Shown here piece after piece: positions 1-64,000 of a DNA stretch of 64,000 nucleotides (within the stretch, counting starts at the first letter, position 1; each line of letters starts with the position of its first letter). Made by a program: the position numbers and the translations under genes. Source of the DNA: Hyphomonas sp. L-53-1-40 (GTDB lineage Bacteria; Pseudomonadota; Alphaproteobacteria; Caulobacterales; Hyphomonadaceae); the NCBI RefSeq assembly GCF_000682775.1, contig NZ_AWFI01000001.1, forward strand, positions 124,001 to 188,000. Direction: 5' to 3'. The notes below the pieces were generated by a model. The model had not been told where the DNA came from. It searched no databases and saw only the letters and a program-made list of their open reading frames with translations.

Positions 1-98
1 CGCACGCGCTGGGCCGTTTCCAGGTTTGCGCGCAGGCGCGCCGCGTCCAGCACGAAGACGGGCGTTGGGATGTGATCGGGCAGGGCGGGTGGGGTCAT
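1..98 (-). CDS. nspC: Carboxynorspermidine decarboxylase, N-terminal fragment
   Basis: Only the first 32 codons lie in the window; the gene continues past the left edge. The ATG is at 96-98 on the minus strand. The visible protein contains PTPVFVLDAARLRANLE, which matches the opening strand of the fold III PLP decarboxylases of the NspC type, where the pattern is TPxxxLDxxxLRxNL. NspC decarboxylates carboxynorspermidine or carboxyspermidine to the polyamine. The partner synthase lies 0.66 kb to the right on the same strand, which supports the call. A related DapF/LysA-type decarboxylase cannot be excluded from so short a piece. Confidence 0.7.
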   Translation of the reverse strand, partial: MTPPALPDHIPTPVFVLDAARLRANLETAQRV

Positions 99-216
99 GG
101 TGTCTGGTCCTTGGGTGCCCGCTTATGCCTTATCAACGGGCCTTGGGCGAACATTATTATCGGCAAGCGTGTTCCGGCTTTTGCCGGGCGCGGGACGCAG
201 ATAGGGTGCAGGCTTA

Positions 217-762
217 ATGACTGAAACACCTCCCCTGTATATGCGCGTCGCCACGCTGGACGACATTCCGGTAATCGAGGCGCTGATGGCGGAGTCCATG
301 GCGCGACTCTTGCCACACTTCCTTGATTCAAAACAGGTCGAGCGTTCCAGCGAGAGCATGGGCGTTGATACATTGCTGGTGTCCGACGGCACCTACTTTC
401 TCGCTTTCGCGGGTGATGCGCTGGCGGGGTGTGGGGGCTGGTCACGGCGGCGTACGCTCTATGGCGGCAACGCGACGGCCGGCCGGGACGATTCCCCGGC
501 AGACCCCAAGACCGAGCCCGCCAAGATTCGCGCCATGTATACCCATCCGGATTTCGTCCGGCGCGGCATCGGCCGCATGTTGCTGGAGGCCAGCGAAGCT
601 GCCGCGCGAGCCGAAGGGTTCTCGGCCATGGAAATGGGCTCCACCGCGCCCGGCGTGCCGCTTTATGAAGCGTGCGGCTACCGGCTGGTCGAAGACCTCT
701 CCAGGCCCAGCGAGGATGGCACCATCGTACCGATCCTGCGCATGCGGAAAGAGCTGGCCTAG
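217..762 (+). CDS. GNAT family N-acetyltransferase
   Basis: A 181-residue single-domain acetyltransferase that would use acetyl-CoA; the acceptor is unknown. The acetyl-CoA loop is visible as RAMYTHPDFVRRGIGRMLLE (motif A, RRGIG), followed by the motif B segment VPLYEACGY typical of the fold. It sits on the plus strand between two minus-strand polyamine genes. Its TAG stop shares the palindrome CTAG (759-762) with the stop codon of the convergent synthase gene, so the two coding regions overlap by four bases. A role in polyamine acetylation is tempting from position but is only a guess. Confidence 0.85.
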   Translation: MTETPPLYMRVATLDDIPVIEALMAESMARLLPHFLDSKQVERSSESMGVDTLLVSDGTYFLAFAGDALAGCGGWSRRRTLYGGNATAGRDDSPADPKTEPAKIRAMYTHPDFVRRGIGRMLLEASEAAARAEGFSAMEMGSTAPGVPLYEACGYRLVEDLSRPSEDGTIVPILRMRKELA

Positions 763-1973
763 GTCTCGACCGCGAACAGATCTTCCTGATCGCCGCCGTC
801 CACGTCGATGACATGCCATGGCAGGCCGCGTTTGGCGACGTCTTCAAGGAAGGGCTTGGCCGGGAACTGCTCGACATTGAACACGCCGTGGCCGGACCAT
901 TCCCCGCGGAAGAACATTGCCGCGCCTGAAACGGGCGGCACGCCGGTCGTATAGGAGACGGCCTGCGCGGAGACCTCTTCATTGGTCTTGGCATGATCGG
1001 ACACGTTGTAGATCATCTTTGCCTGTGGCTGGCCGTCCTTGGTGCCGCGCACGATCACGCCAATGCTGGTCTTGCCGGTATAGCCTTCGGCCAGGGATGA
1101 CGGGACGGGCAGCAGGTCTTTCAGGAACTCCATCGGGATGATGTCCATGCCCTTGTGTTTGATCGGTTCAAGGCCAATCAGGCCGATCGACTTAAATACT
1201 TCGAGGTGCTTGATGTAAGCCTCGCCAAAGGTCATCCAGAAGCGGATCTGTTTCAGGCCCTTGATGTGCTTGACGAGGCTTTCCTCTTCTTCGTGATAGA
1301 TCAGGTAGGAGGCTTTCGGGCCGACTTCCGGGTAGTCGATCATCGTCTTGATCGACAGGGCCGGGATTTCTACCCACTCGCCGTCTTTCCAGTATTTGCC
1401 GTCCTGGGTCACTTCGCGGAGATTGATCTCCGGATTGAAGTTCGTGGCGAAGGTTTTGCCGTGATCGCCAGCATTGCAGTCGACGATGTCGATATATTCG
1501 ATCTCGTCGAACAGGAATTCCTGCGCATAAGCGCAATAGATGTTCGTCACGCCCGGATCGAAGCCGCAGCCAAGAATGGCCGTGATGCCCTTGTCCTTGA
1601 ACTTGTCCTGATAGGCCCACTGCCAGCTATACTCGAACTTCGCGACATCGCGTGGCTCGTAATTGGCCGTGTCCATATAGTTGCAGCCCGTTTCAAGGCA
1701 CGCATCCATGATCGGCAGGTCCTGATAGGGCAAGGCCATGTTGATCAGCAGATCCGGCTTCACCTTGTTGATGAGCGCGACGACCTCCGCAACATTGTCG
1801 GCGTCGACTTGGCTGATCTCGATCGGCGTCTTGCAGAGCTTGGCGACCTTTTCGCAACTTTCCAGTCGGCGCGAGGCAAGGTGGATATGCTTGAACGTGT
1901 CGCGGTCCATGGCGCATTTCTGCGCGACGACGGATCCGGCGGCACCGGCACCGATGATGAGAACATTGTCCAT
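759..1973 (-). CDS. Carboxynorspermidine synthase (saccharopine dehydrogenase family)
   Basis: 404 residues from the ATG at 1971-1973, chosen because the Rossmann segment MDNVLIIGAGAAGSVVAQK then begins at residue 1; an in-frame start 48 bases upstream would add a tail unlike the family. The enzyme reductively condenses aspartate semialdehyde with putrescine or diaminopropane to give carboxyspermidine or carboxynorspermidine, which NspC then decarboxylates. The GCGFDPGVTN segment and the length fit the bacterial Lys1-like carboxynorspermidine synthase group better than lysine-catabolic saccharopine dehydrogenase. The nspC fragment downstream on the same strand supports this. Confidence 0.88.
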   Translation of the reverse strand: MDNVLIIGAGAAGSVVAQKCAMDRDTFKHIHLASRRLESCEKVAKLCKTPIEISQVDADNVAEVVALINKVKPDLLINMALPYQDLPIMDACLETGCNYMDTANYEPRDVAKFEYSWQWAYQDKFKDKGITAILGCGFDPGVTNIYCAYAQEFLFDEIEYIDIVDCNAGDHGKTFATNFNPEINLREVTQDGKYWKDGEWVEIPALSIKTMIDYPEVGPKASYLIYHEEEESLVKHIKGLKQIRFWMTFGEAYIKHLEVFKSIGLIGLEPIKHKGMDIIPMEFLKDLLPVPSSLAEGYTGKTSIGVIVRGTKDGQPQAKMIYNVSDHAKTNEEVSAQAVSYTTGVPPVSGAAMFFRGEWSGHGVFNVEQFPAKPFLEDVAKRGLPWHVIDVDGGDQEDLFAVET

Positions 1974-2152
1974 GAGTGATGAAGCTCCCTGGCTGGATGG
2001 GCACTGATGTGCCCGTGACATAGGGCAATCACGTCATCTTCGCCAGTATCGATCTGCGGGGGAGTTTCGGAAAGGAATTGCCGCAACGCAGGTGAGCGTA
2101 TGGGAGGAAACGAGGTGGGCAAAACCTCGCCCTGCGTTGCGGCAAAGGGGTA

Positions 2153-2344
2153 TCAGGCAGCGCGCCGGGGCGTATCCAGGCGGGATATTTCTTCGCTCAA
2201 CCATGTGTAGTGCTGCTCCACACGATTGATCATCGTGTCGGTGGTGTCCGGGCGGCAAGTCAGCTCATTTCGCCAGGCTTCCAGAACCGTCATCTGGCTC
2301 TTCAGCCAGCAAAGCATGGCGGTATCATCAATTGGCAGACACAT
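2153..2344 (-). CDS. Small hypothetical protein behind Fur-like boxes
   Basis: A 63-residue ORF starting with ATG at 2342-2344 and preceded on its strand by a good ribosome site (CAGGAGCG, 4-5 bases from the ATG). The protein has four cysteines or methionine-rich patches near the N terminus (MCLP, AMLCWL) and a Trp-containing helix (HYTWLSEEISRL) but no domain I recognise. Two iron-box-like direct repeats lie 17-84 bases upstream, so it is likely iron-regulated. The coding call rests on the ribosome site and the regulatory context, not on homology. Confidence 0.5.
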   Translation of the reverse strand: MCLPIDDTAMLCWLKSQMTVLEAWRNELTCRPDTTDTMINRVEQHYTWLSEEISRLDTPRRAA

Positions 2345-2360
2345 GGGGCGCTCCTGTTGA

Positions 2361-2428
2361 TTTGCGACTCGTTCTCAAATTATGTATTTCACGCTTGCTG
2401 GAGATTTGCAAGTCATTCTCAATTAGAA
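2361..2428. promoter_or_regulatory. Two tandem Fur-box-like sequences
   Basis: TTTGCGACTCGTTCTCAAAT (2361-2380) and TTTGCAAGTCATTCTCAAT (2405-2423) are near copies of one another, spaced 44 bases apart, and both resemble the ferric uptake regulator consensus half with ATTCTCA. They lie between the minus-strand small gene (start 2344) and argF (start 2537). The distance suits the small gene better. Which regulator of the Fur family would bind is not decided by sequence. Confidence 0.55.
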
Positions 2429-2536
2429 TTTATTCATCTTGTCCGAAAGCTGGTGCAATCGCCCGGCCTGACTGGAATAATTGTCTGAAACAGGCTATCT
2501 GCCCCGCTTTCCCGCCCGCCTCAGGAGTATCTCCGG

Positions 2537-3475
2537 ATGACAAGCTCAACCGCCCCGCGCCATTTCATCGACCTCTGGCATCTGGAGTCCGCCGAACTGC
2601 GCGAGATCCTGGATATGGCTCATGTGATGAAGAAAGCGCGTGCGGGTTGGCCAAAGGGACGGGTGGACACGGGGGCCCCGCTGGAAGGCCATACGCTGGC
2701 AATGGTCTTCGAGAAATCCTCAACCCGGACGCGCTTTTCATTCGACATGGCGATGCGCCAGCTTGGCGGCTCGTCGATCACCGCGACATCAAATGACATG
2801 CAGCTGGGACGGGGTGAAACGGTGGAAGACACTGCGCGCGTCCTGTCGCGCTTCGTCGATGCGGTGATGATCCGCGCCAATGATCATTCCGATGTCGAGA
2901 CCTTTGCCGAGCATGCCACCGTGCCGGTCATCAACGGCCTGACAGATCGTTCGCATCCCTGCCAGATCATGGCGGACCTCCAGACACTGGAAGAGCATGG
3001 CCTCACACTTGAAGGTGCGCGGCTGGCCTGGGTTGGCGATGGCAACAATGTTTGCGCCAGCCTGATCCATGCCGCGCCGAAATTCGGCTATTCTCTTGCC
3101 ATTGGTACACCTGCACGCTTTGCGCCGGATGATGAAGATGTTGAAATCGCCCGCGACCTGCAGGGGCGGATCGACCTCTATGAAACTGCGGAAGAAGCCG
3201 TGGCCGGCGCCGACGTCGTTATTGCTGACACATTTGTCTCCATGGGCGATGCGGACGCTGAACGTCGCCTTGAAATTCTTGAGCCCTATGCCGTGACCGA
3301 AGAATTGATGGAGATGGCCGCTGGTGGTGCGAAGTTCCTGCATTGCCTGCCGGCCCACCGGGGCGAAGAGGTCGACGCCGAAGTCATTGACGGGCCACAG
3401 AGCCTTGTCTTTGACGAGGCCGAGAACCGCATGCACGCCCAGAAAGCCATCCTGCGCTGGTGCCTCGGCAAATAG
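2537..3475 (+). CDS. argF: Ornithine carbamoyltransferase
   Basis: 312 residues, the usual length. It makes citrulline from carbamoyl phosphate and ornithine in arginine synthesis. Family signatures are all present in order: the carbamoyl phosphate loop [18 protein letters not shown], the ornithine-site segment around [10 protein letters not shown]-like [10 protein letters not shown], and the C-terminal [11 protein letters not shown] with its reactive Cys. A ribosome site AGGAG precedes the ATG by about 10 bases. In many alphaproteobacteria argF is followed directly by hslO; here a leftward MFS gene and a radical SAM gene separate the two. argD is not seen upstream. Confidence 0.96.
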
Positions 3476-3478
3476 GCG

Positions 3479-4786
3479 TCAGCGCTCCTGCACTTCCTCA
3501 AGACCCATGGCGACCGGAATGGCGAGCGCGCTCATCAGGGCGAGCAAGCCGAGGACCGCTGCTTCTCCTGCCATGTGCGCAACGATGCTGAACCCGCCAC
3601 CAAGAATGAGCAGCGTGCCGATGATTGTGTTGGAAAGGGCGGTATAGGCCGCGCGGTTTTCCTGGCTCGCCATATCCACCAGATGCGTGGAACGACCAAG
3701 GCGCACGCCCTGATAGGCTATCATCAAAACGAACAGAACAAGCGGGAGTGCCCAGACATCCTGCAGTCGCCCCGCCGCATTCAGGCCGAGTGTCGTCAAC
3801 AGGGCAAGCGTTGCTGCGGCCGCTGTCAGGATTAACACCTTGCGGCTCGACCGGTCGGCAAGCCGTCCCCAGACATAGGAGCTGAGTAGGCCCGCGCCCG
3901 CAGATGCAATCACGAGCAGGCCGAGCCCCCCGAACATTTGGCCTGCCTCGTCGCGATTGGTGCCCATCGCGACCATGAAGGGCGGAGCAAGTGCAGTTGA
4001 GATCAACAGGCCACGGGTCAGGATGAAACGGCGTAATTGCTGGTCGTCTGCGAGCAGCTTGAAGTTGTCGCGGAAGGATTCGATGGGGTTGCCGCCGCCT
4101 TCGGTGGACCCCGGTTCTTCTTCCAGTGTCATGAAAAGCGCTGCGCCCGTCATCCAGAGCCCACCCGCAAGCAACAGCCCGCCAATTACGAGGCTCATCC
4201 GGTCAACCCAACCGACCGTTAGGAGCGCGCCATAGATCAGGACCGCTGCGGCACCGACCGTGCTGGCCGCGCCGGTTGCCGTACCGCGTCGGGATTTGGA
4301 GACCGTCTTGCCCAGCACATCCTTGTAGGTGACTGAGCAGACCGACCGCGCGAGCGCCAGAACCGCCAGCGCGCCAAGGATGGCATAACCCGCCGTCTTG
4401 CCCTCAAGTAAAAACGCTGCGAGCCCCATACCGGCAGCCGATAATCCCTGGATTGCCGAGCCGACTGACCAGGCCCATTTGCGCTGGGGCAAACGCCGCA
4501 GGGCCGCTGCAGTAAAGAGTTGGGGCAGTAGGGCTCCTGCCTCCCGGACCGGTACAAGCAGGCCGATAAGCCAGGTTGGGGTGCCTAGCGTGGTCATCAA
4601 CCAACTCAATACGAGCTTGGGATCGATCAGGCCGTCGGAAATCTTCGTCGTCGACAGGCTGGTGATATGGGTAAAGAAGTTTCCGGCCTCTTCGCGGCAG
4701 GCGCTGTCGGGAATGTCTCTGCACACCCGGCCATCATCGCCTGAGGTGAGCATTTCGAACACTTTCTGCTGAGTGGTTTCGGACAT
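3479..4786 (-). CDS. MFS-type membrane transporter
   Basis: 435 residues from ATG 4784-4786 (MSETTQQKVFEML); an upstream in-frame codon would add 14 residues with no support. The first 50 residues are soluble, then about 11-12 hydrophobic segments follow, with an MFS loop GRLADRSSRKVLI in the second half (residues roughly 305-317) and PVREAGALLPQ in the first. Substrate unknown. It ends 3 bases after the convergent argF stop and is divergent from the radical SAM gene (103 bases between starts), so the pair may share a control region and a pathway. Confidence 0.85.
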   Translation of the reverse strand: MSETTQQKVFEMLTSGDDGRVCRDIPDSACREEAGNFFTHITSLSTTKISDGLIDPKLVLSWLMTTLGTPTWLIGLLVPVREAGALLPQLFTAAALRRLPQRKWAWSVGSAIQGLSAAGMGLAAFLLEGKTAGYAILGALAVLALARSVCSVTYKDVLGKTVSKSRRGTATGAASTVGAAAVLIYGALLTVGWVDRMSLVIGGLLLAGGLWMTGAALFMTLEEEPGSTEGGGNPIESFRDNFKLLADDQQLRRFILTRGLLISTALAPPFMVAMGTNRDEAGQMFGGLGLLVIASAGAGLLSSYVWGRLADRSSRKVLILTAAAATLALLTTLGLNAAGRLQDVWALPLVLFVLMIAYQGVRLGRSTHLVDMASQENRAAYTALSNTIIGTLLILGGGFSIVAHMAGEAAVLGLLALMSALAIPVAMGLEEVQER

Positions 4787-4889
4787 GACGGCCAAACTAG
4801 CGCTCACGGGGCATACGGCAATCTTCACGATCGGGTGTGCTGCTGCAAAAGCGCTGGAAGCGCCGCCGGATCGCGCTAAACGTAGTTAT

Positions 4890-5825
4890 ATGGCCGATAG
4901 TGATTATGCCCCCACGAAATTTTCTGACCCGGACGTGACCGCGAAGGGCGAGACCCGCGCCAGCGTCGGATGGACGGGCTTGAAGACGCTCTGGTTGAAC
5001 ACCGGAACGTTGTGCAACATCGAATGCAGCAATTGCTATATTGAAAGTTCCCCCCGCAATGATCGACTGGTTTATCTCAGCCAGTCTGATGTGCGGCAGT
5101 TCCTCGACGAGATCGACCAGCCCATCGAGATCGGCATTACGGGCGGCGAGCCCTTCATGTGCCCGGACATTCTCCAGATCATGGAAGACGTTCTGGCGGA
5201 TGGGCACAGCCTGCTCCTGCTGACCAATGCGATGCGCCCAATGATGCGACCGCGCATCCAGCAGGGTCTGGAGCGGCTGGCGGCGCACTATGGCGACCGG
5301 ATGGTGCTGCGCGTCTCGCTGGATTCCCATGATCCGGCTATTCATGACGCTGAACGCGGAGAAGGGGCCTTTGAAGAGGCCTGCAAGGGCCTGAAATGGT
5401 TGGGGGAACGCGCCGTTCAGGTGGCGATTGCCGGACGTCAGGCCCTCAATGAGGGTGATGTCGAGGCCCGCGCAGCTTATGGCGCGCTTGCAGGCGCACT
5501 GGGTCTTTCGATAGATCCCACCAATACAAAGCAACTCGTCCTGTTTCCGGAAATGATCGCCCAGGACGACCCGCCAGAAATCACAACCGACTGCTGGGGC
5601 ATTCTGAACAAGTCCCCTGACGACATCATGTGCGCCAACCAGCGCATGGTGATCCGCCGCAAGGGTGCCGGCAGGGCGACCGTGACAGCCTGCACGCTAT
5701 TGGTGGACGATCCGACCTTCGAACTGGGCGCCACGCTTGCCGAGGCGACAGCCAATCCGGTCAAGCTGAACCATCCCTGGTGCGCCAGCTTCTGCGTGCT
5801 CGGCGGAGGTAGCTGCTCGGCCTGA
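4890..5825 (+). CDS. Radical SAM protein of unknown role
   Basis: 311 residues from ATG 4890. The CX3CX2C cluster is CNIECSNCY at about residue 44-52, and the SAM-binding glycine motif is ITGGEPFM. The family reductively cleaves S-adenosylmethionine with a 4Fe-4S cluster. The C-terminal end (WCASFCVLGGGSCSA) is cysteine-rich and could hold an auxiliary cluster. I do not recognise a specific subfamily. The divergent MFS gene is the only contextual clue, which would suit a small-molecule modification and transport unit. Longer in-frame starts exist upstream but reach into the transporter's 5' end. Confidence 0.85.
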   Translation: MADSDYAPTKFSDPDVTAKGETRASVGWTGLKTLWLNTGTLCNIECSNCYIESSPRNDRLVYLSQSDVRQFLDEIDQPIEIGITGGEPFMCPDILQIMEDVLADGHSLLLLTNAMRPMMRPRIQQGLERLAAHYGDRMVLRVSLDSHDPAIHDAERGEGAFEEACKGLKWLGERAVQVAIAGRQALNEGDVEARAAYGALAGALGLSIDPTNTKQLVLFPEMIAQDDPPEITTDCWGILNKSPDDIMCANQRMVIRRKGAGRATVTACTLLVDDPTFELGATLAEATANPVKLNHPWCASFCVLGGGSCSA

Positions 5826-5904
5826 TCCCCCGTCTGACAGGTGGCCCTCTTGCGATAGGCGCATGCCGCTGCCACATGGGGGCACCTAATCGAGGTATTC
5901 TCCC

Positions 5905-6837
5905 ATGACCGACGCTGCTTACGCCGTCACCGACTTTGTCACGAATTTCCAGATCGTGGACCGTCCCATTCGCGGGCGTGCCGTTCGTATGGGCGAGGGC
6001 AGCCTGTCGGGCATCCTGCAACGGCATGATTACCCCAAAAATCTGGCGCGGATTCTCGGCGAGGCCGTGACGCTCGCCGCTCTGGTCGGTGCGTCTTTGA
6101 AATTCGAGGGGCGGCTGCTGGTTCAGGCCGAAGGCGATGGCCCGGTCTCCATGCTGGTCGGCGAGTACCGTTCTGATGGCGGTGTGCGCGGCTATGCCAA
6201 ATTCGATGCCGAAGCCTGGGCGCATCTGGACAAGGTGAACAAGGGCGACGCACCGCACATGCCGCAATTGTTCGGCCCGAGCGGGCGGCTGGCCCTGATC
6301 ATCATTCAGGACAACCCGGCGATCCAGCCCTATCAGGGAATCGTGCCCCTTGCGAAAGGGACGTTGAGCGAATGCGCGGAGGACTATTTCGAGATGTCGG
6401 AACAGGTGCCGACGCGCCTCAAACTGTCGGTCGCCGAGCTGGACCGCAAAGACGGGCACCCGGTTTGGGTATCTGGCGGCATGATGGTGCAGAGGGTTGC
6501 GGCGGATGATGCGCGCGGCGAGACCGAAGAGCCGTGGCGGGAGGCCGAGGCCCTGTTTGCCACGCTGACCGATGCTGAACTGGCCGATCCGGACCTTCCA
6601 ATGGAAGAGCTGCTCTATCGCCTGTTTCACGAGCAGGGTGTGACGATGGAAACGCCCCAAGCGCTGGACGACCGGTGCACTTGCAATCAGGAACGCCTTG
6701 TCGAGACGCTGAAACAGATGCCGGATGATTCCCTGCGCGAGATGATTGAACCGGACGGTACGCTGGGTATCGACTGCCAGTTCTGCAATCGCCACTATGA
6801 CATCGCGATCGAGGATGTAACCGGCGATACCAACTGA
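5905..6837 (+). CDS. hslO: Redox-regulated holdase chaperone Hsp33
   Basis: 310 residues, full length. Hsp33 is a cytoplasmic chaperone activated by oxidation and heat through release of zinc from four cysteines. The zinc motif is intact as CTCN near residue 253 and CQFC near residue 292. The start ATG at 5905 follows GAGGTATTCTCCC. It follows the radical SAM gene by 79 bases and may be read through from it. The ancestral argF-hslO adjacency seen in relatives is interrupted here. Confidence 0.95.
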   Translation: MTDAAYAVTDFVTNFQIVDRPIRGRAVRMGEGSLSGILQRHDYPKNLARILGEAVTLAALVGASLKFEGRLLVQAEGDGPVSMLVGEYRSDGGVRGYAKFDAEAWAHLDKVNKGDAPHMPQLFGPSGRLALIIIQDNPAIQPYQGIVPLAKGTLSECAEDYFEMSEQVPTRLKLSVAELDRKDGHPVWVSGGMMVQRVAADDARGETEEPWREAEALFATLTDAELADPDLPMEELLYRLFHEQGVTMETPQALDDRCTCNQERLVETLKQMPDDSLREMIEPDGTLGIDCQFCNRHYDIAIEDVTGDTN

Positions 6838-6847
6838 TGAGACTTTC

Positions 6848-6882
6848 GCCTCTCCCCCAGTAGAGTGGGGGAGGCGAGAGGC
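6848..6882. terminator. Hairpin after hslO
   Basis: GCCTCTC (6848-6854) pairs perfectly with GAGAGGC (6876-6882), with an inner CCCC/GGGG pairing. It lies 10 bases after the hslO stop. No run of T follows, so it may be a short dispersed repeat or a processing hairpin, not a classical rho-independent terminator. Confidence 0.45.
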
Positions 6883-6934
6883 TCCACAGTTTCATGATTG
6901 CGTGGGCGCGCGGGCGCTGGCACAGGTGACAGCC

Positions 6935-7585
6935 ATGAATTTCAAATGGCTCCCCAATGCGTTGACCATCGCCCGCTGTGTGTTTGCCGGCTTCGTTCTG
7001 GTCGGTTTCTGGCAGGCGATGAGCATTGATCTCACGCATACCGGATTTGAGACAGAAGACGTGTCGCGGCGGATCACGCTGCAACAGCTCTGGTTCCAGT
7101 TTGCCTTCCTCGCTTTCCTGGCCGGGGCGATCACCGATTTCCTGGATGGCTGGCTCGCCCGTAAGCTGGATGCGCACAGTCGATTTGGTGTCTGGCTGGA
7201 CCCCATCGCCGACAAGTTGCTGATAGCGGCGGCCCTGCTGGGCCTGGGACTGAAATTCCAGACCTGGCTGATATATGTGCCAGCCGCAATGATTATTGCC
7301 CGCGACGTATTCATGACTTGGTTCCGCGCCACGCCGCGCGGACGCTCTGCCATCGTGCCGTCCAATCCGGCGAAGTGGAAAACAGGGTTTGAGATGGCTG
7401 CGATCATCGGCCTCATGTTGCCGCTTGCTGTCTTGCGCCCGGATGTGGGGGGCGACGTAGCTACAGGGGCTTCTGTCATGGCGATTATTGCCACGGTAGC
7501 GGTAATTGGTCTGCTGTGGATGGCGGCGACACTGTCCTGGTGGACGGCCGGACAATATATGAGAGCAGCAGGCCGGGTGAAATAG
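6935..7585 (+). CDS. CDP-alcohol phosphatidyltransferase (PgsA-like)
   Basis: 216 residues from ATG 6935 (MNFKWLPNALTIAR); the in-frame codon 33 bases upstream would add an unsupported tail. Integral membrane enzyme that transfers a phosphatidyl group from CDP-diacylglycerol to an alcohol, most often glycerol 3-phosphate. The CDP-alcohol motif DGx2ARx8Gx3Dx3D is complete: DGWLARKLDAHSRFGVWLDP then ADK (about residues 72-94). The N-terminal PNALTIAR is typical of PgsA. An insertion between the first helix and the motif (THTGFETEDVSRR) is longer than in E. coli PgsA, so a paralogue with another acceptor is possible. Confidence 0.88.
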   Translation: MNFKWLPNALTIARCVFAGFVLVGFWQAMSIDLTHTGFETEDVSRRITLQQLWFQFAFLAFLAGAITDFLDGWLARKLDAHSRFGVWLDPIADKLLIAAALLGLGLKFQTWLIYVPAAMIIARDVFMTWFRATPRGRSAIVPSNPAKWKTGFEMAAIIGLMLPLAVLRPDVGGDVATGASVMAIIATVAVIGLLWMAATLSWWTAGQYMRAAGRVK

Positions 7586-7617
7586 AACGCTGGCCCCAAG
7601 GGGAAGAGCCAGCGTTC
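7585..7617 (+). terminator. Hairpin at the end of the phosphatidyltransferase gene
   Basis: GAACGCTGGC (7585-7594) and GCCAGCGTTC (7608-7617) form a perfect 10-bp stem beginning at the last base of the stop codon. There is no T-run after it. The following 220 bases to 7838 contain no ORF or other motif I can support. Confidence 0.5.
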
Positions 7618-7838
7618 CGCATTTCAATTCGCGAGCGCAAGGATGAGGGGCAACCTTGGCGCCCGGAAGGGCCGTTCATGCGATGGGGCGTGTCTGCTTT
7701 CATGCCCCACCACGCATTTACAATCATCCGCGATGGCAAAGGTTCCGTTAAAACTTGCGGCATCAATGGGGCGGCAAAATCACGAACTTTCCGGCGAATG
7801 GCCTGCATTGAGACTCAATGTCCGCAGACAAGGAGTGG

Positions 7839-7940
7839 ATGAGATCACGCATCACTCCCACGACCCGTCTGGTCATTGTCGCGCTGGCGGCGCTGATGTT
7901 CCTGTGCCTGCCAGCTTTCCTCGCGATGGCCGGTGCCTGA
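7839..7940 (+). CDS. Small single-span membrane peptide (33 aa)
   Basis: ATG at 7839 is preceded by AAGGAG with a 4-base gap. The peptide is a basic head (MRSRITPTTR) followed by one hydrophobic helix (LVIVALAALMFLCLPAFLAM) and GA. It fits the positive-inside rule for a one-pass inner membrane protein. It ends 3 bases before the convergent NUDIX stop. No family recognised; the ribosome site and helix are the only support. Confidence 0.45.
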   Translation: MRSRITPTTRLVIVALAALMFLCLPAFLAMAGA

Positions 7941-7942
7941 AC

Positions 7943-8416
7943 TCAGCGTTTTGAGCCCGTCCAATACGGGCTGAGGGGTGTTTTCTCGTAAAATTCTGCC
8001 AGTCTCTGGCGCGTCCCGTTGGTTGTTCCGTCAGGCAAGTCATCCGGCGAACACCATCGTGTTTCGGCGATCTCGGCGACTGCCGTTGCCTTGCCTTGCG
8101 TCCAAATCCCCGATGGAACGTGGTAGAGCAGGACATGGTCATTCGGGAAAGATGCGTGATTGGAGAACATCCCGACGAGGCTCGGGGTCCCGTTCAGCAG
8201 GATGCCGCCTTCTTCCTCCACTTCCCGGCGGAGCGACTCGATGCAGGGCTCGCCGCGCTCGACGCCGCCGCCGGGCATATGCCAGCCTGCAATATACGTG
8301 TGACGTACCAGCAGGATCTTTCCGTCTGGATTCTCGACGAGGCCGCGCACGCCCAGAGTCATGGGACGGCGAAGGCGAGCATAGATGTGGAACAACCTGA
8401 TTCTAAGGGAAGGCAT
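7943..8416 (-). CDS. NUDIX hydrolase
   Basis: 157 residues from ATG 8414-8416 (MPSLRIRLFHIYARL). NUDIX enzymes hydrolyse nucleoside diphosphates linked to another moiety. The box Gx5Ex7REUxEExGU is complete: GGVERGE, then REVEEEGG. The N-terminal segment RRPMTLGVRGLVENPDGKILLVRH is the usual first strand pair. The substrate cannot be read from the sequence. An in-frame extension to 8479 is possible but has no clear ribosome site. Confidence 0.92.
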   Translation of the reverse strand: MPSLRIRLFHIYARLRRPMTLGVRGLVENPDGKILLVRHTYIAGWHMPGGGVERGEPCIESLRREVEEEGGILLNGTPSLVGMFSNHASFPNDHVLLYHVPSGIWTQGKATAVAEIAETRWCSPDDLPDGTTNGTRQRLAEFYEKTPLSPYWTGSKR

Positions 8417-8575
8417 GCGGTGTCCTGACACTATGGGAGGAGCGCGTCCAATATGAAAATTTACGCAAAGAGAGGCCAAACTTCCTGCCGTTTGAGGCTC
8501 GCCAAGCCGTGCAACGCACGCTATTAGCGGTGCAAAGCATGGAAATGCTCAAGAAAACAACAGCGAGACGGCACC

Positions 8576-8662
8576 ATGATCCATCCTTCTCTGATCGCCA
8601 TTGCCTCCATAGTGGTCGTGTTCGGCATCCTGAATTTCATTGAATACAAGCGCCTCGACTAG
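8576..8662 (+). CDS. Small single-span membrane peptide (28 aa)
   Basis: An ATG at 8576 opens a 28-residue frame: MIHPSLIAIASIVVVFGILNF followed by a charged tail (EYKRLD). One transmembrane helix fills most of it. It ends 15 bases before the antiporter ATG, a spacing typical of an operon leader gene. The ribosome site is weak (GAG 8 bases upstream). Confidence 0.4.
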   Translation: MIHPSLIAIASIVVVFGILNFIEYKRLD

Positions 8663-8677
8663 AAGCGAGCTTGGCGA

Positions 8678-9667
8678 ATGCCTGATTTAACCCTGATCGC
8701 CGCCCTGATCGGGGGGCTTGTTATTATGGCGTTTGCGGGGGATTTCCTGGTAAACGGCGCAGTTGCCGTTGCCCGGCGCCTTGGCGTTTCTCCCCTGATT
8801 GCCGGTATCTTCATTGTCGGTTTCGGTACGTCGGCCCCTGAAATGGTCGTGTCGCTGAATGCGGCTCTGGAAAACCGGGCCGGTCTCGCGTTGGGCAATA
8901 TTGTCGGCTCCAATATAGCGAACATCTTTCTTGTGCTCGGCATTCCCGCGCTGATCATGCCGTTCGTGGCCGGTGGTCATGGGCAGGGCCGCGCGCTGAC
9001 GGCGATGCTCGTTGCCACAGCCGTGTGGATCCTGCTGACCGGAATGGGCCCCCTGACTGTATTGGGCGGTATTCTGTTCCTGGCCATTCTGATCGCTTAT
9101 TGTGTTGTCACTTTCTACATGGCGCGCAAGGCCGTTGCGACGGGCGAAGATCCCGGCGTGGAACTGGAAGAGGCGCCAAAACTCAGCCTGCCGCGCTCTC
9201 TCGCCTATATCGTTCTCGGCATTGGTGGTCTCGTGCTGGGCGCGCATCTGATCATTGCTGGCGGTGTCGGCATCGCCGAATTCTATCATGTGCCACAGGA
9301 ATGGATCGGCCTGACCTTGTTGGCGATCGGGACCTCCCTGCCGGAGATTGGTGCAGCTGTTGCCGCCGCCCTTCGTCGGCATGGCGAAGTCGCCATTGGC
9401 AATGTGCTCGGCTCCAACGTCTTCAACATCCTTGGCGCAGGCGGCATAATTTCGCTCTTCGGCCCAATTGAGATCGCGGCGACTTTCACCCATTATGATC
9501 ATTGGGTCATGACCTTTGCCGCGCTGTTGATCGGTGGGTTCATCCTGACCCGCGCGCGGCTTGGTCGCCTGATGGGGATATTGATGCTGCTGATCTATGC
9601 GGTCTACATCTACGGACTGGTGAACGGGTTCGACATATTGGGCCTGTTCCAGACCGTACCGGCATGA
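8678..9667 (+). CDS. Calcium/sodium antiporter (CaCA family, YrbG-like)
   Basis: 329 residues with about 10 membrane segments in two inverted halves. Both alpha repeats are plain: GFGTSAPEMVVSLNAAL with GNIVGSNIANIFLVLG in the first half, and AIGTSLPEIGAAVAAAL with GNVLGSNVFNILG in the second, each carrying the ion-binding glutamate. It would exchange Ca2+ for Na+ or H+ at the inner membrane. The downstream SDR gene starts inside its stop codon (ATGA), so the two are translationally coupled. Confidence 0.92.
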   Translation: MPDLTLIAALIGGLVIMAFAGDFLVNGAVAVARRLGVSPLIAGIFIVGFGTSAPEMVVSLNAALENRAGLALGNIVGSNIANIFLVLGIPALIMPFVAGGHGQGRALTAMLVATAVWILLTGMGPLTVLGGILFLAILIAYCVVTFYMARKAVATGEDPGVELEEAPKLSLPRSLAYIVLGIGGLVLGAHLIIAGGVGIAEFYHVPQEWIGLTLLAIGTSLPEIGAAVAAALRRHGEVAIGNVLGSNVFNILGAGGIISLFGPIEIAATFTHYDHWVMTFAALLIGGFILTRARLGRLMGILMLLIYAVYIYGLVNGFDILGLFQTVPA

Positions 9668-10416
9668 GGCCGGGCGCGGCGCTTGTCACCGGCGCGGGCG
9701 CGCGAGTGGGGCGGGCCATGGCCGAAGCGCTGGGCGCAGATGGCTGGCAGGTCATCGTCCATTACAATTCCTCCGCTGATGGCGCCGAAGAGACCGCCAA
9801 AGCCATTCGGGCGGCAGGTGGCGCGGCGATCACGCTTCAGGCCGACCTCTCGGATGAGACTGCAACTGGCGATCTGATCCTGCGCGCCGCTGAGAAGATC
9901 GGTCAGCCGGTGACTTTGCTGGTCAATTCCGCCTCCGTATTCGAGGAGGACTCTGTCACCAGCCATACGCGCGAGAGCTGGGACATGCACATGAATGCCA
10001 ATCTCCGCGCGCCGGTGCATCTGGCGCAGGCCTTCGCGGATGCTCTGCCGAAAGGGGAGCAGGGGCTGGTCGTGAACATGATTGACCAGCGGGTCTGGAA
10101 ACTGACACCGAACTTCTTCACCTACACGCTTTCCAAGGCCGCGCTCTGGCAGGCAACGCAGACCTTGGCGCAAGCGCTCGCGCCGGACATTCGCGTCAAT
10201 GGCATCGGGCCAGGGCCGACGCTGCGGTCTAAACACCAAAACGAAGAAGAGTTCGCTGCCGAGAAAGCCGCGACTTTGACTCAGGAGGGCTCCAGCCCGG
10301 AAGAAATCATCAAGGCTTTGCGCTATCTCATTTCCGCCAGCAGCGTGACCGGCCAGATGATCGCCAGCGATGGTGGCCAGCATCTGATGTGGCAGACCCC
10401 GGACACGCAAATCTGA
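9664..10416 (+). CDS. SDR family oxidoreductase, pteridine-reductase-like
   Basis: 250 residues from ATG 9664, overlapping the antiporter stop by 4 bases. NADP-binding motif TGAGARVGR, the NSAS variant of the NNAG segment (LVNSASVF), and the catalytic YTLSK near residue 156 are all present. TGxxxRxG with NSAS is characteristic of the FolM/PTR1 pteridine and dihydromonapterin reductases, so reduction of a pterin or dihydrofolate is a reasonable guess. Its TGA overlaps the next ATG by one base. Confidence 0.85.
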   Translation: MRPGAALVTGAGARVGRAMAEALGADGWQVIVHYNSSADGAEETAKAIRAAGGAAITLQADLSDETATGDLILRAAEKIGQPVTLLVNSASVFEEDSVTSHTRESWDMHMNANLRAPVHLAQAFADALPKGEQGLVVNMIDQRVWKLTPNFFTYTLSKAALWQATQTLAQALAPDIRVNGIGPGPTLRSKHQNEEEFAAEKAATLTQEGSSPEEIIKALRYLISASSVTGQMIASDGGQHLMWQTPDTQI

Positions 10417-11438
10417 TGAACTTCTCTTCCGACACATCCGCGCCAGCTCATCCAAATGTGCTGAAGGCGCTCTCCGCCGCGAATACGGGACTGGAGGCGA
10501 GTTACGGAATTGACGTCGTCACGCAGCGTTTGCGTGCCAGGCTGGCGGATGTGTTCAATACGGATGATTTCGACTATTGGCTGACCGCCTCCGGCACAGC
10601 GTCGAACGCTTTGGCACTGTCCTGCTTTTGTCCGCCTACCGGCGCTGTGCTTTGCCATGCCGGGGCGCATATTGCTGTGGACGAGCGCGGCGCGCCGGAA
10701 TTTTTCTCTGGCGGCGGAAAGCTGCATTTGTTGCGGGGGCCAGATGGAAAGATCGGCGCGGCGCAGTTGGACGAGGCACTGGCTCGCATCAATCATGATT
10801 TCGTGCATGAGACGCCGGCGCATGTCCTGTCACTGACGAATTTAACGGAGAACGGCACAGCTTACAGCGTCGCGGAAGTTTCAGACTATGCCGCAAAGGC
10901 GCATGCGACGGGTTTGGTGGTTCATCTGGACGGCGCGCGGCTGGGAAATGCGTTGGTCGCGACCGGGGCCAGCGCAGCCGAGATGAGCTGGAAGGCAGGC
11001 GTGGACGTGCTCACCTTCGGCTTGACCAAGACCGGCGCGATGGGCTGTGAGATCATTCTGCTGTTCGGCGAGGCGCGGCAGAAGAAACGTGAACTCGAAG
11101 CGCGCGCCAAGCGCTCCGGCCACATGCCGCCCAAGATGCGTTATCTGGCTGCGCAGGCCGAAGCGATGCTGGCGGATCGGCTGTGGCTAGACCTTGCGAC
11201 CCATGCGAACGAGATGGCGCGGCGCATGGCTGAGGGCTTGCGGCGGCAAGGCGTGGACTTGGCTTTCGAGCCACAAGGCAACGAAGTCTTCGCGCTGCTA
11301 AGCGAGGCGCAAGTCTCGGTACTCCACAATGCAGGTGCGGTGTTCTATCCCTGGATGGGCGGCAGCCAGCGGCTGGTCTGTTCCTGGGCCACAACGCCTG
11401 AGGAGGTTGATGCCTTCCTTGGTGTGCTGAAGGGCTGA
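10416..11438 (+). CDS. ltaE: Low-specificity L-threonine aldolase
   Basis: 340 residues, PLP-dependent, splitting L-threonine or allo-threonine into glycine and acetaldehyde. N terminus MNFSSDTSAPAHPNVLKAL matches the family opening (SDTxxxPxxxxL). The PLP lysine is in LTFGLTKTGAMGCE, and the preceding VHLDGARLGNA is the family motif. The start at 10416 makes a TGATG junction with the SDR gene, so the order antiporter-SDR-aldolase is one transcript. Confidence 0.93.
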   Translation: MNFSSDTSAPAHPNVLKALSAANTGLEASYGIDVVTQRLRARLADVFNTDDFDYWLTASGTASNALALSCFCPPTGAVLCHAGAHIAVDERGAPEFFSGGGKLHLLRGPDGKIGAAQLDEALARINHDFVHETPAHVLSLTNLTENGTAYSVAEVSDYAAKAHATGLVVHLDGARLGNALVATGASAAEMSWKAGVDVLTFGLTKTGAMGCEIILLFGEARQKKRELEARAKRSGHMPPKMRYLAAQAEAMLADRLWLDLATHANEMARRMAEGLRRQGVDLAFEPQGNEVFALLSEAQVSVLHNAGAVFYPWMGGSQRLVCSWATTPEEVDAFLGVLKG

Positions 11439-11489
11439 AGGCGGACCTGTTCATAGCCCGCCTTCGCCAGATGGTAACTCAGATTGGGG

Positions 11490-12872
11490 TCAGTTGCCCC
11501 AAAGCTTTTGCCACCAGTTCTTTTTCTCTTTCGGCTCGACGCTGACATTGTTCAGGATCGCGTCGGAATAGCCGAGCGATGCCATTTTGGTCTTGATGGC
11601 ATCGAAGTCGCGACCGGTCAGCTTGGCGAGCTCATTTGCTTCGTCGTCCCAGCGCTCGACCAGACTTACGGCATAGTCGCCAGCTGCTTCACACTCACCA
11701 TAGTCGCCGCGCCAAGGGTGACGCAGGACGTAGCGACCCTGGTAATTGGAGCGGTCGCCGGTAACCTGGAATTCCAGATCTTCCGGGAATGTCTCGGCGT
11801 CATAGCGCACATGAAGGCGAGTCACGAATGCATCAACCGGCTGGGGACCGAAGCCGGGGCGCATGTCATCATCGGTGTCTTCGTCCAGCCACATCACGCC
11901 GAGTTCGCGCAGTTCCGAGCGAGAGAGCGGCTCGGCCGCACACGGATCGCACCAGGACATGTCCCAGGCATATTCCATGAACACGGCCTTGCCGTTTTGC
12001 TTTTCGACCTGATGGGCGAACATGTCCTTATAGAAATCGGCAAACTCGTCCTTGATATAGATCGGCACATCCATGTCAGAGGGTAGTTTCACGGTGCGGT
12101 AGTTCTTGGTTTCCACACGGCCTTCGCGAGTCAGGGCGAAGACGAACAATTCCTGCTTGCCTTCAGCGTTCACTGTGCCGAGACGAATCGGCAACATGAA
12201 GTCCTCATCCTCATAGGCAACCTGAAGCGGACGCAGCATGGACGAGCCGTCATGGCGTTCAAGGTTTACCTTGGCGACGAAGAATTTCATGTCGCGTTTC
12301 AGGTAAGCGCCGACGGTTTCTTCTGCGCCATCCGGAATCTTGTAACCATTATTGTTCAGCCAGGTGATCAGCCCGTCTGACTCTTCTGCTGACAGGATCA
12401 GGATATCATATTCACCAACCTCGTACTCGGCTTCGATGGTGACGCCGAGCTCTTCGGCTTCTTCCATCATGCCAGCCGCTGTTGGCGCAGGCATCATTGC
12501 CATGTCTTCCATCATCTTCTGGCGGCGCGCGATCTCGCAAGGGTTCTCGTCGTAATATTCCACAAGGCGCGGCGCGGTGTAGGCGTCGATATGGTCAATC
12601 AGGGCAGGGTTTGCGACGTGGATCTGTTCTTCTGTCGGAATATCGACCACGGGCACGACCATCGCGAATTCGGAAACATCACCGCGAAAGTCGGACGCCA
12701 TCGTGATGACGGTGCGTTCGCCGTCACGGGCGAGCACGACCTTGGAGGCGTCGTTGAAGAGGTCGGTATCCGCCTTGGCGACATAGAAGCCGCAAAAGGC
12801 CGAAGCCGGCGCTGCGAAGGCGAGGCCGAGCGCGGGCAACGCCAAGGCTGCGGCTAGCGATTTGAGTCTCAT
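11490..12872 (-). CDS. DUF2330 exported protein
   Basis: 460 residues from ATG 12870-12872. A signal peptide is clear (MRLKSLAAALALPALGLAFAAPASA), cut before FCGFYVAKAD. The mature N terminus CGFYVAK and the segment VVLARDGERTVITMASDF are typical of DUF2330, a periplasmic family of unknown function. Charged C-terminal tail EKKNWWQKLWGN. The start codon overlaps the stop of the upstream RnfD-like gene by 4 bases, so the two are made together and may form an envelope complex. Confidence 0.85.
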   Translation of the reverse strand: MRLKSLAAALALPALGLAFAAPASAFCGFYVAKADTDLFNDASKVVLARDGERTVITMASDFRGDVSEFAMVVPVVDIPTEEQIHVANPALIDHIDAYTAPRLVEYYDENPCEIARRQKMMEDMAMMPAPTAAGMMEEAEELGVTIEAEYEVGEYDILILSAEESDGLITWLNNNGYKIPDGAEETVGAYLKRDMKFFVAKVNLERHDGSSMLRPLQVAYEDEDFMLPIRLGTVNAEGKQELFVFALTREGRVETKNYRTVKLPSDMDVPIYIKDEFADFYKDMFAHQVEKQNGKAVFMEYAWDMSWCDPCAAEPLSRSELRELGVMWLDEDTDDDMRPGFGPQPVDAFVTRLHVRYDAETFPEDLEFQVTGDRSNYQGRYVLRHPWRGDYGECEAAGDYAVSLVERWDDEANELAKLTGRDFDAIKTKMASLGYSDAILNNVSVEPKEKKNWWQKLWGN

Positions 12873-13789
12873 GGGTGTGTCTCCTTTGTCCCCTGAAGTG
12901 GCATGAGCGAATAGTTCAACTGTTTGGGCGAAGCGGCCGACCGTGGCTGGCTCCACTGGAACCGGTGGGCGGGCAGAAACCGGTCCAGAACCGGTGTGGT
13001 CCAGGCGAGGGCGGCCAGCGCCATCAGCGGGGCGCCGCGCACATTCGGGCCGATTGTGAACCAGGCGGCGAGGCCGGCAACCATCACCGCGAACAGAATG
13101 CGGCCAAGGCGGCTGTCGGGGGTTGAGCGCGGGTCGGTGATCATGAAGAAAGCAAAGATCAGCAAAGCGCCGGAACTCATCTGGTGCATCGGAATCACCA
13201 TCGGATCACCCAGCCAGGCCGCACGGGCAAACAGGATTGCGGCAAACCCGAGCAGGAAGCCAAGGGCGATATCGAGCCGCTTGGCGCTGGACAGGGTCAG
13301 TGCGGCCAGCGCCATCGCATAGCCGGCGACGAGGGGGGCCTGACCCCATTGACCGGGCGAGACCCAGGCCTTGTTGCCGAGCAGAAGCATCATGGTGACG
13401 ATGCCGATGCAGCCGGGATTGAAAATGTGCTTACCATCAATGCGCACGAGAAATTTCAGGGAAATGCCGACAAAGCCCGCCGCGAACCATATCCACGGAT
13501 CGGCCGCGCGTAGCAGGAGTGTGATTCCAAGTGCGGTGATCAGGGCAGACTTCCATTCGAAGCGATACAGGAAGGGATTGCCGTCTCGGGCATTTGATAT
13601 TGTCGTGCCGAGCAGTTGCGCGATCATGGCTCCGGCAAATGAGAGACACAGGGTCAGCAGGGTGACGCCGAAATCGCTGGTTATCCAACTGAGGGTAAAA
13701 AGTCCGCCCAAGGCCGCGACCTGCCAATGGCGCGGATCGGCGTCCATCTGTCGGTAGAGGCGGAAGGGAAATCGGGCCACGGCGTCCAT
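12869..13789 (-). CDS. RnfD/NqrB-like membrane protein
   Basis: 306 residues from ATG 13787-13789 (a TTG 21 bases upstream is less likely). About nine transmembrane segments. NPFLYRFEWKSALITALGITLLLR and IDGKHIFNPGCIGIVTMMLL match the NQR2/RnfD/RnfE pattern, where a conserved region near the GKH(I/V)FNP segment precedes the flavin-bearing part. The canonical SGAT FMN attachment threonine is not evident; SSGALL occupies a similar place. No other rnf or nqr subunit is near, so this is a stand-alone homologue paired with DUF2330. Confidence 0.8.
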   Translation of the reverse strand: MDAVARFPFRLYRQMDADPRHWQVAALGGLFTLSWITSDFGVTLLTLCLSFAGAMIAQLLGTTISNARDGNPFLYRFEWKSALITALGITLLLRAADPWIWFAAGFVGISLKFLVRIDGKHIFNPGCIGIVTMMLLLGNKAWVSPGQWGQAPLVAGYAMALAALTLSSAKRLDIALGFLLGFAAILFARAAWLGDPMVIPMHQMSSGALLIFAFFMITDPRSTPDSRLGRILFAVMVAGLAAWFTIGPNVRGAPLMALAALAWTTPVLDRFLPAHRFQWSQPRSAASPKQLNYSLMPLQGTKETHP

Positions 13790-13927
13790 AAGTCTCAGAA
13801 CATACAGCAAATGCGATCACATTACGGCAGGGTCATGAAACCTTTTTGCCCGCGCAACTGGACGGATCGGGCGACGCACGGCAAACAGGGGCGATTGAAT
13901 TCACGGGGAAGGGGTTTCGTGTCCATC

Positions 13928-14590
13928 ATGTCCAGTCGTCTACACGCTGCAATGCTCGCAGCAGCTCTCGCCACGTCCACACTGTCCGCTTGCTCGACTG
14001 CCTATTATGGCGCGATGGAGCAGTTCGGATATCAAAAGCGCGATCTGCTCGTGTCCAGGGTCAATGATGCAGCCGATGCCCAAGCAGACGCAAAAACGGA
14101 GTTTTCCAATGCGCTGGAAGCCTTCCGGTCGGTCGTGGCGTTTGATGCTGGCGAACTGGAAGCGTCTTACGACTCCCTGAATCGCGCCTATGAACGGTCA
14201 GAGGAGAAGGCGGATCGCGTGCGCGAGCGCATCAAGGACATGAAACAAGTCTCCCGCGACCTGTTTGTGGAATGGCGCAAGGAACTGGAAGAATATTCCG
14301 ATCCGGGCCTGCGCCGGGCCTCGGCCGAGCAATTGGAAGCAACACGTGACCGCTATGCCGTGCTGGTCGAGAAGATGGACCGGGCCGCCGCCTCAATGGA
14401 CCCGGTTCTGGCCGTGTTCAAGGACCGGGTCCTGTTCCTCAAGCACAATCTGAATGCGCGCGCGATCGCGGCGCTGGGGGATGAGACACGTAATATCGAG
14501 ACCGATGTCGCGGCCCTGATTGCGGAGATGGAGCGCTCCATCGCCGAAGCCGATGCTTTCATCCAGGAAATGCAGGCCGGTTCGGTCTAG
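13928..14590 (+). CDS. DUF2959 lipoprotein
   Basis: 220 residues from ATG 13928; a GTG 9 bases upstream is an alternative because AAGGGG lies close to it. Lipobox LSACS after a hydrophobic signal. The mature chain is strongly helical and charged (ERSEEKADRVRERIKDMKQV, ERSIAEADAFIQEMQ), consistent with coiled coils. AYYGAMEQFGYQKRDLLVSRV is the DUF2959 opening. Function unknown; likely outer-membrane-anchored on the periplasmic side. A 10-bp hairpin 29 bases after the stop probably ends the transcript. Confidence 0.85.
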   Translation: MSSRLHAAMLAAALATSTLSACSTAYYGAMEQFGYQKRDLLVSRVNDAADAQADAKTEFSNALEAFRSVVAFDAGELEASYDSLNRAYERSEEKADRVRERIKDMKQVSRDLFVEWRKELEEYSDPGLRRASAEQLEATRDRYAVLVEKMDRAAASMDPVLAVFKDRVLFLKHNLNARAIAALGDETRNIETDVAALIAEMERSIAEADAFIQEMQAGSV

Positions 14591-14618
14591 CGCACTTTCA
14601 ACCGGAAACTTGTTCAGA

Positions 14619-14642
14619 CAATGGGGCCGGATGGCCCCATTG
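14619..14642 (+). terminator. Perfect 10-bp hairpin after DUF2959
   Basis: CAATGGGGCC (14619-14628), loop GGAT, GGCCCCATTG (14633-14642), then TTATAT. A second stem, ATCGTGC (14647-14653) with GCACGAT (14664-14670), and a short CGCC/GGCG stem followed by CTTTTTT (14674-14694) come straight after it. Together they would stop transcription from the left. Confidence 0.7.
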
Positions 14643-14695
14643 TTATATCGTGCTTTGAATGCTGCACGATTGACGCCCGATGAGGCGCTTTTTTG

Positions 14696-14720
14696 GGAAC
14701 CAAATTGGAAACCAACCGTT
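14696..14720 (+). promoter_or_regulatory. EcfG-type general stress promoter
   Basis: GGAAC at 14696-14700, a 16-base spacer, then CGTT at 14717-14720. This is the full consensus for the alphaproteobacterial general stress sigma factor EcfG/SigT. It lies in intergenic DNA, points rightward, sits immediately after the terminator T-run, and is followed by strongly folded sequence, not by a good ORF with a ribosome site. Confidence 0.7.
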
Positions 14721-14726
14721 TGGATC

Positions 14727-14922
14727 ATGTCTCTGGCAGGGGCAAGCTCACCGGAGTCTGCTCATTCCGGTCTCGGCCGGAATCTGGAATTGAGGGGACA
14801 CATGTTTCAATTCCAGGCCTCGAATGCGTTCGGGGTGAGCAGATACCGTCCCGCTCGGGTTCAAATCCTGACATGGCTGCAAGAAATGCCCGCGAAGGCG
14901 TAAAGCTGAGCGGGTCAGCTTT
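14727..14922 (+). ncRNA. Candidate stress-induced structured small RNA
   Basis: Predicted start about 7 bases after the CGTT of the stress promoter. Bases 14757-14844 fold as a nearly gap-free four-way junction: outer stem 14757-14764 with 14836-14843 (8 bp); hairpin A 14765-14770/14777-14782; hairpin B 14784-14793/14807-14816 (10 bp); hairpin C 14818-14824/14829-14835 (one G-U). Only single linker bases separate the arms. A T-arm-like hairpin follows at 14855-14871, and an 8-bp stem AAAGCTGA/TCAGCTTT at 14902-14922 may end it. No known family is recognised. The rest of the gap to 15276 holds another stem, GTCCGGC/GCCGGAC (14929-14971), and no supported gene. Confidence 0.5.
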
Positions 14923-15276
14923 GGCTGTGTCCGGCATATCACCAATGACCGCGATATGGACTGCGCCGGACGACGTGATTTGCACCAGCATCTGCCGCGC
15001 ATCCCTGCGAACATGGCGCACATAGAAGGTCAGCACCACAATCTGCACCCATATCCAGAACCGATGGGTCTGGAGATGGGGCGGCAGATTTCGCAATGTG
15101 GCGAAGGCGTCAGTCATGTGCGCAGTGTAGGCCCGGCCATGGGTGCGTCGGATAAGTTTCTGGTCAGATCAATGGCGACACAGGGGCCGGACTCGTCATG
15201 TGTGGGATAATTCCTCTGGGCAAGGTAGGATAAGGCGGGCTCTGGCGGCTTGCCGGGCTAGAGGGAGGGATAGCTG

Positions 15277-15624
15277 ATGACTTATGTCGATTGTTTCATG
15301 GCGGCCGTGCCGGAGGCGAACAAGGCGGCCTATCTGGCGCAGGCGAAGATGATGGCCGGCCTGATCAAGGAATACGGCGCGCTGAGCGTCACCGAATGCT
15401 GGGGCGTGGATGTTCCGGAGGGCAAGAAGACATCCATGCATCTGGCGGTCATGCGCGAAGCGGACGAAGGGATCGTGTTTTCCTGGGTGAGCTGGCCATC
15501 AAAGACGGTGCGTGATGCGGCCTGGGCAAAGCTGGAGGGTGACGAACGGATGCAGGGCATGGAGATGCCGTTCGACGGTGCGCGCCTGATCTTTGGCGGG
15601 TTCGAGACGATGCTGGAGGCTTAG
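15277..15624 (+). CDS. DUF1428 family protein
   Basis: 115 residues. The opening MTYVDCFMAAVPEANKAAYL and the core ECWGVDVPEGKKTSMHLAV are those of DUF1428, a small dimeric alpha/beta-barrel fold related to YciI and EthD proteins. No function is established for the family. GGGAGGGATAGCTG precedes the ATG as ribosome site. It stands alone between the structured gap and rnpB. Confidence 0.88.
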   Translation: MTYVDCFMAAVPEANKAAYLAQAKMMAGLIKEYGALSVTECWGVDVPEGKKTSMHLAVMREADEGIVFSWVSWPSKTVRDAAWAKLEGDERMQGMEMPFDGARLIFGGFETMLEA

Positions 15625-15771
15625 GAAACGTTTCACGGCGTTTCAGTTCTTTTCATGGGGTTTCACATGCGGGGGCAGTGTGTGCGCATCGCGTCTCGCT
15701 TGCGCTTCGGGCCTTATTTTCCTTCATTCGATCCTCGATCAAATGCTGCCGCATGGCGGCACCGGGAAGTA

Positions 15772-16146
15772 AGACCAGACGGCCTGTAAGCCGGGTTCTG
15801 TTCGCCGTGTTGCCACGGTCCGGCAGCCATTCCTCTGGGATGCCTGTTGCCAGGCACCTCACGCGACACACCCGGGGCACGGGCGTGAAACAGCCCATAT
15901 GTGCCCCCTATTCGGTCTTGCTCCGGGCGGGGTTTACCGTGCCAGTCCTGTCGCCAGGCCTGCGGTGGGCTCTTACCCCACCCTTTCACCCTTACCTCTC
16001 CCGAGGGGGAGGCGGTTTGCTTTCTGTGGCACTTTCCCTCGGCTCACGCCGGGCGGCCGTTAGCCGTCGCCCTGTTTCCCTGGAGCCCGGACTTTCCTCC
16101 AGTACGCAGTTACCCGCGTACCAGCGGCTGCCCGGCCGTCTGGTCT
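15772..16146 (-). ncRNA. rnpB: RNase P RNA, bacterial type A
   Basis: Read on the minus strand, the RNA starts AGACCAGACGGCC and ends GGCCGTCTGGTCT, giving a perfect 13-bp P1 helix. The universally conserved segments are present in order: GAGGAAAGTCCGGGCTCC, AGGGTGAAAGGGTGGGGTAAG, GAGCCCACCG, and CAGAACCCGGCTTACAGGCC near the 3' end. About 375 nt. It is the catalytic RNA that trims tRNA 5' leaders. A TTATAT element lies 8-13 bases upstream of the 5' end and is a probable -10 box. Confidence 0.97.
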
Positions 16147-16275
16147 AAAGGGGATATAAGCGTGGAATCCGGAAATAGCCAGTGGGGTGCGCGTGTGGCC
16201 TGTTTTCTGGCCTAACGCCTTCATCGCGCCACGTCAGGACTGGGCAAGGGAAGGCGGGCTGGGGTAGCGTGACGT

Positions 16276-17454
16276 ATGACTGACATTACGAATTACGAGA
16301 CCTTGCAGGCGGCGCTGGACGCCCTGGTGCCGGAACTGGCCGACCGGGCGGCCGAGATGGAAGACGCGCGGCGGCTGCCTGCTGACCTTGCCGGGAAGAT
16401 GGCGGCGGCGGGCGCGTTCCGCATGATGACGCCAAAGACCTATGGCGGGCTGGAGTTGACGGCGCGAGAATTCATCGAGGGCGTTGAACGGATTGCGCGC
16501 GCCAATGCCAGCGCCGGGTGGTGCTCCATGATTGCCTGCACGACCTCCATGAATGCCGCCTATATGGCGCCGGACATGGCGGCGGAGATCTATGCTGACC
16601 CGTTGACGATCACCGGCGGCGTGTTTGCGCCGATGGGCCGGGCCGATGTGGAAGGCGATGGCTATCGTGTCAGCGGGCGCTGGCAATGGGGCTCCGGCTC
16701 AGCCAATTGCAGCTGGCTGGCGGGCGGCTGCATGGTGTTCGAGAATGGCGAGCTGAAGCGTTTGCCATCCGGCGCGCCAGACCAACGCATGATGGTGTTC
16801 CCGGCCAGCGAGGCGACCCTGCACGACACATGGCATGTGATGGGCCTGAAAGGGACTGGTAGCGGCGATCTGTCGGTGGACAACATCTTCGTGCCGGCGG
16901 CGCGGTCTGTTTCTCTGATTACGGATGTTCCCCGCGAAACGGGGCCGCTCTACACGTTCCCGGCCTTTGGCCTGTTGTCGCTGGGTGTGTCGGCCGTGGC
17001 GATGGGCAATGCGCGGGCGAGCCTCGATGCCTTCAAGGATCTTGCCAGCGCCAAGAAGAGTCAGGGCAGCAAGAAAACGCTGGCCGAGCGCCAGACCATT
17101 CAGGCGAGCTTTGCCGAGGCCGAGGCACAGTGGCGCGCAGCCCGCGCCTATATGATGGCGGAGCTGGAAGACACTTGGGCCGCAGCCAAGGCTGCCAAGC
17201 CCGGCGAAGGCATTCCGGTGGAGCGACGCGCGGCGCTACGCATGGCGTGCACACATATGACACGGACCGGCGCAGACATCTGCCGTACCCTGTATGACCT
17301 TGGTGGCGGCGCGTCCCTGTTTGAGTCCTCTGATCTGCAGCGCCGCTTTCGCGACGCGCACGCCATGACGCAGCATATCGTGACCGCCCCCGCGACATGG
17401 GAACTGACCGGGCGATTGCTGCTGGACCTGCCGACCGATGGGGGCATGGTCTGA
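16276..17454 (+). CDS. Acyl-CoA dehydrogenase-fold flavoprotein
   Basis: 392 residues. N-terminal helical domain (LPADLAGKMAAAGAFRMMTPKTYGG), middle beta domain (ITGGVFAPMGRADVEGDGYRVSGRWQWGSG, with the segment WHVMGLKGTGSGD), and C-terminal helical domain ending GGGASLFESSDLQRRFRDAHAMTQHI. The pattern and the lack of a clear catalytic glutamate place it with the acyl-CoA_dh_2 group, which includes flavin-dependent monooxygenases such as HsaA and DszC-like enzymes, more than with beta-oxidation enzymes. Substrate unknown; a reductase partner is not adjacent. Confidence 0.82.
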   Translation: MTDITNYETLQAALDALVPELADRAAEMEDARRLPADLAGKMAAAGAFRMMTPKTYGGLELTAREFIEGVERIARANASAGWCSMIACTTSMNAAYMAPDMAAEIYADPLTITGGVFAPMGRADVEGDGYRVSGRWQWGSGSANCSWLAGGCMVFENGELKRLPSGAPDQRMMVFPASEATLHDTWHVMGLKGTGSGDLSVDNIFVPAARSVSLITDVPRETGPLYTFPAFGLLSLGVSAVAMGNARASLDAFKDLASAKKSQGSKKTLAERQTIQASFAEAEAQWRAARAYMMAELEDTWAAAKAAKPGEGIPVERRAALRMACTHMTRTGADICRTLYDLGGGASLFESSDLQRRFRDAHAMTQHIVTAPATWELTGRLLLDLPTDGGMV

Positions 17455-17458
17455 CGGG

Positions 17459-17806
17459 TCAACTGTTCCCAAAAATCAGCGGCTCTGCTGCTGTGCGGAT
17501 CAGGTCGACCAGATCGGTGTCCATGAATTTGTAGTCGTCCGGAATATCCAGCACGTGCAGGCGCTTGAACCGGATATCCTGGCGGAAATCGGCTTTGAGG
17601 CGTGCGGCATGCTTGTCCTCCATCACGAGGATGAGGTCAGCCCAGCGAATATCTTCCAGTGAAACCTGCCGCCGTGCACCACTTGCCGTGCCGGCGGAGC
17701 GTGTCGCCACGCCGTCGACTTTGGCGAAGATCGCCTCGCCAGTAGGGCTGCGCCACTGGTTTTTCGAGCAGACGAACAACACGTTTACGGGGTCGGCCTT
17801 GGCCAT
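17459..17806 (-). CDS. Low-molecular-weight phosphatase-like protein
   Basis: 115 residues from ATG 17804-17806, preceded by GGGAGAAACTG. The signature C-x5-R-S is CSKNQWRS at residues 13-20, in the same place as in LMW tyrosine phosphatases and arsenate reductases, and a C-terminal IPDDYKFMDTDLVDLI follows. The family acts on phosphotyrosine proteins in the cytoplasm, but this short variant is uncharacterised. The frame stays open upstream to an ATG at 18001, giving a 65-residue basic extension (RYGVEKQWKHLYGRSVKLRR region). I prefer the short form. Confidence 0.75.
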   Translation of the reverse strand: MAKADPVNVLFVCSKNQWRSPTGEAIFAKVDGVATRSAGTASGARRQVSLEDIRWADLILVMEDKHAARLKADFRQDIRFKRLHVLDIPDDYKFMDTDLVDLIRTAAEPLIFGNS

Positions 17807-18171
17807 CAGTTTCTCCCATTCGCGGCGGGGCCACAGCTTTCCGAGCTGTTGCGCGCGGCGAAGTTTCACGCTTCGCCCATAAAGGTGTTTCCATTGCTTC
17901 TCAACGCCATAGCGGTCGATCCGCTGGCTGCGGGAATGATGTGTATCCGGGCGCTGGCGATTGATGCGCCGACGCGCCCCACGATCCTGTGGGTGTGTCA
18001 TGGTGGTGATCCTCATACTGTGCGGGTCAGCAGCCGCGGCAATACGAGGAATGCGGGGTTCATAGCGCACTGCGTCCCTGTCCGGCAAGCGTCCGGAAAG
18101 GACCAGATAGGGAAAAGGTGGGACGGGGACGCGAATTGCCCCATATGGAAGGTCTCACCAATGGAGACCGT

Positions 18172-19116
18172 ATGCTGAAGTGGATCAAGAAGCTGCCTGT
18201 GCCCCAGCCGGTCCGCCACTGGGTGATCTCGCCGTTCTGGTGCGCCATTGTCCGCCTGTCGAAGCCGGAAGTGCGGATTGTGACCGGTGGGATCAGCTTC
18301 TATGCCTTGTTCTCCATCTTTCCGATTGTCTATCTGACCCTGACCTTGCTGTTTGCACTTTTGCCTGCCGATCTCAGTCGCCAGCTGGGTGATACGGTGG
18401 ACCAGGTGCTGGTCTCAGCTGTGGCCCCGCTCAGCAAGGCAGACCTTGATGTGATCCATGAATCCACGCCGCAGGGCGTAACCTTTCGCGCGCTGCTGGC
18501 GGTCATTGTGGTGTTCTACACTGCAAGCTCAGGCGCGAAGGCTGCGATAACCGGCATCCGCATGGTGGCAGGCAGTGAACGGCGCACACGGATCATCCGT
18601 TTTCAGGGCGTGTCGATCCTGATGACCGCGCTGCTGATCCTGTCGGTCTGGATCCTGGGCGCGCTGCAACTGATCCTGTCGCTGATCACCGAGCGTGAAG
18701 GCTATGTCGCGTTCGAGCTGGCGCAGACGATTTCCGACATCGCCTCGACCCTTTGGTTGGGCAAGGGGATCGCGTGCTTTGCGGTCTTCTACCTTATCAT
18801 TGCGCTGTCGTTGCATGGGCGGGTCAGAGGGCACCGGGCGAAAGCGATGGGCGCGGCGGCTGGGGCACTGGCCTGGCTGGTCGCGACCTGGGGGTATCAC
18901 CTCTACCTCAAATTCAGTGCGCTCGATACATTCTACGGCGCGCTGGCTTCGGTAATCCTTGGCTTCATCTGGCTGTCAGTGTCGGTTTCGGCGCTTCTGT
19001 TTGGTGCAGCGCTCGCCGTCGAATGGGCGGCTCGGATGCAGCGCGAAGAGGTGATTGCGGAAGATGAGGATGAAGAGATCGAAGCGGTTGAGGCTCAGGC
19101 CGTAAACAGCGCGTGA
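18172..19116 (+). CDS. YihY/BrkB family inner membrane protein
   Basis: 314 residues from ATG 18172, which has GGAG 7 bases upstream; in-frame ATGs at 18145 and further left are alternatives. Six transmembrane helices with the family's early segment VTGGISFYALFSIFPIVYLTLTL and the late LDTFYGALASVILGFIWLSVSVSALLFGAALA. The C-terminal tail is very acidic (EVIAEDEDEEIEAVEAQ). Once annotated as ribonuclease BN in error; real function unknown. Its last 22 bases overlap the convergent ampD-like gene. Confidence 0.88.
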   Translation: MLKWIKKLPVPQPVRHWVISPFWCAIVRLSKPEVRIVTGGISFYALFSIFPIVYLTLTLLFALLPADLSRQLGDTVDQVLVSAVAPLSKADLDVIHESTPQGVTFRALLAVIVVFYTASSGAKAAITGIRMVAGSERRTRIIRFQGVSILMTALLILSVWILGALQLILSLITEREGYVAFELAQTISDIASTLWLGKGIACFAVFYLIIALSLHGRVRGHRAKAMGAAAGALAWLVATWGYHLYLKFSALDTFYGALASVILGFIWLSVSVSALLFGAALAVEWAARMQREEVIAEDEDEEIEAVEAQAVNSA

Positions 19117-19844
19117 ATGACACCGATACGGCGCAGCGTGGTCAAATCCGCCTGTCCGGTGACCTGCTCTGGCAGCCAGCGGCGCTGGAAGGCGGTGATC
19201 ACTTTCTCGCAGGTCTCGCCATAGATGTCGGTCACGTCGAAACCGTAGCCGATTTCTGACAGCATGGTCTGGAGACGCCAGACGCTGGAGCCGGACGCGC
19301 CGCGCTCGAGCCCTTTGCCGACGATCTCTTTCGTCGTGCCGTCGAATTCAGGCCAGAGGCTGATGCCGGCGCGGGCGAGACGCTCCCACGGGAAGTGTTC
19401 GCCGGGGTCCTGCTTGCGCAGGGGGGCGATGTCGGAATGGCCGAGGATGCGCGTGGCCGGAATATCGTGGCGACCGAGAATGTCGTGGATCAGGTCCAGC
19501 AGCGCGTGGATTTGCGGGCGCGGATAGGGTGGCAGGCCGCCATCGGGCAGGGGGAAGTCATGCCCGCCATTGACGATCTCGATGCCGATAGAGCGGGAGT
19601 TGAGATCCTGCTGGCCTTTCCAGCTCGAAACACCCGCATGCCAGGCCCGTTTGTCCTCATCGACCAGCTGGGTGATGCGGCCGTCTTCCCAGACCATATA
19701 ATGGGCAGAGACTTCGGCGGCCGGGTCGCACATGCGCTCCAGGGCCTCTTCGCCGGTCGCCATGCCGGTATAGTGCAGGACCAGCATGTCGAGCTTGTGC
19801 TTGCGCATGTTGAAGTTCGGACTCGGCGTTTGCGTGATTTCCAT
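19095..19844 (-). CDS. N-acetylmuramoyl-L-alanine amidase with peptidoglycan-binding domain
   Basis: 249 residues. Amidase_2 domain at about 15-160 with zinc ligands in LVLHYTG, and RILGHSDIAPLRKQDPGEHF, plus the catalytic glutamate in SIGIEIVN. A PG_binding_1 domain follows (SSVWRLQTMLSEIGYGFDVTDIYGETCEKVITAFQRRW). This AmpD/AmiD architecture cleaves the lactyl-amide bond of anhydromuropeptides in wall recycling. No signal peptide, which suits a cytoplasmic AmpD role. ATG overlaps the upstream transporter's stop by one base, so they are co-transcribed. Confidence 0.93.
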   Translation of the reverse strand: MEITQTPSPNFNMRKHKLDMLVLHYTGMATGEEALERMCDPAAEVSAHYMVWEDGRITQLVDEDKRAWHAGVSSWKGQQDLNSRSIGIEIVNGGHDFPLPDGGLPPYPRPQIHALLDLIHDILGRHDIPATRILGHSDIAPLRKQDPGEHFPWERLARAGISLWPEFDGTTKEIVGKGLERGASGSSVWRLQTMLSEIGYGFDVTDIYGETCEKVITAFQRRWLPEQVTGQADLTTLRRIGVIHALFTA

Positions 19845-20746
19845 CAGCTGCCTCCGGATCCCATTTTCTTGACGATGGCCGCGTCCGGCAGGGTCTTGTT
19901 CTGGCGCACGGCGATGACAAATACGCCAGACAGCGAGATGACCGAACCGAGTATCAGGCGTGCCGTGATGGGTTCGTTCAGCAGGACGATGCCGAATACG
20001 ACGCCCCAGACGGGCGTCATCAGGGTGAGCGGCGAGAGCAGCGAGATGTCATATTTCTTGATCAGCGTATAAAAGCCGCCATGGCCAAAAATGGACACGC
20101 CGACCACGGCGAACAGCCAGGCCACGGCCAGCTGCCATCCGCCGCGTGACAAGGCCTCCAACTGGCCTGTCTCGACCATGCTGGACGTAATCAGAAGCGG
20201 GGCGAAGCTGAACAGGCCGACCCAGGCCTGCAGGCGTAACGCCTTGATCGGGGCCATACGCTTCATCAGGATGCCGCCCACCGAGCCGACAAAGGCGGCG
20301 ATGGTGATGTAGACCAGTCCGATGGAGATGGTGAAACTGGCTGGATCGAATGCGATCAGGACAACGCCAGCGAAGGACAGCATGATGCCAAGTCCGCGTC
20401 GCCAGCCGATGGTTTCGCCGAGAAATGCCATGCTCATCAATGTCGAGAAGGGCGCGCCCAATTGGCCGGTGATCGAGGCGGCGGACGCCTCGGCATTCTG
20501 CAAACCCATGAAGAGGAGAGAGAAGTGTACCGCGCCAATGAACATGGCGATCAGGAACAGCATTTTCAGGTCTTCGGGCTTTGGCCGCAGGAATGCGAGC
20601 AGCAGCAGGGCGACTCCGGCAAAGCGGATGCCGGCGAAGAAAATCGGCGGCACGCCGATATCGGCAACAACCCATCGTGTGACGACGATGTTGAGGCCCC
20701 AGACAAGGCACACGGCGAACAGGAGAATGAAATCGCGAAAGGACAT
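19844..20746 (-). CDS. EamA/DMT family transporter
   Basis: 300 residues from ATG 20744-20746 (MSFRDFILLFAVCLVWGLNIVVTRW). Ten predicted helices in two EamA repeats; the second repeat ends with SLLSPLTLMTPVWGVVFGIVLLNEPITARLILGS, the usual EP motif. Drug/metabolite exporter with unknown substrate. Operon head of the pair with the amidase, joined by a TGATG junction. Confidence 0.9.
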   Translation of the reverse strand: MSFRDFILLFAVCLVWGLNIVVTRWVVADIGVPPIFFAGIRFAGVALLLLAFLRPKPEDLKMLFLIAMFIGAVHFSLLFMGLQNAEASAASITGQLGAPFSTLMSMAFLGETIGWRRGLGIMLSFAGVVLIAFDPASFTISIGLVYITIAAFVGSVGGILMKRMAPIKALRLQAWVGLFSFAPLLITSSMVETGQLEALSRGGWQLAVAWLFAVVGVSIFGHGGFYTLIKKYDISLLSPLTLMTPVWGVVFGIVLLNEPITARLILGSVISLSGVFVIAVRQNKTLPDAAIVKKMGSGGS

Positions 20747-20973
20747 GCTTTGGCGGTTAGCAGGATTTATCCGGGCTGGGCAGGGGGCTTTGGACTTTCT
20801 CTTGCTGAGCGGGCGGCTGTAGAGCAAATTGATATATTCAGCTTGCAGTCAGGTGCGGCTTGCGAGGGAACTGACGGCTGCGGGATGCGCTAAACAATCG
20901 TTAAGAAGATGTTATAGTCATTGGCAGGTGGAAGGCGGGGCCAATCCGGACCTGTTATCAGGAGGTGTGGTGT

Positions 20974-21693
20974 ATGGGACTGATCTGGTGGATTTTGCCA
21001 GCAATTGCGGCCGTGATCGGCCTGATGTTGCTGTTTGCTGGCTTTGGCAAACTGGCACGCCTGAAAGCAGGTTCTGGCGCAGTCCGGCTGACCTTTGGCG
21101 CCGGTATGCTCGCTTTGGCGGGGGTCGTGGCCTTTGCTGGCCTCAACCTGCAGACCTACAAGCGCCTGACAAAGGAACGCTACGCCGCCAATATCAAGTT
21201 TGAAGCGGTCGAAGGCGAAGCAAACGCCTACACACTGGATCTGACATTTTCCGATGGTCGCAAACTGGTCGAGGCCAATGGGGCCCAGCCAGTGCTGCGC
21301 GGCAATGAATTCGAGATCGGTGCGCAGGTCATCAAGTTCAAACCAATGGCCAATATGCTGGGATATGACTCCATATACCGGCTCGACTTCATCGAAGGCC
21401 GGATGTCCCGTCGCTTCACACCGGATTCAGTGACCGAGGCGACAACCAACGGGATCGCCTTGGCCACCAATCCGGGGCTGGATGTGCATCGCCTCGCCGA
21501 GGAGCAGGGCGGGCGGTTCGGCATTGATGCGCAATACGGATCGGCCACTTACCAGCCAATGGGCGACCGGTTCGAGTATGTCGTAAACATCTCTCAGGAC
21601 GCGCTCATTGCGCGCCCATCCGAGGCGACCAAGACGCTGATCCAGAAGCAGCGCTTTCCGGGCTACTCCGCCACTGAGGAGTCGGGTCAGTGA
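20974..21693 (+). CDS. Membrane protein of unknown function
   Basis: 239 residues from ATG 20974 with GGAGG 8 bases upstream; a GTG 9 bases further left is too close to the ribosome site. Two N-terminal helices (LIWWILPAIAAVIGLMLLFAGF and LTFGAGMLALAGVVAFAGL), then a soluble domain of about 180 residues rich in strand-like segments (YTLDLTFSDGRKLVEANGAQPVL). No family recognised. A GTGA junction couples it to the methyltransferase. A TATAGT -10-like box lies near 20920. Confidence 0.7.
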   Translation: MGLIWWILPAIAAVIGLMLLFAGFGKLARLKAGSGAVRLTFGAGMLALAGVVAFAGLNLQTYKRLTKERYAANIKFEAVEGEANAYTLDLTFSDGRKLVEANGAQPVLRGNEFEIGAQVIKFKPMANMLGYDSIYRLDFIEGRMSRRFTPDSVTEATTNGIALATNPGLDVHRLAEEQGGRFGIDAQYGSATYQPMGDRFEYVVNISQDALIARPSEATKTLIQKQRFPGYSATEESGQ

Positions 21694-22316
21694 ACCCGTG
21701 GGACCGCTACGTTGTTCCGCACATTGTAGCGTGTGCCTGCAGCACCAAGCCGATTATGAAACAGCGCGAGAAAGTCGTGCCGAAGGCTACCGGTCAGGTG
21801 CTGGAAATCGGTGCGGGATCGGGTACGAATTTCGCGCTCTATGATGGCAACAAGGTCGACCATCTCTACGCGCTGGAGCCTTCCGAATTGATGGTCAACA
21901 AGGCTCGCCGCGAAGCGGGGCGCCTCGGCATTGGCCACCATATCGATTTTCTTCAGACCGGCGCAGAATCCATTCCGCTGGAAGATGATTCCATCGACAC
22001 GGTCGTCATAACCTTCGTCCTGTGCACAATTCCGGACTGGGAGGCGTCGCTGAAGGAAGTGCGCCGTGTTCTGAAGCCCGGCGGCAAGATCCTTTTCTCC
22101 GAACACGGCCTTGCGCCCGATGCAGGCGTGTCGAAGTGGCAGCGACGGATCGAACCTGTGTGGAAGCCGCTTGCGGGCGGTTGCCACCTGACGCGCGATA
22201 CCGAGGCCATGTTTGCCTCGGCCGGGTTCCGGCTGGAAGACGCTGAGACGATGTATCTGCCATCAACGCCCAAAGTGGCTGGCTTCGTCAGCTGGGGCAC
22301 AGCAGTTCCGGTCTGA
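21690..22316 (+). CDS. Class I SAM-dependent methyltransferase
   Basis: 208 residues starting with GTG at 21690, which overlaps the previous stop in GTGA. Motif I VLEIGAGSGTNFALY, acidic end of strand 2 in ALEPSE, motif with TVVITFVLCTIPD, and LKPGGKILFSEHG are the Methyltransf_11 landmarks. The PSTPKVAGFVSWGTA end resembles METTL7-type enzymes. Acceptor unknown. Confidence 0.88.
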   Translation: MNPWDRYVVPHIVACACSTKPIMKQREKVVPKATGQVLEIGAGSGTNFALYDGNKVDHLYALEPSELMVNKARREAGRLGIGHHIDFLQTGAESIPLEDDSIDTVVITFVLCTIPDWEASLKEVRRVLKPGGKILFSEHGLAPDAGVSKWQRRIEPVWKPLAGGCHLTRDTEAMFASAGFRLEDAETMYLPSTPKVAGFVSWGTAVPV

Positions 22317-22325
22317 CACCAAGGC

Positions 22326-23186
22326 ATGCGTGCACCACCCTATCTGCCTTTTCTGGACGGGCCGCCCAGCATTGCGCCGGGACTGAAGCCGATTGCCCCC
22401 GAAGCCTGGTTGTGGCCGGACACCGAGGCCGCGGTGTGGCTTGCCCCCAAACGTGAATTGATGCGAACGCGCCGATCAGACGTCTTTGCAGCCCATAACG
22501 CAGACGCCGAAATGACAGAGGCTGCGACGACTGTACTGGCAGAAACCGGTCCGGCAGTTGGGGATTGGTCCACCCCGCTGGAAGCGGCTTCCGCAATGGT
22601 TTCGGATGATCTTTGCATCATGGTGCGCGACGCTGAGGGGCTATGGAGACTGAAGGCCGCGAGCCTGTGCACGCCAACCTATTGGAGCCTCGCCGAGAAG
22701 TTTGGCAAGCCGCTTGGCGGACTGCACGCCCCTGTACCGGGTGGGGACCCGGGCCTTGCCGCGCGTATCTCCCGTATCTTTGATGGGCTCAGGCCGGGGC
22801 TCGTGCTGGAACGGCGCAATTGGTCGGTCCAGCCGGGCGATGAGCGGTTCACGCCCAGCTCTGCGCCCCTAAAAGCCCGCGCGCAAGCAATGCCAGAAGC
22901 AGACGCGCTGGACCAGCTGCACCTGCGCGTGGAGCGCCAGACAATCCGGAAATTGCCAGAGACGGGTGCATTGCTTTTTACCATCCGTATCGTGATGGAT
23001 CCGCTGCGCGCAGCGATCTCGACGTCGCACCATGCAGAGGCTTTTGCATCGGCCTGGCAGAGTGTTGATCCGGCCATGGCACGCTATAAAGGCTGGGCAA
23101 TCTATGATCGTCTGGTTCGGGCTGCACTGGACGCCAGCCTGAATCCGGTTACTTCCAAACGCAGCAGAAAAGACGAGGCAGGATAA
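22326..23186 (+). CDS. DUF3445 protein, heme-dependent N-demethylase-like
   Basis: 286 residues. The segments LWRLKAASLCTPTYWSLAEKFGKPLGGLHAPVPG, RRNWSVQPGDERF, and LHLRVERQTIRKLPETGALLFTIRI match DUF3445, whose studied members are heme-dependent oxidative N-demethylases of the dimethylamine monooxygenase class. The usual partner subunits (ferredoxin reductase) are not adjacent, so the chemistry here is inference. It follows the methyltransferase by 9 bases and abuts the EVE gene with no gap. Confidence 0.8.
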   Translation: MRAPPYLPFLDGPPSIAPGLKPIAPEAWLWPDTEAAVWLAPKRELMRTRRSDVFAAHNADAEMTEAATTVLAETGPAVGDWSTPLEAASAMVSDDLCIMVRDAEGLWRLKAASLCTPTYWSLAEKFGKPLGGLHAPVPGGDPGLAARISRIFDGLRPGLVLERRNWSVQPGDERFTPSSAPLKARAQAMPEADALDQLHLRVERQTIRKLPETGALLFTIRIVMDPLRAAISTSHHAEAFASAWQSVDPAMARYKGWAIYDRLVRAALDASLNPVTSKRSRKDEAG

Positions 23187-23624
23187 ATGAAATACTGGCT
23201 GTTCAAATCCGAACCCGACGCGTGGAGCTGGGACGAGCAGAAGGCCAAGGGCGATGAGGGCGAGGAATGGTCCGGCATCCGTAATTATCAGGCCCGCAAT
23301 TTCATGCGCGACATGAAGATTGGTGACCGCGCCTTCTTCTACCACTCCAACAAGGGACTGGAAGTCGTGGGCGTGGTGGAGGTTTCCGCCGAAAGCGCCC
23401 CTGATTCCACGACCGATGATGAGCGCTGGGACTGTGTCTACCTGCGGGCCTTGGCCGACATGCCCAATCCCGTGAAGCTGAAAGACGTGAAGGCCAATCC
23501 GAAACTGGAAGACATGAGTCTGGTCACGTCATTTCGCCTGTCGGTTCAGCCTGTGAAACCGAATGAATGGAAGGAAGTCTGCCGGATGGGTGGGCTTGAT
23601 CCGAAGACGTTAAAGCCGGTCTGA
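23187..23624 (+). CDS. EVE domain protein
   Basis: 145 residues, almost entirely one EVE domain: MKYWLFKSEPDAWSW at the start, WSGIRNYQARNFMRDMKIGDRAFFYHSN, and VGVVEVSAESAPD. The fold is related to PUA and YTH domains and binds modified bases. Genes like this are common in bacterial housekeeping and defence contexts; no restriction genes are present here. The ATG follows the DUF3445 TAA directly. Confidence 0.92.
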   Translation: MKYWLFKSEPDAWSWDEQKAKGDEGEEWSGIRNYQARNFMRDMKIGDRAFFYHSNKGLEVVGVVEVSAESAPDSTTDDERWDCVYLRALADMPNPVKLKDVKANPKLEDMSLVTSFRLSVQPVKPNEWKEVCRMGGLDPKTLKPV

Positions 23625-23665
23625 CCGCAGGTAAAAAAGCCAAAAAAAGCGTCTGGCGTAAAAAA

Positions 23666-23680
23666 TGTTAGCGTGCAACA
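23666..23680 (+). promoter_or_regulatory. LacI/XylR-like operator half-palindrome
   Basis: TGTTAGCGTGCAACA lies 67 bases before the glycosidase ATG. Its left half TGTTAGCG matches the sugar-responsive LacI-family operators known in Caulobacter; the right half fits less well. No LacI-family gene is in the window. Confidence 0.3.
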
Positions 23681-23746
23681 ATACGCCCCATAAGGGGGTG
23701 TATGCGCATGGTCGCCGCCCCTGAGAAACGTCACAGGGAGACCGGC

Positions 23747-26479
23747 ATGGCTATGCAGCGGCATAAAATTCTGAATAAATTCAATCTTCTGGGGGCCGCG
23801 GCATCCATCGCGCTGTTGACCGGGTGCGCCAGTCTGGACGCACGGGAGACGCCTGCTGAGCTGGTGGAGACCACGGCCGAGACGGCGCCGGTAATCTTGC
23901 CCTATATGGACGCGTCCCTGAGCCCGGAAGCCCGCGCCAGGGATCTCGTTAGCCGCATGACGCTGGAAGAGAAAGCCGCCCAAATGTATGACAAGGCTGC
24001 CGGCATTCCGCGCCTTGGTCTGCACGAATACAATTGGTGGAACGAGGCCCTGCACGGGGTCGCCCGCGCCGGTCATGCGACCGTCTTCCCGCAGGCGATT
24101 GGTCTGGCGTCGACCTGGGATGAGGACCTGATGCTGGAGATCGCCACGACGATTTCCGATGAAGGTCGCGCCAAGCATCACTACTATGCGTCTGAAGATG
24201 TGTACGCCATGTATGGCGGGCTGACATTCTGGTCGCCGAACATCAACATCTTCCGGGATCCGCGCTGGGGCAGGGGCCAGGAAACCTATGGCGAAGACCC
24301 GTTCCTGACGGGCCGCATGGCCGTCAACTTCGTCAATGGCATTCAGGGCGATGATGACAAATACCTGAAAGCCATTGCGACCGTGAAGCATTATGCCGTC
24401 CATTCCGGTCCCGAGCCGTCGCGCCACCGCGACGATTATCACGCCTCCGATGCCGATCTCTGGGAAACCTATCTGCCAGCCTTCAAGATGGCGTTCGACG
24501 AGACGGATGTCGGCTCGGTCATGTGCGCCTATAATGCGGTCTGGGGCGCGCCGGCCTGTGGCAGCGAGCGGCTGATGGTGGATTTGCTGCGCGATGAATT
24601 GAAGTTCGACGGCTATGTCGTCTCCGACTGCGGCGCGATTGGCGACTTCTACTATGATGAAGCGAAGCATGAGGCAGGCGAAGCGCCCTATGCGGCGCAT
24701 GACTATGTCGACACGCGCGCCGAAGCGGCCGCCCTGTCAGTCAAAATGGGAACCGACCTCAATTGCGGGGATGGCGAAGGCAACAAGATGGATGCCCTGC
24801 CGGACGCTGTGGCGCAGGGCCTGATCGACGAGGCCACCATCGACCAGTCGGTCGAGCGGCTCTACACGGCGCTGTTCCGCCTTGGCATGTATGACGATCC
24901 GGCGCTGGTGCCATGGGCGGATACGCCGCTCGATATTGTAGCGAGTGACGAACACATTGCCCTCTCCGAGCAGGCAGCACACCAGTCCCTCGTCCTGCTG
25001 AAGAATGACGGCATCCTGCCGCTGGCGCCCGAGACCAAGGTTGCCGTGATCGGTCCGAATGCCGACAATTGGTGGACGCTGGTGGCGAACTATTATGGTC
25101 GCCCGACCCAGCCCGTCACGGCGCTGGAAGGCGTGAAGGCCAAGATCGGCGCTGAGAACGTCACCTATGCGGTTGGCTCGACCATCGCGGGCGACAATTA
25201 CTCCAATTACAAGCCTGTGCCGGCCTCGGCCCTGTTCCATGAGGATGCCGATGGCAATCTCGTGCCGGGGGTGCAGGCGGCCTACTATCCGAACAAGACG
25301 CTCGAAGGCGAGCCGACGCTGGAACAGGTCGAAGAGAAGATCGACTTCTATTGGGACCGTACGCCCAGCACAGGCGGACTGAATGACGAATTCAGCGCGA
25401 CGTGGGACGGCGTGATCGTGCCCGAAACTGATGGCGTCTATCGTTTCCAGCCTTCGCGCTGGAGTGAGGTCGAAATCAACGGCCAGCCCGTTGGCGAGAT
25501 GGACGGGATCGAGATGCAGGCCGGTGAGGCCTATTCGGTCCATATGGTACTGAAATTTGACAGTGGCTGGCCGCGCGACCAGCTCGATAAATACGCCTAT
25601 CTGAACTGGACCGACGTTTCCCGCGATCTGAAAGCCGAAGCCATGGCGGCGGCAGAAGGCGCAGACGTGATCCTGTTCTTCGGTGGCATTGATGCCAATC
25701 TCGAAGGCGAGGAAATGGGCGTCGAGCTCGATGGCTTCCTCGGCGGTGACCGCACGCATATCAAGCTGCCGGAAAGTCAGGAGACGCTGCTGAAGGAATT
25801 GCATGCAACCGGCAAGCCGGTGGTGATGGTGAATTTCTCCGGCTCGGCCATGGGCCTGAACTGGGAGAACGAGAATTTGCCGGCCATCGTGCAGGCCTTC
25901 TATCCGGGCGAGCAGGCGGGCAAGGCCATTGCAGACCTGCTCTGGGGCGAATTCAGCCCGTCGGGCCGGCTGCCGGTGACCTTCTACAAGTCAGTCGATG
26001 ATCTGCCGGACTTTGGCGACTATTCGATGGCGAACCGGACCTACAAATATTACGAGGGCGAACCGCTCTATCCGTTCGGTCACGGCCTGTCCTATACAAG
26101 CTTCGCCTATAGCGCCCTGTCGGTGCCAGAGGTGCATGACGCCTCCGAGCCTTTGCCGGTGAGTGTGACGGTGACAAATACGGGCGACATGCCCGGCCGG
26201 GAAGTGGTGCAGGCCTATATCCAGCATCAAGGCCGGGCACACGCTGGCGTTCCCCAAGTCGAGCTGGTGGCGTTCGATGTCGTGGAACTCGCCCCTGGAG
26301 AAAGCCAAACCGTCAGCTTTGCGCTATCGTCAGAGCGCATCGGCTACTATGCGACCGATGGGAAGTTCATCACGCCGCAGGGCACCGAAGCCATCCTCAC
26401 TTTGGGTAGTGGTCAGCCTGGTTTTGTAGCGGATAGTTCCATCGAAACCAGTTCTGTTCGCTTTGAGCGGAACGAGTAG
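23747..26479 (+). CDS. GH3 beta-glycosidase lipoprotein with PA14 insert
   Basis: 910 residues from ATG 23747, which has AGGGAG 6 bases upstream. Lipobox LLTGCAS. GH3 N-terminal barrel with KHYAVHSGPEPSRHR and the nucleophile aspartate in GYVVSDCGAIGDF; that motif is typical of beta-xylosidase/arabinosidase members. GH3 C-terminal domain split by a PA14-like insert (about residues 505-620, DGVYRFQPSRWSEVEINGQPVGEMDG), then the fibronectin type III-like end (SVTVTNTGDMPGREVVQAYI). It would trim oligosaccharides, probably xylo-oligosaccharides, at the outer membrane. Substrate is inference. Confidence 0.88.
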   Translation: MAMQRHKILNKFNLLGAAASIALLTGCASLDARETPAELVETTAETAPVILPYMDASLSPEARARDLVSRMTLEEKAAQMYDKAAGIPRLGLHEYNWWNEALHGVARAGHATVFPQAIGLASTWDEDLMLEIATTISDEGRAKHHYYASEDVYAMYGGLTFWSPNINIFRDPRWGRGQETYGEDPFLTGRMAVNFVNGIQGDDDKYLKAIATVKHYAVHSGPEPSRHRDDYHASDADLWETYLPAFKMAFDETDVGSVMCAYNAVWGAPACGSERLMVDLLRDELKFDGYVVSDCGAIGDFYYDEAKHEAGEAPYAAHDYVDTRAEAAALSVKMGTDLNCGDGEGNKMDALPDAVAQGLIDEATIDQSVERLYTALFRLGMYDDPALVPWADTPLDIVASDEHIALSEQAAHQSLVLLKNDGILPLAPETKVAVIGPNADNWWTLVANYYGRPTQPVTALEGVKAKIGAENVTYAVGSTIAGDNYSNYKPVPASALFHEDADGNLVPGVQAAYYPNKTLEGEPTLEQVEEKIDFYWDRTPSTGGLNDEFSATWDGVIVPETDGVYRFQPSRWSEVEINGQPVGEMDGIEMQAGEAYSVHMVLKFDSGWPRDQLDKYAYLNWTDVSRDLKAEAMAAAEGADVILFFGGIDANLEGEEMGVELDGFLGGDRTHIKLPESQETLLKELHATGKPVVMVNFSGSAMGLNWENENLPAIVQAFYPGEQAGKAIADLLWGEFSPSGRLPVTFYKSVDDLPDFGDYSMANRTYKYYEGEPLYPFGHGLSYTSFAYSALSVPEVHDASEPLPVSVTVTNTGDMPGREVVQAYIQHQGRAHAGVPQVELVAFDVVELAPGESQTVSFALSSERIGYYATDGKFITPQGTEAILTLGSGQPGFVADSSIETSSVRFERNE

Positions 26480-26667
26480 TTCTACCTTACAAGGTGATGG
26501 ATAGTTAAGACGGGTCTGCCCCCAAGCAGGTCCGTCGCCCTTTACATGACGGATGGATTCCAATTCTTGCAAATGACTTGCAGAATCCTTTCGATCCTGT
26601 AGTGTTTATTGCAGATTATGTGGGGGGATAGTTTCCAGAAGTGTCGACCTGTGCCGATAAGTGGAAA

Positions 26668-26710
26668 GACGGTTACGGTGTCAGGCAGTCTGCCCGTCTC
26701 CGTAACCGTC
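26668..26710. repeat. 43-base nested inverted repeat
   Basis: GACGGTTACGG (26668-26678) and CCGTAACCGTC (26700-26710) are perfect inverted copies. Inside is GGCAG (26684-26688) with CTGCC (26690-26694) around a single base. No T-run follows. The rest of the 382-base gap between the glycosidase and the TetR gene holds no ORF I support; GATTC sites occur at 26556 and nearby. Confidence 0.6.
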
Positions 26711-26819
26711 CCGCGTCCCACTTTGGCAATGCAGTGTCGGAATGCCACCCAGCCTGGTGTCTCGTTGGTGGTACCTTATCGGGAACGAACCGTTCTCGAG
26801 CCTCCACATTGGTAATTTT

Positions 26820-26836
26820 ACATACCACTGGTATGT
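26820..26836. promoter_or_regulatory. Perfect 17-bp palindromic operator for the TetR gene
   Basis: ACATACCACTGGTATGT is a perfect palindrome about one central C. It ends 25 bases before the ATG of the TetR-family gene, the usual place for an autoregulatory operator. Similar ACATACC/GGTATGT half-sites are common for TetR proteins. Confidence 0.7.
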
Positions 26837-26861
26837 TAGATCGACAACCGAAAAGCTAAAC

Positions 26862-27446
26862 ATGCCCAATCGTCGATCAAAAAAGGCCAGTGAGACACGC
26901 TCAGCTATTCTGAGCGCGGCGCGGCAACGTTTTACTGATGAGGGATTCGAGGCAAGTCTCTCAAGTATCGTGGAAGATGCCGGGATCACCAAGGGTGCCC
27001 TGTTCCACCATTTCGAGAACAAGCAGGCGCTCTATTATGAGGTCTGGCGAACTTTGCAGCAGGAAATGAATCAGGACACGCAGGCAGCCGCCGCAGAGGG
27101 CCGGTTGCCGGGCGATCCCTACTCCGCAATGCTCGCCGGTGCACGTCGGTATCTGGAATGGGCTGCGCGGCCCGACTATCAGAGGATCGTGCTGATCGAT
27201 GGTCGTGCAGCACTCGGGCAGGACTGGTACGAGGCTGATTTTGATCTCAGCCAGAAAAGTGTGCGGGTTGGAATCGAATACCTTGTCCAGCAGGGCGCGA
27301 TAGCGACTGAAAATGCGGCATCATCTGCAGTCATTATGCAGGGTGCGTTAAATGGTGCGGGCGTCGCACTCAGTCGGAAGGTGCCGGGTGTAACGGTCGA
27401 GTTGGTCTACAACACGATTGAAGGCCTATTGCGGAAATTGTCCTGA
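26862..27446 (+). CDS. TetR family transcriptional regulator
   Basis: 194 residues from ATG 26862; longer in-frame starts would read through the operator. Helix-turn-helix domain at about 10-58: TRSAILSAARQRFTDEGFEASLSSIVEDAGITKGALFHHFENKQALYYEV. The C-terminal half is the ligand and dimer domain with YNTIEGLLRKLS at the end. Probably represses itself through the palindrome at 26820-26836. The adjacent genes (glycosidase, oxygenase) are possible targets but nothing shows it. Confidence 0.93.
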   Translation: MPNRRSKKASETRSAILSAARQRFTDEGFEASLSSIVEDAGITKGALFHHFENKQALYYEVWRTLQQEMNQDTQAAAAEGRLPGDPYSAMLAGARRYLEWAARPDYQRIVLIDGRAALGQDWYEADFDLSQKSVRVGIEYLVQQGAIATENAASSAVIMQGALNGAGVALSRKVPGVTVELVYNTIEGLLRKLS

Positions 27447-27462
27447 TTAGGCTGGCCGTCGC

Positions 27463-28125
27463 TCAGTCCAGAGGAATCGCCACACCATTGATCGCGGGAT
27501 TTACGCGCCACCATCCTGCAAGGCCATAGCGCAGACGCGCCGTTGGCTCGACGGCATGCGGGATTGTCTCCGATAGCATGAACACCACGCCGCCGCCTTC
27601 CGGGACGATGGAGGCAATAGGGGAGGCTTCATCGGCGGCGCCTTCGGGCCAGACCAGCAGCGCGCCGCCATCGTCCACGCTCCAAGCCTCGTTCAGGTAG
27701 ACCACGATCGACACGATCCGGTTTCTCGCGCCTTCGAAACTATCAAGATGGCGATCATAGAAGCCGCCTTCAGGATAGACGGCGTAGCAGGCTTCGAACT
27801 CGAACAGGCCAAGCAGAAGGGTGCGATTGAGGGACTCGCGCCAGTGTTCAGCCCATGCGGCAAAGGCCGATTGGGCGGCGCTGGATCCATCAAGCCATGT
27901 AATGCGTGTCTTGCGGATGGAGCGGTCGACCTGAAAGTCATCATCGCGCCCAATCCCGGCCGGGGCCAGCGTGGCGTCTGCGTCCAGTCTCTGAATCTCT
28001 TCGCGCATGGCGGCCAGCAAGGTGTCTGGCAGCAAGCCCGGCTGCCATGACCAGCCCTGACTTGCGAGGTCTGCAGCGACGCAGCCGAGGCGGTTGTCAC
28101 CCGGGAGGGGAAGGGGAGCGTCCAT
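27463..28125 (-). CDS. 2OG-Fe(II) oxygenase (prolyl 4-hydroxylase-like)
   Basis: 220 residues. Iron ligands HxD in FYDRHLDSFEG and the distal H in SETIPHAVEPTARLRYGLAGWWR, with the Arg that holds 2-oxoglutarate, are all present. RNRIVSIVVYLNEAWSVDDGGALLVWPEG is the P4H-family core strand pair. Likely hydroxylates a protein or small molecule; substrate unknown. It is tail-to-tail with the TetR gene and upstream of nothing on its strand within 15 bases. Confidence 0.88.
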   Translation of the reverse strand: MDAPLPLPGDNRLGCVAADLASQGWSWQPGLLPDTLLAAMREEIQRLDADATLAPAGIGRDDDFQVDRSIRKTRITWLDGSSAAQSAFAAWAEHWRESLNRTLLLGLFEFEACYAVYPEGGFYDRHLDSFEGARNRIVSIVVYLNEAWSVDDGGALLVWPEGAADEASPIASIVPEGGGVVFMLSETIPHAVEPTARLRYGLAGWWRVNPAINGVAIPLD

Positions 28126-28158
28126 GCTGGGTCGGAATATCGGGCGCGTTGGCCGGTA

Positions 28159-29340
28159 TCAGGACTTGGGCGCGGCCATCAGGTCCGCAAAGCGCTGGAA
28201 CAGATAGAAACTGTCCTGGGGGCCGGGGCTGGCTTCCGGGTGGTGCTGGACGGAAATGATCGGGCGGTTTTTCACGGCGAGGCCAGAATTGGTGCCATCA
28301 AAGAGCGAGCGATGGCTCTCCTCGACCCCCTCAGGCAGCGTGGCGGGATCAACTGTGAAGCCATGATTCATCGACACAATCTCGACCTTGCCGGTGACGA
28401 GGTCTTTTACCGGATGGTTCGCACCATGGTGACCCTGGGCCATCTTCATGGTCTTGGCGCCAAGTGCGAGGGCGAGCAGTTGATGGCCAAGGCAAATGCC
28501 GAGAATTGGCAGGCCCTTGTTGATGACTGCGCGGATCATGTCGCCGGAGCGGGCGATCGTCGCGGCGGGGTCGCCTGGACCGTTGGAAAAGACCACACCA
28601 TCGGGATTCAGAGCGAAAATCTCGTCTGCGGTGGCATCGCCATTCACGACACTGGTGCGGATGCCAGTCTGGGCCAGATTGCGCAGGATGTTCTTCTTCA
28701 CGCCGAAATCAACAACGACGACATGGTGCTGGGCGTCGGCCATGTCGCTATAGCCGCCGGAAACCTGCCAGAGGCGCTGGGCGTTCTCGAAGGGGGCATC
28801 GGTATCGACATCTGCGGCGAGGTCAGCCGTTTCCAGGCCGTTCCAGGCGCGCGCGGTCTCGATCAGTTCGTCGAGATCGATATTGCCGTCAGGCTTGTGG
28901 CAGATTGCAGCCTTCTGCATGCCCTTTTCGCGTACGATCCGTGTGATGGCGCGGGTATCGACGCCGGACAGGGCCACAATGTTGCGACGGGTCAGCCAGT
29001 CACCGAATTCCTCGCCAGACCGCCAGTTGGACGCCGCTGTGATCGGCTCGCGGAAAATCGTGCCGCGGGCCCCATTCGTGCCCGGAACCGAGGATTCCTC
29101 GTGATCGTCAGCATTTGCCCCGACATTGCCCACATGTGGGAAGGTGAAGAGCACGATCTGCGATGAGTAGGAGGGGTCTGTCAGGATCTCCTGATAGCCT
29201 GTGATGGCTGTGTTGAAACAGAGCTCGCCGACGTGCACACCCTCTGCGCCTGCACCTTTTCCCAAGAAAATAGTGCCGTCAGACAAGGCGATAGCTCCCG
29301 TGGCAGTTGAGCTGGCTTGCTTTTTGCTTTGTTCGGACAT
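28159..29340 (-). CDS. carA: Carbamoyl-phosphate synthase small subunit
   Basis: 393 residues from ATG 29338-29340, which has GGAAGG about 11 bases upstream; an ATG at 29394 in frame is the alternative. CarA is the glutaminase that supplies ammonia to CarB for arginine and pyrimidine synthesis. N-terminal domain [34 protein letters not shown], class I amidotransferase nucleophile in LGICLGHQ, and the His-Glu pair in [12 protein letters not shown] are present. carB is not next to it. Divergent from yqeY, 130 bases between starts. Confidence 0.96.
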
Positions 29341-29470
29341 ATTTGGCTGGCCTTCCGGGATCGTTGTCAGACGGTTAACTCTCTCCGCCGACATTTTTCC
29401 GGGTAATGGGACTGAGTCCCTGCAACGTCAAGCATAGACGAACGTTGCTGGTGTGAAAGGCGTATTTTGA

Positions 29471-29983
29471 ATGGGCCACGAAGATAAATCTGACATGATG
29501 ACGCTTAAGGCGCGCGTTGCGCAGGCATTGCATGCCGAGCGCGAAAAGGACGATGGCTGTACCACCCGCCTGTCGACCCTGCGCCTGATTGATGCGGCCA
29601 TTCGTGACCGTGATGTTTGCGCCCGTGGGCGTGGCGACAGCGAGGGCTGTCCTGATGCCGACGTGCGCAATGTGCTCGAAATCATGATTGCACAGCGCGA
29701 AACAGCAGCCGACGAGCATGATGATGCCGGCCGTATCGAAGATGCCATTCGTGAGCGCGAAGAAATCGAGATTATCCGCAAATTCCTGCCCGAACCGCTC
29801 TGCACAAAGGCGCTTGAAGAGGCTGTTGAAGAAGTGGTCGAAGACCTCGGCGCCAGCAAGCTGAAGGATATCGGTCGGTGCATGTCGGCGCTGAAACAGC
29901 GCTATCCCGGAAAGATCGAATCCGGCACCGCTGGCAAGGTCATGCGCAGGGCGCTGACATCGAACAAGGTATCGGCAAAATAG
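29471..29983 (+). CDS. GatB/YqeY domain protein
   Basis: 170 residues. The family pattern LRLIDAAIRDRD, DVRNVLEIMIAQRE, IIRKFLPEPL, and GASKLKDIGRCMSALKQRYPGKIESGTAGKVMRRAL is complete. The domain is the tRNA-binding tail of GatB; free-standing YqeY proteins have no settled role. Placement between carA and dnaG is the common alphaproteobacterial order. Confidence 0.93.
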   Translation: MGHEDKSDMMTLKARVAQALHAEREKDDGCTTRLSTLRLIDAAIRDRDVCARGRGDSEGCPDADVRNVLEIMIAQRETAADEHDDAGRIEDAIREREEIEIIRKFLPEPLCTKALEEAVEEVVEDLGASKLKDIGRCMSALKQRYPGKIESGTAGKVMRRALTSNKVSAK

Positions 29984-30017
29984 TCCGCGACCCAGCTGGT
30001 TAATTCTGCGAAAGGTT

Positions 30018-30043
30018 GGAACAAAGGCCGCGAAAGGTCCGTT
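30018..30043 (+). promoter_or_regulatory. EcfG-type general stress promoter
   Basis: GGAAC (30018-30022), 17 bases, CGTT (30040-30043). It ends 34 bases before the PRC-barrel lipoprotein ATG, which gives a short leader. This is the second perfect match to the EcfG consensus in the window. Confidence 0.75.
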
Positions 30044-30077
30044 GGTTGTGCATTGATCACAACGAAAGGACTTTGAA

Positions 30078-30845
30078 ATGAAACGGCTTTTTCTGACTAC
30101 GAGTGCGGCTGCCCTGATGATGGGTGTTGTGGCCTGTTCTGGTGCTGATACCCACACGCAGACCGCCGAGACCGATACAACTGCGATGACCGAGACCGCG
30201 ACATATGACGGTGAGTTCGACACCGAAAATGATGTTTACGGTGATGCGACGGCCGAGACCAATATGGCCGAGGCTGACCGCGACGATTATGTTCTGACAT
30301 CCGGCGAATTCCTGACATCCGAGCTGATCGGCGAAGAAGTCATGGACTCCAATGGCGAGGAGGTTGGCGAAGTTGAAGACGTCATGCTGGCGTCGGGTAC
30401 GATGGAACCAATGCTGATCATCCGTGATGGTTTTGCCGGTGATCTGCACGCCGTGTCATTCGAGCAAGCCTCAATCTGGTTCGACGAGGAAGGTGAACCT
30501 GCTGCGCGCATGGATCTGACCGAGGAAATGCTGGATGACCTCCAGGAGTTCGAGCAGAATGGCATGAACGACTATCGTCTTGCGTCAGAGCTGACTGGCA
30601 CGAACATCAATCTGGCTTTCAATGACAAGGACGTGCGCGTCACAGACCTGATCATGAAGACAGACGGCCAGGCCAAGTATGCCGTTGTGTCCGATGGCAT
30701 CGTCGAAGCTGTGACGGACAAACGCTTCCTGATCGATCCATCGAAAATCATGGTTGCCCAAGGCGACAGCGATGGCGAGATCGTCATCGACCTGAGCGAA
30801 CAGGAATTCAACAGTGCTTTGGGTTTCACGGCTGACATCGACTAA
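30078..30845 (+). CDS. PRC-barrel lipoprotein
   Basis: 255 residues. Lipobox VVACS at about residue 18-22, then a Thr/Asp/Glu-rich linker to residue 70. Two PRC-barrel-like units: LTSGEFLTSELIGEEVMDSNGEEVGEVEDVML and a second around LTGTNINLAFNDKDVRVTDLIM. Very acidic overall. PRC-barrel proteins are frequent members of the general stress regulon in alphaproteobacteria, and the promoter just upstream fits. Ended by a strong terminator. Confidence 0.85.
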   Translation: MKRLFLTTSAAALMMGVVACSGADTHTQTAETDTTAMTETATYDGEFDTENDVYGDATAETNMAEADRDDYVLTSGEFLTSELIGEEVMDSNGEEVGEVEDVMLASGTMEPMLIIRDGFAGDLHAVSFEQASIWFDEEGEPAARMDLTEEMLDDLQEFEQNGMNDYRLASELTGTNINLAFNDKDVRVTDLIMKTDGQAKYAVVSDGIVEAVTDKRFLIDPSKIMVAQGDSDGEIVIDLSEQEFNSALGFTADID

Positions 30846-30870
30846 GCCATTTCCTTTGGCATCAAGATCA

Positions 30871-30896
30871 GGCCCCGCTCGCGCGGGGCCTTTTTT
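30871..30896 (+). terminator. Rho-independent terminator
   Basis: GGCCCCGC, loop TCGC, GCGGGGCC followed by TTTTTT. It separates the PRC-barrel gene from dnaG. Confidence 0.92.
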
Positions 30897-30967
30897 GTGC
30901 AATTCCGGTTCCTCAGCAGGCAGGGGAGCGTTCCCCCAATTCCCCATTGAGGCTACACTGCGCCGCT

Positions 30968-32875
30968 ATGAGTTCCCCTGTCCGCATTCCTGATGGCTTC
31001 GTCGATGAACTGAAGGCCCGTATCCGGCCTTCGGATGTGATCGGCCGCAAGGTGAAGCTGACCAAGAAGGGCAAGGAATGGGTCGGGCTGTCGCCGTTCA
31101 CGGCCGAGAAGACACCGAGCTTCTACGTCAACGACCAGAAGCGCATCTTCAAATGTTTTTCGTCCGGCATGGGTGGTGATGTCATCAGTTTCGTAATGGA
31201 GACCGAGCGGCTCTCCTTCATGGAAGCGGTTGAGAAGCTGGCCGAAGAGGCCGGCATGGAATTGCCGAAGTCCGATCCGCGTGCCGCCGAAGCCTATGAC
31301 CATCGCAAACGGTTGCAGGAAGTCTGCGAAGCAGCCGCGTCGTATTTCGAAGAACGACTTCAATCGTCCGAAGGCGCCGCGGCGCGCGAATACCTTGAGG
31401 GCAGGGGCCTGAAGCCTGCGGCCTGGAAGCGCCACAGGCTCGGCTATGCGCCGGATGATTGGCGCAAGACGAGCGCGCACCTGAAAGCTGAAGGCTTCAC
31501 CGCTGCCGAGATTCTGGAAGCAGGCCTCACCAAGGAAAGCGACAAGGGCGGCGAGCCCTATGATGCGTTCCGGGGGCGACTGATGTTTCCGATCCCGGAT
31601 AGCCGGGGCGGCATCATCGCCTTTGGCGGTCGCGGACTGACGCCGGATGCAAAGCCGAAATACCTCAATTCCGGCGACACGCCGCTGTTTCACAAATCCC
31701 GGGTACTCTATCGCTACAAGGCGGCACGCGAGGCACTGGGTCATGGTGAGGGCGGCGGCCTGATTGTCTGCGAAGGCTATATGGACGCCATCGCACTGAC
31801 CGAGGCTGGCTTCGGTCAGGCCGTGGCGCCGCTTGGCACGGCGCTGACCGAGGAGCAGATCAGCCTGCTCTGGCGCGCTGGTCCGGAGCCGGTATTGTGT
31901 TTCGATGGTGACCGGGCTGGTCTTGGCGCCGCCTATCGCGCCGTTGATCGAGCGCTGCCGCATGTCGAGCCCGGCCGGTCCTTGTTCTTCGTGCTGTTGC
32001 CAGACGGCATGGACCCGGATGACCTGATCCGCGAGCGTGGACCGATGGCGATGGGCGAAGCGCTGGACGGGCGAATCGCCCTGTCGGAACTGCTCTGGCT
32101 GCGCGAGCGCGATGCCGAACCGCTGGACACGCCGGAACGTCAGGCCGGATTGGAGGCGCGGCTGATGCAGGCTGCAGCCCAGATCAAGCATCCCGGTGTC
32201 AAGGCAGCCTATGAGCGTGACTTGCGCGCGCGCATGAAGGATCATTTCTGGCAGATCCGTCAGGCCAAACGGCAGAGTTCCTTTACCAAGGGCAAGCCCG
32301 GAGGACGGGGGCAGGGCGGCGCGTCCCCCTATGGAGGCAGCCCATCGACGGGTCCGCAAACCGGCGGCAAACAGAGTCCCGGTGTCCTGTTGCTGATGCA
32401 GGCCATTGCCAGTCCTGCAATCTTGTCCGGGATGGAGGAGACGCTGATCGCGGCGGATTTCCGCAATGTGATGTCCAACCGGTTGCGTGACCTGCTCGTC
32501 GATTTCCTGATCGAAAACAGGGAGCTGACGTTTGACGCTGTGCTGGAATTGCTGGCGCGGGAGGGGCATGAGCGGGAAGTCTCCCAGATCGACATGACGC
32601 AGGTGTCGCGGATCAATGTTGACGATCCGGCCTACCGGTCCTGGAAAGCTGCGATCGAGGTGTTCATCCCGGTCGATACCGCCCCATCTGCGGATGACGA
32701 AGTGCGGCGTCTCAAATTGAAACGTCGACTGGTGGCCGAGAAGCGCAAGGCCTATGAGGAGCGTGTTCTGGTCGATCAGCAGGAAAAGGCGATGGGCAAG
32801 GCGAATATCGGCGATTTCTGGAAACAGTTCGAAGAGAAGAACCCCTGGTTCAAGCCAGATGGCTCCAGCAATTAG
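30968..32875 (+). CDS. dnaG: DNA primase
   Basis: 635 residues from ATG 30968. Makes RNA primers at the replication fork with DnaB. Catalytic core LGTALTEEQ with TOPRIM residues in VCEGYMDAIAL and CFDGDRAGLGAA is intact. The N-terminal zinc domain is altered: the usual C-x2-H ... C-x2-C reads S42, T45, C63, S66 in GLSPFTAEKTPSF and FKCFSSG, so three of four zinc ligands are missing while the surrounding fold residues remain. Followed by rpoD as in many alphaproteobacteria. Confidence 0.96.
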   Translation: MSSPVRIPDGFVDELKARIRPSDVIGRKVKLTKKGKEWVGLSPFTAEKTPSFYVNDQKRIFKCFSSGMGGDVISFVMETERLSFMEAVEKLAEEAGMELPKSDPRAAEAYDHRKRLQEVCEAAASYFEERLQSSEGAAAREYLEGRGLKPAAWKRHRLGYAPDDWRKTSAHLKAEGFTAAEILEAGLTKESDKGGEPYDAFRGRLMFPIPDSRGGIIAFGGRGLTPDAKPKYLNSGDTPLFHKSRVLYRYKAAREALGHGEGGGLIVCEGYMDAIALTEAGFGQAVAPLGTALTEEQISLLWRAGPEPVLCFDGDRAGLGAAYRAVDRALPHVEPGRSLFFVLLPDGMDPDDLIRERGPMAMGEALDGRIALSELLWLRERDAEPLDTPERQAGLEARLMQAAAQIKHPGVKAAYERDLRARMKDHFWQIRQAKRQSSFTKGKPGGRGQGGASPYGGSPSTGPQTGGKQSPGVLLLMQAIASPAILSGMEETLIAADFRNVMSNRLRDLLVDFLIENRELTFDAVLELLAREGHEREVSQIDMTQVSRINVDDPAYRSWKAAIEVFIPVDTAPSADDEVRRLKLKRRLVAEKRKAYEERVLVDQQEKAMGKANIGDFWKQFEEKNPWFKPDGSSN

Positions 32876-32949
32876 GCATCGCGGCTTCAAACGCAGGAAA
32901 ACCTATTGACCGCAACGCAATCCATGCCCATTTACTGTAAGCAGGGAAC

Positions 32950-33219
32950 ATGCGCGCTGACAAACTGCTCAAACACTATCCTCATCTGCCTCTGAACGCG
33001 GTTTTTGAACCCGAGGCAAAGGACTGGCCAACGGCCATCGAGCAATTTCTGGAAGACGGACGTTCACACGAGCCTGCTCTTGACCGTGGCATGGATGCTG
33101 CGTGCAAGGGATCGACCCTGCCGTCATGTATATGGCACAGGCGTCTTCAGCTCGTTGAGAACCGAACGGTCCTGCGGGACCGCATGTACGAGGCAGCAGG
33201 AACAGTCAGCGAAAGCTAA
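32950..33219 (+). CDS. Hypothetical short ORF between dnaG and rpoD
   Basis: 89 codons from ATG 32950 with a weak AGGGA 4-8 bases upstream. The product has no recognised domain and its third-position composition is less GC-biased than neighbouring genes. The 410-base interval dnaG-rpoD otherwise shows a TTGACC (-35-like) at 32906-32911 and the rpoD ribosome site. The ORF may not be translated. Confidence 0.25.
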   Translation: MRADKLLKHYPHLPLNAVFEPEAKDWPTAIEQFLEDGRSHEPALDRGMDAACKGSTLPSCIWHRRLQLVENRTVLRDRMYEAAGTVSES

Positions 33220-33285
33220 CAGGCAGGTATTATTTTGGGAGAGTTCTCGGCAAGCGCAGTCGGGGTCCTCACAGGAGAGATTTGA

Positions 33286-35241
<1,956 letters not shown>

Positions 35242-35270
35242 GGCGCAAGCGCCGATCCAAGTTTGAAAAA

Positions 35271-35296
35271 GGCGGCCCGTCGAGGCCGCCTTTTTT
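35271..35296 (+). terminator. Rho-independent terminator after rpoD
   Basis: GGCGGCC, loop CGTCGA, GGCCGCC, then TTTTTT. It lies 30 bases after the rpoD stop and before the convergent metY end. Confidence 0.92.
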
Positions 35297-35326
35297 GTTT
35301 TCGTTTTTGGATTTGTCGAAGCGTGA

Positions 35327-36616
35327 CTAGCCTGCCGCGTTTAGCGCCTGATCCAGATCTGCGATCAGGTCGTCCGCGTCTTCGATGCCGATGGAGAGGC
35401 GGACCGTGTTGGGCGCGGCGCCAGCGGCGATCTGCTGTTCTTCGGTCAACTGGCGGTGCGTGGTCGAGGCGGGGTGGATAACCAGGCTGCGCGCGTCACC
35501 GAGGTTCGCGACATGGCTGAACAGGTTCAGGCCGCCAACGAACTGCGTGCAGGCTTCATAGCCGCCTTTCAGCTGGACCGTGAACAGGGCGCCAGCCCCT
35601 TTCGGGCAGATTTTCGGGATGCGATCCTTGTAGGGCGAGGAGTCGAGCCCGGCATAGGTGACACCAGCAACCGCATCATGACCTTCCAGCCACGCGGCAA
35701 CCTTCTCGGCGTTTGCAATGTGTTTCTCCATCCGCATGGAGAGCGTCTCGATGCCCATCAGCGTATAATGCGCCGCCTGAGGGTTGAGCGTCATGCCGAG
35801 GTCGCGCAGGCCGATGGCAATGCCGTGGAAGGTGAACGCGGCGGGGCCAAATGTCTCATGAAAGTTCAGGCCGTGATAGGCCGGTTCGGGCTGCGACAGG
35901 GACGGGAACTTGTCAGACGCCGACCAGTCGAACTTGCCGGAATCGATAATTGCGCCGCCGGTGACCGTGCCATTGCCGGTCATGTATTTCGTCAGCGAGT
36001 GAACGACCAGCGTCGCGCCATGCTCGATCGGACGGCAGAGATAGGGCGTGGCCGTCGTATTGTCGACGATCAGGGGGATGCCTGCGCCGTCGGCGATTTC
36101 GGCAATCGCGTCCAGATCGGTGATATAGCCGCCCGGATTGGCGATGGTCTCGCAGAAGATGGCGCGCGTGTCGTCGTCAATCGCGGCCTTCACGGCGTCG
36201 AGATCGTCAAAGTCCACGAAGGTGGCCGACCAGCCGAAGCGTTTGAAGGTCTGGCTGAACTGGGTGATCGTGCCGCCATAGAGGCGCGTCGAGGCGACGA
36301 TGTTGCGGCCGGGGGCCATCAACGGGAACAGCGCCATGATCTGGGCCGCATGACCGGACGAACAGCAGACAGTGCCCGCGCCGCCTTCCAGCGCGGTGAT
36401 CCGGTCGCCAAGGGCGGCCACGGTCGGATTGGTCAGGCGGGAATAGATATAGCCGACTTCCTGCAGGCCGAAGAGCGCGGCGGCATGGTCTGCGTCGCGG
36501 AAGACATAGGCCGTTGTCTGGTAAATCGGCACCTGGCGCGCGCCAGTGGCGGGGTCCGGGTTCGCGCCCGCATGAATTTGCAGGGTGTCGAACCCCATTG
36601 GCTTGCCGTCGGTCAT
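35327..36616 (-). CDS. metY: O-acetylhomoserine sulfhydrylase
   Basis: 429 residues, PLP enzyme of the Cys/Met family that makes homocysteine from O-acetylhomoserine and sulfide. Start MGFDTLQIHAGANPDPATGARQVPIYQTTAYVF is the MetY pattern, the PLP lysine is in VVHSLTKYMTGNGTVTGG, and LSIGIEDADDLIADL is the family end. Length over 420 with the insert around DKFPSLSQPEPAYHG favours MetY over MetB/MetZ. Only 50 bases lie upstream before the next gene, too little for a SAM riboswitch. Confidence 0.95.
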   Translation of the reverse strand: MTDGKPMGFDTLQIHAGANPDPATGARQVPIYQTTAYVFRDADHAAALFGLQEVGYIYSRLTNPTVAALGDRITALEGGAGTVCCSSGHAAQIMALFPLMAPGRNIVASTRLYGGTITQFSQTFKRFGWSATFVDFDDLDAVKAAIDDDTRAIFCETIANPGGYITDLDAIAEIADGAGIPLIVDNTTATPYLCRPIEHGATLVVHSLTKYMTGNGTVTGGAIIDSGKFDWSASDKFPSLSQPEPAYHGLNFHETFGPAAFTFHGIAIGLRDLGMTLNPQAAHYTLMGIETLSMRMEKHIANAEKVAAWLEGHDAVAGVTYAGLDSSPYKDRIPKICPKGAGALFTVQLKGGYEACTQFVGGLNLFSHVANLGDARSLVIHPASTTHRQLTEEQQIAAGAAPNTVRLSIGIEDADDLIADLDQALNAAG

Positions 36617-36666
36617 GTCGGCTCTCCCTCTTTGAGTGGTGTTGCTTCCCCCGTTCGGGCAGGGGC

Positions 36667-37509
36667 TCAGTTGAACGTATCACACTGGCGGGGGTCACCG
36701 CTCTCATAACCCCGGGTCAGCCACTCCATGCGCTGTTCGGCTGAGCCATGCGTGAAGCCTTCGGGCGAGACGCGGCCCGTCGAGCGCTTTTGCAGCATGT
36801 CGTCGCCGATCGCATTGGCGGTTTTCAAGCCTTCTGCCATGTCGCCGCGTTCGAGCGCAACCTGGCCATTGGAGGCCTCTGCGGCGCGGGCAGCCCACAC
36901 GCCAGCATAGCAGTCAGCCTGCAGCTCCAGCGCGACGGAGTATTTGTTTGCCGCGGCCTGATTGCGAGCCTGCTGCTGTGCCTTGCGCACCTGTTGCGAG
37001 GCCCCGGTCAGCGTCTGGACGTGGTGGCCGTATTCGTGCGCGATGACATATGCGCGCGCGAAATCTGCACCGGACGCGCCAAGTTGGGTTTCCATCTGCT
37101 GCCAGAAAGAAAGGTCCAGATAGATGGTCTGGTCGGCTGGGCAATAGAAAGGCCCCATCGCGGCCTGGCCATAGCCGCATCCGGTGCCCGTGCCTTCGGT
37201 ATAGATCACGACATTTGGCTTCTTGTAGCCGTCCAGCAGTCCGGTCCAGACGTCATTGACGTTGGTGCCAACCACATCAACGAACTGGCCGGCCTCATCC
37301 TCTGGGGTGCCGACTTCGCCGGATTGCTGTTGCTGGCCGGATGACATGCCACTGCCCGCCTCAAGCAGGGGCTGGGGGTCAATGCCCAGAAAATAGGACA
37401 CGACCAGCGCGATCAGGACAAAGCCGATTCCGCCGCCCGCAACCTTGCCCCCGCTAATGCCGCGTCTATCCTCGACGTTGCCGCCCTTGCGTCCACCCTT
37501 CCAGCGCAT
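36667..37509 (-). CDS. Neutral zinc metallopeptidase (YpfJ family)
   Basis: 280 residues. One N-terminal membrane helix (GGGIGFVLIALVVSYFLGI) anchors it; the rest is periplasmic. Zinc site HEYGHHVQ with upstream YVIA and the distal region ALELQADCYAGVWA. The opening MRWKGGRKGGNVEDRRG is typical of YpfJ proteins. Protease activity of the family is inferred, not well tested. Confidence 0.92.
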   Translation of the reverse strand: MRWKGGRKGGNVEDRRGISGGKVAGGGIGFVLIALVVSYFLGIDPQPLLEAGSGMSSGQQQQSGEVGTPEDEAGQFVDVVGTNVNDVWTGLLDGYKKPNVVIYTEGTGTGCGYGQAAMGPFYCPADQTIYLDLSFWQQMETQLGASGADFARAYVIAHEYGHHVQTLTGASQQVRKAQQQARNQAAANKYSVALELQADCYAGVWAARAAEASNGQVALERGDMAEGLKTANAIGDDMLQKRSTGRVSPEGFTHGSAEQRMEWLTRGYESGDPRQCDTFN

Positions 37510-37630
37510 GTCCCACTCCGTTCACTTGGATTATACCGTCAATTCTTGAGATACAGGGCGTAACAGGGCCCGTCACCCCGGAAACTCATCCCCGATTGCC
37601 GGGCGGGGCGCCAGCGGCTATCCGGACATC

Positions 37631-38050
37631 ATGCAGACCCAGCTCACGATTTCGACCCAAGGTTCCGGCCTTTTTGAGTTTACCCGCGATGCGGCGGAAT
37701 TTGTCGCCGGTCGGGGCGACGGCCTTCTGACCCTGTTCTGCCAGCACACGTCCTGCTCGCTGCTGGTTCAGGAAAATGCCGATCCGGATGTGCAGCGGGA
37801 TCTTCAGGCTTTCTTTCGCCGCCTCGCGCCGCATGCCGATGACCCCACGATGAACTATCTCGTCCATCGTACCGAGGGGCCAGACGATATGCCTGCCCAT
37901 ATCAAGTCCGCGCTGACACAGACCTCGCTCTCCATTCCCGTTTCGGCGGGGCGCATGGCGCTGGGCACTTGGCAGGGCATCTATTTGTTCGAGCATCGCG
38001 ACGCCCCGCACACCCGGCGCGTGGTTGCCCACTTCCTCACATCAGGCTGA
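37631..38050 (+). CDS. YjbQ secondary thiamine-phosphate synthase-like protein
   Basis: 139 residues, UPF0047 family. FCQHTSCSLLVQENADPDVQRDL and YLVHRTEGPDDMPAHIKSALTQTSLSIPVSAGRMALGTWQGIYLFEHR cover the whole domain. Weak thiamine phosphate synthase activity is known for E. coli YjbQ; the physiological role is unsettled. Overlaps the convergent oxidoreductase by 9 bases. Confidence 0.93.
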   Translation: MQTQLTISTQGSGLFEFTRDAAEFVAGRGDGLLTLFCQHTSCSLLVQENADPDVQRDLQAFFRRLAPHADDPTMNYLVHRTEGPDDMPAHIKSALTQTSLSIPVSAGRMALGTWQGIYLFEHRDAPHTRRVVAHFLTSG

Positions 38051-38653
38051 TCGTGGATGGGCAGGCAAGCCAAACGCGCCTCGCAAATGCGCATCGAAGC
38101 GTTCGAAGTCTGCCGCGATTGTCGGCGCCTTGGAAACATCATATGCCGCAAAGCTCGGCAGGGCCTGCATACCGAAAAATCGGAAATTCAAATGCACCGG
38201 CCAGAGCAGGTCTTCGACGGAGCGACCTTCAAAGAAATTCTGGTTCGGATCGCCAAATGCCGTTCGCGGCGCATTGAGTGTGAGCGACAGCATGTATTGC
38301 GTTTCGGTCAGGTGACCGCCGCTGCCATATTGACGGGACGCGTCCTTGCGGCTGCGCCCGTCGCCCTTTGACAGGCGGCCATCCATGCCGGCGGTGTATA
38401 CCTCATCGAGATAACGCTTCAGAGACCAGGGCAGGCCCATGGAATTCAGGGGGAACTGAAAGAGTATCTTATCGGCCCAGAGTTGATTGGCGACCTCTTC
38501 CTCCGTGTCCCATCCATCTGCCACATGAGTGGTGCGAATGTTCCAATCGGCCGCCTCGAATATGCGCCGAGCGCGTTCGACAAAGGCAGCGTTCAGCGTA
38601 CCGGGAGAGGTTGGAAAGGGCTGGTGACCATTAACGATGAGGACGTTTGTCAT
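38042..38653 (-). CDS. NAD(P)H-dependent quinone oxidoreductase, flavodoxin_2 fold
   Basis: 203 residues. N terminus MTNVLIVNGHQPFPTSPGTLNAAF is the flavin phosphate loop of the MdaB/KefF group; ADKILFQFPLNSMGLPWSLKRYLDEVY is the family's second signature. The GRSRKDASRQYGSGGHLTETQYMLS segment fits MdaB-type quinone reductases. Two-electron reduction of quinones to protect against redox cycling is the likely role. Confidence 0.9.
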   Translation of the reverse strand: MTNVLIVNGHQPFPTSPGTLNAAFVERARRIFEAADWNIRTTHVADGWDTEEEVANQLWADKILFQFPLNSMGLPWSLKRYLDEVYTAGMDGRLSKGDGRSRKDASRQYGSGGHLTETQYMLSLTLNAPRTAFGDPNQNFFEGRSVEDLLWPVHLNFRFFGMQALPSFAAYDVSKAPTIAADFERFDAHLRGAFGLPAHPRSA

Positions 38654-38744
38654 CCTCTCCTTCTGGCTGGGCCATTCAAGAACCGCAACTGCATGGGGCC
38701 ATAAGTGCTGCTAACAGGGGAGGGGTGGTGGTCGCGGGACCGGA

Positions 38745-40082
38745 TCAGCCGCCCAGTGCTTTCCAGCGTATCATGGCCTCGCATGTGTTTTCGCCCTGGA
38801 AGGCAGACTTGGCGGCGCCATTGAACTGATCGGAGACGGATGCGGCCCAGACCGCAGCGGCCGCGTCATAGGAGGTAAACCCGATTTCGGAGAGGCCGCG
38901 TTCAATCCGGTTGCAGATCAGGCCGGCAACGTCCGGGTCAGCCGAGCTGTTGAGGTATGAAATACGATCTGACAGGTCGAGCCGCGAGAAGATGTAATCA
39001 TACACGGTCAGGTCCTCACCAACATCAAAAGCCAGGATGTCGCCTGAAGTAACGCCGGTAAAGTCCGGGTATCCGGTATCCGAAACACCTGCTGTGAAGA
39101 TGGAAGGGATCGGCTGGTCCAGATACACGGCCCATTGACCGATAGCGCCTTTACCGCGCGTGTCCTTGATATCGTTCGTGTCCGGCAATTGCGCGGAGAC
39201 AACGAGGATTGGCTTGTCGCTCCATGCCTTCACGGAAAACGCGCTGACCGATTGCTCCGTGATCGACTGACCGAACAGGGTGCTGGTGGAGTTATTCAGG
39301 AAGTTGGAAGCCTCCATCATCAGGGGCGCATTGAAATAGGTGACCAGCGTGGAGGTCGGCGCAATCAGGTTGGCAGCGGTGGTCAGCGCCCCCATTACAT
39401 TGGCGCTGGCTGAGGATTCCTTTTCATCCGACAGCTGAAGACGAAAGCGTGCCTCAATGGTCGTGTTGGGTCCGACCTTGAAGTAAGGCGTGGCATAGAC
39501 CGAGATGCTCTCATTCGTTGTCCAGGATTCCCCCTCGCGGTTGTTCGAGGAGAAGGTAGACGAGAAGAGCGCATTGGTCGCAGTGATGTCTGGCTTGGCC
39601 ACATCGAACTCGGCGATCAGGGTGCGGGTAATACTGCGCGATGACATCATGCGAGAGAACCAGCCCCGGCTCTCCTCGTCATAGTTGCGGGCCTCAACTT
39701 CCTGACTGCGTACGCCGGACGTCACGCCCTCCATGTCATAGGCATCGGGTTTCAGCGTGACGATCTGTATCCGCGTGTAACGGTCCTGCAGCATATCTCC
39801 GAACTCGGAATAGACGGCTGCCTCGTCGATCGCGACATCGATATAGGGGAGGTAGTCCTTGGCGGGCACGGCGCCGCCGCTGGCGCGGCCGGTATGGCGC
39901 CGCACGGTGGGGGTTGGCGCGCCGAGAAAATCATCATCACCGGGATTGGGTATGCCACGCACGGGTCCGTTGGGCACCTGACTGTCTGCGGGCGGCGGAG
40001 AGGCGGGTGCGGGGTCCGGGCTGGACGCGCAGCCGGCGACGATCATTGCGATGGCGATGGCGCTTGCTGACACCTGTTTCAT
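38745..40082 (-). CDS. Lipoprotein of unknown function
   Basis: 445 residues. Signal MKQVSASAIAIAMIVAGCASS with lipobox VAGCA, then a proline-rich linker (PDPAPASPPPADSQVPNGP). The mature domain is rich in Ser/Thr/Asn and strand-like repeats (SSTFSSNNREGESWTTNESISVY) and ends in a cysteine-containing helix. GGGGAG precedes the ATG. I do not recognise a family. The 273 bases to panD carry two small palindromes, CCTTGCGCAAGG and AAGGCC/GGCCTT near 40275-40297. Confidence 0.75.
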   Translation of the reverse strand: MKQVSASAIAIAMIVAGCASSPDPAPASPPPADSQVPNGPVRGIPNPGDDDFLGAPTPTVRRHTGRASGGAVPAKDYLPYIDVAIDEAAVYSEFGDMLQDRYTRIQIVTLKPDAYDMEGVTSGVRSQEVEARNYDEESRGWFSRMMSSRSITRTLIAEFDVAKPDITATNALFSSTFSSNNREGESWTTNESISVYATPYFKVGPNTTIEARFRLQLSDEKESSASANVMGALTTAANLIAPTSTLVTYFNAPLMMEASNFLNNSTSTLFGQSITEQSVSAFSVKAWSDKPILVVSAQLPDTNDIKDTRGKGAIGQWAVYLDQPIPSIFTAGVSDTGYPDFTGVTSGDILAFDVGEDLTVYDYIFSRLDLSDRISYLNSSADPDVAGLICNRIERGLSEIGFTSYDAAAAVWAASVSDQFNGAAKSAFQGENTCEAMIRWKALGG

Positions 40083-40301
40083 GTCGTTTCTCCCCTGTAT
40101 TATTCCCCAGCCTTACAGATTGTTAACAGACGAAATCCCGCAAGGCGACCCATTTTGGTACGGAATTCGCGCGACACGGGGTATGGGAGTGGGGGGACGT
40201 CATGACCTCGCGTGAAGGTGAGGCCCAAGCGTCCAATATCGTCTTTACTCACATTTGCTGCGATGCAATAAGCGCCTTGCGCAAGGCCGCAGGCCTTCCT
40301 A

Positions 40302-40320
40302 TATGCTCATTATGAGCATA
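40302..40320. promoter_or_regulatory. 19-bp perfect palindrome upstream of panD
   Basis: TATGCTCATTATGAGCATA is perfectly symmetrical about a central T. It ends 35 bases before the panD start, so it would overlap the promoter and is a probable operator. The cognate regulator is not evident in the window. Confidence 0.6.
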
Positions 40321-40355
40321 ATGATGCGCTCACAATAATCCGGGAGGATCCATCC

Positions 40356-40712
40356 TTGTTGCTCAACATGCTGAAAGCGAAACTGCATTCTGCGACCGTC
40401 ACGCAGTGTGACCTTCACTATGAAGGCTCGGTATCGATTGACCAGGACCTGCTGGATGCCTCGGGCATCCTGCCGAATGAGCGGGTGGATATCTGGAACG
40501 TCACCAATGGTGCCCGCATCCAGACCTATGCCCTGGAAGCACCGCGCGGTTCCAAGACGATCGGTGTGAACGGCGCGGCCGCGCGCCATTTTGCGGCCGG
40601 CGACAAAGTCATCATTGCGGCCTTCGCCGGGATTGATGCCGACAAGGCCCGCCAGCATGCGCCGACAATTGTGCTGCTGGACGACCACAACGAGATCAAA
40701 CGCCCCGTCTAG
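40356..40712 (+). CDS. panD: Aspartate 1-decarboxylase
   Basis: 118 residues from a TTG at 40356, or 114 from ATG 40368. The ribosome site GGGAGG (40342-40347) is 8 bases from the TTG and 20 from the ATG, which favours the unusual TTG. PanD is a pyruvoyl enzyme that gives beta-alanine for pantothenate and CoA. Self-cleavage site G-S in [12 protein letters not shown], and the conserved [27 protein letters not shown] are intact. No other pan gene is near. Confidence 0.95.
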
Positions 40713-40736
40713 CCGGGGCGATCATTAAACGACAAT

Positions 40737-41753
40737 TCAGCCTTTCAGGACGTTCGCGATGATTTCAAACGAGCGCAGGCGCTTGTCGACGTCGTACATG
40801 TCGGAGACGATCATCAGCTCGTCGGCCTGTGTGCGGGCGAGCAGGGCCTCGACGCCGCGTTTCACCGTATCCGCGTCCCCAATGATGCTGAAATTCAGCA
40901 TGTGTGACGCGCGCATTTTCTCTTCCGGCGTCCAATAGGTGTCGATGTCGTCAATCGGCGGCTGGGTCAGCTTGCGGTCGCCCCGCACGAGGTTTGCGAA
41001 CGACATCTGCTGGGAGGTCGCGAGATACTTGGCTTCCTCGTTCGTCTCGGCAGCGATGATGTTCACGCCGATCAGCGCGTAGGGCGTCTTCTGCTGATCT
41101 GATGGCTGGAAGTTCGCACGATAGGTGGCCAGCGCATCATCCAGTGCCTGGGGTGCGAAATGCGAGGCAAACCCGTAAGGCAGGCCATAGGCCGCAGCGA
41201 CCTGCGCGCCGAAAAGGCTGGAGCCAAGAATCCACAAAGGCACGTTCGAATTGGAGCCGGGGACGGCTTCGATCTGCTGGCCGGGCTCGACCGGGCCGAG
41301 GAAGGCCTGCAGTTCCAGCACATCCTGGGGGAAGCGGTCGGCGCTGTTGGGATCCCGACGCAGGGCACGCAGCGTCATCTGGTCGGTGCCGGGGGCACGG
41401 CCCAGGCCAAGGTCGATCCGGCCCGGATAGAGCGCCTCCAGCGTGCCGAACTGTTCGGCGATGATATAGGGCGCGTGATTGGGCAGCATGATGCCGCCAG
41501 CGCCCACGCGGAGGGTCTTCGTGCCAGCCGCAATGTGCGAGACGACGAGCGAGGTAGCTGCCGTCGTGACGGCTTTCATATTGTGGTGTTCGGCGACCCA
41601 AAGCCGCTTGTAGCCAAGGGCCTCGGCGTGCTGGCCGAGGCGGCGGGCATCATTCAGCGCGTCGGCGCGGGTAAAGCCTTCGCGCACGCGTCCGAGTTCA
41701 AGGATCGAAAGTTCAGCCACATCAAGGCCCCTTGCATTACGTTTCCAAGACAT
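40737..41753 (-). CDS. LLM class flavin-dependent oxidoreductase
   Basis: 338 residues, luciferase-like monooxygenase fold. LWVAEHHNMKAVTTAATSLVVSHIAAGTKTLRVGAGGIMLPNHAPYIIAEQFGTLEALYPGRIDLGLGRAPGTD is the hallmark of the YhbW/MsnO8-like subfamily. FMN-dependent; substrate and reductase partner unknown. Divergent from the S9 peptidase with 132 bases between starts. Confidence 0.93.
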   Translation of the reverse strand: MSWKRNARGLDVAELSILELGRVREGFTRADALNDARRLGQHAEALGYKRLWVAEHHNMKAVTTAATSLVVSHIAAGTKTLRVGAGGIMLPNHAPYIIAEQFGTLEALYPGRIDLGLGRAPGTDQMTLRALRRDPNSADRFPQDVLELQAFLGPVEPGQQIEAVPGSNSNVPLWILGSSLFGAQVAAAYGLPYGFASHFAPQALDDALATYRANFQPSDQQKTPYALIGVNIIAAETNEEAKYLATSQQMSFANLVRGDRKLTQPPIDDIDTYWTPEEKMRASHMLNFSIIGDADTVKRGVEALLARTQADELMIVSDMYDVDKRLRSFEIIANVLKG

Positions 41754-41885
41754 GGGGGCCAGCCCGCCAAAGCCAAGCCCGGCTTGCGCAGCGGAAGGGG
41801 GGAGTTGGTTGCAATTGGGCGGTTTCGGTGTTGCTTCGCCTTTCCATCCAAAATAGCCTGAATGTTATTGTTCGGGAGATCCTGC

Positions 41886-43844
41886 ATGAGAGTATTGGTC
41901 TTGGCCGTTCTGGCGGCATGGCTCGGCTTTGGCTTCAACACGGCCAGCGCCGAGGTCACCCACCCGCCGCTGGAAGCCTATGGCGACCTGCCCTCAATCC
42001 GGTACATGGCCCTGTCTCCGGATGGATCGATCGTGGCCTTTGCCGAGCGCCGGGAAGGGGCGGATTATCTCGTCACGTTTGACTTTGCGACGCGACAGAA
42101 GACCTATCACGTGAAGATCGACGACGTTGCCACGCGGGACATTTGGTTCGCCGATGAGGAAAACATCGTCATCCTTGCGTCAGAAACGAAGTTTGTGATC
42201 GGGTTCCGGGGGGAGTTTGAATATTCTGGCGCTTTCTCTTTCAATTTGAAGACCAAGCACCTGAAATTTCTGTTGAGGGGCACTGACAACATCTATCCAG
42301 CCCAAGGCGGTCTTGGGCGGATTGTTGGTGACGATGCTGACCCCGGTCACATCTTTATGCCGGCCTATGTCGGAGATCGCTATTCTGATCCGAATTACAA
42401 CCTACTGCGCGTGAACTTGAAAACCGGAAAAGGAAGACGGTTCAAGAGCGGTGTCGACAATACGGTTGATTGGTTCGTGGACAAGGATGGGACGGTACTT
42501 GCGCGGGAGGACTATAATAACACCACGGATACCTACAGGGTTTATACCTATGTGAACGGGAAGCGTGAGCTCATCTATGAACTCGAAACTTCGCAACTGC
42601 CCCCCGGTGTCACGGGTATCAAGGCTGACCGGTCCGCCTTGCTGTTTTCCGACGGTAGTGATGCCGATGATTCCGGAAACGTTTATGAGCTCGATTTCTC
42701 GGGGCAGTTGACGCCTGCATCGCTCGGCGGGAAGGGCGGTACGATCGAGCGGATCATCAAGGATGGGAACCGGTTCGTTCTCGGTGTCGAATATTCCGGC
42801 GCAGTGCCCTCGTACAAGTTTTATGATCCGGATGTGGACGCGGCCGTCTCGGGCATGGTGAACCAGTTTTCCACGGCCTCTGTAAATCTCGTATCCTGGA
42901 CCGATGACTGGTCGAAGCTACTCTACCTGATCTATGGCAGCGACACGCCCGGCAGTTATGTCCTGCAGGACCGGGAAACTGGCCAATTGATGCTCGTCGC
43001 GGATGAGCGTGACAACATACCCCCAGACGCCGTCGGCCAGATGGTTTCTGTCAATTATAAAGCCCGGGATGGGCTCAACATTCCGTCGATCCTGACCTGG
43101 CCGGCGGGTGTGGATATTGAAACGGCCAGCAAGCTGCCTCTGGTCGTGATGCCACATGGCGGACCAGAATCGTATGACGCGGTGGGGTTCGATTGGATGG
43201 CGCAGTATTTCGCCAATCGGGGCTACCTCGTGCTTCAGCCGAATTTCCGGGGGTCGTCAGGCTACGGAACTGAGCACCGGATTCTTGGCAAAGGGGAGTG
43301 GGGCGGCAAGATGCAGGATGACATCACTGATGGCGTGCAGACGCTGGTGGAGCAGGGCCTGGCAGACCCGACACGTGTCTGCATTGTCGGGGCCAGTTAT
43401 GGCGGCTATGCGGCGCTCGCGGGCGGTGCGTTCACACCCGACCTGTACAAATGCGTCGTGGCGATTGCACCCGTGTCGGACATTCGACCCCTCCTCGTGG
43501 ATGTGAAGTGGGATAATGGGCGCAAGCATTGGGCGCTGGACTATTGGCAGGAAAACATAGGCGATCTTGATGAAGAGCGCGAGAAGCTGAATGCTATCTC
43601 GCCAGCCAGAGCCGCAGACAAGTTCACGGCACCCGTACTGCTGATCCATGGCAATGACGACACCGTCGTGCCGATCAAGCAGAGCGAGATCATGGAACGG
43701 GCTCTCGAAAAAGCCGGCAAGGATGTGACCTTCATCAAGCTTCCGGGCGAGGATCACTGGATGTCGGATGGCGATACGCGAATTGAAGCGTTGCGCGCGA
43801 TGGCCAGTTTCGTGGACCAGCATATCGGGGCTGAAGCCGAGTAG
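41886..43844 (+). CDS. S9 family prolyl-oligopeptidase-type peptidase, exported
   Basis: 652 residues from ATG 41886 with GGGAG 7-8 bases upstream. Signal peptide MRVLVLAVLAAWLGFGFNTASA. A beta-propeller-like N-terminal two thirds (MALSPDGSIVAFAERREG) and a C-terminal alpha/beta hydrolase domain. Catalytic Ser 504 in GASYGGYAA, Asp about 590 in HGNDDTVVP, His 624 in GEDHW. Periplasmic aminopeptidase or dipeptidyl peptidase, as is frequent in marine alphaproteobacteria that use protein. Confidence 0.92.
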   Translation: MRVLVLAVLAAWLGFGFNTASAEVTHPPLEAYGDLPSIRYMALSPDGSIVAFAERREGADYLVTFDFATRQKTYHVKIDDVATRDIWFADEENIVILASETKFVIGFRGEFEYSGAFSFNLKTKHLKFLLRGTDNIYPAQGGLGRIVGDDADPGHIFMPAYVGDRYSDPNYNLLRVNLKTGKGRRFKSGVDNTVDWFVDKDGTVLAREDYNNTTDTYRVYTYVNGKRELIYELETSQLPPGVTGIKADRSALLFSDGSDADDSGNVYELDFSGQLTPASLGGKGGTIERIIKDGNRFVLGVEYSGAVPSYKFYDPDVDAAVSGMVNQFSTASVNLVSWTDDWSKLLYLIYGSDTPGSYVLQDRETGQLMLVADERDNIPPDAVGQMVSVNYKARDGLNIPSILTWPAGVDIETASKLPLVVMPHGGPESYDAVGFDWMAQYFANRGYLVLQPNFRGSSGYGTEHRILGKGEWGGKMQDDITDGVQTLVEQGLADPTRVCIVGASYGGYAALAGGAFTPDLYKCVVAIAPVSDIRPLLVDVKWDNGRKHWALDYWQENIGDLDEEREKLNAISPARAADKFTAPVLLIHGNDDTVVPIKQSEIMERALEKAGKDVTFIKLPGEDHWMSDGDTRIEALRAMASFVDQHIGAEAE

Positions 43845-43850
43845 GGGTGC

Positions 43851-44897
43851 CTAGAACCCAACCGGTGCGGGCAGGCCGCCACTCGACAGGCAGATTGCCT
43901 TGAAGCGGCTGCCCATGTCCTTCGGGTCGATCAGGCGCTGGGCATTGTCGAAGATCGCCTCGGCATGGTCGGGGTTGGCCTCGACCAGCTGGTTCAGCCT
44001 TGCCTGCGCGCCGAGCCCCATCAGGAACATGCCCTGCGGTGTCGGGCCAGCGACGTCCAGTCCCATACGGGCGGCGAGCCGTTGCAGGCGGCCGAAATCC
44101 ACGTCCACGGTCAAATCTGTTTCGCCGGGACGGGCAAGGGGGGAGACCTGCTCGCCTTGGCTGAAAGCTCGCAAACTGTCGCCCGGCGTCGCGTCGGCCG
44201 GGCCGTAATCGATGAACAATGCGCGCATTGGAGCGGGACGCATCAGAAGGTCTGCAATCAGCAGGTCGAACCCGATCTGCACCTCGACGGACTCTGAGGT
44301 TTCGGCCGCGCCATCGGGTGCGCGCTGCTCGTCGGCCGCAAGCCCGAAGGCAAGCGCTCCATCAGAATCCAGCCCGACCACGCATTCGCGCCATTGGCCA
44401 TCCGCCTTGCGGTATTGGCGGGCAGGTAGGCAGTCGAGATATTCGTTGGCGATCAGGATCATCGGCCCGGCGGGCACATTGCCGAGCGTATCGGCAAAGG
44501 ATGGTGTATAATCGCTGAGACGCTCGACCTGTACCTTACGCAGTTCAGGGCTCGGCTCAACGAAAGTGAGCTGGGCAGCATCGGCAAATTCGCGACCGCC
44601 CGCGACATAGGCGAGACGCAGCGCATCCGCCATCAGCGTGCCGCGGCCGGGACCGATCTCAACCATATGAAACGCGTCCGGCGCGCCCATGGCCCGCCAT
44701 TCATGCACGACCCACAGGCCGATCAGTTCGCCGAAGACCTGGCTGACTTCCGGCGCCGTAATGAAATCCGTGCCGAGGCCGGGGCGTGTGGCGTAATAGC
44801 CCTGTTGGGCGTCATGCAGGGCGAGCTGCATATAGGTTGAAACCGGGATGGGGCCGCCGGTTTCGATCAGGCGGGTGATGCGATCCTTCAGGGTCAT
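43851..44897 (-). CDS. MidA/NDUFAF7-type SAM methyltransferase
   Basis: 348 residues. GRGTLMADALR with MVEIGPG is motif I, and IPVSTYMQLALHDAQQGYYATRPGLGTDFITAPEVSQVFGELIGLW is the unmistakable N-terminal signature of this family (formerly DUF185). The mitochondrial relative methylates an arginine of complex I subunit NDUFS2. It follows lgt by 7 bases, the standard alphaproteobacterial arrangement; the usual third gene (laccase-domain PgeF) is missing and the S9 peptidase lies tail-to-tail instead. Confidence 0.93.
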   Translation of the reverse strand: MTLKDRITRLIETGGPIPVSTYMQLALHDAQQGYYATRPGLGTDFITAPEVSQVFGELIGLWVVHEWRAMGAPDAFHMVEIGPGRGTLMADALRLAYVAGGREFADAAQLTFVEPSPELRKVQVERLSDYTPSFADTLGNVPAGPMILIANEYLDCLPARQYRKADGQWRECVVGLDSDGALAFGLAADEQRAPDGAAETSESVEVQIGFDLLIADLLMRPAPMRALFIDYGPADATPGDSLRAFSQGEQVSPLARPGETDLTVDVDFGRLQRLAARMGLDVAGPTPQGMFLMGLGAQARLNQLVEANPDHAEAIFDNAQRLIDPKDMGSRFKAICLSSGGLPAPVGF

Positions 44898-44904
44898 GGC
44901 AGGC

Positions 44905-45861
44905 TCAGCTCGAGGTCGCGGGCTTTGACTTCAGCGCGTTCCAGACCAGCCAGATGCCGCCGATCCACATGGGGATGGAGAGCAACTGGCCCATCGTGAT
45001 CCAGTCCGGCAGGCCTTCGACAAAACTGTCGGGCAGGCGGAAGTTCTCGACGATGGTGCGCCCGGTCGCGTATGTCAGCAGGAACAGGCCCGCGATAAGG
45101 CCGGGGCGCTTCAGCGCGCCGAAGCGCCAGATCAGGATCGATCCCACAATCAGCGGTAACCAGCCCTCCAGCACGCTTTCATAAAGCTGGCTGGGGTGGC
45201 GCGCAGTCTCGAAGCCTGTATAGGCCCATTCGCCGGTATCCCAATTATAGGCCGGCGGCGTCGAGCCGCGCACATAGCCTTCCGGGAATACCATGCCGAT
45301 GGGCGCATCCGTGTGACGTCCATAGAGTTCGGCGTTCACGAAATTGGCGAGTCGGACGAGGCCGATGCCAATAGGCGCGACCACACCGGCAATATCGCCA
45401 ATCGAGAGCAGAGACACTTTGCGACGGCGCGCAAACAGGATGAGCGCAATCGTGACGCCCAGAATGCCGCCATGAAATGCCATGCCCCCATCCCAGATCT
45501 TAAAAATGGTCAGCGGGTTCGCCGCGATCACATCAAACTGATAGGGCACCATATAGAACAGGACATAGCCGAAGCGTCCGCCCAGAATGATGCCGACAAT
45601 GATCCAGAACATGATGTCGTCCAACTGGTCCTTGGTCAGCGGGCTGGTGCCGCCAAACAGGCGCGGACGCCGGATCATAGCGCTGGCATACCACCAGGCA
45701 AGCGCGATTCCGGCCATGTAGCCGAGCGCGTACCAGCGCAAATGGAAGGTGCCGAGCCCAAGAAAGCCGAGATCAATAGAGACCAAGGCCGGACTGACAT
45801 CCGGGAAGGTCAGCGCCGCAGCGGGCAGGAGGGTTGCAGCGAAGCTCATCATATCCAGCAT
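44905..45861 (-). CDS. lgt: Prolipoprotein diacylglyceryl transferase
   Basis: 318 residues, about seven membrane segments. Transfers diacylglycerol from phosphatidylglycerol to the lipobox cysteine. The Lgt signature appears as GRIGNFVN-like VRLANFVNAELYGRHTD, and FHLRWYALGYMAGIALAWWYA, GGRFGYVLFYM, AFHGGILG, and RHPSQLYE are conserved. It serves the several lipoproteins encoded in this window. Confidence 0.96.
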   Translation of the reverse strand: MLDMMSFAATLLPAAALTFPDVSPALVSIDLGFLGLGTFHLRWYALGYMAGIALAWWYASAMIRRPRLFGGTSPLTKDQLDDIMFWIIVGIILGGRFGYVLFYMVPYQFDVIAANPLTIFKIWDGGMAFHGGILGVTIALILFARRRKVSLLSIGDIAGVVAPIGIGLVRLANFVNAELYGRHTDAPIGMVFPEGYVRGSTPPAYNWDTGEWAYTGFETARHPSQLYESVLEGWLPLIVGSILIWRFGALKRPGLIAGLFLLTYATGRTIVENFRLPDSFVEGLPDWITMGQLLSIPMWIGGIWLVWNALKSKPATSS

Positions 45862-45946
45862 GCAGCGTCTTTTCCCTGTATGGATAAGGACCTATCTGTT
45901 AGGGGACCGAGAACTTGTCCGCCCGATGCCGCGAAGGAGTAGCCGC

Positions 45947-46198
45947 ATGGCCACAACAAATCCACTGCTAGATGACATTGCAGGTCTGATGACCGGCGCA
46001 ATGGGTGCTGCACGGGCCGCAAGCGAAGAGGCGAAGACCGCTGCCCAGGCCCGCGTGAAGGGCCTGATCGCCGATATGGACTTGGCGGGCCGCGACGAAG
46101 TCGAGGCACTGAAGACGCTCGCCACGGCGGCGCTGGAGCGTGTCGAAGCGCTGGAAGCGCGTGTGGCAGAGCTCGAAGCAGCTGCAAAATCCAAATAG
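45947..46198 (+). CDS. ubiK: Ubiquinone biosynthesis accessory factor UbiK-like (BMFP)
   Basis: 83 residues from ATG 45947 with GAAGGAG 6 bases upstream. A short N-terminal amphipathic part (NPLLDDIAGLMTGAMGAARAA) followed by a C-terminal coiled coil (ERVEALEARVAELEAAA), the layout of the YqiC/UbiK membrane-fusogenic family. UbiK assists the ubiquinone-making UbiJ complex. Divergent from lgt, 85 bases apart. Confidence 0.85.
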   Translation: MATTNPLLDDIAGLMTGAMGAARAASEEAKTAAQARVKGLIADMDLAGRDEVEALKTLATAALERVEALEARVAELEAAAKSK

Positions 46199-46327
46199 CG
46201 CAACCCACAGACTTTGTATGCCTACCTGTTGTTCGGGGTGGACGCAGACCCTGCGCCGCGTTTCAACGGGGATGGCCATTGGGCACGAATCCTGTGTCCA
46301 TGACTTCAGAAAGAAGGGGAGACTTTC

Positions 46328-46831
46328 ATGAGCCTTGATCTTTCACGCGAAGAATTCGAAGGGATCGATCCGCTCGATCGCGTCGAAGAGGCCCTCGAAA
46401 TCGCCGGGTGGCAGCACGAACGCGACGAAGAAGGCACAATTCAGGCTGTGGCTGAGACCCGTTGGGGTGATATGGGCGCGCTGTTCGCGTTTCGCCCTGA
46501 ACCCGCCGCGATCCATTTTTCCGTCACCCTCGACATCAAACCGATAGCTGACAAACGCCGTCAACTGTCCGAACTGATCATCATGGCCAATGAGCGCCTC
46601 TGGCTCGGCCATTTTGATTACTGGGCAGACGAGGGTGTGGTCATCTTCCGATATACCTTTTCCATGATGGATCGTGACGAGGCCTCCCTGGGCGAGCTCC
46701 GGTCGACCATCGCGGCGGCCGTCAGCGCCGTTGACCGGTTTGTACCTGCGTTCAACTTCCTGATCTGGGCTGGCAAGAGCCCACGCGAAGCGATGGATGC
46801 GGTCATGTTCGAAACCCACGGCGAAGCCTGA
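46328..46831 (+). CDS. YbjN domain protein
   Basis: 167 residues. The YbjN fold pattern (DRVEEALEIAGWQHERDEEGTIQAVAETRWGDMGALFAF, NERLWLGHFDYWADEGVVIFRYTF, and FVPAFNFLIWAGKSPREAMDAVMFETHGEA) resembles type III secretion chaperones in fold; in alphaproteobacteria it usually precedes proC. Function unknown. GGGGAG precedes the ATG. Confidence 0.9.
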   Translation: MSLDLSREEFEGIDPLDRVEEALEIAGWQHERDEEGTIQAVAETRWGDMGALFAFRPEPAAIHFSVTLDIKPIADKRRQLSELIIMANERLWLGHFDYWADEGVVIFRYTFSMMDRDEASLGELRSTIAAAVSAVDRFVPAFNFLIWAGKSPREAMDAVMFETHGEA

Positions 46832-46841
46832 GACCCGGCGC

Positions 46842-47651
46842 GTGGCGGCGGCACAGTCAATTGTCCTGATCGGGGCAGGCCGCATGGGCGGCGCACTGGC
46901 GTCCGGTTGGCTGTCGGGGCGTTCCAAGCCCAATATTTCTATCGTCGCACCGCGCCCGACGCCGCAAGTGCAAGAATGGGCTGAAGCCGGCCGCATCACG
47001 CTGAACCCGGATCCGTCGCCTGCGCGCATCGTCGTTCTGGGTATCAAGCCCCAGCAATTCGCGCGCGCTGCTGAAGGCATCAAGCAATACATCGACGAGA
47101 GAACACTGGTGATTTCCGTCATGGGCGGAATCAAGCTGAGCCAGCTCGAAGACCGCCTCGGCACACCGCATGTGATCCGCGCCATGCCGAATACGCCGGG
47201 GTCGATTGGAAAAGGGGTCACGCTTCTGTCAGCAGCTCCGTCGCTGGGCTCTTCGGATATTGAAGCCGCCCGCAAGCTGCTCACACCGCTTGGGCTTGTC
47301 GAGGGCCCGATGGACGAAAAGACAATGGTTGCCGCGACAGGTATTTCGGGGTGCGGCCCGGCCTATGTCTTCCTGCTTGCCGAGGTAATGGCCGAAGCCG
47401 GAGAAGCCGAAGGCGTGCCAAAGGACATGGCGGCGCGTCTTGCCATTGAGACGATCATCGGTGCGGCCGCTCTGATGGAACAATCCGGCCAGACTCCAAA
47501 TGCGCTCAGAAAAATGGTCACTTCCCCCGGCGGCATCACCCAGGCCGCTCTTGACATCCTTATGGATGACGGTGGGATGCCTATATTGCTGAGGAAAGCC
47601 CTGCGCGCCGCTGTGACCCGCGACCGGGAGCTTTCCAGAGAGCCGGATTAG
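46842..47651 (+). CDS. proC: Pyrroline-5-carboxylate reductase
   Basis: 269 residues from GTG 46842, 10 bases after the ybjN stop; an ATG at 46797 inside ybjN is in frame but adds a tail unlike ProC. Last step of proline synthesis. NAD(P) motif IVLIGAGRMGGALASGWL, VIRAMPNTPGSIGKGVTLLS, AATGISGCGPAYVFLLAEVMAEAG, and SPGGITQAALDIL are all diagnostic. Part of the ybjN-proC-tetR-phosphotransferase run. Confidence 0.95.
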   Translation: MAAAQSIVLIGAGRMGGALASGWLSGRSKPNISIVAPRPTPQVQEWAEAGRITLNPDPSPARIVVLGIKPQQFARAAEGIKQYIDERTLVISVMGGIKLSQLEDRLGTPHVIRAMPNTPGSIGKGVTLLSAAPSLGSSDIEAARKLLTPLGLVEGPMDEKTMVAATGISGCGPAYVFLLAEVMAEAGEAEGVPKDMAARLAIETIIGAAALMEQSGQTPNALRKMVTSPGGITQAALDILMDDGGMPILLRKALRAAVTRDRELSREPD

Positions 47652-47664
47652 AGGACAGTTACCG

Positions 47665-48303
47665 ATGACGACGCAGGCAGGCATATTGGAAAAGGGCCTG
47701 CTCGCCGCACTGGAACTTGCCGACGAGACGCCTTGGGCCGATCTGACACTGTCGGCCATTGCGGAGGCCGCAGATACCAGTCTTTCCGAATTTCATGGCC
47801 TTGCCGGCAAGGATGATCTTGCCGCACATGCCGATGCCTATTTCGACAAGGCCATGTCGGAAGAGGGCGTGTCGCATGACGAAAGCCCGCGGGAACGCCT
47901 GTTCGACGTTATCATGCTGCGGTTCGAGGCAATGGAAGCGCGCCGCGCCGGGCTCCTCTCGCTGATGAAGTATAGAGACCACACGCCATCGCTCTTGCTC
48001 GCGCTTCCCCTCGCTCGAAAGCACAGCGCCGATTGGGCGCTCGTCTCGGCCGGACTCGACACTCGTTCCGGCGCGCCGGTGGCGCTCAAATCCGTCGCGA
48101 TTGGTTATGTGATCGACACAGCCGAACGCGCTTGGCGCAAGGAAACAAGCGGTGATTTCGCGCTGACCATGGCCGCGCTCGACAAGGGCCTGCGCGACGC
48201 CGAAGAGCGGATGGAGCAGCTTCAGCGCTTCACCGGCTGGGGAAAAAAGAAAACACGGCAGGACAACACTGCCGACGAGGAAACGAAACCGGAGGAAACA
48301 TGA
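47665..48303 (+). CDS. TetR-like regulator
   Basis: 212 residues. Helix-turn-helix region at about 5-50 (GLLAALELADETPWADLTLSAIAEAADTSLSEFHGLAGKDDLAAHA), with some departure from the TetR consensus in the recognition helix. A lysine and acid-rich tail (GWGKKKTRQDNTADEETKPEE). It is placed 13 bases after proC, where relatives carry a TetR or COQ9-like gene. DNA binding is not certain. Confidence 0.75.
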   Translation: MTTQAGILEKGLLAALELADETPWADLTLSAIAEAADTSLSEFHGLAGKDDLAAHADAYFDKAMSEEGVSHDESPRERLFDVIMLRFEAMEARRAGLLSLMKYRDHTPSLLLALPLARKHSADWALVSAGLDTRSGAPVALKSVAIGYVIDTAERAWRKETSGDFALTMAALDKGLRDAEERMEQLQRFTGWGKKKTRQDNTADEETKPEET

Positions 48304-49386
48304 ATGAGCCGACCAGGCCTCGACGCAGACCCGCTCTCATTGGGAGCGGATTGGTTCAATGCGCTATTTGGAGAGATCGGTATTGACGCCGAGGTTGCTG
48401 GCCTCACCGCAAAATCCATCGGCACCGGACAGATCGGCGAGAATGTCCGCTTTGTTTTCGACTATGCGCGCAAGGGGCCGAATGCTCCGGCGACACTGGT
48501 AGGCAAGTTTCCATCTGATAGCCCGGAAAGCCTGATGACCGCCAAGCTGCTTGGCCATTATGAGCGGGAAGTAAAATTCTATCGGACTTTCCCGAAAGTG
48601 GCCGGCGTAATTACACCAGCGGCATTTTACACAGATTATGACCCGGACACGAACCGGTTCGCGCTGATCATGGAAGACATGGCGCCGTCTGAGCAGGGCG
48701 ACCAACTTCAGGGGTGTAGTGTCGCCGAGGCCGAGCGTGCCTTGTCGGCAGCGGCTGTGTTGCATGCGGCGTACTGGAATGATCCGTCACTTGATACGCA
48801 CGCCTGGTTGCAGGGCAGTGACCTTGCGCCGCCGCCTGCGCTGACACCGGAAGCAGTGAGTGGCCTCTGGCATGGATTCAAGGATCGGTATGGTGAACGG
48901 CTGGAGGCTGACGACATCCTCGTGGGTGACGCGTATGCGGCGGCATTGCCAGCCTGGAGTGAGGGGTATGACGGCCCGCATGCGCTGACGCACAACGACT
49001 TCCGGCTGGACAATATGTTGTTCGGCGCGGACGCGGCACCCAAACCACTGGCCGTTGTAGACTGGCAAACAGCTGGCAAGGGCGCGCCAGCTGGTGATGT
49101 TGCATACTTCATCGGAGCGGGTCTGACGCGCGAAGATCGGCCAAAGCACGAGCAGGCATTGCTGCGCTTCTATCATGCGCGGCTGACCGAGCAGGGTATT
49201 TCCGACTACTCGTTCGAGGCGCTCTACGATCATTATCGCTGGTTCAGCTTTTACGGCATGTCGGTTGCTTTCGGGGCGGCAATGCTGGTGAAGCAGACGG
49301 ATCGCGGAGACGAGATGTTCCTCACCATGCTGCGCCGTCACGCAGCGCAGGCGCGCGACAATGATGCGCTGGCATTGCTGCCGTAA
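48304..49386 (+). CDS. Phosphotransferase family (APH/choline kinase-like) protein
   Basis: 360 residues. Kinase-like fold with Brenner motif LTHNDFRLDNMLF and the metal-binding region VVDWQTAGKGAPAGDVAYFIG, which is the ecdysteroid kinase/aminoglycoside phosphotransferase pattern. MEDMAP marks the hinge. Small-molecule kinase with unknown substrate. The ATG directly follows the TetR stop. Confidence 0.88.
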   Translation: MSRPGLDADPLSLGADWFNALFGEIGIDAEVAGLTAKSIGTGQIGENVRFVFDYARKGPNAPATLVGKFPSDSPESLMTAKLLGHYEREVKFYRTFPKVAGVITPAAFYTDYDPDTNRFALIMEDMAPSEQGDQLQGCSVAEAERALSAAAVLHAAYWNDPSLDTHAWLQGSDLAPPPALTPEAVSGLWHGFKDRYGERLEADDILVGDAYAAALPAWSEGYDGPHALTHNDFRLDNMLFGADAAPKPLAVVDWQTAGKGAPAGDVAYFIGAGLTREDRPKHEQALLRFYHARLTEQGISDYSFEALYDHYRWFSFYGMSVAFGAAMLVKQTDRGDEMFLTMLRRHAAQARDNDALALLP

Positions 49387-49596
49387 TCCGGGCGAAAGTT
49401 ATACTTTCTGTAATGAATCCAGCTGATTCCCACGATCTGTCCCGGCCCGGTACAGCTTTCCAAACATTCCTCTAACCTGGGGAGTAAAACTGACATGGTC
49501 GCTTACGCCTCGGCTTAAACCCCACCCTGTATGTTGATTTCCATGGCGCCCGGAGAAGCCGGGCAGTCCTGTCATAGCAACTAGAATGGTGTGGAC

Positions 49597-49869
49597 ATGG
49601 AACAGCACAATGCTCGTAACATCAGCGTCCCCGGCCCGGATGGCCAGATGCTGACCCTGGCGGATCTTCCGTCACCCAACATTTTGCGTTGGGTTACGCG
49701 TCGCAAAGCTGAAGTCGTTGCAGCAGTCTCCGGGGGACTCCTGTCCCGCAAGGCTGCTTGTGATCGCTACAGCCTGAGCGAAGAAGAATTCGAGACGTGG
49801 GAGAAGCTTTATTCCCGTCACGGAACCAAGGGACTGCGGACCACACGTTTGCAGCAATACCGCCGCTAG
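49597..49869 (+). CDS. sciP: Cell-cycle regulator SciP (DUF1153)
   Basis: 90 residues from ATG 49597; a GTG 6 bases upstream is possible. PDGQMLTLADLPSPNILRWVTRRKAEVVAAVSGGLLSRKAACDRYSLSEEEF and GTKGLRTTRLQQYRR are the full DUF1153 pattern. In Caulobacter SciP binds with CtrA and blocks activation of flagellar and ctrA promoters in newborn cells. Here it sits directly upstream of flagellar genes and 4.5 kb from ctrA. The 210 bases upstream lack a clear TTAA-N7-TTAA site. Confidence 0.93.
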   Translation: MEQHNARNISVPGPDGQMLTLADLPSPNILRWVTRRKAEVVAAVSGGLLSRKAACDRYSLSEEEFETWEKLYSRHGTKGLRTTRLQQYRR

Positions 49870-49975
49870 GACGCGTCACGGTTAACGGATTCCTCTCCGT
49901 TAAACACAAATTTAAATGCCAGCGCCTATCACTGGTCCTGAATGCCGGAAGTTTACCCGGCAACAGGAGTAGCGA

Positions 49976-50653
49976 ATGGATCATAGGCTCGCAAAATTCC
50001 AAGGCAGCGCGATGCTCTCCACACGAGCAGTCGCGCTGTTCGCGCTTGTCATAGCAGGCGTACTGGGCAGCTGGCGTGCCAGCGACCTGTTCACCCAGCC
50101 CGTTGAGGCCTGGGTCCCTGGATCAGCCATCGAAACTTCCCTGATGGGTATTCTTGAGCCGGTGGCCGGCACGGGAAACATCCGCCTCTCCGTGTCCGGC
50201 GATGGTCGCTCAGGCCGATCGGTCCTCATCCTGCTGGCGTCAGATGCGAGCGAGACCGCACCAACCCTGCAACGTCTTGCAAGTTCCGCCATTCTGCTGT
50301 CGCCTGAAACCGGCGATCAGTTGATCATCGAACAGGCTGACTTCGCGCGAGGTGTTGCCGGTCGTCCGGATGCAACTGGCTGGACTGAGCTTGGCCTGTA
50401 CGCATTGCTTTGCGGTTTGTTGGCGTGGGTTGGTTTTCGTGCCCCCCTTGACGCAGCTCCAGCGGCGACGAGCACCGGCGCGCCAGCTGACCGAAAGTCG
50501 GCCCGCATGGAATCTGCGGACATCATTCCGGTGTCCAAACCACGCCCGGTCCGCCAGCCGGACCCGGACGCTGCATCCCTTGTGCGCAAGGATCCCGCGC
50601 GCACCGCATCAATCCTGCGCAGCTGGATGCGCGGTGAAGGAGATGCAGCATGA
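49976..50653 (+). CDS. fliF: Abbreviated flagellar MS-ring protein FliF
   Basis: 225 residues against about 530-560 for usual FliF. Order: cytoplasmic head, TM1 (AVALFALVIAGVLGSW), a periplasmic part of about 95 residues, TM2 (LGLYALLCGLLAWVGF), and a cytoplasmic tail ending LVRKDPARTASILRSWMRG, which is the FliG-binding end of FliF. GILEPVAGTGNIRLSVSGDGRSG and SSAILLSPETGDQLIIEQADF match the YscJ/FliF C-terminal domain (ring-building motif 3 region). The first two ring motifs and the beta-collar are absent. AACAGGAG precedes the ATG; ATGA junction with fliG. Confidence 0.8.
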   Translation: MDHRLAKFQGSAMLSTRAVALFALVIAGVLGSWRASDLFTQPVEAWVPGSAIETSLMGILEPVAGTGNIRLSVSGDGRSGRSVLILLASDASETAPTLQRLASSAILLSPETGDQLIIEQADFARGVAGRPDATGWTELGLYALLCGLLAWVGFRAPLDAAPAATSTGAPADRKSARMESADIIPVSKPRPVRQPDPDAASLVRKDPARTASILRSWMRGEGDAA

Positions 50654-51579
50654 GCGCACTGGCGATTTCACGACCGCGCGGCACGACCGGGCTTGCTCGG
50701 TCGGCGCGACTGATGCGCGCTCTGGGGCCTGAGGCCGCGCCAGTCTGGAGCGAATTGAGTTCGCAGGAAGCCCGCGCACTTTCCGCCGCAATGGATGCGT
50801 TGGACGATGATTTGCGTGATGAGACTGATGCGCTGGAAAGCTACAAACAGGCGCATGCGCGCAGCGGCGCATCTTCCGAAGCCGATACGCCAATCTGGGC
50901 TGAAGTGTCTGAACTTGAAACGCGAGATTTGTTGAAACTGGCTGAGGGCCAGCACCCGCAAGCACTTGCCCTGATGCTTTCCCGTCTGGATGGCAAAGCC
51001 TCGGCGCGCATGTTGAAGGCGCTCGAGAAACCTGTCGCCGTCGACGTGATGCAACGCCTGTTACACTTGGGTCCGGCGCATCCAAGCGCGGTCGCAGCGC
51101 TCGAAACAGCCGTGTCGGCATGGATGGCCGGCGCCGCGCCAGCTTCCCGAACCGGTGGTCATGAAGGTGTCGCCCGTATCTTCGACCGGATGGATAGCCG
51201 TTCAGAACAAAGCCTTTTGTCTGCGCTGGAATCCGCTGTGCCAGGCGCCGGACAGCGCGTCCGCTCATTGATGTTCACTTTCGACGATCTGGCGAATCTG
51301 GATGCGGGGGGACTGCAGACCTTGCTGTCTGCCGCAGACCGTACACGCCTCACCTTTGCGCTGAAAGGCGCACGCGAAGAGACCCGCGCGGCCTTCTTCC
51401 GAAACATGACGCAACGCGCTGGAGAATTGCTGCGCGAGGAAATCGACATGCTTGGCGCCGTGCGCCGCAGCGAGATTGAAGCCGCACGAATGGAACTGGT
51501 TGATCTGGCCCGCACGCTGATCGAGCGCGGAGACATTCGCGCAGGGCGTCCGCAAGATGAGGATGAACTCGTCGAATGA
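50650..51579 (+). CDS. fliG: Flagellar motor switch protein FliG
   Basis: 309 residues. The middle domain carries the EHPQ equivalent in AEGQHPQALALMLSRL, then MFTFDDLANLDAGGLQTLLSA, and the torque helix region FALKGAREETRAAFFRNMTQRAGELLREEIDMLGAVRRSEIEAARMELVDLARTLIERGDI. The N-terminal FliF-binding part is weakly conserved, as expected if its partner is unusual. ATGA overlaps on both sides. Confidence 0.9.
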   Translation: MSALAISRPRGTTGLARSARLMRALGPEAAPVWSELSSQEARALSAAMDALDDDLRDETDALESYKQAHARSGASSEADTPIWAEVSELETRDLLKLAEGQHPQALALMLSRLDGKASARMLKALEKPVAVDVMQRLLHLGPAHPSAVAALETAVSAWMAGAAPASRTGGHEGVARIFDRMDSRSEQSLLSALESAVPGAGQRVRSLMFTFDDLANLDAGGLQTLLSAADRTRLTFALKGAREETRAAFFRNMTQRAGELLREEIDMLGAVRRSEIEAARMELVDLARTLIERGDIRAGRPQDEDELVE

Positions 51580-51980
51580 TCCACCGCGCTGTCAAATCTG
51601 TTACGCAATTTGAATTTCGCAGCGATTTCAGTCCGGGCGAAGCGGCTCCGGTCGAGCTCGACCCACCGGTGAAGCTGACCACGCCGGAATTGCTGGAAAT
51701 GCTGGCGGAAGCCCGTGCGGAAGGCGCTGCCAGTGTGCGCGCCGAAGCGGCCCGCGCCGACAGCGAGCGCTTGCAGGGCGTGACGAATGCACTCAACGAA
51801 GCCCTCGCCAATCTCGTGGCGCTGACAGGTCATCTGGAGGCCTGCGCCTATGAGGAGGGTTTCAGTGACCGGGCCCATGCGTTAATAAGGGCCACCGCCC
51901 GCACCATTCTTGACGGGCAGGGTGATCTGTTCGACGCCCGGCAATCTCTCACGCGTGTTACACCCGAAGGTACCTCATGA
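51576..51980 (+). CDS. FliH/FlbE-like flagellar export regulator
   Basis: 134 residues. TPELLEMLAEARAEGAASVRAEAARADSERLQGVTNALNEAL is a long helical stretch with A-rich repeats as in FliH, and the gene lies between fliG and fliN where Caulobacter has flbE (fliH). FliH holds the ATPase FliI at the export gate. Identity rests mainly on position and helical pattern. Coupled by ATGA to both neighbours. Confidence 0.7.
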   Translation: MIHRAVKSVTQFEFRSDFSPGEAAPVELDPPVKLTTPELLEMLAEARAEGAASVRAEAARADSERLQGVTNALNEALANLVALTGHLEACAYEEGFSDRAHALIRATARTILDGQGDLFDARQSLTRVTPEGTS

Positions 51981-52243
51981 CTGATTCTGCCAATCCCGCG
52001 CTGAAAAAGAGCCTGATGGATGTGCCTGTCCGGGTGGATGTGGTGCTGGGTGAACTGCGGATGCCCATCGAGGAACTGATGGCCATGGCAGAAGGGGACA
52101 TCGTTGCCCTGGAGCGCCATACGGGTGAGCCGGTTGACATCTATCTGTCAGATCGCCTGATGGCGCGGGGCAAACTGGTTATAGCGGATGGCCAATTGGG
52201 CGTGACCCTGTCGGAAATCGTCGACGATCGCGCGGCTGCCTGA
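51977..52243 (+). CDS. fliN: Flagellar motor switch protein FliN
   Basis: 88 residues, essentially one SpoA domain: LMDVPVRVDVVLGELRMPIEELMAMAEGDIVALERHTGEPVDIYLSDRLMARGKLVIADGQLGVTLSEIV. C-ring component that completes the switch with FliG and FliM. Last gene of the tight fliF-fliG-fliH-fliN run. Confidence 0.92.
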   Translation: MTDSANPALKKSLMDVPVRVDVVLGELRMPIEELMAMAEGDIVALERHTGEPVDIYLSDRLMARGKLVIADGQLGVTLSEIVDDRAAA

Positions 52244-52408
52244 CGCTTAGGCAATTATCATTAAAACATTGCAAGGCCGCCCAATTCCTAACGGAAGAAA
52301 GGAAGTTGTTAACCTTTGCCGGTGTTAACTGCTTCCAACGAAAGCATGTCCTGTCGGCCTATTGGGGTGGCGATCGGCGGGGTGATCAACACAAGGGAAC
52401 ATGCAAAC

Positions 52409-53419
52409 ATGCGCATGAAGATGTTCGCCGCGGAGACCCTTGAGGCCGCCAAAGCGATGATTTTTGCCGAAATGGGAGCGGACGCGGTCATCCTGTCTGA
52501 ACGGGAGATCGACGGCGGTGTGGAAGTTCGGGCTGCAACGGACAAGCTGGGAGGCGGCGTTGTTCCAAGCGAACCGCTATTCCTGCGAGAAGCCCGTGGC
52601 ACCGGACATGGTCGTGGCTCTGAAAACCCTCTCTACAGTCGCGTTCGCGACGCTCTTCTATGGCATGGCGCCCCCAAGCGCTTTGCGGATCGGGTCGCTC
52701 ATGAGGGCGCTGATCAGAATGCGGTTCCGGGCGACTCGCCAGAGGATTCGATCGCGGCCGGTCTGGAGCGCATCGTCACCTGCGATCCGATTGCGGCCCG
52801 CATGGAACGCGACATCATCCTCGTGGGGCCGCCAGGACATGGCCGGACCTCCACTGCAGCGAAACTGACCCGCCGGGCGGCGGTTGCCCGTACGGCCATC
52901 CTGCCAATCGCTGCAGACCTTGATGGAACTGCAGGCGGCGCTCAGCTCGCAGCCTATCTGGAACAGGAGCGTGGCCAGATTCGCACCGCTTTGACGCCAG
53001 ATGCCCTTTTCGACACGTTGCGCACCGCACGGGCCGCCGGGCATCGCTGTGTGATTGACCTGCCATCGATCAATGCGTTCGACCAGGATGACATGGACAG
53101 TCTGCAGGACCTGATTCAGGTCGTGCGCGCCGAGCCCGTACTTGTCATGTCAGCCGAAGGTCACCCGGAAGATCAGGCAGATGCTGCCCGCATCTTTGCC
53201 CGCGCTGGCATACGCCGCGCTATCCTGACCAAACTCGATATTGCCCGCAGGCGGGGAGGGGCCATTTCGGCTCTGTCTTCTGCGGGAATCGCCTTCTCGC
53301 ACCTTGCCGTTACGCCCTTTATAGGCGGCGGGCTGGTGCCGGCAGCGCCGTCCCGGCTGGCTGCCTTGTTGATGGAAGATGCCCCCGGCGATGTGATCGC
53401 CCTGAAAGGAGCTGCGTAG
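52409..53419 (+). CDS. flhF: FlhF-like SRP-family GTPase with altered motifs
   Basis: 336 residues from ATG 52409. N-terminal FlhF signature MRMKMFAAETLEAAKAMIFAEMGADAVILSEREIDGGVEVRAA. The G1 loop reads GPPGHGRTS (residues 140-148), with Arg 146 where the Walker lysine should be, and the G3 DTAG is DLPS; G4 TKLD is intact. FlhF places the flagellum at the pole. The changes suggest weak or no GTP hydrolysis. TTAAC repeats at 52313-52329 upstream might be CtrA half-sites. Confidence 0.85.
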   Translation: MRMKMFAAETLEAAKAMIFAEMGADAVILSEREIDGGVEVRAATDKLGGGVVPSEPLFLREARGTGHGRGSENPLYSRVRDALLWHGAPKRFADRVAHEGADQNAVPGDSPEDSIAAGLERIVTCDPIAARMERDIILVGPPGHGRTSTAAKLTRRAAVARTAILPIAADLDGTAGGAQLAAYLEQERGQIRTALTPDALFDTLRTARAAGHRCVIDLPSINAFDQDDMDSLQDLIQVVRAEPVLVMSAEGHPEDQADAARIFARAGIRRAILTKLDIARRRGGAISALSSAGIAFSHLAVTPFIGGGLVPAAPSRLAALLMEDAPGDVIALKGAA

Positions 53420-53423
53420 TCCT

Positions 53424-54263
53424 ATGAGCTTCATGCTTCGAAAATCGCAGGAACGTCCGGCCCAGCGGCCGACCCCTCGCGTCGCGCCAGCCTCGATCAT
53501 CGCTGTTGCGAGTGGCAAAGGCGGTGTCGGCAAGACGTTCATGGCAATTACCCTAGCCTCCGCTTTTGCACAGGCCGGCAAGCGCACACTGTTGGTGGAT
53601 GGCGATTTGGGCCTCGCCAATGTCGATGTTCAGCTCGGCATCGCACCGGAAACCGACCTCGCTGCGGTAATCGCAGGCTGGGTCGAACTGGATGATGCTG
53701 TGACGGCCGTTGATGGCGGCGCAGCAGATGGCGGCTTTGACGTATTGCCTGGCCGATCCGGCTCTGGCGCGCTGGCTGAGCTTCCGCCTGAGGAAGTTGC
53801 CCGCCTTGCTGCAGGCCTTTCGGCGCTGGCGCTGCAATACGACCAGGTGGTCGTGGACCTTGGCGCCGGGATCGAAGCCAATTGCATGCGCTTGGCGCGC
53901 GCCGCCGACAAGGCGCTCATGGTCATTACCGACGAGCCGACCTCGATGACGGACGCTTATGCGTTCATCAAGGTGCTGCGCGGTTACGCGCCGAACGTCG
54001 AACCTGTCATCTGTATCAATCAGGCCGAGTCCCGGGCAGCAGGCCAGCGCACCTATGAAGCGATTGCGCGCGCTTGTCAGACCTTCCTCGGCTTCCGTCC
54101 GCATCTTGCGGGTACCGTAATGCGGGATCCGAAAGTGCGCGATGCGATCCGTTGCCAGAAGACGCTGATCTCCACAGACCAGCAGGCACAGCCGATCCAG
54201 GACGCAATTGCAATTTCCCAGATGCTCATAGGCGCCCGTCAGGGTGTCGATATTGGCTATTAA
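53424..54263 (+). CDS. flhG: FlhG/FleN MinD-like ATPase
   Basis: 279 residues. Deviant Walker A SGKGGVGKTFMAITLA with the signature lysine, LLVDGDLGLANVDVQLGI (Walker A' region), and VVVDLGAGIEANCM at switch II. FlhG controls flagellar number and antagonises FlhF. Placed 4 bases after flhF, so co-translated. A membrane-targeting helix of the MinD type is not obvious at the C terminus. Confidence 0.9.
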   Translation: MSFMLRKSQERPAQRPTPRVAPASIIAVASGKGGVGKTFMAITLASAFAQAGKRTLLVDGDLGLANVDVQLGIAPETDLAAVIAGWVELDDAVTAVDGGAADGGFDVLPGRSGSGALAELPPEEVARLAAGLSALALQYDQVVVDLGAGIEANCMRLARAADKALMVITDEPTSMTDAYAFIKVLRGYAPNVEPVICINQAESRAAGQRTYEAIARACQTFLGFRPHLAGTVMRDPKVRDAIRCQKTLISTDQQAQPIQDAIAISQMLIGARQGVDIGY

Positions 54264-54309
54264 TCTGTGTGAAGAAAGTAGAAGTTTTGGGGGTGGATCG
54301 TACGGCTTG

Positions 54310-54386
54310 TTAACCTTCGTTAAAGGAACAGCCCGTAGGATTCACATTGACAGGAAATGCGGCTAGCTTGGTCGTAATGATGATTC
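54310..54386 (+). promoter_or_regulatory. ctrA promoter region with CtrA-like half-sites and GANTC sites
   Basis: TTAA at 54310-54313 and 54320-54323 (six bases between) resemble a CtrA box with one base less than the canonical seven. GATTC at 54339-54343 and 54382-54386 are CcrM methylation sites. The first lies just before TTGACA (54347-54352), a -35-like element. This mirrors the hemimethylation-controlled ctrA P1 promoter of Caulobacter. Confidence 0.5.
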
Positions 54387-54398
54387 GGGAGACGAGAG

Positions 54399-55112
54399 AT
54401 GCGCGTCCTGCTGATTGAAGATGATAGTGCGGTGGCTCGTTCCATCGAGTTGATGCTGAAGGCTGCAGGCTTCAACATCTACACCACCGACCTCGGCGAA
54501 GAGGGCGTGGACCTCGGCAAGGTCTATGAGTACGACATGATCGTGCTCGACCTCTCACTGCCTGATATTTCCGGGTACGAAGTGCTCAAACAGCTGCGCA
54601 TGGGCCGTGTGAACACGCCTGTGATGATCCTCTCCGGCAATCCCGACATTGAAGCGAAGGTGAAGACGCTCGGCTACGGCGCTGACGACTATCTCACCAA
54701 GCCATTCAACAAGGACGAGCTGATCGCCCGCATCACCGCCATTGTGCGTCGCTCCAAAGGCCATGCCGAGAGCGTGATCCGCACGGGCGAAATCGTTGTG
54801 AATCTCGACGCGAAGACCGTGGAAGTGGACGACGAGCGCGTTCATCTGACCGGCAAGGAATACCAGATGTTCGAGCTTCTTTCCCTCCGGAAAGGCACGA
54901 CGTTGACCAAGGAAATGTTCCTGAACCACCTCTATGGCGGCATGGACGAGCCAGAATTGAAGATCATCGACGTCTTCATCTGCAAGCTGCGCAAGAAGCT
55001 GCAGAATGCGACCAACGGCAACCACTATATCGAAACGGTCTGGGGGCGCGGTTATGTTCTGCGCGATCCGCGTCCAAGCTCGAAGACGGCGGAAGTCGAA
55101 GCGGCGGCCTGA
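54399..55112 (+). CDS. ctrA: Cell-cycle response regulator CtrA
   Basis: 237 residues. Receiver domain with phosphoacceptor Asp 51 ([19 protein letters not shown]) and OmpR-type winged helix ([62 protein letters not shown]). The sequence is nearly the textbook CtrA. C terminus ends in Ala-Ala, as needed for ClpXP degradation. Controls flagellar, division and methylation genes. GGGAGACGAGAG precedes the ATG. Confidence 0.98.
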
Positions 55113-55147
55113 CGCCCAGAGTTTTGAAGCTTTAAGAGTGCTTCCCG

Positions 55148-55176
55148 AACCCCGGCCGAAAGGTCGGGGTTTTGTT
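55148..55176 (+). terminator. Rho-independent terminator after ctrA
   Basis: AACCCCGGCC, loop GAAA, GGTCGGGGTT, then TTGTTTT; ten base pairs with one G-U. Confidence 0.88.
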
Positions 55177-55242
55177 TTGCGCGCAAATGGCTTTTGCACG
55201 TTCATGCTTGCAACCAGGCGCAAATAGCTGACATTGAACGAC

Positions 55243-55848
55243 ATGTCCCAGAATTCTGCCGGTCCTGAAATCCTTCGCCTGATTGAGCTGATCTCGCGCC
55301 TGCCGGGCCTCGGGCCCCGGTCTGCACGACGGGTTGCACTGTTCCTGCTCAAGCGTCGTGACACATTGCTCAAACCATTGGCGGACGCGCTGGCCGAAGC
55401 GGGCGAGAAGATCGAGCGGTGTAAGGTCTGCGGGAATTTCGACACGGTGCAGCCTTGCGCAGTGTGCCAGGCAGGTGGGCGCGAAGATGCGCTGGTGTGC
55501 GTGGTGGAGGACGTACCGGATCTCTGGGCGCTCGAGCGCGGTGGCGCGTTCCGGGGGCGATACCATGTGCTCGGCGGCGTGCTGTCGGCCATCGACGGTA
55601 TTACGCCGGATGACCTCAACATTCCTTCACTGGTGACCCGCGTGGAGGCCGGCGGCATACGCGAAGTGATCCTGGCGCTCAATGCCACCGTTGATGGCCA
55701 GACCACAGCGCACTACGTGGCCGAGTTACTTGAGGGGAAGGGCGTCAGTGTCACGCGTCTGGCGCATGGCGTGCCTGTGGGCGGCGAACTGGACCATCTC
55801 GATGATGGTACGCTCGCAGCCGCACTCCGGTCACGCCGAGATATCTGA
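55243..55848 (+). CDS. recR: Recombination protein RecR
   Basis: 201 residues from ATG 55243; a TTG 9 bases upstream is in frame. Helix-hairpin-helix [19 protein letters not shown], zinc finger [16 protein letters not shown], and [20 protein letters not shown] are present. Acts with RecO and RecF to load RecA at gaps. Relatives usually carry dnaX-ybaB upstream; here it follows the ctrA terminator. Confidence 0.96.
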
Positions 55849-55854
55849 TCGGGC

Positions 55855-56997
55855 CTATTCGGCTTCCGTTTCAGCGATATCCACGCGGAATATTCCGTCG
55901 AAATCCTTGGTCGCGACATAGAGGTGCCCATCGGGGCCCTGAACCACGTCACGGATTGCGTATTCTTCGTCAAACAGTGACTGTTTGCCGACCACTTCTC
56001 CATTTTCCATGTCGATCCGCGTCAACTCCAGTCCGGCCGGGCCATTCATGCCGCCCGTGAAAAGGTCGCCTTTCCAGCCCGGATAAACGTCGCTGGTCAG
56101 CATGGTGAGGCCTGAAGGGGCAATCGACGGCACCCAATAGGTGAGCGGTTGAACCATGCCTTCGGCTTCGGTCTCATTCGTGATGATCGTGCCGTCATAA
56201 TTGACGCCATAGGTGATCTTGGGCCAGCCGTAATTTGCGCCGGGCGTGGAGATATTGAGTTCGTCGCCGCCTTTCGGGCCGTGTTCTGTCTCGTACAACG
56301 TGTCAGTGGAAGTGTCGTAGTACAGCCCTTGAACATTGCGGTGACCATAGGACCAGACTGCGGGCGCACCGGCTTCACCATCGGCAAACGGATTGTCTGC
56401 GGGGATAGAGCCGTCTGTGTTGATGCGGACGATGGTACCATGCGTATTGGTAGGATCCTGAGCATCCTTCATGAAGCTGAAGCCTTCGCCGAGGGAAACG
56501 AAGAGGGTGCCGTCATTCGCAAATTGCAGGCGCGATCCATAGTGATACGCGGTATCGCGCGCATCGGCCCAGAAGATTTCCTCGACGTTTTCCAGCGCGC
56601 TGGCATCGTCGCTGAGGCGGCCCTTGATGACGGCTGCTGCGTTCGCGGCACCATCGCCCTTGGAATAGGAGATGTAGACCATGCGGTTGGTCTCGAAGTC
56701 CGGATCCAGCACCAGGCCAAGATATCCTGCCTGACCTTCAATGAACGCTTCCGGCAGGCCGGTCACGGAAGAGGGGGTGCCCTCGCCTCCAGCCACGAAT
56801 TTCAGGCCGCCTTCTTTCTCTGTGAACAGCAAATCGCCATTCGGCAGGAAGGCGAGGCCCCAGGGCCACTCGGCCTCGGTCACGACGGGCGTGAGTTTCA
56901 CGTCAAAGTCGCTTGTTGCGACCGGCGTGGTTTCAGCTGGCCCGCCACAAGCGGCAACAATCAGTGCGAGCGGAAGCAGGGGGATGATAGGGCGCAT
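55855..56997 (-). CDS. PQQ-dependent aldose sugar dehydrogenase-like lipoprotein
   Basis: 380 residues from ATG 56995-56997. Lipobox IVAACG. Six-bladed propeller of the GSDH/YliI family: LAFLPNGDLLFTEKEGGL, GSRLQFANDGTLFVSLGEG, YGHRNVQGLYYD, TEHGPKGGDELN, and GANYGWPKITYG are typical. Oxidises aldose sugars in the periplasm with PQQ, if the cofactor is available; no pqq genes are in the window. Confidence 0.92.
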   Translation of the reverse strand: MRPIIPLLPLALIVAACGGPAETTPVATSDFDVKLTPVVTEAEWPWGLAFLPNGDLLFTEKEGGLKFVAGGEGTPSSVTGLPEAFIEGQAGYLGLVLDPDFETNRMVYISYSKGDGAANAAAVIKGRLSDDASALENVEEIFWADARDTAYHYGSRLQFANDGTLFVSLGEGFSFMKDAQDPTNTHGTIVRINTDGSIPADNPFADGEAGAPAVWSYGHRNVQGLYYDTSTDTLYETEHGPKGGDELNISTPGANYGWPKITYGVNYDGTIITNETEAEGMVQPLTYWVPSIAPSGLTMLTSDVYPGWKGDLFTGGMNGPAGLELTRIDMENGEVVGKQSLFDEEYAIRDVVQGPDGHLYVATKDFDGIFRVDIAETEAE

Positions 56998-57061
56998 GAG
57001 GGCGTCTCCGTTTGAGGCAGGGAGGTTTGCTGGGACCATAGGACGAGCCTGCCGATTGGCC

Positions 57062-57094
57062 AAACAAAAAGGGCGACCTCGAAAGGCCGCCCTT
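57062..57094 (-). terminator. Rho-independent terminator of the receptor gene
   Basis: On the minus strand AAGGGCGGCC, loop TTTCGA, GGTCGCCCTT followed by TTTGTTTG. It lies 22 bases after the receptor stop. Confidence 0.88.
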
Positions 57095-57116
57095 GGAATT
57101 CAGACGAGTCCGGGTC

Positions 57117-59990
57117 CTACCAGGACTTCTTGACCGTGACGCCGTAGAGGGCTGGCTCGGTCAGGAAGGCGTTGGTGAACAGGCCTGAGGAATCGTCGGT
57201 CAGGTAAGTACCGGTGATGACCTCCTCGTCGGTCAAGTTCTTGGCGAAGACTTCCACGCCCCATCCACTCTCTGCATTGTTGAGCAGGATGGACAGGTTG
57301 ACGTTGGACCAGGATTCCAGTCCATCGCGCGGCGTGTTCCAGATACGGCTCTCGCTTTCCGACTGCATGTAGTAGTCGCCGCGGATCGTAAGGTCCCAGT
57401 TGGAATTGCTGATGGCTGGGAATGTATATTCCGCCGCCAGGTTCAGCGTCATGTCCGGGGCGCCCGGCATGGAGTTGCCATCCAGGTTCTTGGCGTCCCC
57501 TTCGATGGGCTGCAGGGCCGAGGCCGTCTGCGTGTCGCCATTGGAGTCCGTGTAGGTGACGGTGACGCCGTCCAGACCGAAGGCAGCTTCCTGCCCTGCG
57601 AATGCACCGGTACAGAGGCCAAGCGTAGAACCTGGGTCAAGCAGACCACCCTGAATGGCTCCCAGCACTGTGGCGTAGCCCTGAGCGGACACGACACAAT
57701 TCGAGTAGCTGCTGGAATTCTTCAGCGCGACGAGATCTGCCCGTCCATTGGTGCGGTCGAGCACGTCGATGCCATAAGTGTCGACGACTTCGGCTTTGAG
57801 AAGACCAAGATTGGCCGTTAGCAGCCAATTGTCTGCTGGCGTCCACAGGGCTTCCAATTCAAGACCCTGAAGCTCTGCGTCCACGTTGATGTTCACCGAC
57901 GAGCGGTTGATGATCTGCGTGATCTGATAGCCTTCATAGTCATACATGAAGCCGGTCAGGTTCAGCTGGGCTGTGCCGCCTGCAAACGTGTTCTTCGTAC
58001 CGATTTCATACGAGTTGATGAATTCCGGATCGAAGGTCTGCGGGAACAGGTTTGCGCCTGCTGGCTGTGGCGGGTTGATGCCGCCTCCCTTGTAGCCCTT
58101 GGAATAGAAGCCGTAGATCAGCGTATCGTCTGTGAAGTCGAGATCGGCTGTGTAGTCGAAACCGATACGGCCAGTGATTTCCTGGAAGTCTGCTTTCAGC
58201 TTGCCTTGGGAAGCAAGTGGATCAGCACCCGCGGCTTGCGGTGTGAACAGGAAGGTCGAGACGATATCCTGTTCCTTTTGGTCATCCGTATAGCGAAGGC
58301 CCAGCGTGAGCTGGAGATCATCAGAGACGTCATAGTAGCCTTCACCAAAGACAGCGAAGGATTCCAGCTGGTAGGGCGACAGCGAGCGGAAATAGTTGCC
58401 GCCGTCACCATTCAGGGACAGGTCGAACAGGGACGCGCCATCGGAGGCCGTAGAGCCGCTATCAAGCGGAACGTTGCCACCAAACAAGGCGCCACCAGCC
58501 GCATTGTTGATCTGCGTCAGCGCCGTCAGCGCGTTCGACAGAACGTAGTAACCGTCTTCCGCATTGTACGGATCGATGGTTTCGAAGTCCACCTTGATGG
58601 CGCCAAGATTGAAGTTGAACGGACCATCATAGTCAGACTGGAGACGAAGTTCGTGGGTCGACTGCTCGCTGTTCGCACCAGACAGATCGAAGGTCCGGAA
58701 GGAATTGGCAGCGCCAAGTTCCGGATCGTTCACTACGCCGCCTGGGAACAGGAGGGGATAGAGGGGTGCCAGGGCCGGGTTGATGAAGGGGCCGGCCGTT
58801 GTGTTGAAGGTCAGCGATGCAGAGGCCTTGTTGTAATCCTCACGCGATACGACCGAGCTCTCACTATAGCTGCCGAGATAGGTCAGCAGCAGATTGTCGC
58901 CGATATCGGCTTCAGCCTTCCATGAATAGAGCGTCTGGTCGGCTTGGTACATCGGGTCGAAGGCAGACTCAATCTTGCGCAAGTCTGCAATGGCCGGATC
59001 GAGGTTCACATCGCCGTTCAGGAGGCCAGCAAAGATGCCGAGGCCGCCAGCGAGGGTGGCCTGCGAGTTCACGCGGTCACGGGACTGATCGAGCGGAGCG
59101 TCCACACAGCCAAGCGATGTTGCCAACTGGTCAACAGCTGAGACCGGAATGCCCATGAAGCTGTCGAAGCCTTCATCCTTGTCGCATAGCTGCTTGCCGG
59201 AGCGGAGGCGTGAATCGTCTTCTTCGAAGTGCTCAACCGAGATCCAGCCACGGGCCCAATCTGTGGGCTCGAATGCCAGGGTCGCCCGCACACTATAGAG
59301 GTCACGATCATCGACATCATTGCCGGTTGTCAGATTGTCCACATAGCCATCACGGCCAAGATAGGAGCCAGCCACACGCAGGGCGGCGTTTTCGCCAAGG
59401 GGCAGGTTGACCATGCCCTTACCTTTGAACGTGTTGTAATTGCCATAGGTGAGCTCGGCGTCAGCCTGGAATTCGCCCAGTACCGGCTTGGCAGTAATCA
59501 GGTTGAACACACCGCCAGTCGCGTTGCGTCCATAAAGCGTACCTTGTGGTCCACGCAGGACCTCGACACGCTCGACATCATAGAACTCGGCTTCGAAGAG
59601 GCGGTTGGCCGTAAGCGGAATGTCGTTCTGGTGAATACCCACACCCGCATCGCCGGATTGTGCAACCACGTCAGCGCCAATACCGCGGATCTTGAAGTTG
59701 AACGATGTGAAGTTGCCTTTGGTGAAGCTGACGTTCGGAATGGATTTTACAAGGTCAGGTCCACCGGCCAGCTGGAGCCGGTCGAGTGCATCTTCATCGA
59801 ACGCGGAAACCGCGATCGGAACATCCTGAATGGATTCCTCGGTTTTCTGTGTCGTCACCGTGACCGTTGACAGGGTGCGCGGGCTCTCGTCGGAATCATC
59901 CTGAGCGGCGGCCATTGGCCCCACCAGTCCGACCACAAGAGCGGATGCCCCAGCCAGCCAGACGGATTTCGAGTGTCTGATATTTCGCAT
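57117..59990 (-). CDS. TonB-dependent outer membrane receptor
   Basis: 957 residues from ATG 59988-59990, with GGGAGGAAACAAAAC upstream. Signal peptide (SVWLAGASALVVGLVGPMAAAQ). Plug domain with TLSTVTVTTQKTEESIQDVPIAVSAF, IRGIGADVVAQSGDAGVGI, and VEVLRGPQGTLYGRNATGGVFNLIT; barrel ends YGVTVKKSW, the usual aromatic C terminus. The plug is of the group frequent in marine and freshwater alphaproteobacteria for uptake of plant aromatics or oligosaccharides; the ligand cannot be told. The sugar dehydrogenase gene is 119 bases downstream. Confidence 0.96.
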   Translation of the reverse strand: MRNIRHSKSVWLAGASALVVGLVGPMAAAQDDSDESPRTLSTVTVTTQKTEESIQDVPIAVSAFDEDALDRLQLAGGPDLVKSIPNVSFTKGNFTSFNFKIRGIGADVVAQSGDAGVGIHQNDIPLTANRLFEAEFYDVERVEVLRGPQGTLYGRNATGGVFNLITAKPVLGEFQADAELTYGNYNTFKGKGMVNLPLGENAALRVAGSYLGRDGYVDNLTTGNDVDDRDLYSVRATLAFEPTDWARGWISVEHFEEDDSRLRSGKQLCDKDEGFDSFMGIPVSAVDQLATSLGCVDAPLDQSRDRVNSQATLAGGLGIFAGLLNGDVNLDPAIADLRKIESAFDPMYQADQTLYSWKAEADIGDNLLLTYLGSYSESSVVSREDYNKASASLTFNTTAGPFINPALAPLYPLLFPGGVVNDPELGAANSFRTFDLSGANSEQSTHELRLQSDYDGPFNFNLGAIKVDFETIDPYNAEDGYYVLSNALTALTQINNAAGGALFGGNVPLDSGSTASDGASLFDLSLNGDGGNYFRSLSPYQLESFAVFGEGYYDVSDDLQLTLGLRYTDDQKEQDIVSTFLFTPQAAGADPLASQGKLKADFQEITGRIGFDYTADLDFTDDTLIYGFYSKGYKGGGINPPQPAGANLFPQTFDPEFINSYEIGTKNTFAGGTAQLNLTGFMYDYEGYQITQIINRSSVNINVDAELQGLELEALWTPADNWLLTANLGLLKAEVVDTYGIDVLDRTNGRADLVALKNSSSYSNCVVSAQGYATVLGAIQGGLLDPGSTLGLCTGAFAGQEAAFGLDGVTVTYTDSNGDTQTASALQPIEGDAKNLDGNSMPGAPDMTLNLAAEYTFPAISNSNWDLTIRGDYYMQSESESRIWNTPRDGLESWSNVNLSILLNNAESGWGVEVFAKNLTDEEVITGTYLTDDSSGLFTNAFLTEPALYGVTVKKSW

Positions 59991-60077
59991 GTTTTGTTTC
60001 CTCCCCTCGGGCCGCTTTAGTGCTGCCTCGAGCAATTTTAGCCGAGCCGGCCTCTTTTGGGCCTGCTTCAATTGTCA

Positions 60078-60106
60078 TCTGAATGCATTCGTGACGGGTC
60101 TGTCAA
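60078..60106 (-). promoter_or_regulatory. Possible receptor promoter
   Basis: On the minus strand TTGACA (60101-60106), 17 bases, TTCAGA (60078-60083), about 88 bases before the receptor ATG. The -35 is perfect, the -10 poor. Confidence 0.3.
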
Positions 60107-60201
60107 CATGACGCTGGGGTAATGACGGGTTTTAAAATGCGGGTGTTAAAAATGTAACGCCCTTGCTTGGCCGCGTTGCCCATGCCTGTTACAGGCGCAG
60201 C

Positions 60202-60909
60202 ATGTCACATTCTTCTACAGCCGCACTGGTCCTCTTCTCGGGAGGGCAGGATTCCACGACCTGTCTGGCATGGGCACTTGAGCGATTCGGGCGCGTAGAG
60301 ACGGTTGGGTTTGACTACGGCCAACGCCACCGGATCGAACTCGATTGCCGGGAGACGGTGCGGCGGGGGCTGGCTGACCTCAATGCAGACTGGGGCAGCC
60401 GTCTTGGACCGGACCATATGCTGGATGCAACCGTGCTGAAGTCGCTTGGAGAAACGGCGATGACGCACGATGTCAGCATCGAGATGACAGAAGCTGGCTT
60501 GCCTTCCACCTTCGTGCCGGGTCGCAATCTGCTGTTCCTGACCCTGGCAGGCGCTCTGGCCAGCCGCCGGGGCATCTCTGTTCTGGTCGGCGGGATGTGT
60601 GAAACAGACTATTCTGGCTATCCCGATTGCCGCGCAACGACGATGGACGCCCAGGCTGAAACACTGAGGCTGGGCCTTGATGTTCCGATGCAAATCAACA
60701 CGCCGCTAATGTATATAGACAAGGCAGGCACATGGGCCCTGGCAGACGAGCTTGGCGGACAGGCGTTGGTCGATCTGATCGCGGAAGATACCCATACGTG
60801 CTATCTGGGCGAGCGCGGCCAGCGCCATGCGTGGGGCTATGGCTGTGGGCAATGCCCGGCCTGTGAACTGCGCGCCAAGGGCTGGGCAGGCTGGAAAGCC
60901 GGCGTTTGA
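60202..60909 (+). CDS. queC: 7-cyano-7-deazaguanine synthase
   Basis: 235 residues from ATG 60202. Makes preQ0 from carboxydeazaguanine with ATP and ammonia. PP-loop [35 protein letters not shown], and the zinc motif [14 protein letters not shown] (with the upstream Cys of THTCYLG) are complete. No preQ1 riboswitch is recognisable in the upstream 100 bases. Confidence 0.96.
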
Positions 60910-61038
60910 ACACCCGATTCACTTGCAGAAGAAGCAGCCATAACAACTGGACTTTTCGGGCTTTTTCCAGCAATTGGGCCCCAATCCGCGCCTCAGGCAC
61001 CTGTTGGCGCAAAACTGCGCAAGAATTGAAGCGAATTG

Positions 61039-61458
61039 ATGACCACACAGATTGACCAGACCAGCACCTCATCCGCGGCGACCAGCCCGGAAGGCCGCAT
61101 GTTTGCGATCTCGAAATCTGTGAATTTCGAGGCGGCCCATTATATGGGCGGCAAGCCTGAAGGGCATCCATACCGCAATGTGCACGGCCATTCCTTCGTA
61201 CTGGAGGCGACGGTTGCGGGCACGGTCAAGCCAGGCGAGCAATGGGTTGAGGATTTCTCTCATCTGACCGCCTGCCTGCAGGCCACAGCCGCCAAGCTCG
61301 ACCACAAGCTGTTGAACGATATTGAAGGGCTTGAAGTGCCCACGCTGGAGCGCATCTGCCTCTGGGCAGCAGCCGACCTCAAAGCTGGCCTGCCGGGCCT
61401 GACGAAAGTCGCCATTTCCCGGCCAAGCCTGAATGAGCGGTGCGAGCTGGTTCTCTAG
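61039..61458 (+). CDS. QueD-like 6-carboxytetrahydropterin synthase homologue lacking the catalytic Cys
   Basis: 139 residues from ATG 61039. Zinc ligands H34 (FEAAHYM), H49 and H51 (VHGHSF), and the catalytic LDH (KLDHKLLND) are present. The residue four before HGH, Cys27 in E. coli QueD, is Tyr45 here (HPYRNVHGH). Neighbour queC argues for a queuosine role, but the altered residue may mean another pterin reaction. It follows queC by 129 bases; queE and queF are not in the window. Confidence 0.8.
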   Translation: MTTQIDQTSTSSAATSPEGRMFAISKSVNFEAAHYMGGKPEGHPYRNVHGHSFVLEATVAGTVKPGEQWVEDFSHLTACLQATAAKLDHKLLNDIEGLEVPTLERICLWAAADLKAGLPGLTKVAISRPSLNERCELVL

Positions 61459-61946
61459 CTGCCCGAAGGCGTACCGGCTGTCAGTTCTTTCACGAATTTG
61501 CGGGCAAACCGGTCAGAGGCGCGCTTGGCGTCCTGCCAGGTGGAGATGCCGGCATAGCGGATATCATTCTCGTACCAGTCATAGGTCAGGTCGCCTGTCG
61601 CTTTGCCGCTGGCATCAAAGGCCGTTGCTGACAGTTTCATGCCGCCAATGCTTTTGGAGTCGCCATAATCAAGGCCCGGCGTATCGCCCAATTGCTTGAA
61701 CGTCGGCTTGTTGGGCTTGGCGTCAAGGATGGTCACATCAATGCGGGCTATGTCGAGCCCGGCCTTGCCGAGTTCGCGGGTCAGGTCTTCCTGCACTTCT
61801 TCTATCAGGTAATCAGCTTCACGCATGCCATATTCATCGTTCAGCTCCTCGGTGAATTCCGGGCTGAAGGTGACATTGATTTCGCCTGCGAGCGCGGCCG
61901 GGGCGGCCAGCAAGGCTAGGGCGGCGAGGGGAACTAGTCGTTTCAT
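61455..61946 (-). CDS. Exported protein of unknown function
   Basis: 163 residues. Signal peptide MKRLVPLAALALLAAPAALAG, then INVTFSPEFTEELNDEYGMREADYLIEEVQEDLTREL. The IDVTILDAKPNKPTF and YDWYENDIRYAG segments look like an alternating strand/helix periplasmic domain, with some likeness to DUF3016 proteins that I cannot confirm. Overlaps the queD-like gene by 4 bases tail-to-tail. Confidence 0.7.
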   Translation of the reverse strand: MKRLVPLAALALLAAPAALAGEINVTFSPEFTEELNDEYGMREADYLIEEVQEDLTRELGKAGLDIARIDVTILDAKPNKPTFKQLGDTPGLDYGDSKSIGGMKLSATAFDASGKATGDLTYDWYENDIRYAGISTWQDAKRASDRFARKFVKELTAGTPSGS

Positions 61947-62043
61947 CGAAGTCTCTCCAAAACTGCTATAGATTCATCCTACCACGCTGCCCATGCCCGT
62001 AGAAGTCACAGGCCTGTGAGCGTGGAGTGCGCCTGTCAGGGGT

Positions 62044-62355
62044 TCAAACACTGCCTTCCTGCTCGACCACAAGGATGCGGGCTTCACCCCGGGGGTGAGC
62101 GACATGTTCGCATCCAATCCCGGCGAAGAAAATGTCTCCTGTTTCCAGCGTCACGATCTTCTCTGCACCGTCTTCGCGGTAGTGCATGTCCACGATCCCA
62201 TCGAGGACCGCGAACACCTCCTCGCCCTCATTGACGTGCCAGATATAGGGCTGGTCGGTCCAGTGAAGGCGTGTGGTGATCCCGTCCATGTTTGCGACAT
62301 TGATCGCACCCCAGGCCTTGGGCGCGGTAAACGCCTTGCCGCGGATAACTTGCAT
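62044..62355 (-). CDS. Cupin domain protein
   Basis: 103 residues from ATG 62353-62355 (MQVIRGKAFTAPKAWGAINV). Cupin motif 1 region YIWHVNEGEEVFAVLDGIVDM and motif 2 TLETGDIFFAGIGCEHVAHPRGEA contain the expected metal ligands (H, E, H). Small single-domain cupin of unknown substrate; next to a pirin, itself a bicupin. Confidence 0.85.
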   Translation of the reverse strand: MQVIRGKAFTAPKAWGAINVANMDGITTRLHWTDQPYIWHVNEGEEVFAVLDGIVDMHYREDGAEKIVTLETGDIFFAGIGCEHVAHPRGEARILVVEQEGSV

Positions 62356-62437
62356 CGTGTGACCTCCCACAACCAATAAGACCGAGCCGCATTGCGCTGC
62401 GGCCCGGTCTTCGAAGTAACGTGGCCGGAGGCAGAGA

Positions 62438-63133
62438 TCAAACCGTGTCGACGAACACGATCTCGGCGTCGGCAATGCCCTTCACTGTCAGGGTCTCGGG
62501 GCCGGTGATGGCGGCCCCGTCGCGTCCGGTCATGACAATGCCGTTCAACTCGACAGATCCGTCGGCCAGCACCAGATATCCATGACGGCCTTCCTTCACT
62601 TCATAGGTCAGCGTTTCGCCTTCCTTCAGTGTCGCGCCGAGCACATTGGCGTCCTGATTGATGACGAGGCTGTCGTCTGCGCCGTCACCTGAGGCCAGCA
62701 CCGCCCAATTGCCGGACCGTTCCCCTTTGGGAAATTTCCGGGCGCCCCAACCAGGCTTGCCGCCTGCTTCACGCGGCAGGATCCAGATCTGGAACAGGGT
62801 GGTTTCCTCGTCTTCGGCGTTCCACTCGGAATGCTGCACACCGTCGCCAGCGCTCATGACCTGGACGTCCCCGGCCTCGGTACGGCCGGTATTGCCCATG
62901 GAATCCTTGTGCGTGATCGCGCCTGTGCGGACATAGGTGATGATTTCCATCGACTGGTGCCCGTGGGGGGGGAAGCCGGTATGCGGCTGGATCGTGTCGT
63001 CATTCCAGACGCGCAAGGCGCCTTCGCCCATGCGCTCCGGGTCGTGATATCCGGAAAAGGAGAAATGGTAATTGGCGTTCAGCCAGTCATTCTGGAACCG
63101 GCCGAGCTGTTTGAAGGGTCTGTGTTCAATCAT
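62438..63133 (-). CDS. Pirin family protein (YhhW-like quercetinase type)
   Basis: 231 residues from ATG 63131-63133, preceded by AAAGGAAATC. Pirin N-terminal cupin with HTGFPPHGHQSMEIITYVRTGAITHKDSMGNTGRTEAGDVQVMSAGDGVQHSEWN and its iron ligands HxH, E, H; the C-terminal cupin is degenerate. Members show quercetin 2,3-dioxygenase activity. Length is typical of the short YhhW group. Divergent from the deacetylase gene, 137 bases between starts. Confidence 0.93.
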   Translation of the reverse strand: MIEHRPFKQLGRFQNDWLNANYHFSFSGYHDPERMGEGALRVWNDDTIQPHTGFPPHGHQSMEIITYVRTGAITHKDSMGNTGRTEAGDVQVMSAGDGVQHSEWNAEDEETTLFQIWILPREAGGKPGWGARKFPKGERSGNWAVLASGDGADDSLVINQDANVLGATLKEGETLTYEVKEGRHGYLVLADGSVELNGIVMTGRDGAAITGPETLTVKGIADAEIVFVDTV

Positions 63134-63270
63134 GGCGATTTCCTTTCGCGCTCGTGTTGCAGCGAATATGACGCGTCCGGGCGCTGCCTGTAGATTGCGG
63201 CCAGCCATCACACCTATGCATGCCGTGCATAAGTGGAAACGGGCCCGAAACCCGCTAGGTTCCGCCCGAT

Positions 63271-64000
63271 ATGACACTGCCCATTATCCACCATCTCGAT
63301 TATGACGCGAAAACGGTCGCCGATGACCATCGCTTCCCGATGCGCAAATATGCGCTCGTGGCCGAATTTCTCCGCGACGCGGGCCACAATTTCATAGCGC
63401 CGGAGGCCGCGCTGGAAGACTGGCTGCACCTCGCGCATGACGAGGCCTATGTCAGCGCCATCATGACCCAGACGCTGGACGCGAAGGCCGCGCGCAAGGT
63501 CGGGTTCGAGATCACGCCCGCCATTGCCCGGCGCTCGGCTGCATCGGTCGGCGGCACATGTCTCGCCGCGCGCCTTGCTCTGGAGCAGGGGGCCGCTGTG
63601 AACCTTGCCGGCGGCAGCCATCATGCCGGGCCCGAGTGTTCAACGATGTCGGCGTTGCCGGAAAGCTCTTGCTGGAAACGAAGGAAGTGCGCCGTGTGGC
63701 GGTCATCGATTGCGACGTCCATCATGGCGACGGCACGGCGCTGATCTTCCGCTATGATCCGCGCGTCTTCACCGCCTCGCTGCATTGCGAACAGAACTGG
63801 CCGCGCGAGAAGCCGCCCTCTGATCTGGACATCGGCCTGCCGAAGGGCACGGGCGATGCCGCCTATCTGGCCGTGCTGGAAGACTTGGTCGAGGCCGCGC
63901 TCGGCACATCGCCGGATATCGTCTTCTACAATGCCGGGGTCGATCCGCATGCAGAAGACCGTCTGGGCCTTTTGTCCCTCAGCGATGAGGGGCTGCGCGC
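63271..64000 (+). pseudogene. Histone deacetylase-like protein, frameshifted, cut by the window end
   Basis: The frame from ATG 63271 reads the HDAC-family N terminus through GGSHHAGPE (to 63636), then changes to nonsense and stops at 63744. From 63639 a second frame continues the same protein: FNDVGVAGKLLLETKEVRRVAVIDCDVHHGDGTALIF and NAGVDPHAEDRLG, up to the edge. The missing family segment is GAGFC plus one base of the next codon: 16 bases, exactly what the frame shift requires. Zn ligands D, H (IDCDVHH) and D (GVDPH) lie in the second part. A disabled gene or a sequence error; the protein would deacetylate acetylpolyamines or similar amides. Confidence 0.8.

Follow-up and report, generated by a model that had tools for sequence, protein, structure and literature searches.

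A probable REP doublet inside a genus-restricted Hyphomonas gene and its possible retention as a cloverleaf RNA

Introduction

What is the gap-free four-way junction that can be folded from positions 14757–14843 of this Hyphomonas DNA, and does it have a life of its own as an RNA? The preliminary description of the window (the whole 64-kb stretch of DNA analysed here) placed it downstream of a stress-sigma promoter in an interval with no good ORF, and knew of no described family with this layout. The question is thus one of origin as well as one of function, and several characterized systems offer points of comparison.

CGTC-type REPs (PMC3733652) have 8-bp stems beginning with an A-T pair and CCA-like tails, with loops of 4 nt in family 1 and a terminal tag that reads CGTC, often TGTC or CCTC. 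They are described as mostly inverted dimers with a variable spacer and as mostly alphaproteobacterial, with C. crescentus named; some lie within ORFs, in-frame, and no dedicated transposase is known for them. REPINs consist of two inverted REPs that together form a long hairpin in which compensatory changes are common, and a legend to a supplementary figure names a less stable clover configuration of the doublets (PMC3116915). Rickettsia palindromic elements are found inside ORFs and are translated in frame (PMC10969869; PMC3733652). The Coxiella RNAs CbsR3, CbsR13, and CbsR16 are described as sRNAs derived from QMITE, a miniature inverted-repeat element lying beside a promoter; they were detected as transcripts, with Northern blots as further evidence for CbsR3 and CbsR13 (PMC5896051). 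GsrN, finally, has the GGAAC and CGTT boxes of a sigma-T promoter and a C-rich 5′ loop, and its homologs typically lie near the GSR locus, with C. crescentus as the exception (PMC5869019). A literature search of our own, too narrow to prove absence in print, found no account of palindromic repeats in Hyphomonadaceae, nothing on REPIN/RAYT systems in Alphaproteobacteria, and only off-topic papers on Hyphomonas small RNAs and sigma factors.

Results

The gap-free four-way junction was borne out by folding and by comparison with shuffled sequences, as was the earlier judgement that its assembly by chance is very unlikely. The MFE of 14757–14844 is −45.6 kcal/mol versus −26.5 ± 3.2 kcal/mol for shuffles, none of 200 being as good, and 14757–14843 has a z of −6.0. 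All four of the stems that had been proposed are present (Table 1), with lengths slightly different from the original 8, 6, 10, and 7 bp: the outer stem has 7 bp, its eighth pair competing with the first hairpin, and the three hairpins have 8, 10–12, and 8 bp. On the loop side of the spacer hairpin lies a G-rich motif, GAGGGGAC (14792–14799), that is invariant in the three ortholog sequences described below. GUCUCU of the leader (14729–14734) may pair with GGGGAC of the spacer loop (14794–14799) to give a pseudoknot; both segments are invariant between the sequences. A scan of the fold against Rfam gave no match at the gathering threshold, and the matches overlapping it at E values up to 10 score far below their family cut-offs. 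A tRNA or tmRNA, suggested by the T-loop-like stretch GGTTCAAATCC (14859–14869), was considered and rejected, as ARAGORN predicts neither within the window and relatives do not share the stretch.

Table 1. Positions of the features at the locus, numbered along the window
Feature	Position	Strand	Basis or remark
DUF2959 gene, upstream syntenic marker of the locus	13928–14590	+	
Promoter-like GGAAC-N16-CGTT (EcfG type)	14696–14720	+	pattern, four orthologous loci
Leader of hypothetical plus-strand RNA	14721–14756	+	opposite the conserved minus-strand LPLPET codons and stop codon
130-aa ORF, genus-restricted paralogous family	14725–15117	−	ORF list, single-sequence search, HMM
Predicted 87-nt REP doublet as four-way junction	14757–14843	+	folding, orthologs, model R3
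Outer stem of four-way junction	14757–14763/14837–14843	+	folding
First predicted REP unit, 8-bp stem, 4-nt loop	14764–14783 (14764–14771/14776–14783)	+	folding, alignment
Spacer hairpin	14784–14816 (14784–14793/14807–14816)	+	10 bp, up to 12 in MFE
Second predicted REP unit, inverted, 8-bp stem, 4-nt loop	14817–14836 (14817–14824/14829–14836)	+	

The interval turned out to be neither intergenic nor free of a good ORF. A minus-strand ORF of 130 residues spans the fold, which forms the C-terminal coding part of this ORF just before LPLPET and the stop codon, and the ORF is open in all four orthologous loci. It matches no Pfam family at E ≤ 0.001, and its AlphaFold model is poor (pLDDT 61). A single-sequence search with the ORF returned 32 matches in 9 of 42 genomes of the genus, five of them in the window genome and four to six in each of G019, G024, G025, and G063; an HMM of the N-terminal part found seven in the window genome and, among 200 genomes of the order, matches in 15, each of which belongs to the genus of the window and has at most 12. 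Thirty-two family members have weak matches only, with a best E value of 0.01 in Pfam and 0.12 in NCBIfam. A contig scan with the minus-strand ORF gave one weak Chloroflexi match, which was left unused. The family loci are 14725–15117, L019–L048, L094–L096, L100, L101, L103, and L147–L166.

Most members of the family end in LP-P-[DE]T, with a variable stretch directly before it. This C-terminal slot is occupied by palindromic repeats that differ by species, and by none in some. In G036, six of the eleven family matches carry a copy of the element in the slot. Eight family genes of G018 were read by eye, and six of them have another palindromic repeat there, whereas in G006 none was seen by eye in the seven family genes read of nine, and that genome gives no match to the covariance model R1 described below. 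The second repeat kind of G018 (L154, L155, L156, L159, L160, and L161) encodes peptides like PLTPTPLPWERG. Beyond the gene, a stretch like that at 14660–14695 also follows the stop codon in many members of the family that lie in unrelated places; read with the gene, it runs GAAAA..., then AAGCGCC-TTCAC-GGGCG... and GTGCTGG. The sharing of this stretch suggests that the duplicated unit may be larger than the ORF.

Relatives of the element are found well outside this gene family. R1, a covariance model of seven distinct in-gene sequences (three ortholog sequences and four from G012 and G016, all 87 nt; alignment A2), at E ≤ 0.01 has matches in 32 of the 42 genomes of the genus, with up to 70 strand-hits in one, and at E ≤ 1e-4 in 119 of the 200 from the order; these figures are to be read with rough model E values, genome counts made under stricter filters, two matches for the two strands of each palindrome, and a model that may also catch unrelated palindromes of similar layout. 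Because circularity had to be avoided, a further model, R3, was built from dispersed copies only (two from G024 and one each from G013, G018, G052, G186, and G205), with the window locus excluded. R3, in which the P3 pairs are slightly out of register, recovers 14757–14843 to the base from the 64-kb window with an E value of 1.3e-10, the next best match having 0.56.

The common form of the repeat is an inverted pair, TCCGCTCATCCCGGC...GCCGGGATGAGCGGA, in which the arms are themselves small palindromes and the spacer is variable. Of 38 copies folded, all 75–90 nt in length and 35 of them outside the window locus, 34 have the long hairpin as their MFE structure, and the clover is found only in the three sequences of the window locus and in L102. 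Most of the dispersed copies shown have the stem, loop, and tail described for CGTC-type REPs. The first unit of the window fits in stem and loop and has CTG as its tail, and in the second the first A-T pair is replaced by a G-U. The tag differs from the described one, reading GCTC and not CGTC in the window and its relatives, and the window orthologs lack the long hairpin between units, the clover alone remaining. Given the R3 match and the published REP anatomy, the clover form of a REP doublet is the best reading of the four-way junction, so the layout does have a described counterpart, and it is very probable from these comparisons that the fold is a REP doublet by origin.

In the window genome, the window element is the sole strong copy. 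The next (C12:66386–66452, E value 0.004) lies in another gene of the family, and a REP-core pattern has 4 matches in this genome versus 1 for the control. A plasmid search with the repeat consensus gave no match. At L092, L093, and L097, REP doublets follow one another at intervals of about 2 kb, and their flanks match in G036 and G018 and are similar in G024. A RAYT-driven REPIN was considered and rejected, as copy number and Y1 transposase matches do not go together across the 42 genus genomes. Y1 matches occur in nine of these, four of them over the Pfam cut-off; they are present in all four genomes with the window locus and in G023 and G024 (15 and 11 element matches), whereas the six genomes richest in the element (22–70 matches) have none. 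Inspection of the nine Y1 loci found no element in any; the one in the window genome, at C12:542292, has no element near.

Homologues of 87 nt stand at the orthologous locus in G025, G063, and G024, and the element is identical in G025 and G063, so that the four ortholog loci (window, L020, L021, and L022) provide three distinct element sequences. A search of 105 family genomes with model R2, likewise under stricter filters, added no ortholog: no locus other than these four exceeded 130 bits, and the next best match had 69. Covariation, which the preliminary description had named as a check, spoke in favour of the fold when compared with shuffles. In alignment A2, 90.5% of 231 cells are paired and 10 pairs have two-sided changes, with 0 of 500 shuffles as high in covariation; in the orthologs alone, 98 of 99 cells are paired and four pairs have two-sided changes, with 2 of 500 shuffles as high in covariation. 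A neutral simulation given the observed numbers of stem changes, and starting from the majority consensus of the three sequences as ancestor, predicts 9.4–12.2 broken cells versus the one observed, and for each of the three kappa values (transition biases) used, not one of 20,000 runs had as few.

The way in which pairs vary also distinguishes the strands. Read on the plus strand, the weak pairs of the orthologs comprise 10 G-U cells, spread over eight pair positions, one C-C, and no A-C, counted as cells and positions rather than as independent events, and MFE values are −45.0, −49.0, and −43.8 kcal/mol for the plus strand versus −36.4, −41.3, and −36.5 for the minus strand. The presence of G-U without A-C means that the plus strand is the better folded one in the orthologs. 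The four G012 and G016 copies have seven G-U and nine A-C cells, and six G036 copies have no G-U and five A-C cells (27 pairs). With no such lean toward the plus strand in paralogous copies, the lean is specific to the ortholog group of the window.

With the near-identical L020/L021 set apart, divergence across the locus in the four other pairs amounts to 14–28% in the element, 21–45% in the coding N-terminal part, and 44–56% in the 25 bases after the element; L020 and L021 differ at 0 of 87, 13 of 249, and 3 of 25 positions, respectively. Synonymous divergence is 0.17 in the element versus 0.42 in the N-terminal part between the window and L020, and 0.38 versus 0.59 between the window and L022. 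The upstream DUF2959 gene diverges by 12–18% in full-length pairs, in a comparison in which the intergenic part of L020 is misaligned, with another gene in between. This is about the divergence of the element or below it, so by the standard of the locus the conservation of the element is unexceptional: the element is better kept than its own gene and not better than its DUF2959 neighbour. Further along from the minus-strand ORF lies a class A RNase P RNA (15771–16143, minus strand; Rfam).

The promoter-like boxes are exact, as had been described, with GGAAC at 14696–14700 and CGTT at 14717–14720. GGAAC is kept at the N16 spacing in all four orthologous loci, and the −10 box is CGTT in the window and L022 and AGTT in L020 and L021. 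Between the window and its three relatives, the −35 segment has 0–2 differences in 10 positions, never inside GGAAC, the −10 box has 0–1 in 4, and the spacer differs by 44–56%. Near the gene stop, GGAAC-N15-18-NGTT occurs in 4 of 4 orthologs and in 0 of 52 other family loci; of these, L033 and L045 are short of most or all of the sequence at that place, and in L029 the stop is displaced. In L022, the aligned site is accompanied by another GGAAC-N16-CGTT at the stop of the DUF2959 gene. Genome-wide, the pattern is not enriched, with 49 matches versus 79 for a reversed-pattern control, and therefore carries no weight by itself. Two NepR matches lie on contigs C15 and C16, and the presence of NepR makes EcfG control at least possible. 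Three of the 49 pattern matches fall within a 7-kb stretch around the stronger NepR match, a stretch picked after they had been seen. The GGAAC and CGTT boxes, exact in the window and L022 and with AGTT in L020 and L021, may be a point of likeness to the sigma-T promoter of GsrN. The earlier statement that no likeness to GsrN is visible otherwise stands: the fold has no C-rich loop, and it is on C1 and not on the NepR contigs.

A promoter and terminator scan of 14590–15120 returned 0 promoters and 0 terminators. The 8-bp stem at 14902–14922 that had been put forward as a possible 3′ end is present in the window, but the 3′-end part of that proposal is not supported: as judged by eye, the pairing at those columns is not kept in the three other loci, where other hairpins can form nearby. 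The leader differs by 17–33% between orthologs, a conservation that may come, at least in part, from the conserved LPLPET codons and stop that lie opposite. The idea that the leader is a trans-antisense sequence to six other family mRNAs of the genome was dropped, since between 7 and 99 of 200 plain shuffles did equally well.

Discussion

The structure is homologous to dispersed doublets, it is positioned within a gene, and its pairing has persisted through substitutions in four species. We consider it probable that the fold is under selection. Our preferred explanation, to which we assign an even chance, is that a diverged REP doublet in the C-terminal end of the minus-strand gene has been kept as a plus-strand cloverleaf RNA in one ortholog group. 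A REP doublet would have been vertically inherited in the C-terminal slot of a multicopy, genus-restricted gene. In the ortholog group, the two units would then have drifted apart, with loss of the long hairpin and retention of each local hairpin, and the element would no longer serve as a repeat. A plus-strand RNA would best explain why the local hairpins have been retained, and whether the element functions as such an RNA is, judged from sequence, a finely balanced matter. The fact that there are only three distinct orthologs weighs against the preferred explanation. So do the missing plus-strand lean of paralogous copies, the low divergence of the DUF2959 neighbour, the unenriched promoter pattern, the AGTT box of two loci, the second promoter-like site of L022, the empty terminator scan, and a leader whose conservation may be owed to the last codons of the gene.

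We predict that this RNA would start near 14727, on the evidence of the GGAAC and CGTT boxes, opposite the stop codon of the minus-strand gene. It would have about 30 bases of leader followed by the cloverleaf, with GAGGGGAC in the spacer loop, and it would be antisense to the gene end. Once folded, it could cap and protect the 5′ end of an antisense transcript, or it could be a small RNA of high stability; it may work by antisense or, via the GAGGGGAC loop, as a small RNA. That EcfG controls the putative RNA is a tentative proposal. The more elaborate scenario, in which a selfish REP doublet caught between an EcfG-type promoter and a gene 3′ end gave up its long hairpin and became a general-stress cloverleaf sRNA with a conserved G-rich loop, we regard as unlikely. 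The Coxiella QMITE-derived sRNAs provide a precedent, with the difference that they were seen as transcripts whereas the window element is known from sequence.

Two-sided changes are also produced by template-switch correction of quasi-palindromes, a process that should give Watson-Crick pairs. It is possible, if doubtful, that the element is a passive relic, an intragenic REP doublet without a function of its own in a dispensable C-terminal stretch, its complementarity maintained by template-switch repair. The variety of palindromic repeats in the slot from species to species, and their absence in others, would suit such a relic, as would the small number of distinct orthologs, the unenriched promoter pattern, and the empty terminator scan. 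However, pairing is kept far beyond the neutral simulation, the orthologs have G-U and no A-C cells where template-switch correction should leave Watson-Crick pairs, and the element is less diverged than the coding and 3′ flanks, with synonymous change depressed. In-frame intragenic REPs are on record (PMC3733652), and the relic would resemble the Rickettsia elements: the window element is likewise in-frame in an ORF and absent from some homologs (G006), but, unlike them, the insertions here repeatedly involve one C-terminal slot of one paralogous family.

The structure could instead act in the minus-strand mRNA as a 3′-end stabilizer or decay block, a role already proposed for REPs that lie close to gene ends. 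Coding-region 3′ ends are a usual place for REPs, and strong palindromes occur in the same slot of several paralogs, yet the minus strand of the orthologs folds 7–9 kcal/mol worse and the plus-strand G-U pairs become A-C mismatches on it, which makes this role rather improbable. A stress-controlled sRNA of a wholly new family unrelated to repeats is in turn very hard to sustain. The exact promoter boxes, the presence of NepR, the three pattern matches near the stronger NepR match (in a 7-kb stretch chosen post hoc), and the absence of an Rfam family would all be in keeping with it, but the independent model R3 indicates homology to dispersed doublets. A non-repeat origin is thus contradicted by R3, as far as a sequence model can do so, and the putative regulated-RNA part is carried by the preferred explanation of a REP doublet kept as a plus-strand RNA.

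If the plus strand is not transcribed, the locus is a reason for caution, as a multi-stem fold without gaps may prove, in genomes of this sort, to be a REP doublet. If it is transcribed, the element would be a REP doublet turned structured RNA with the intermediate stages visible, from dispersed copies that form a long hairpin, through in-gene paralog copies, to the clover-only, strand-biased copy of the ortholog group, and work as RNA by the clover folds of REP doublets would become testable.
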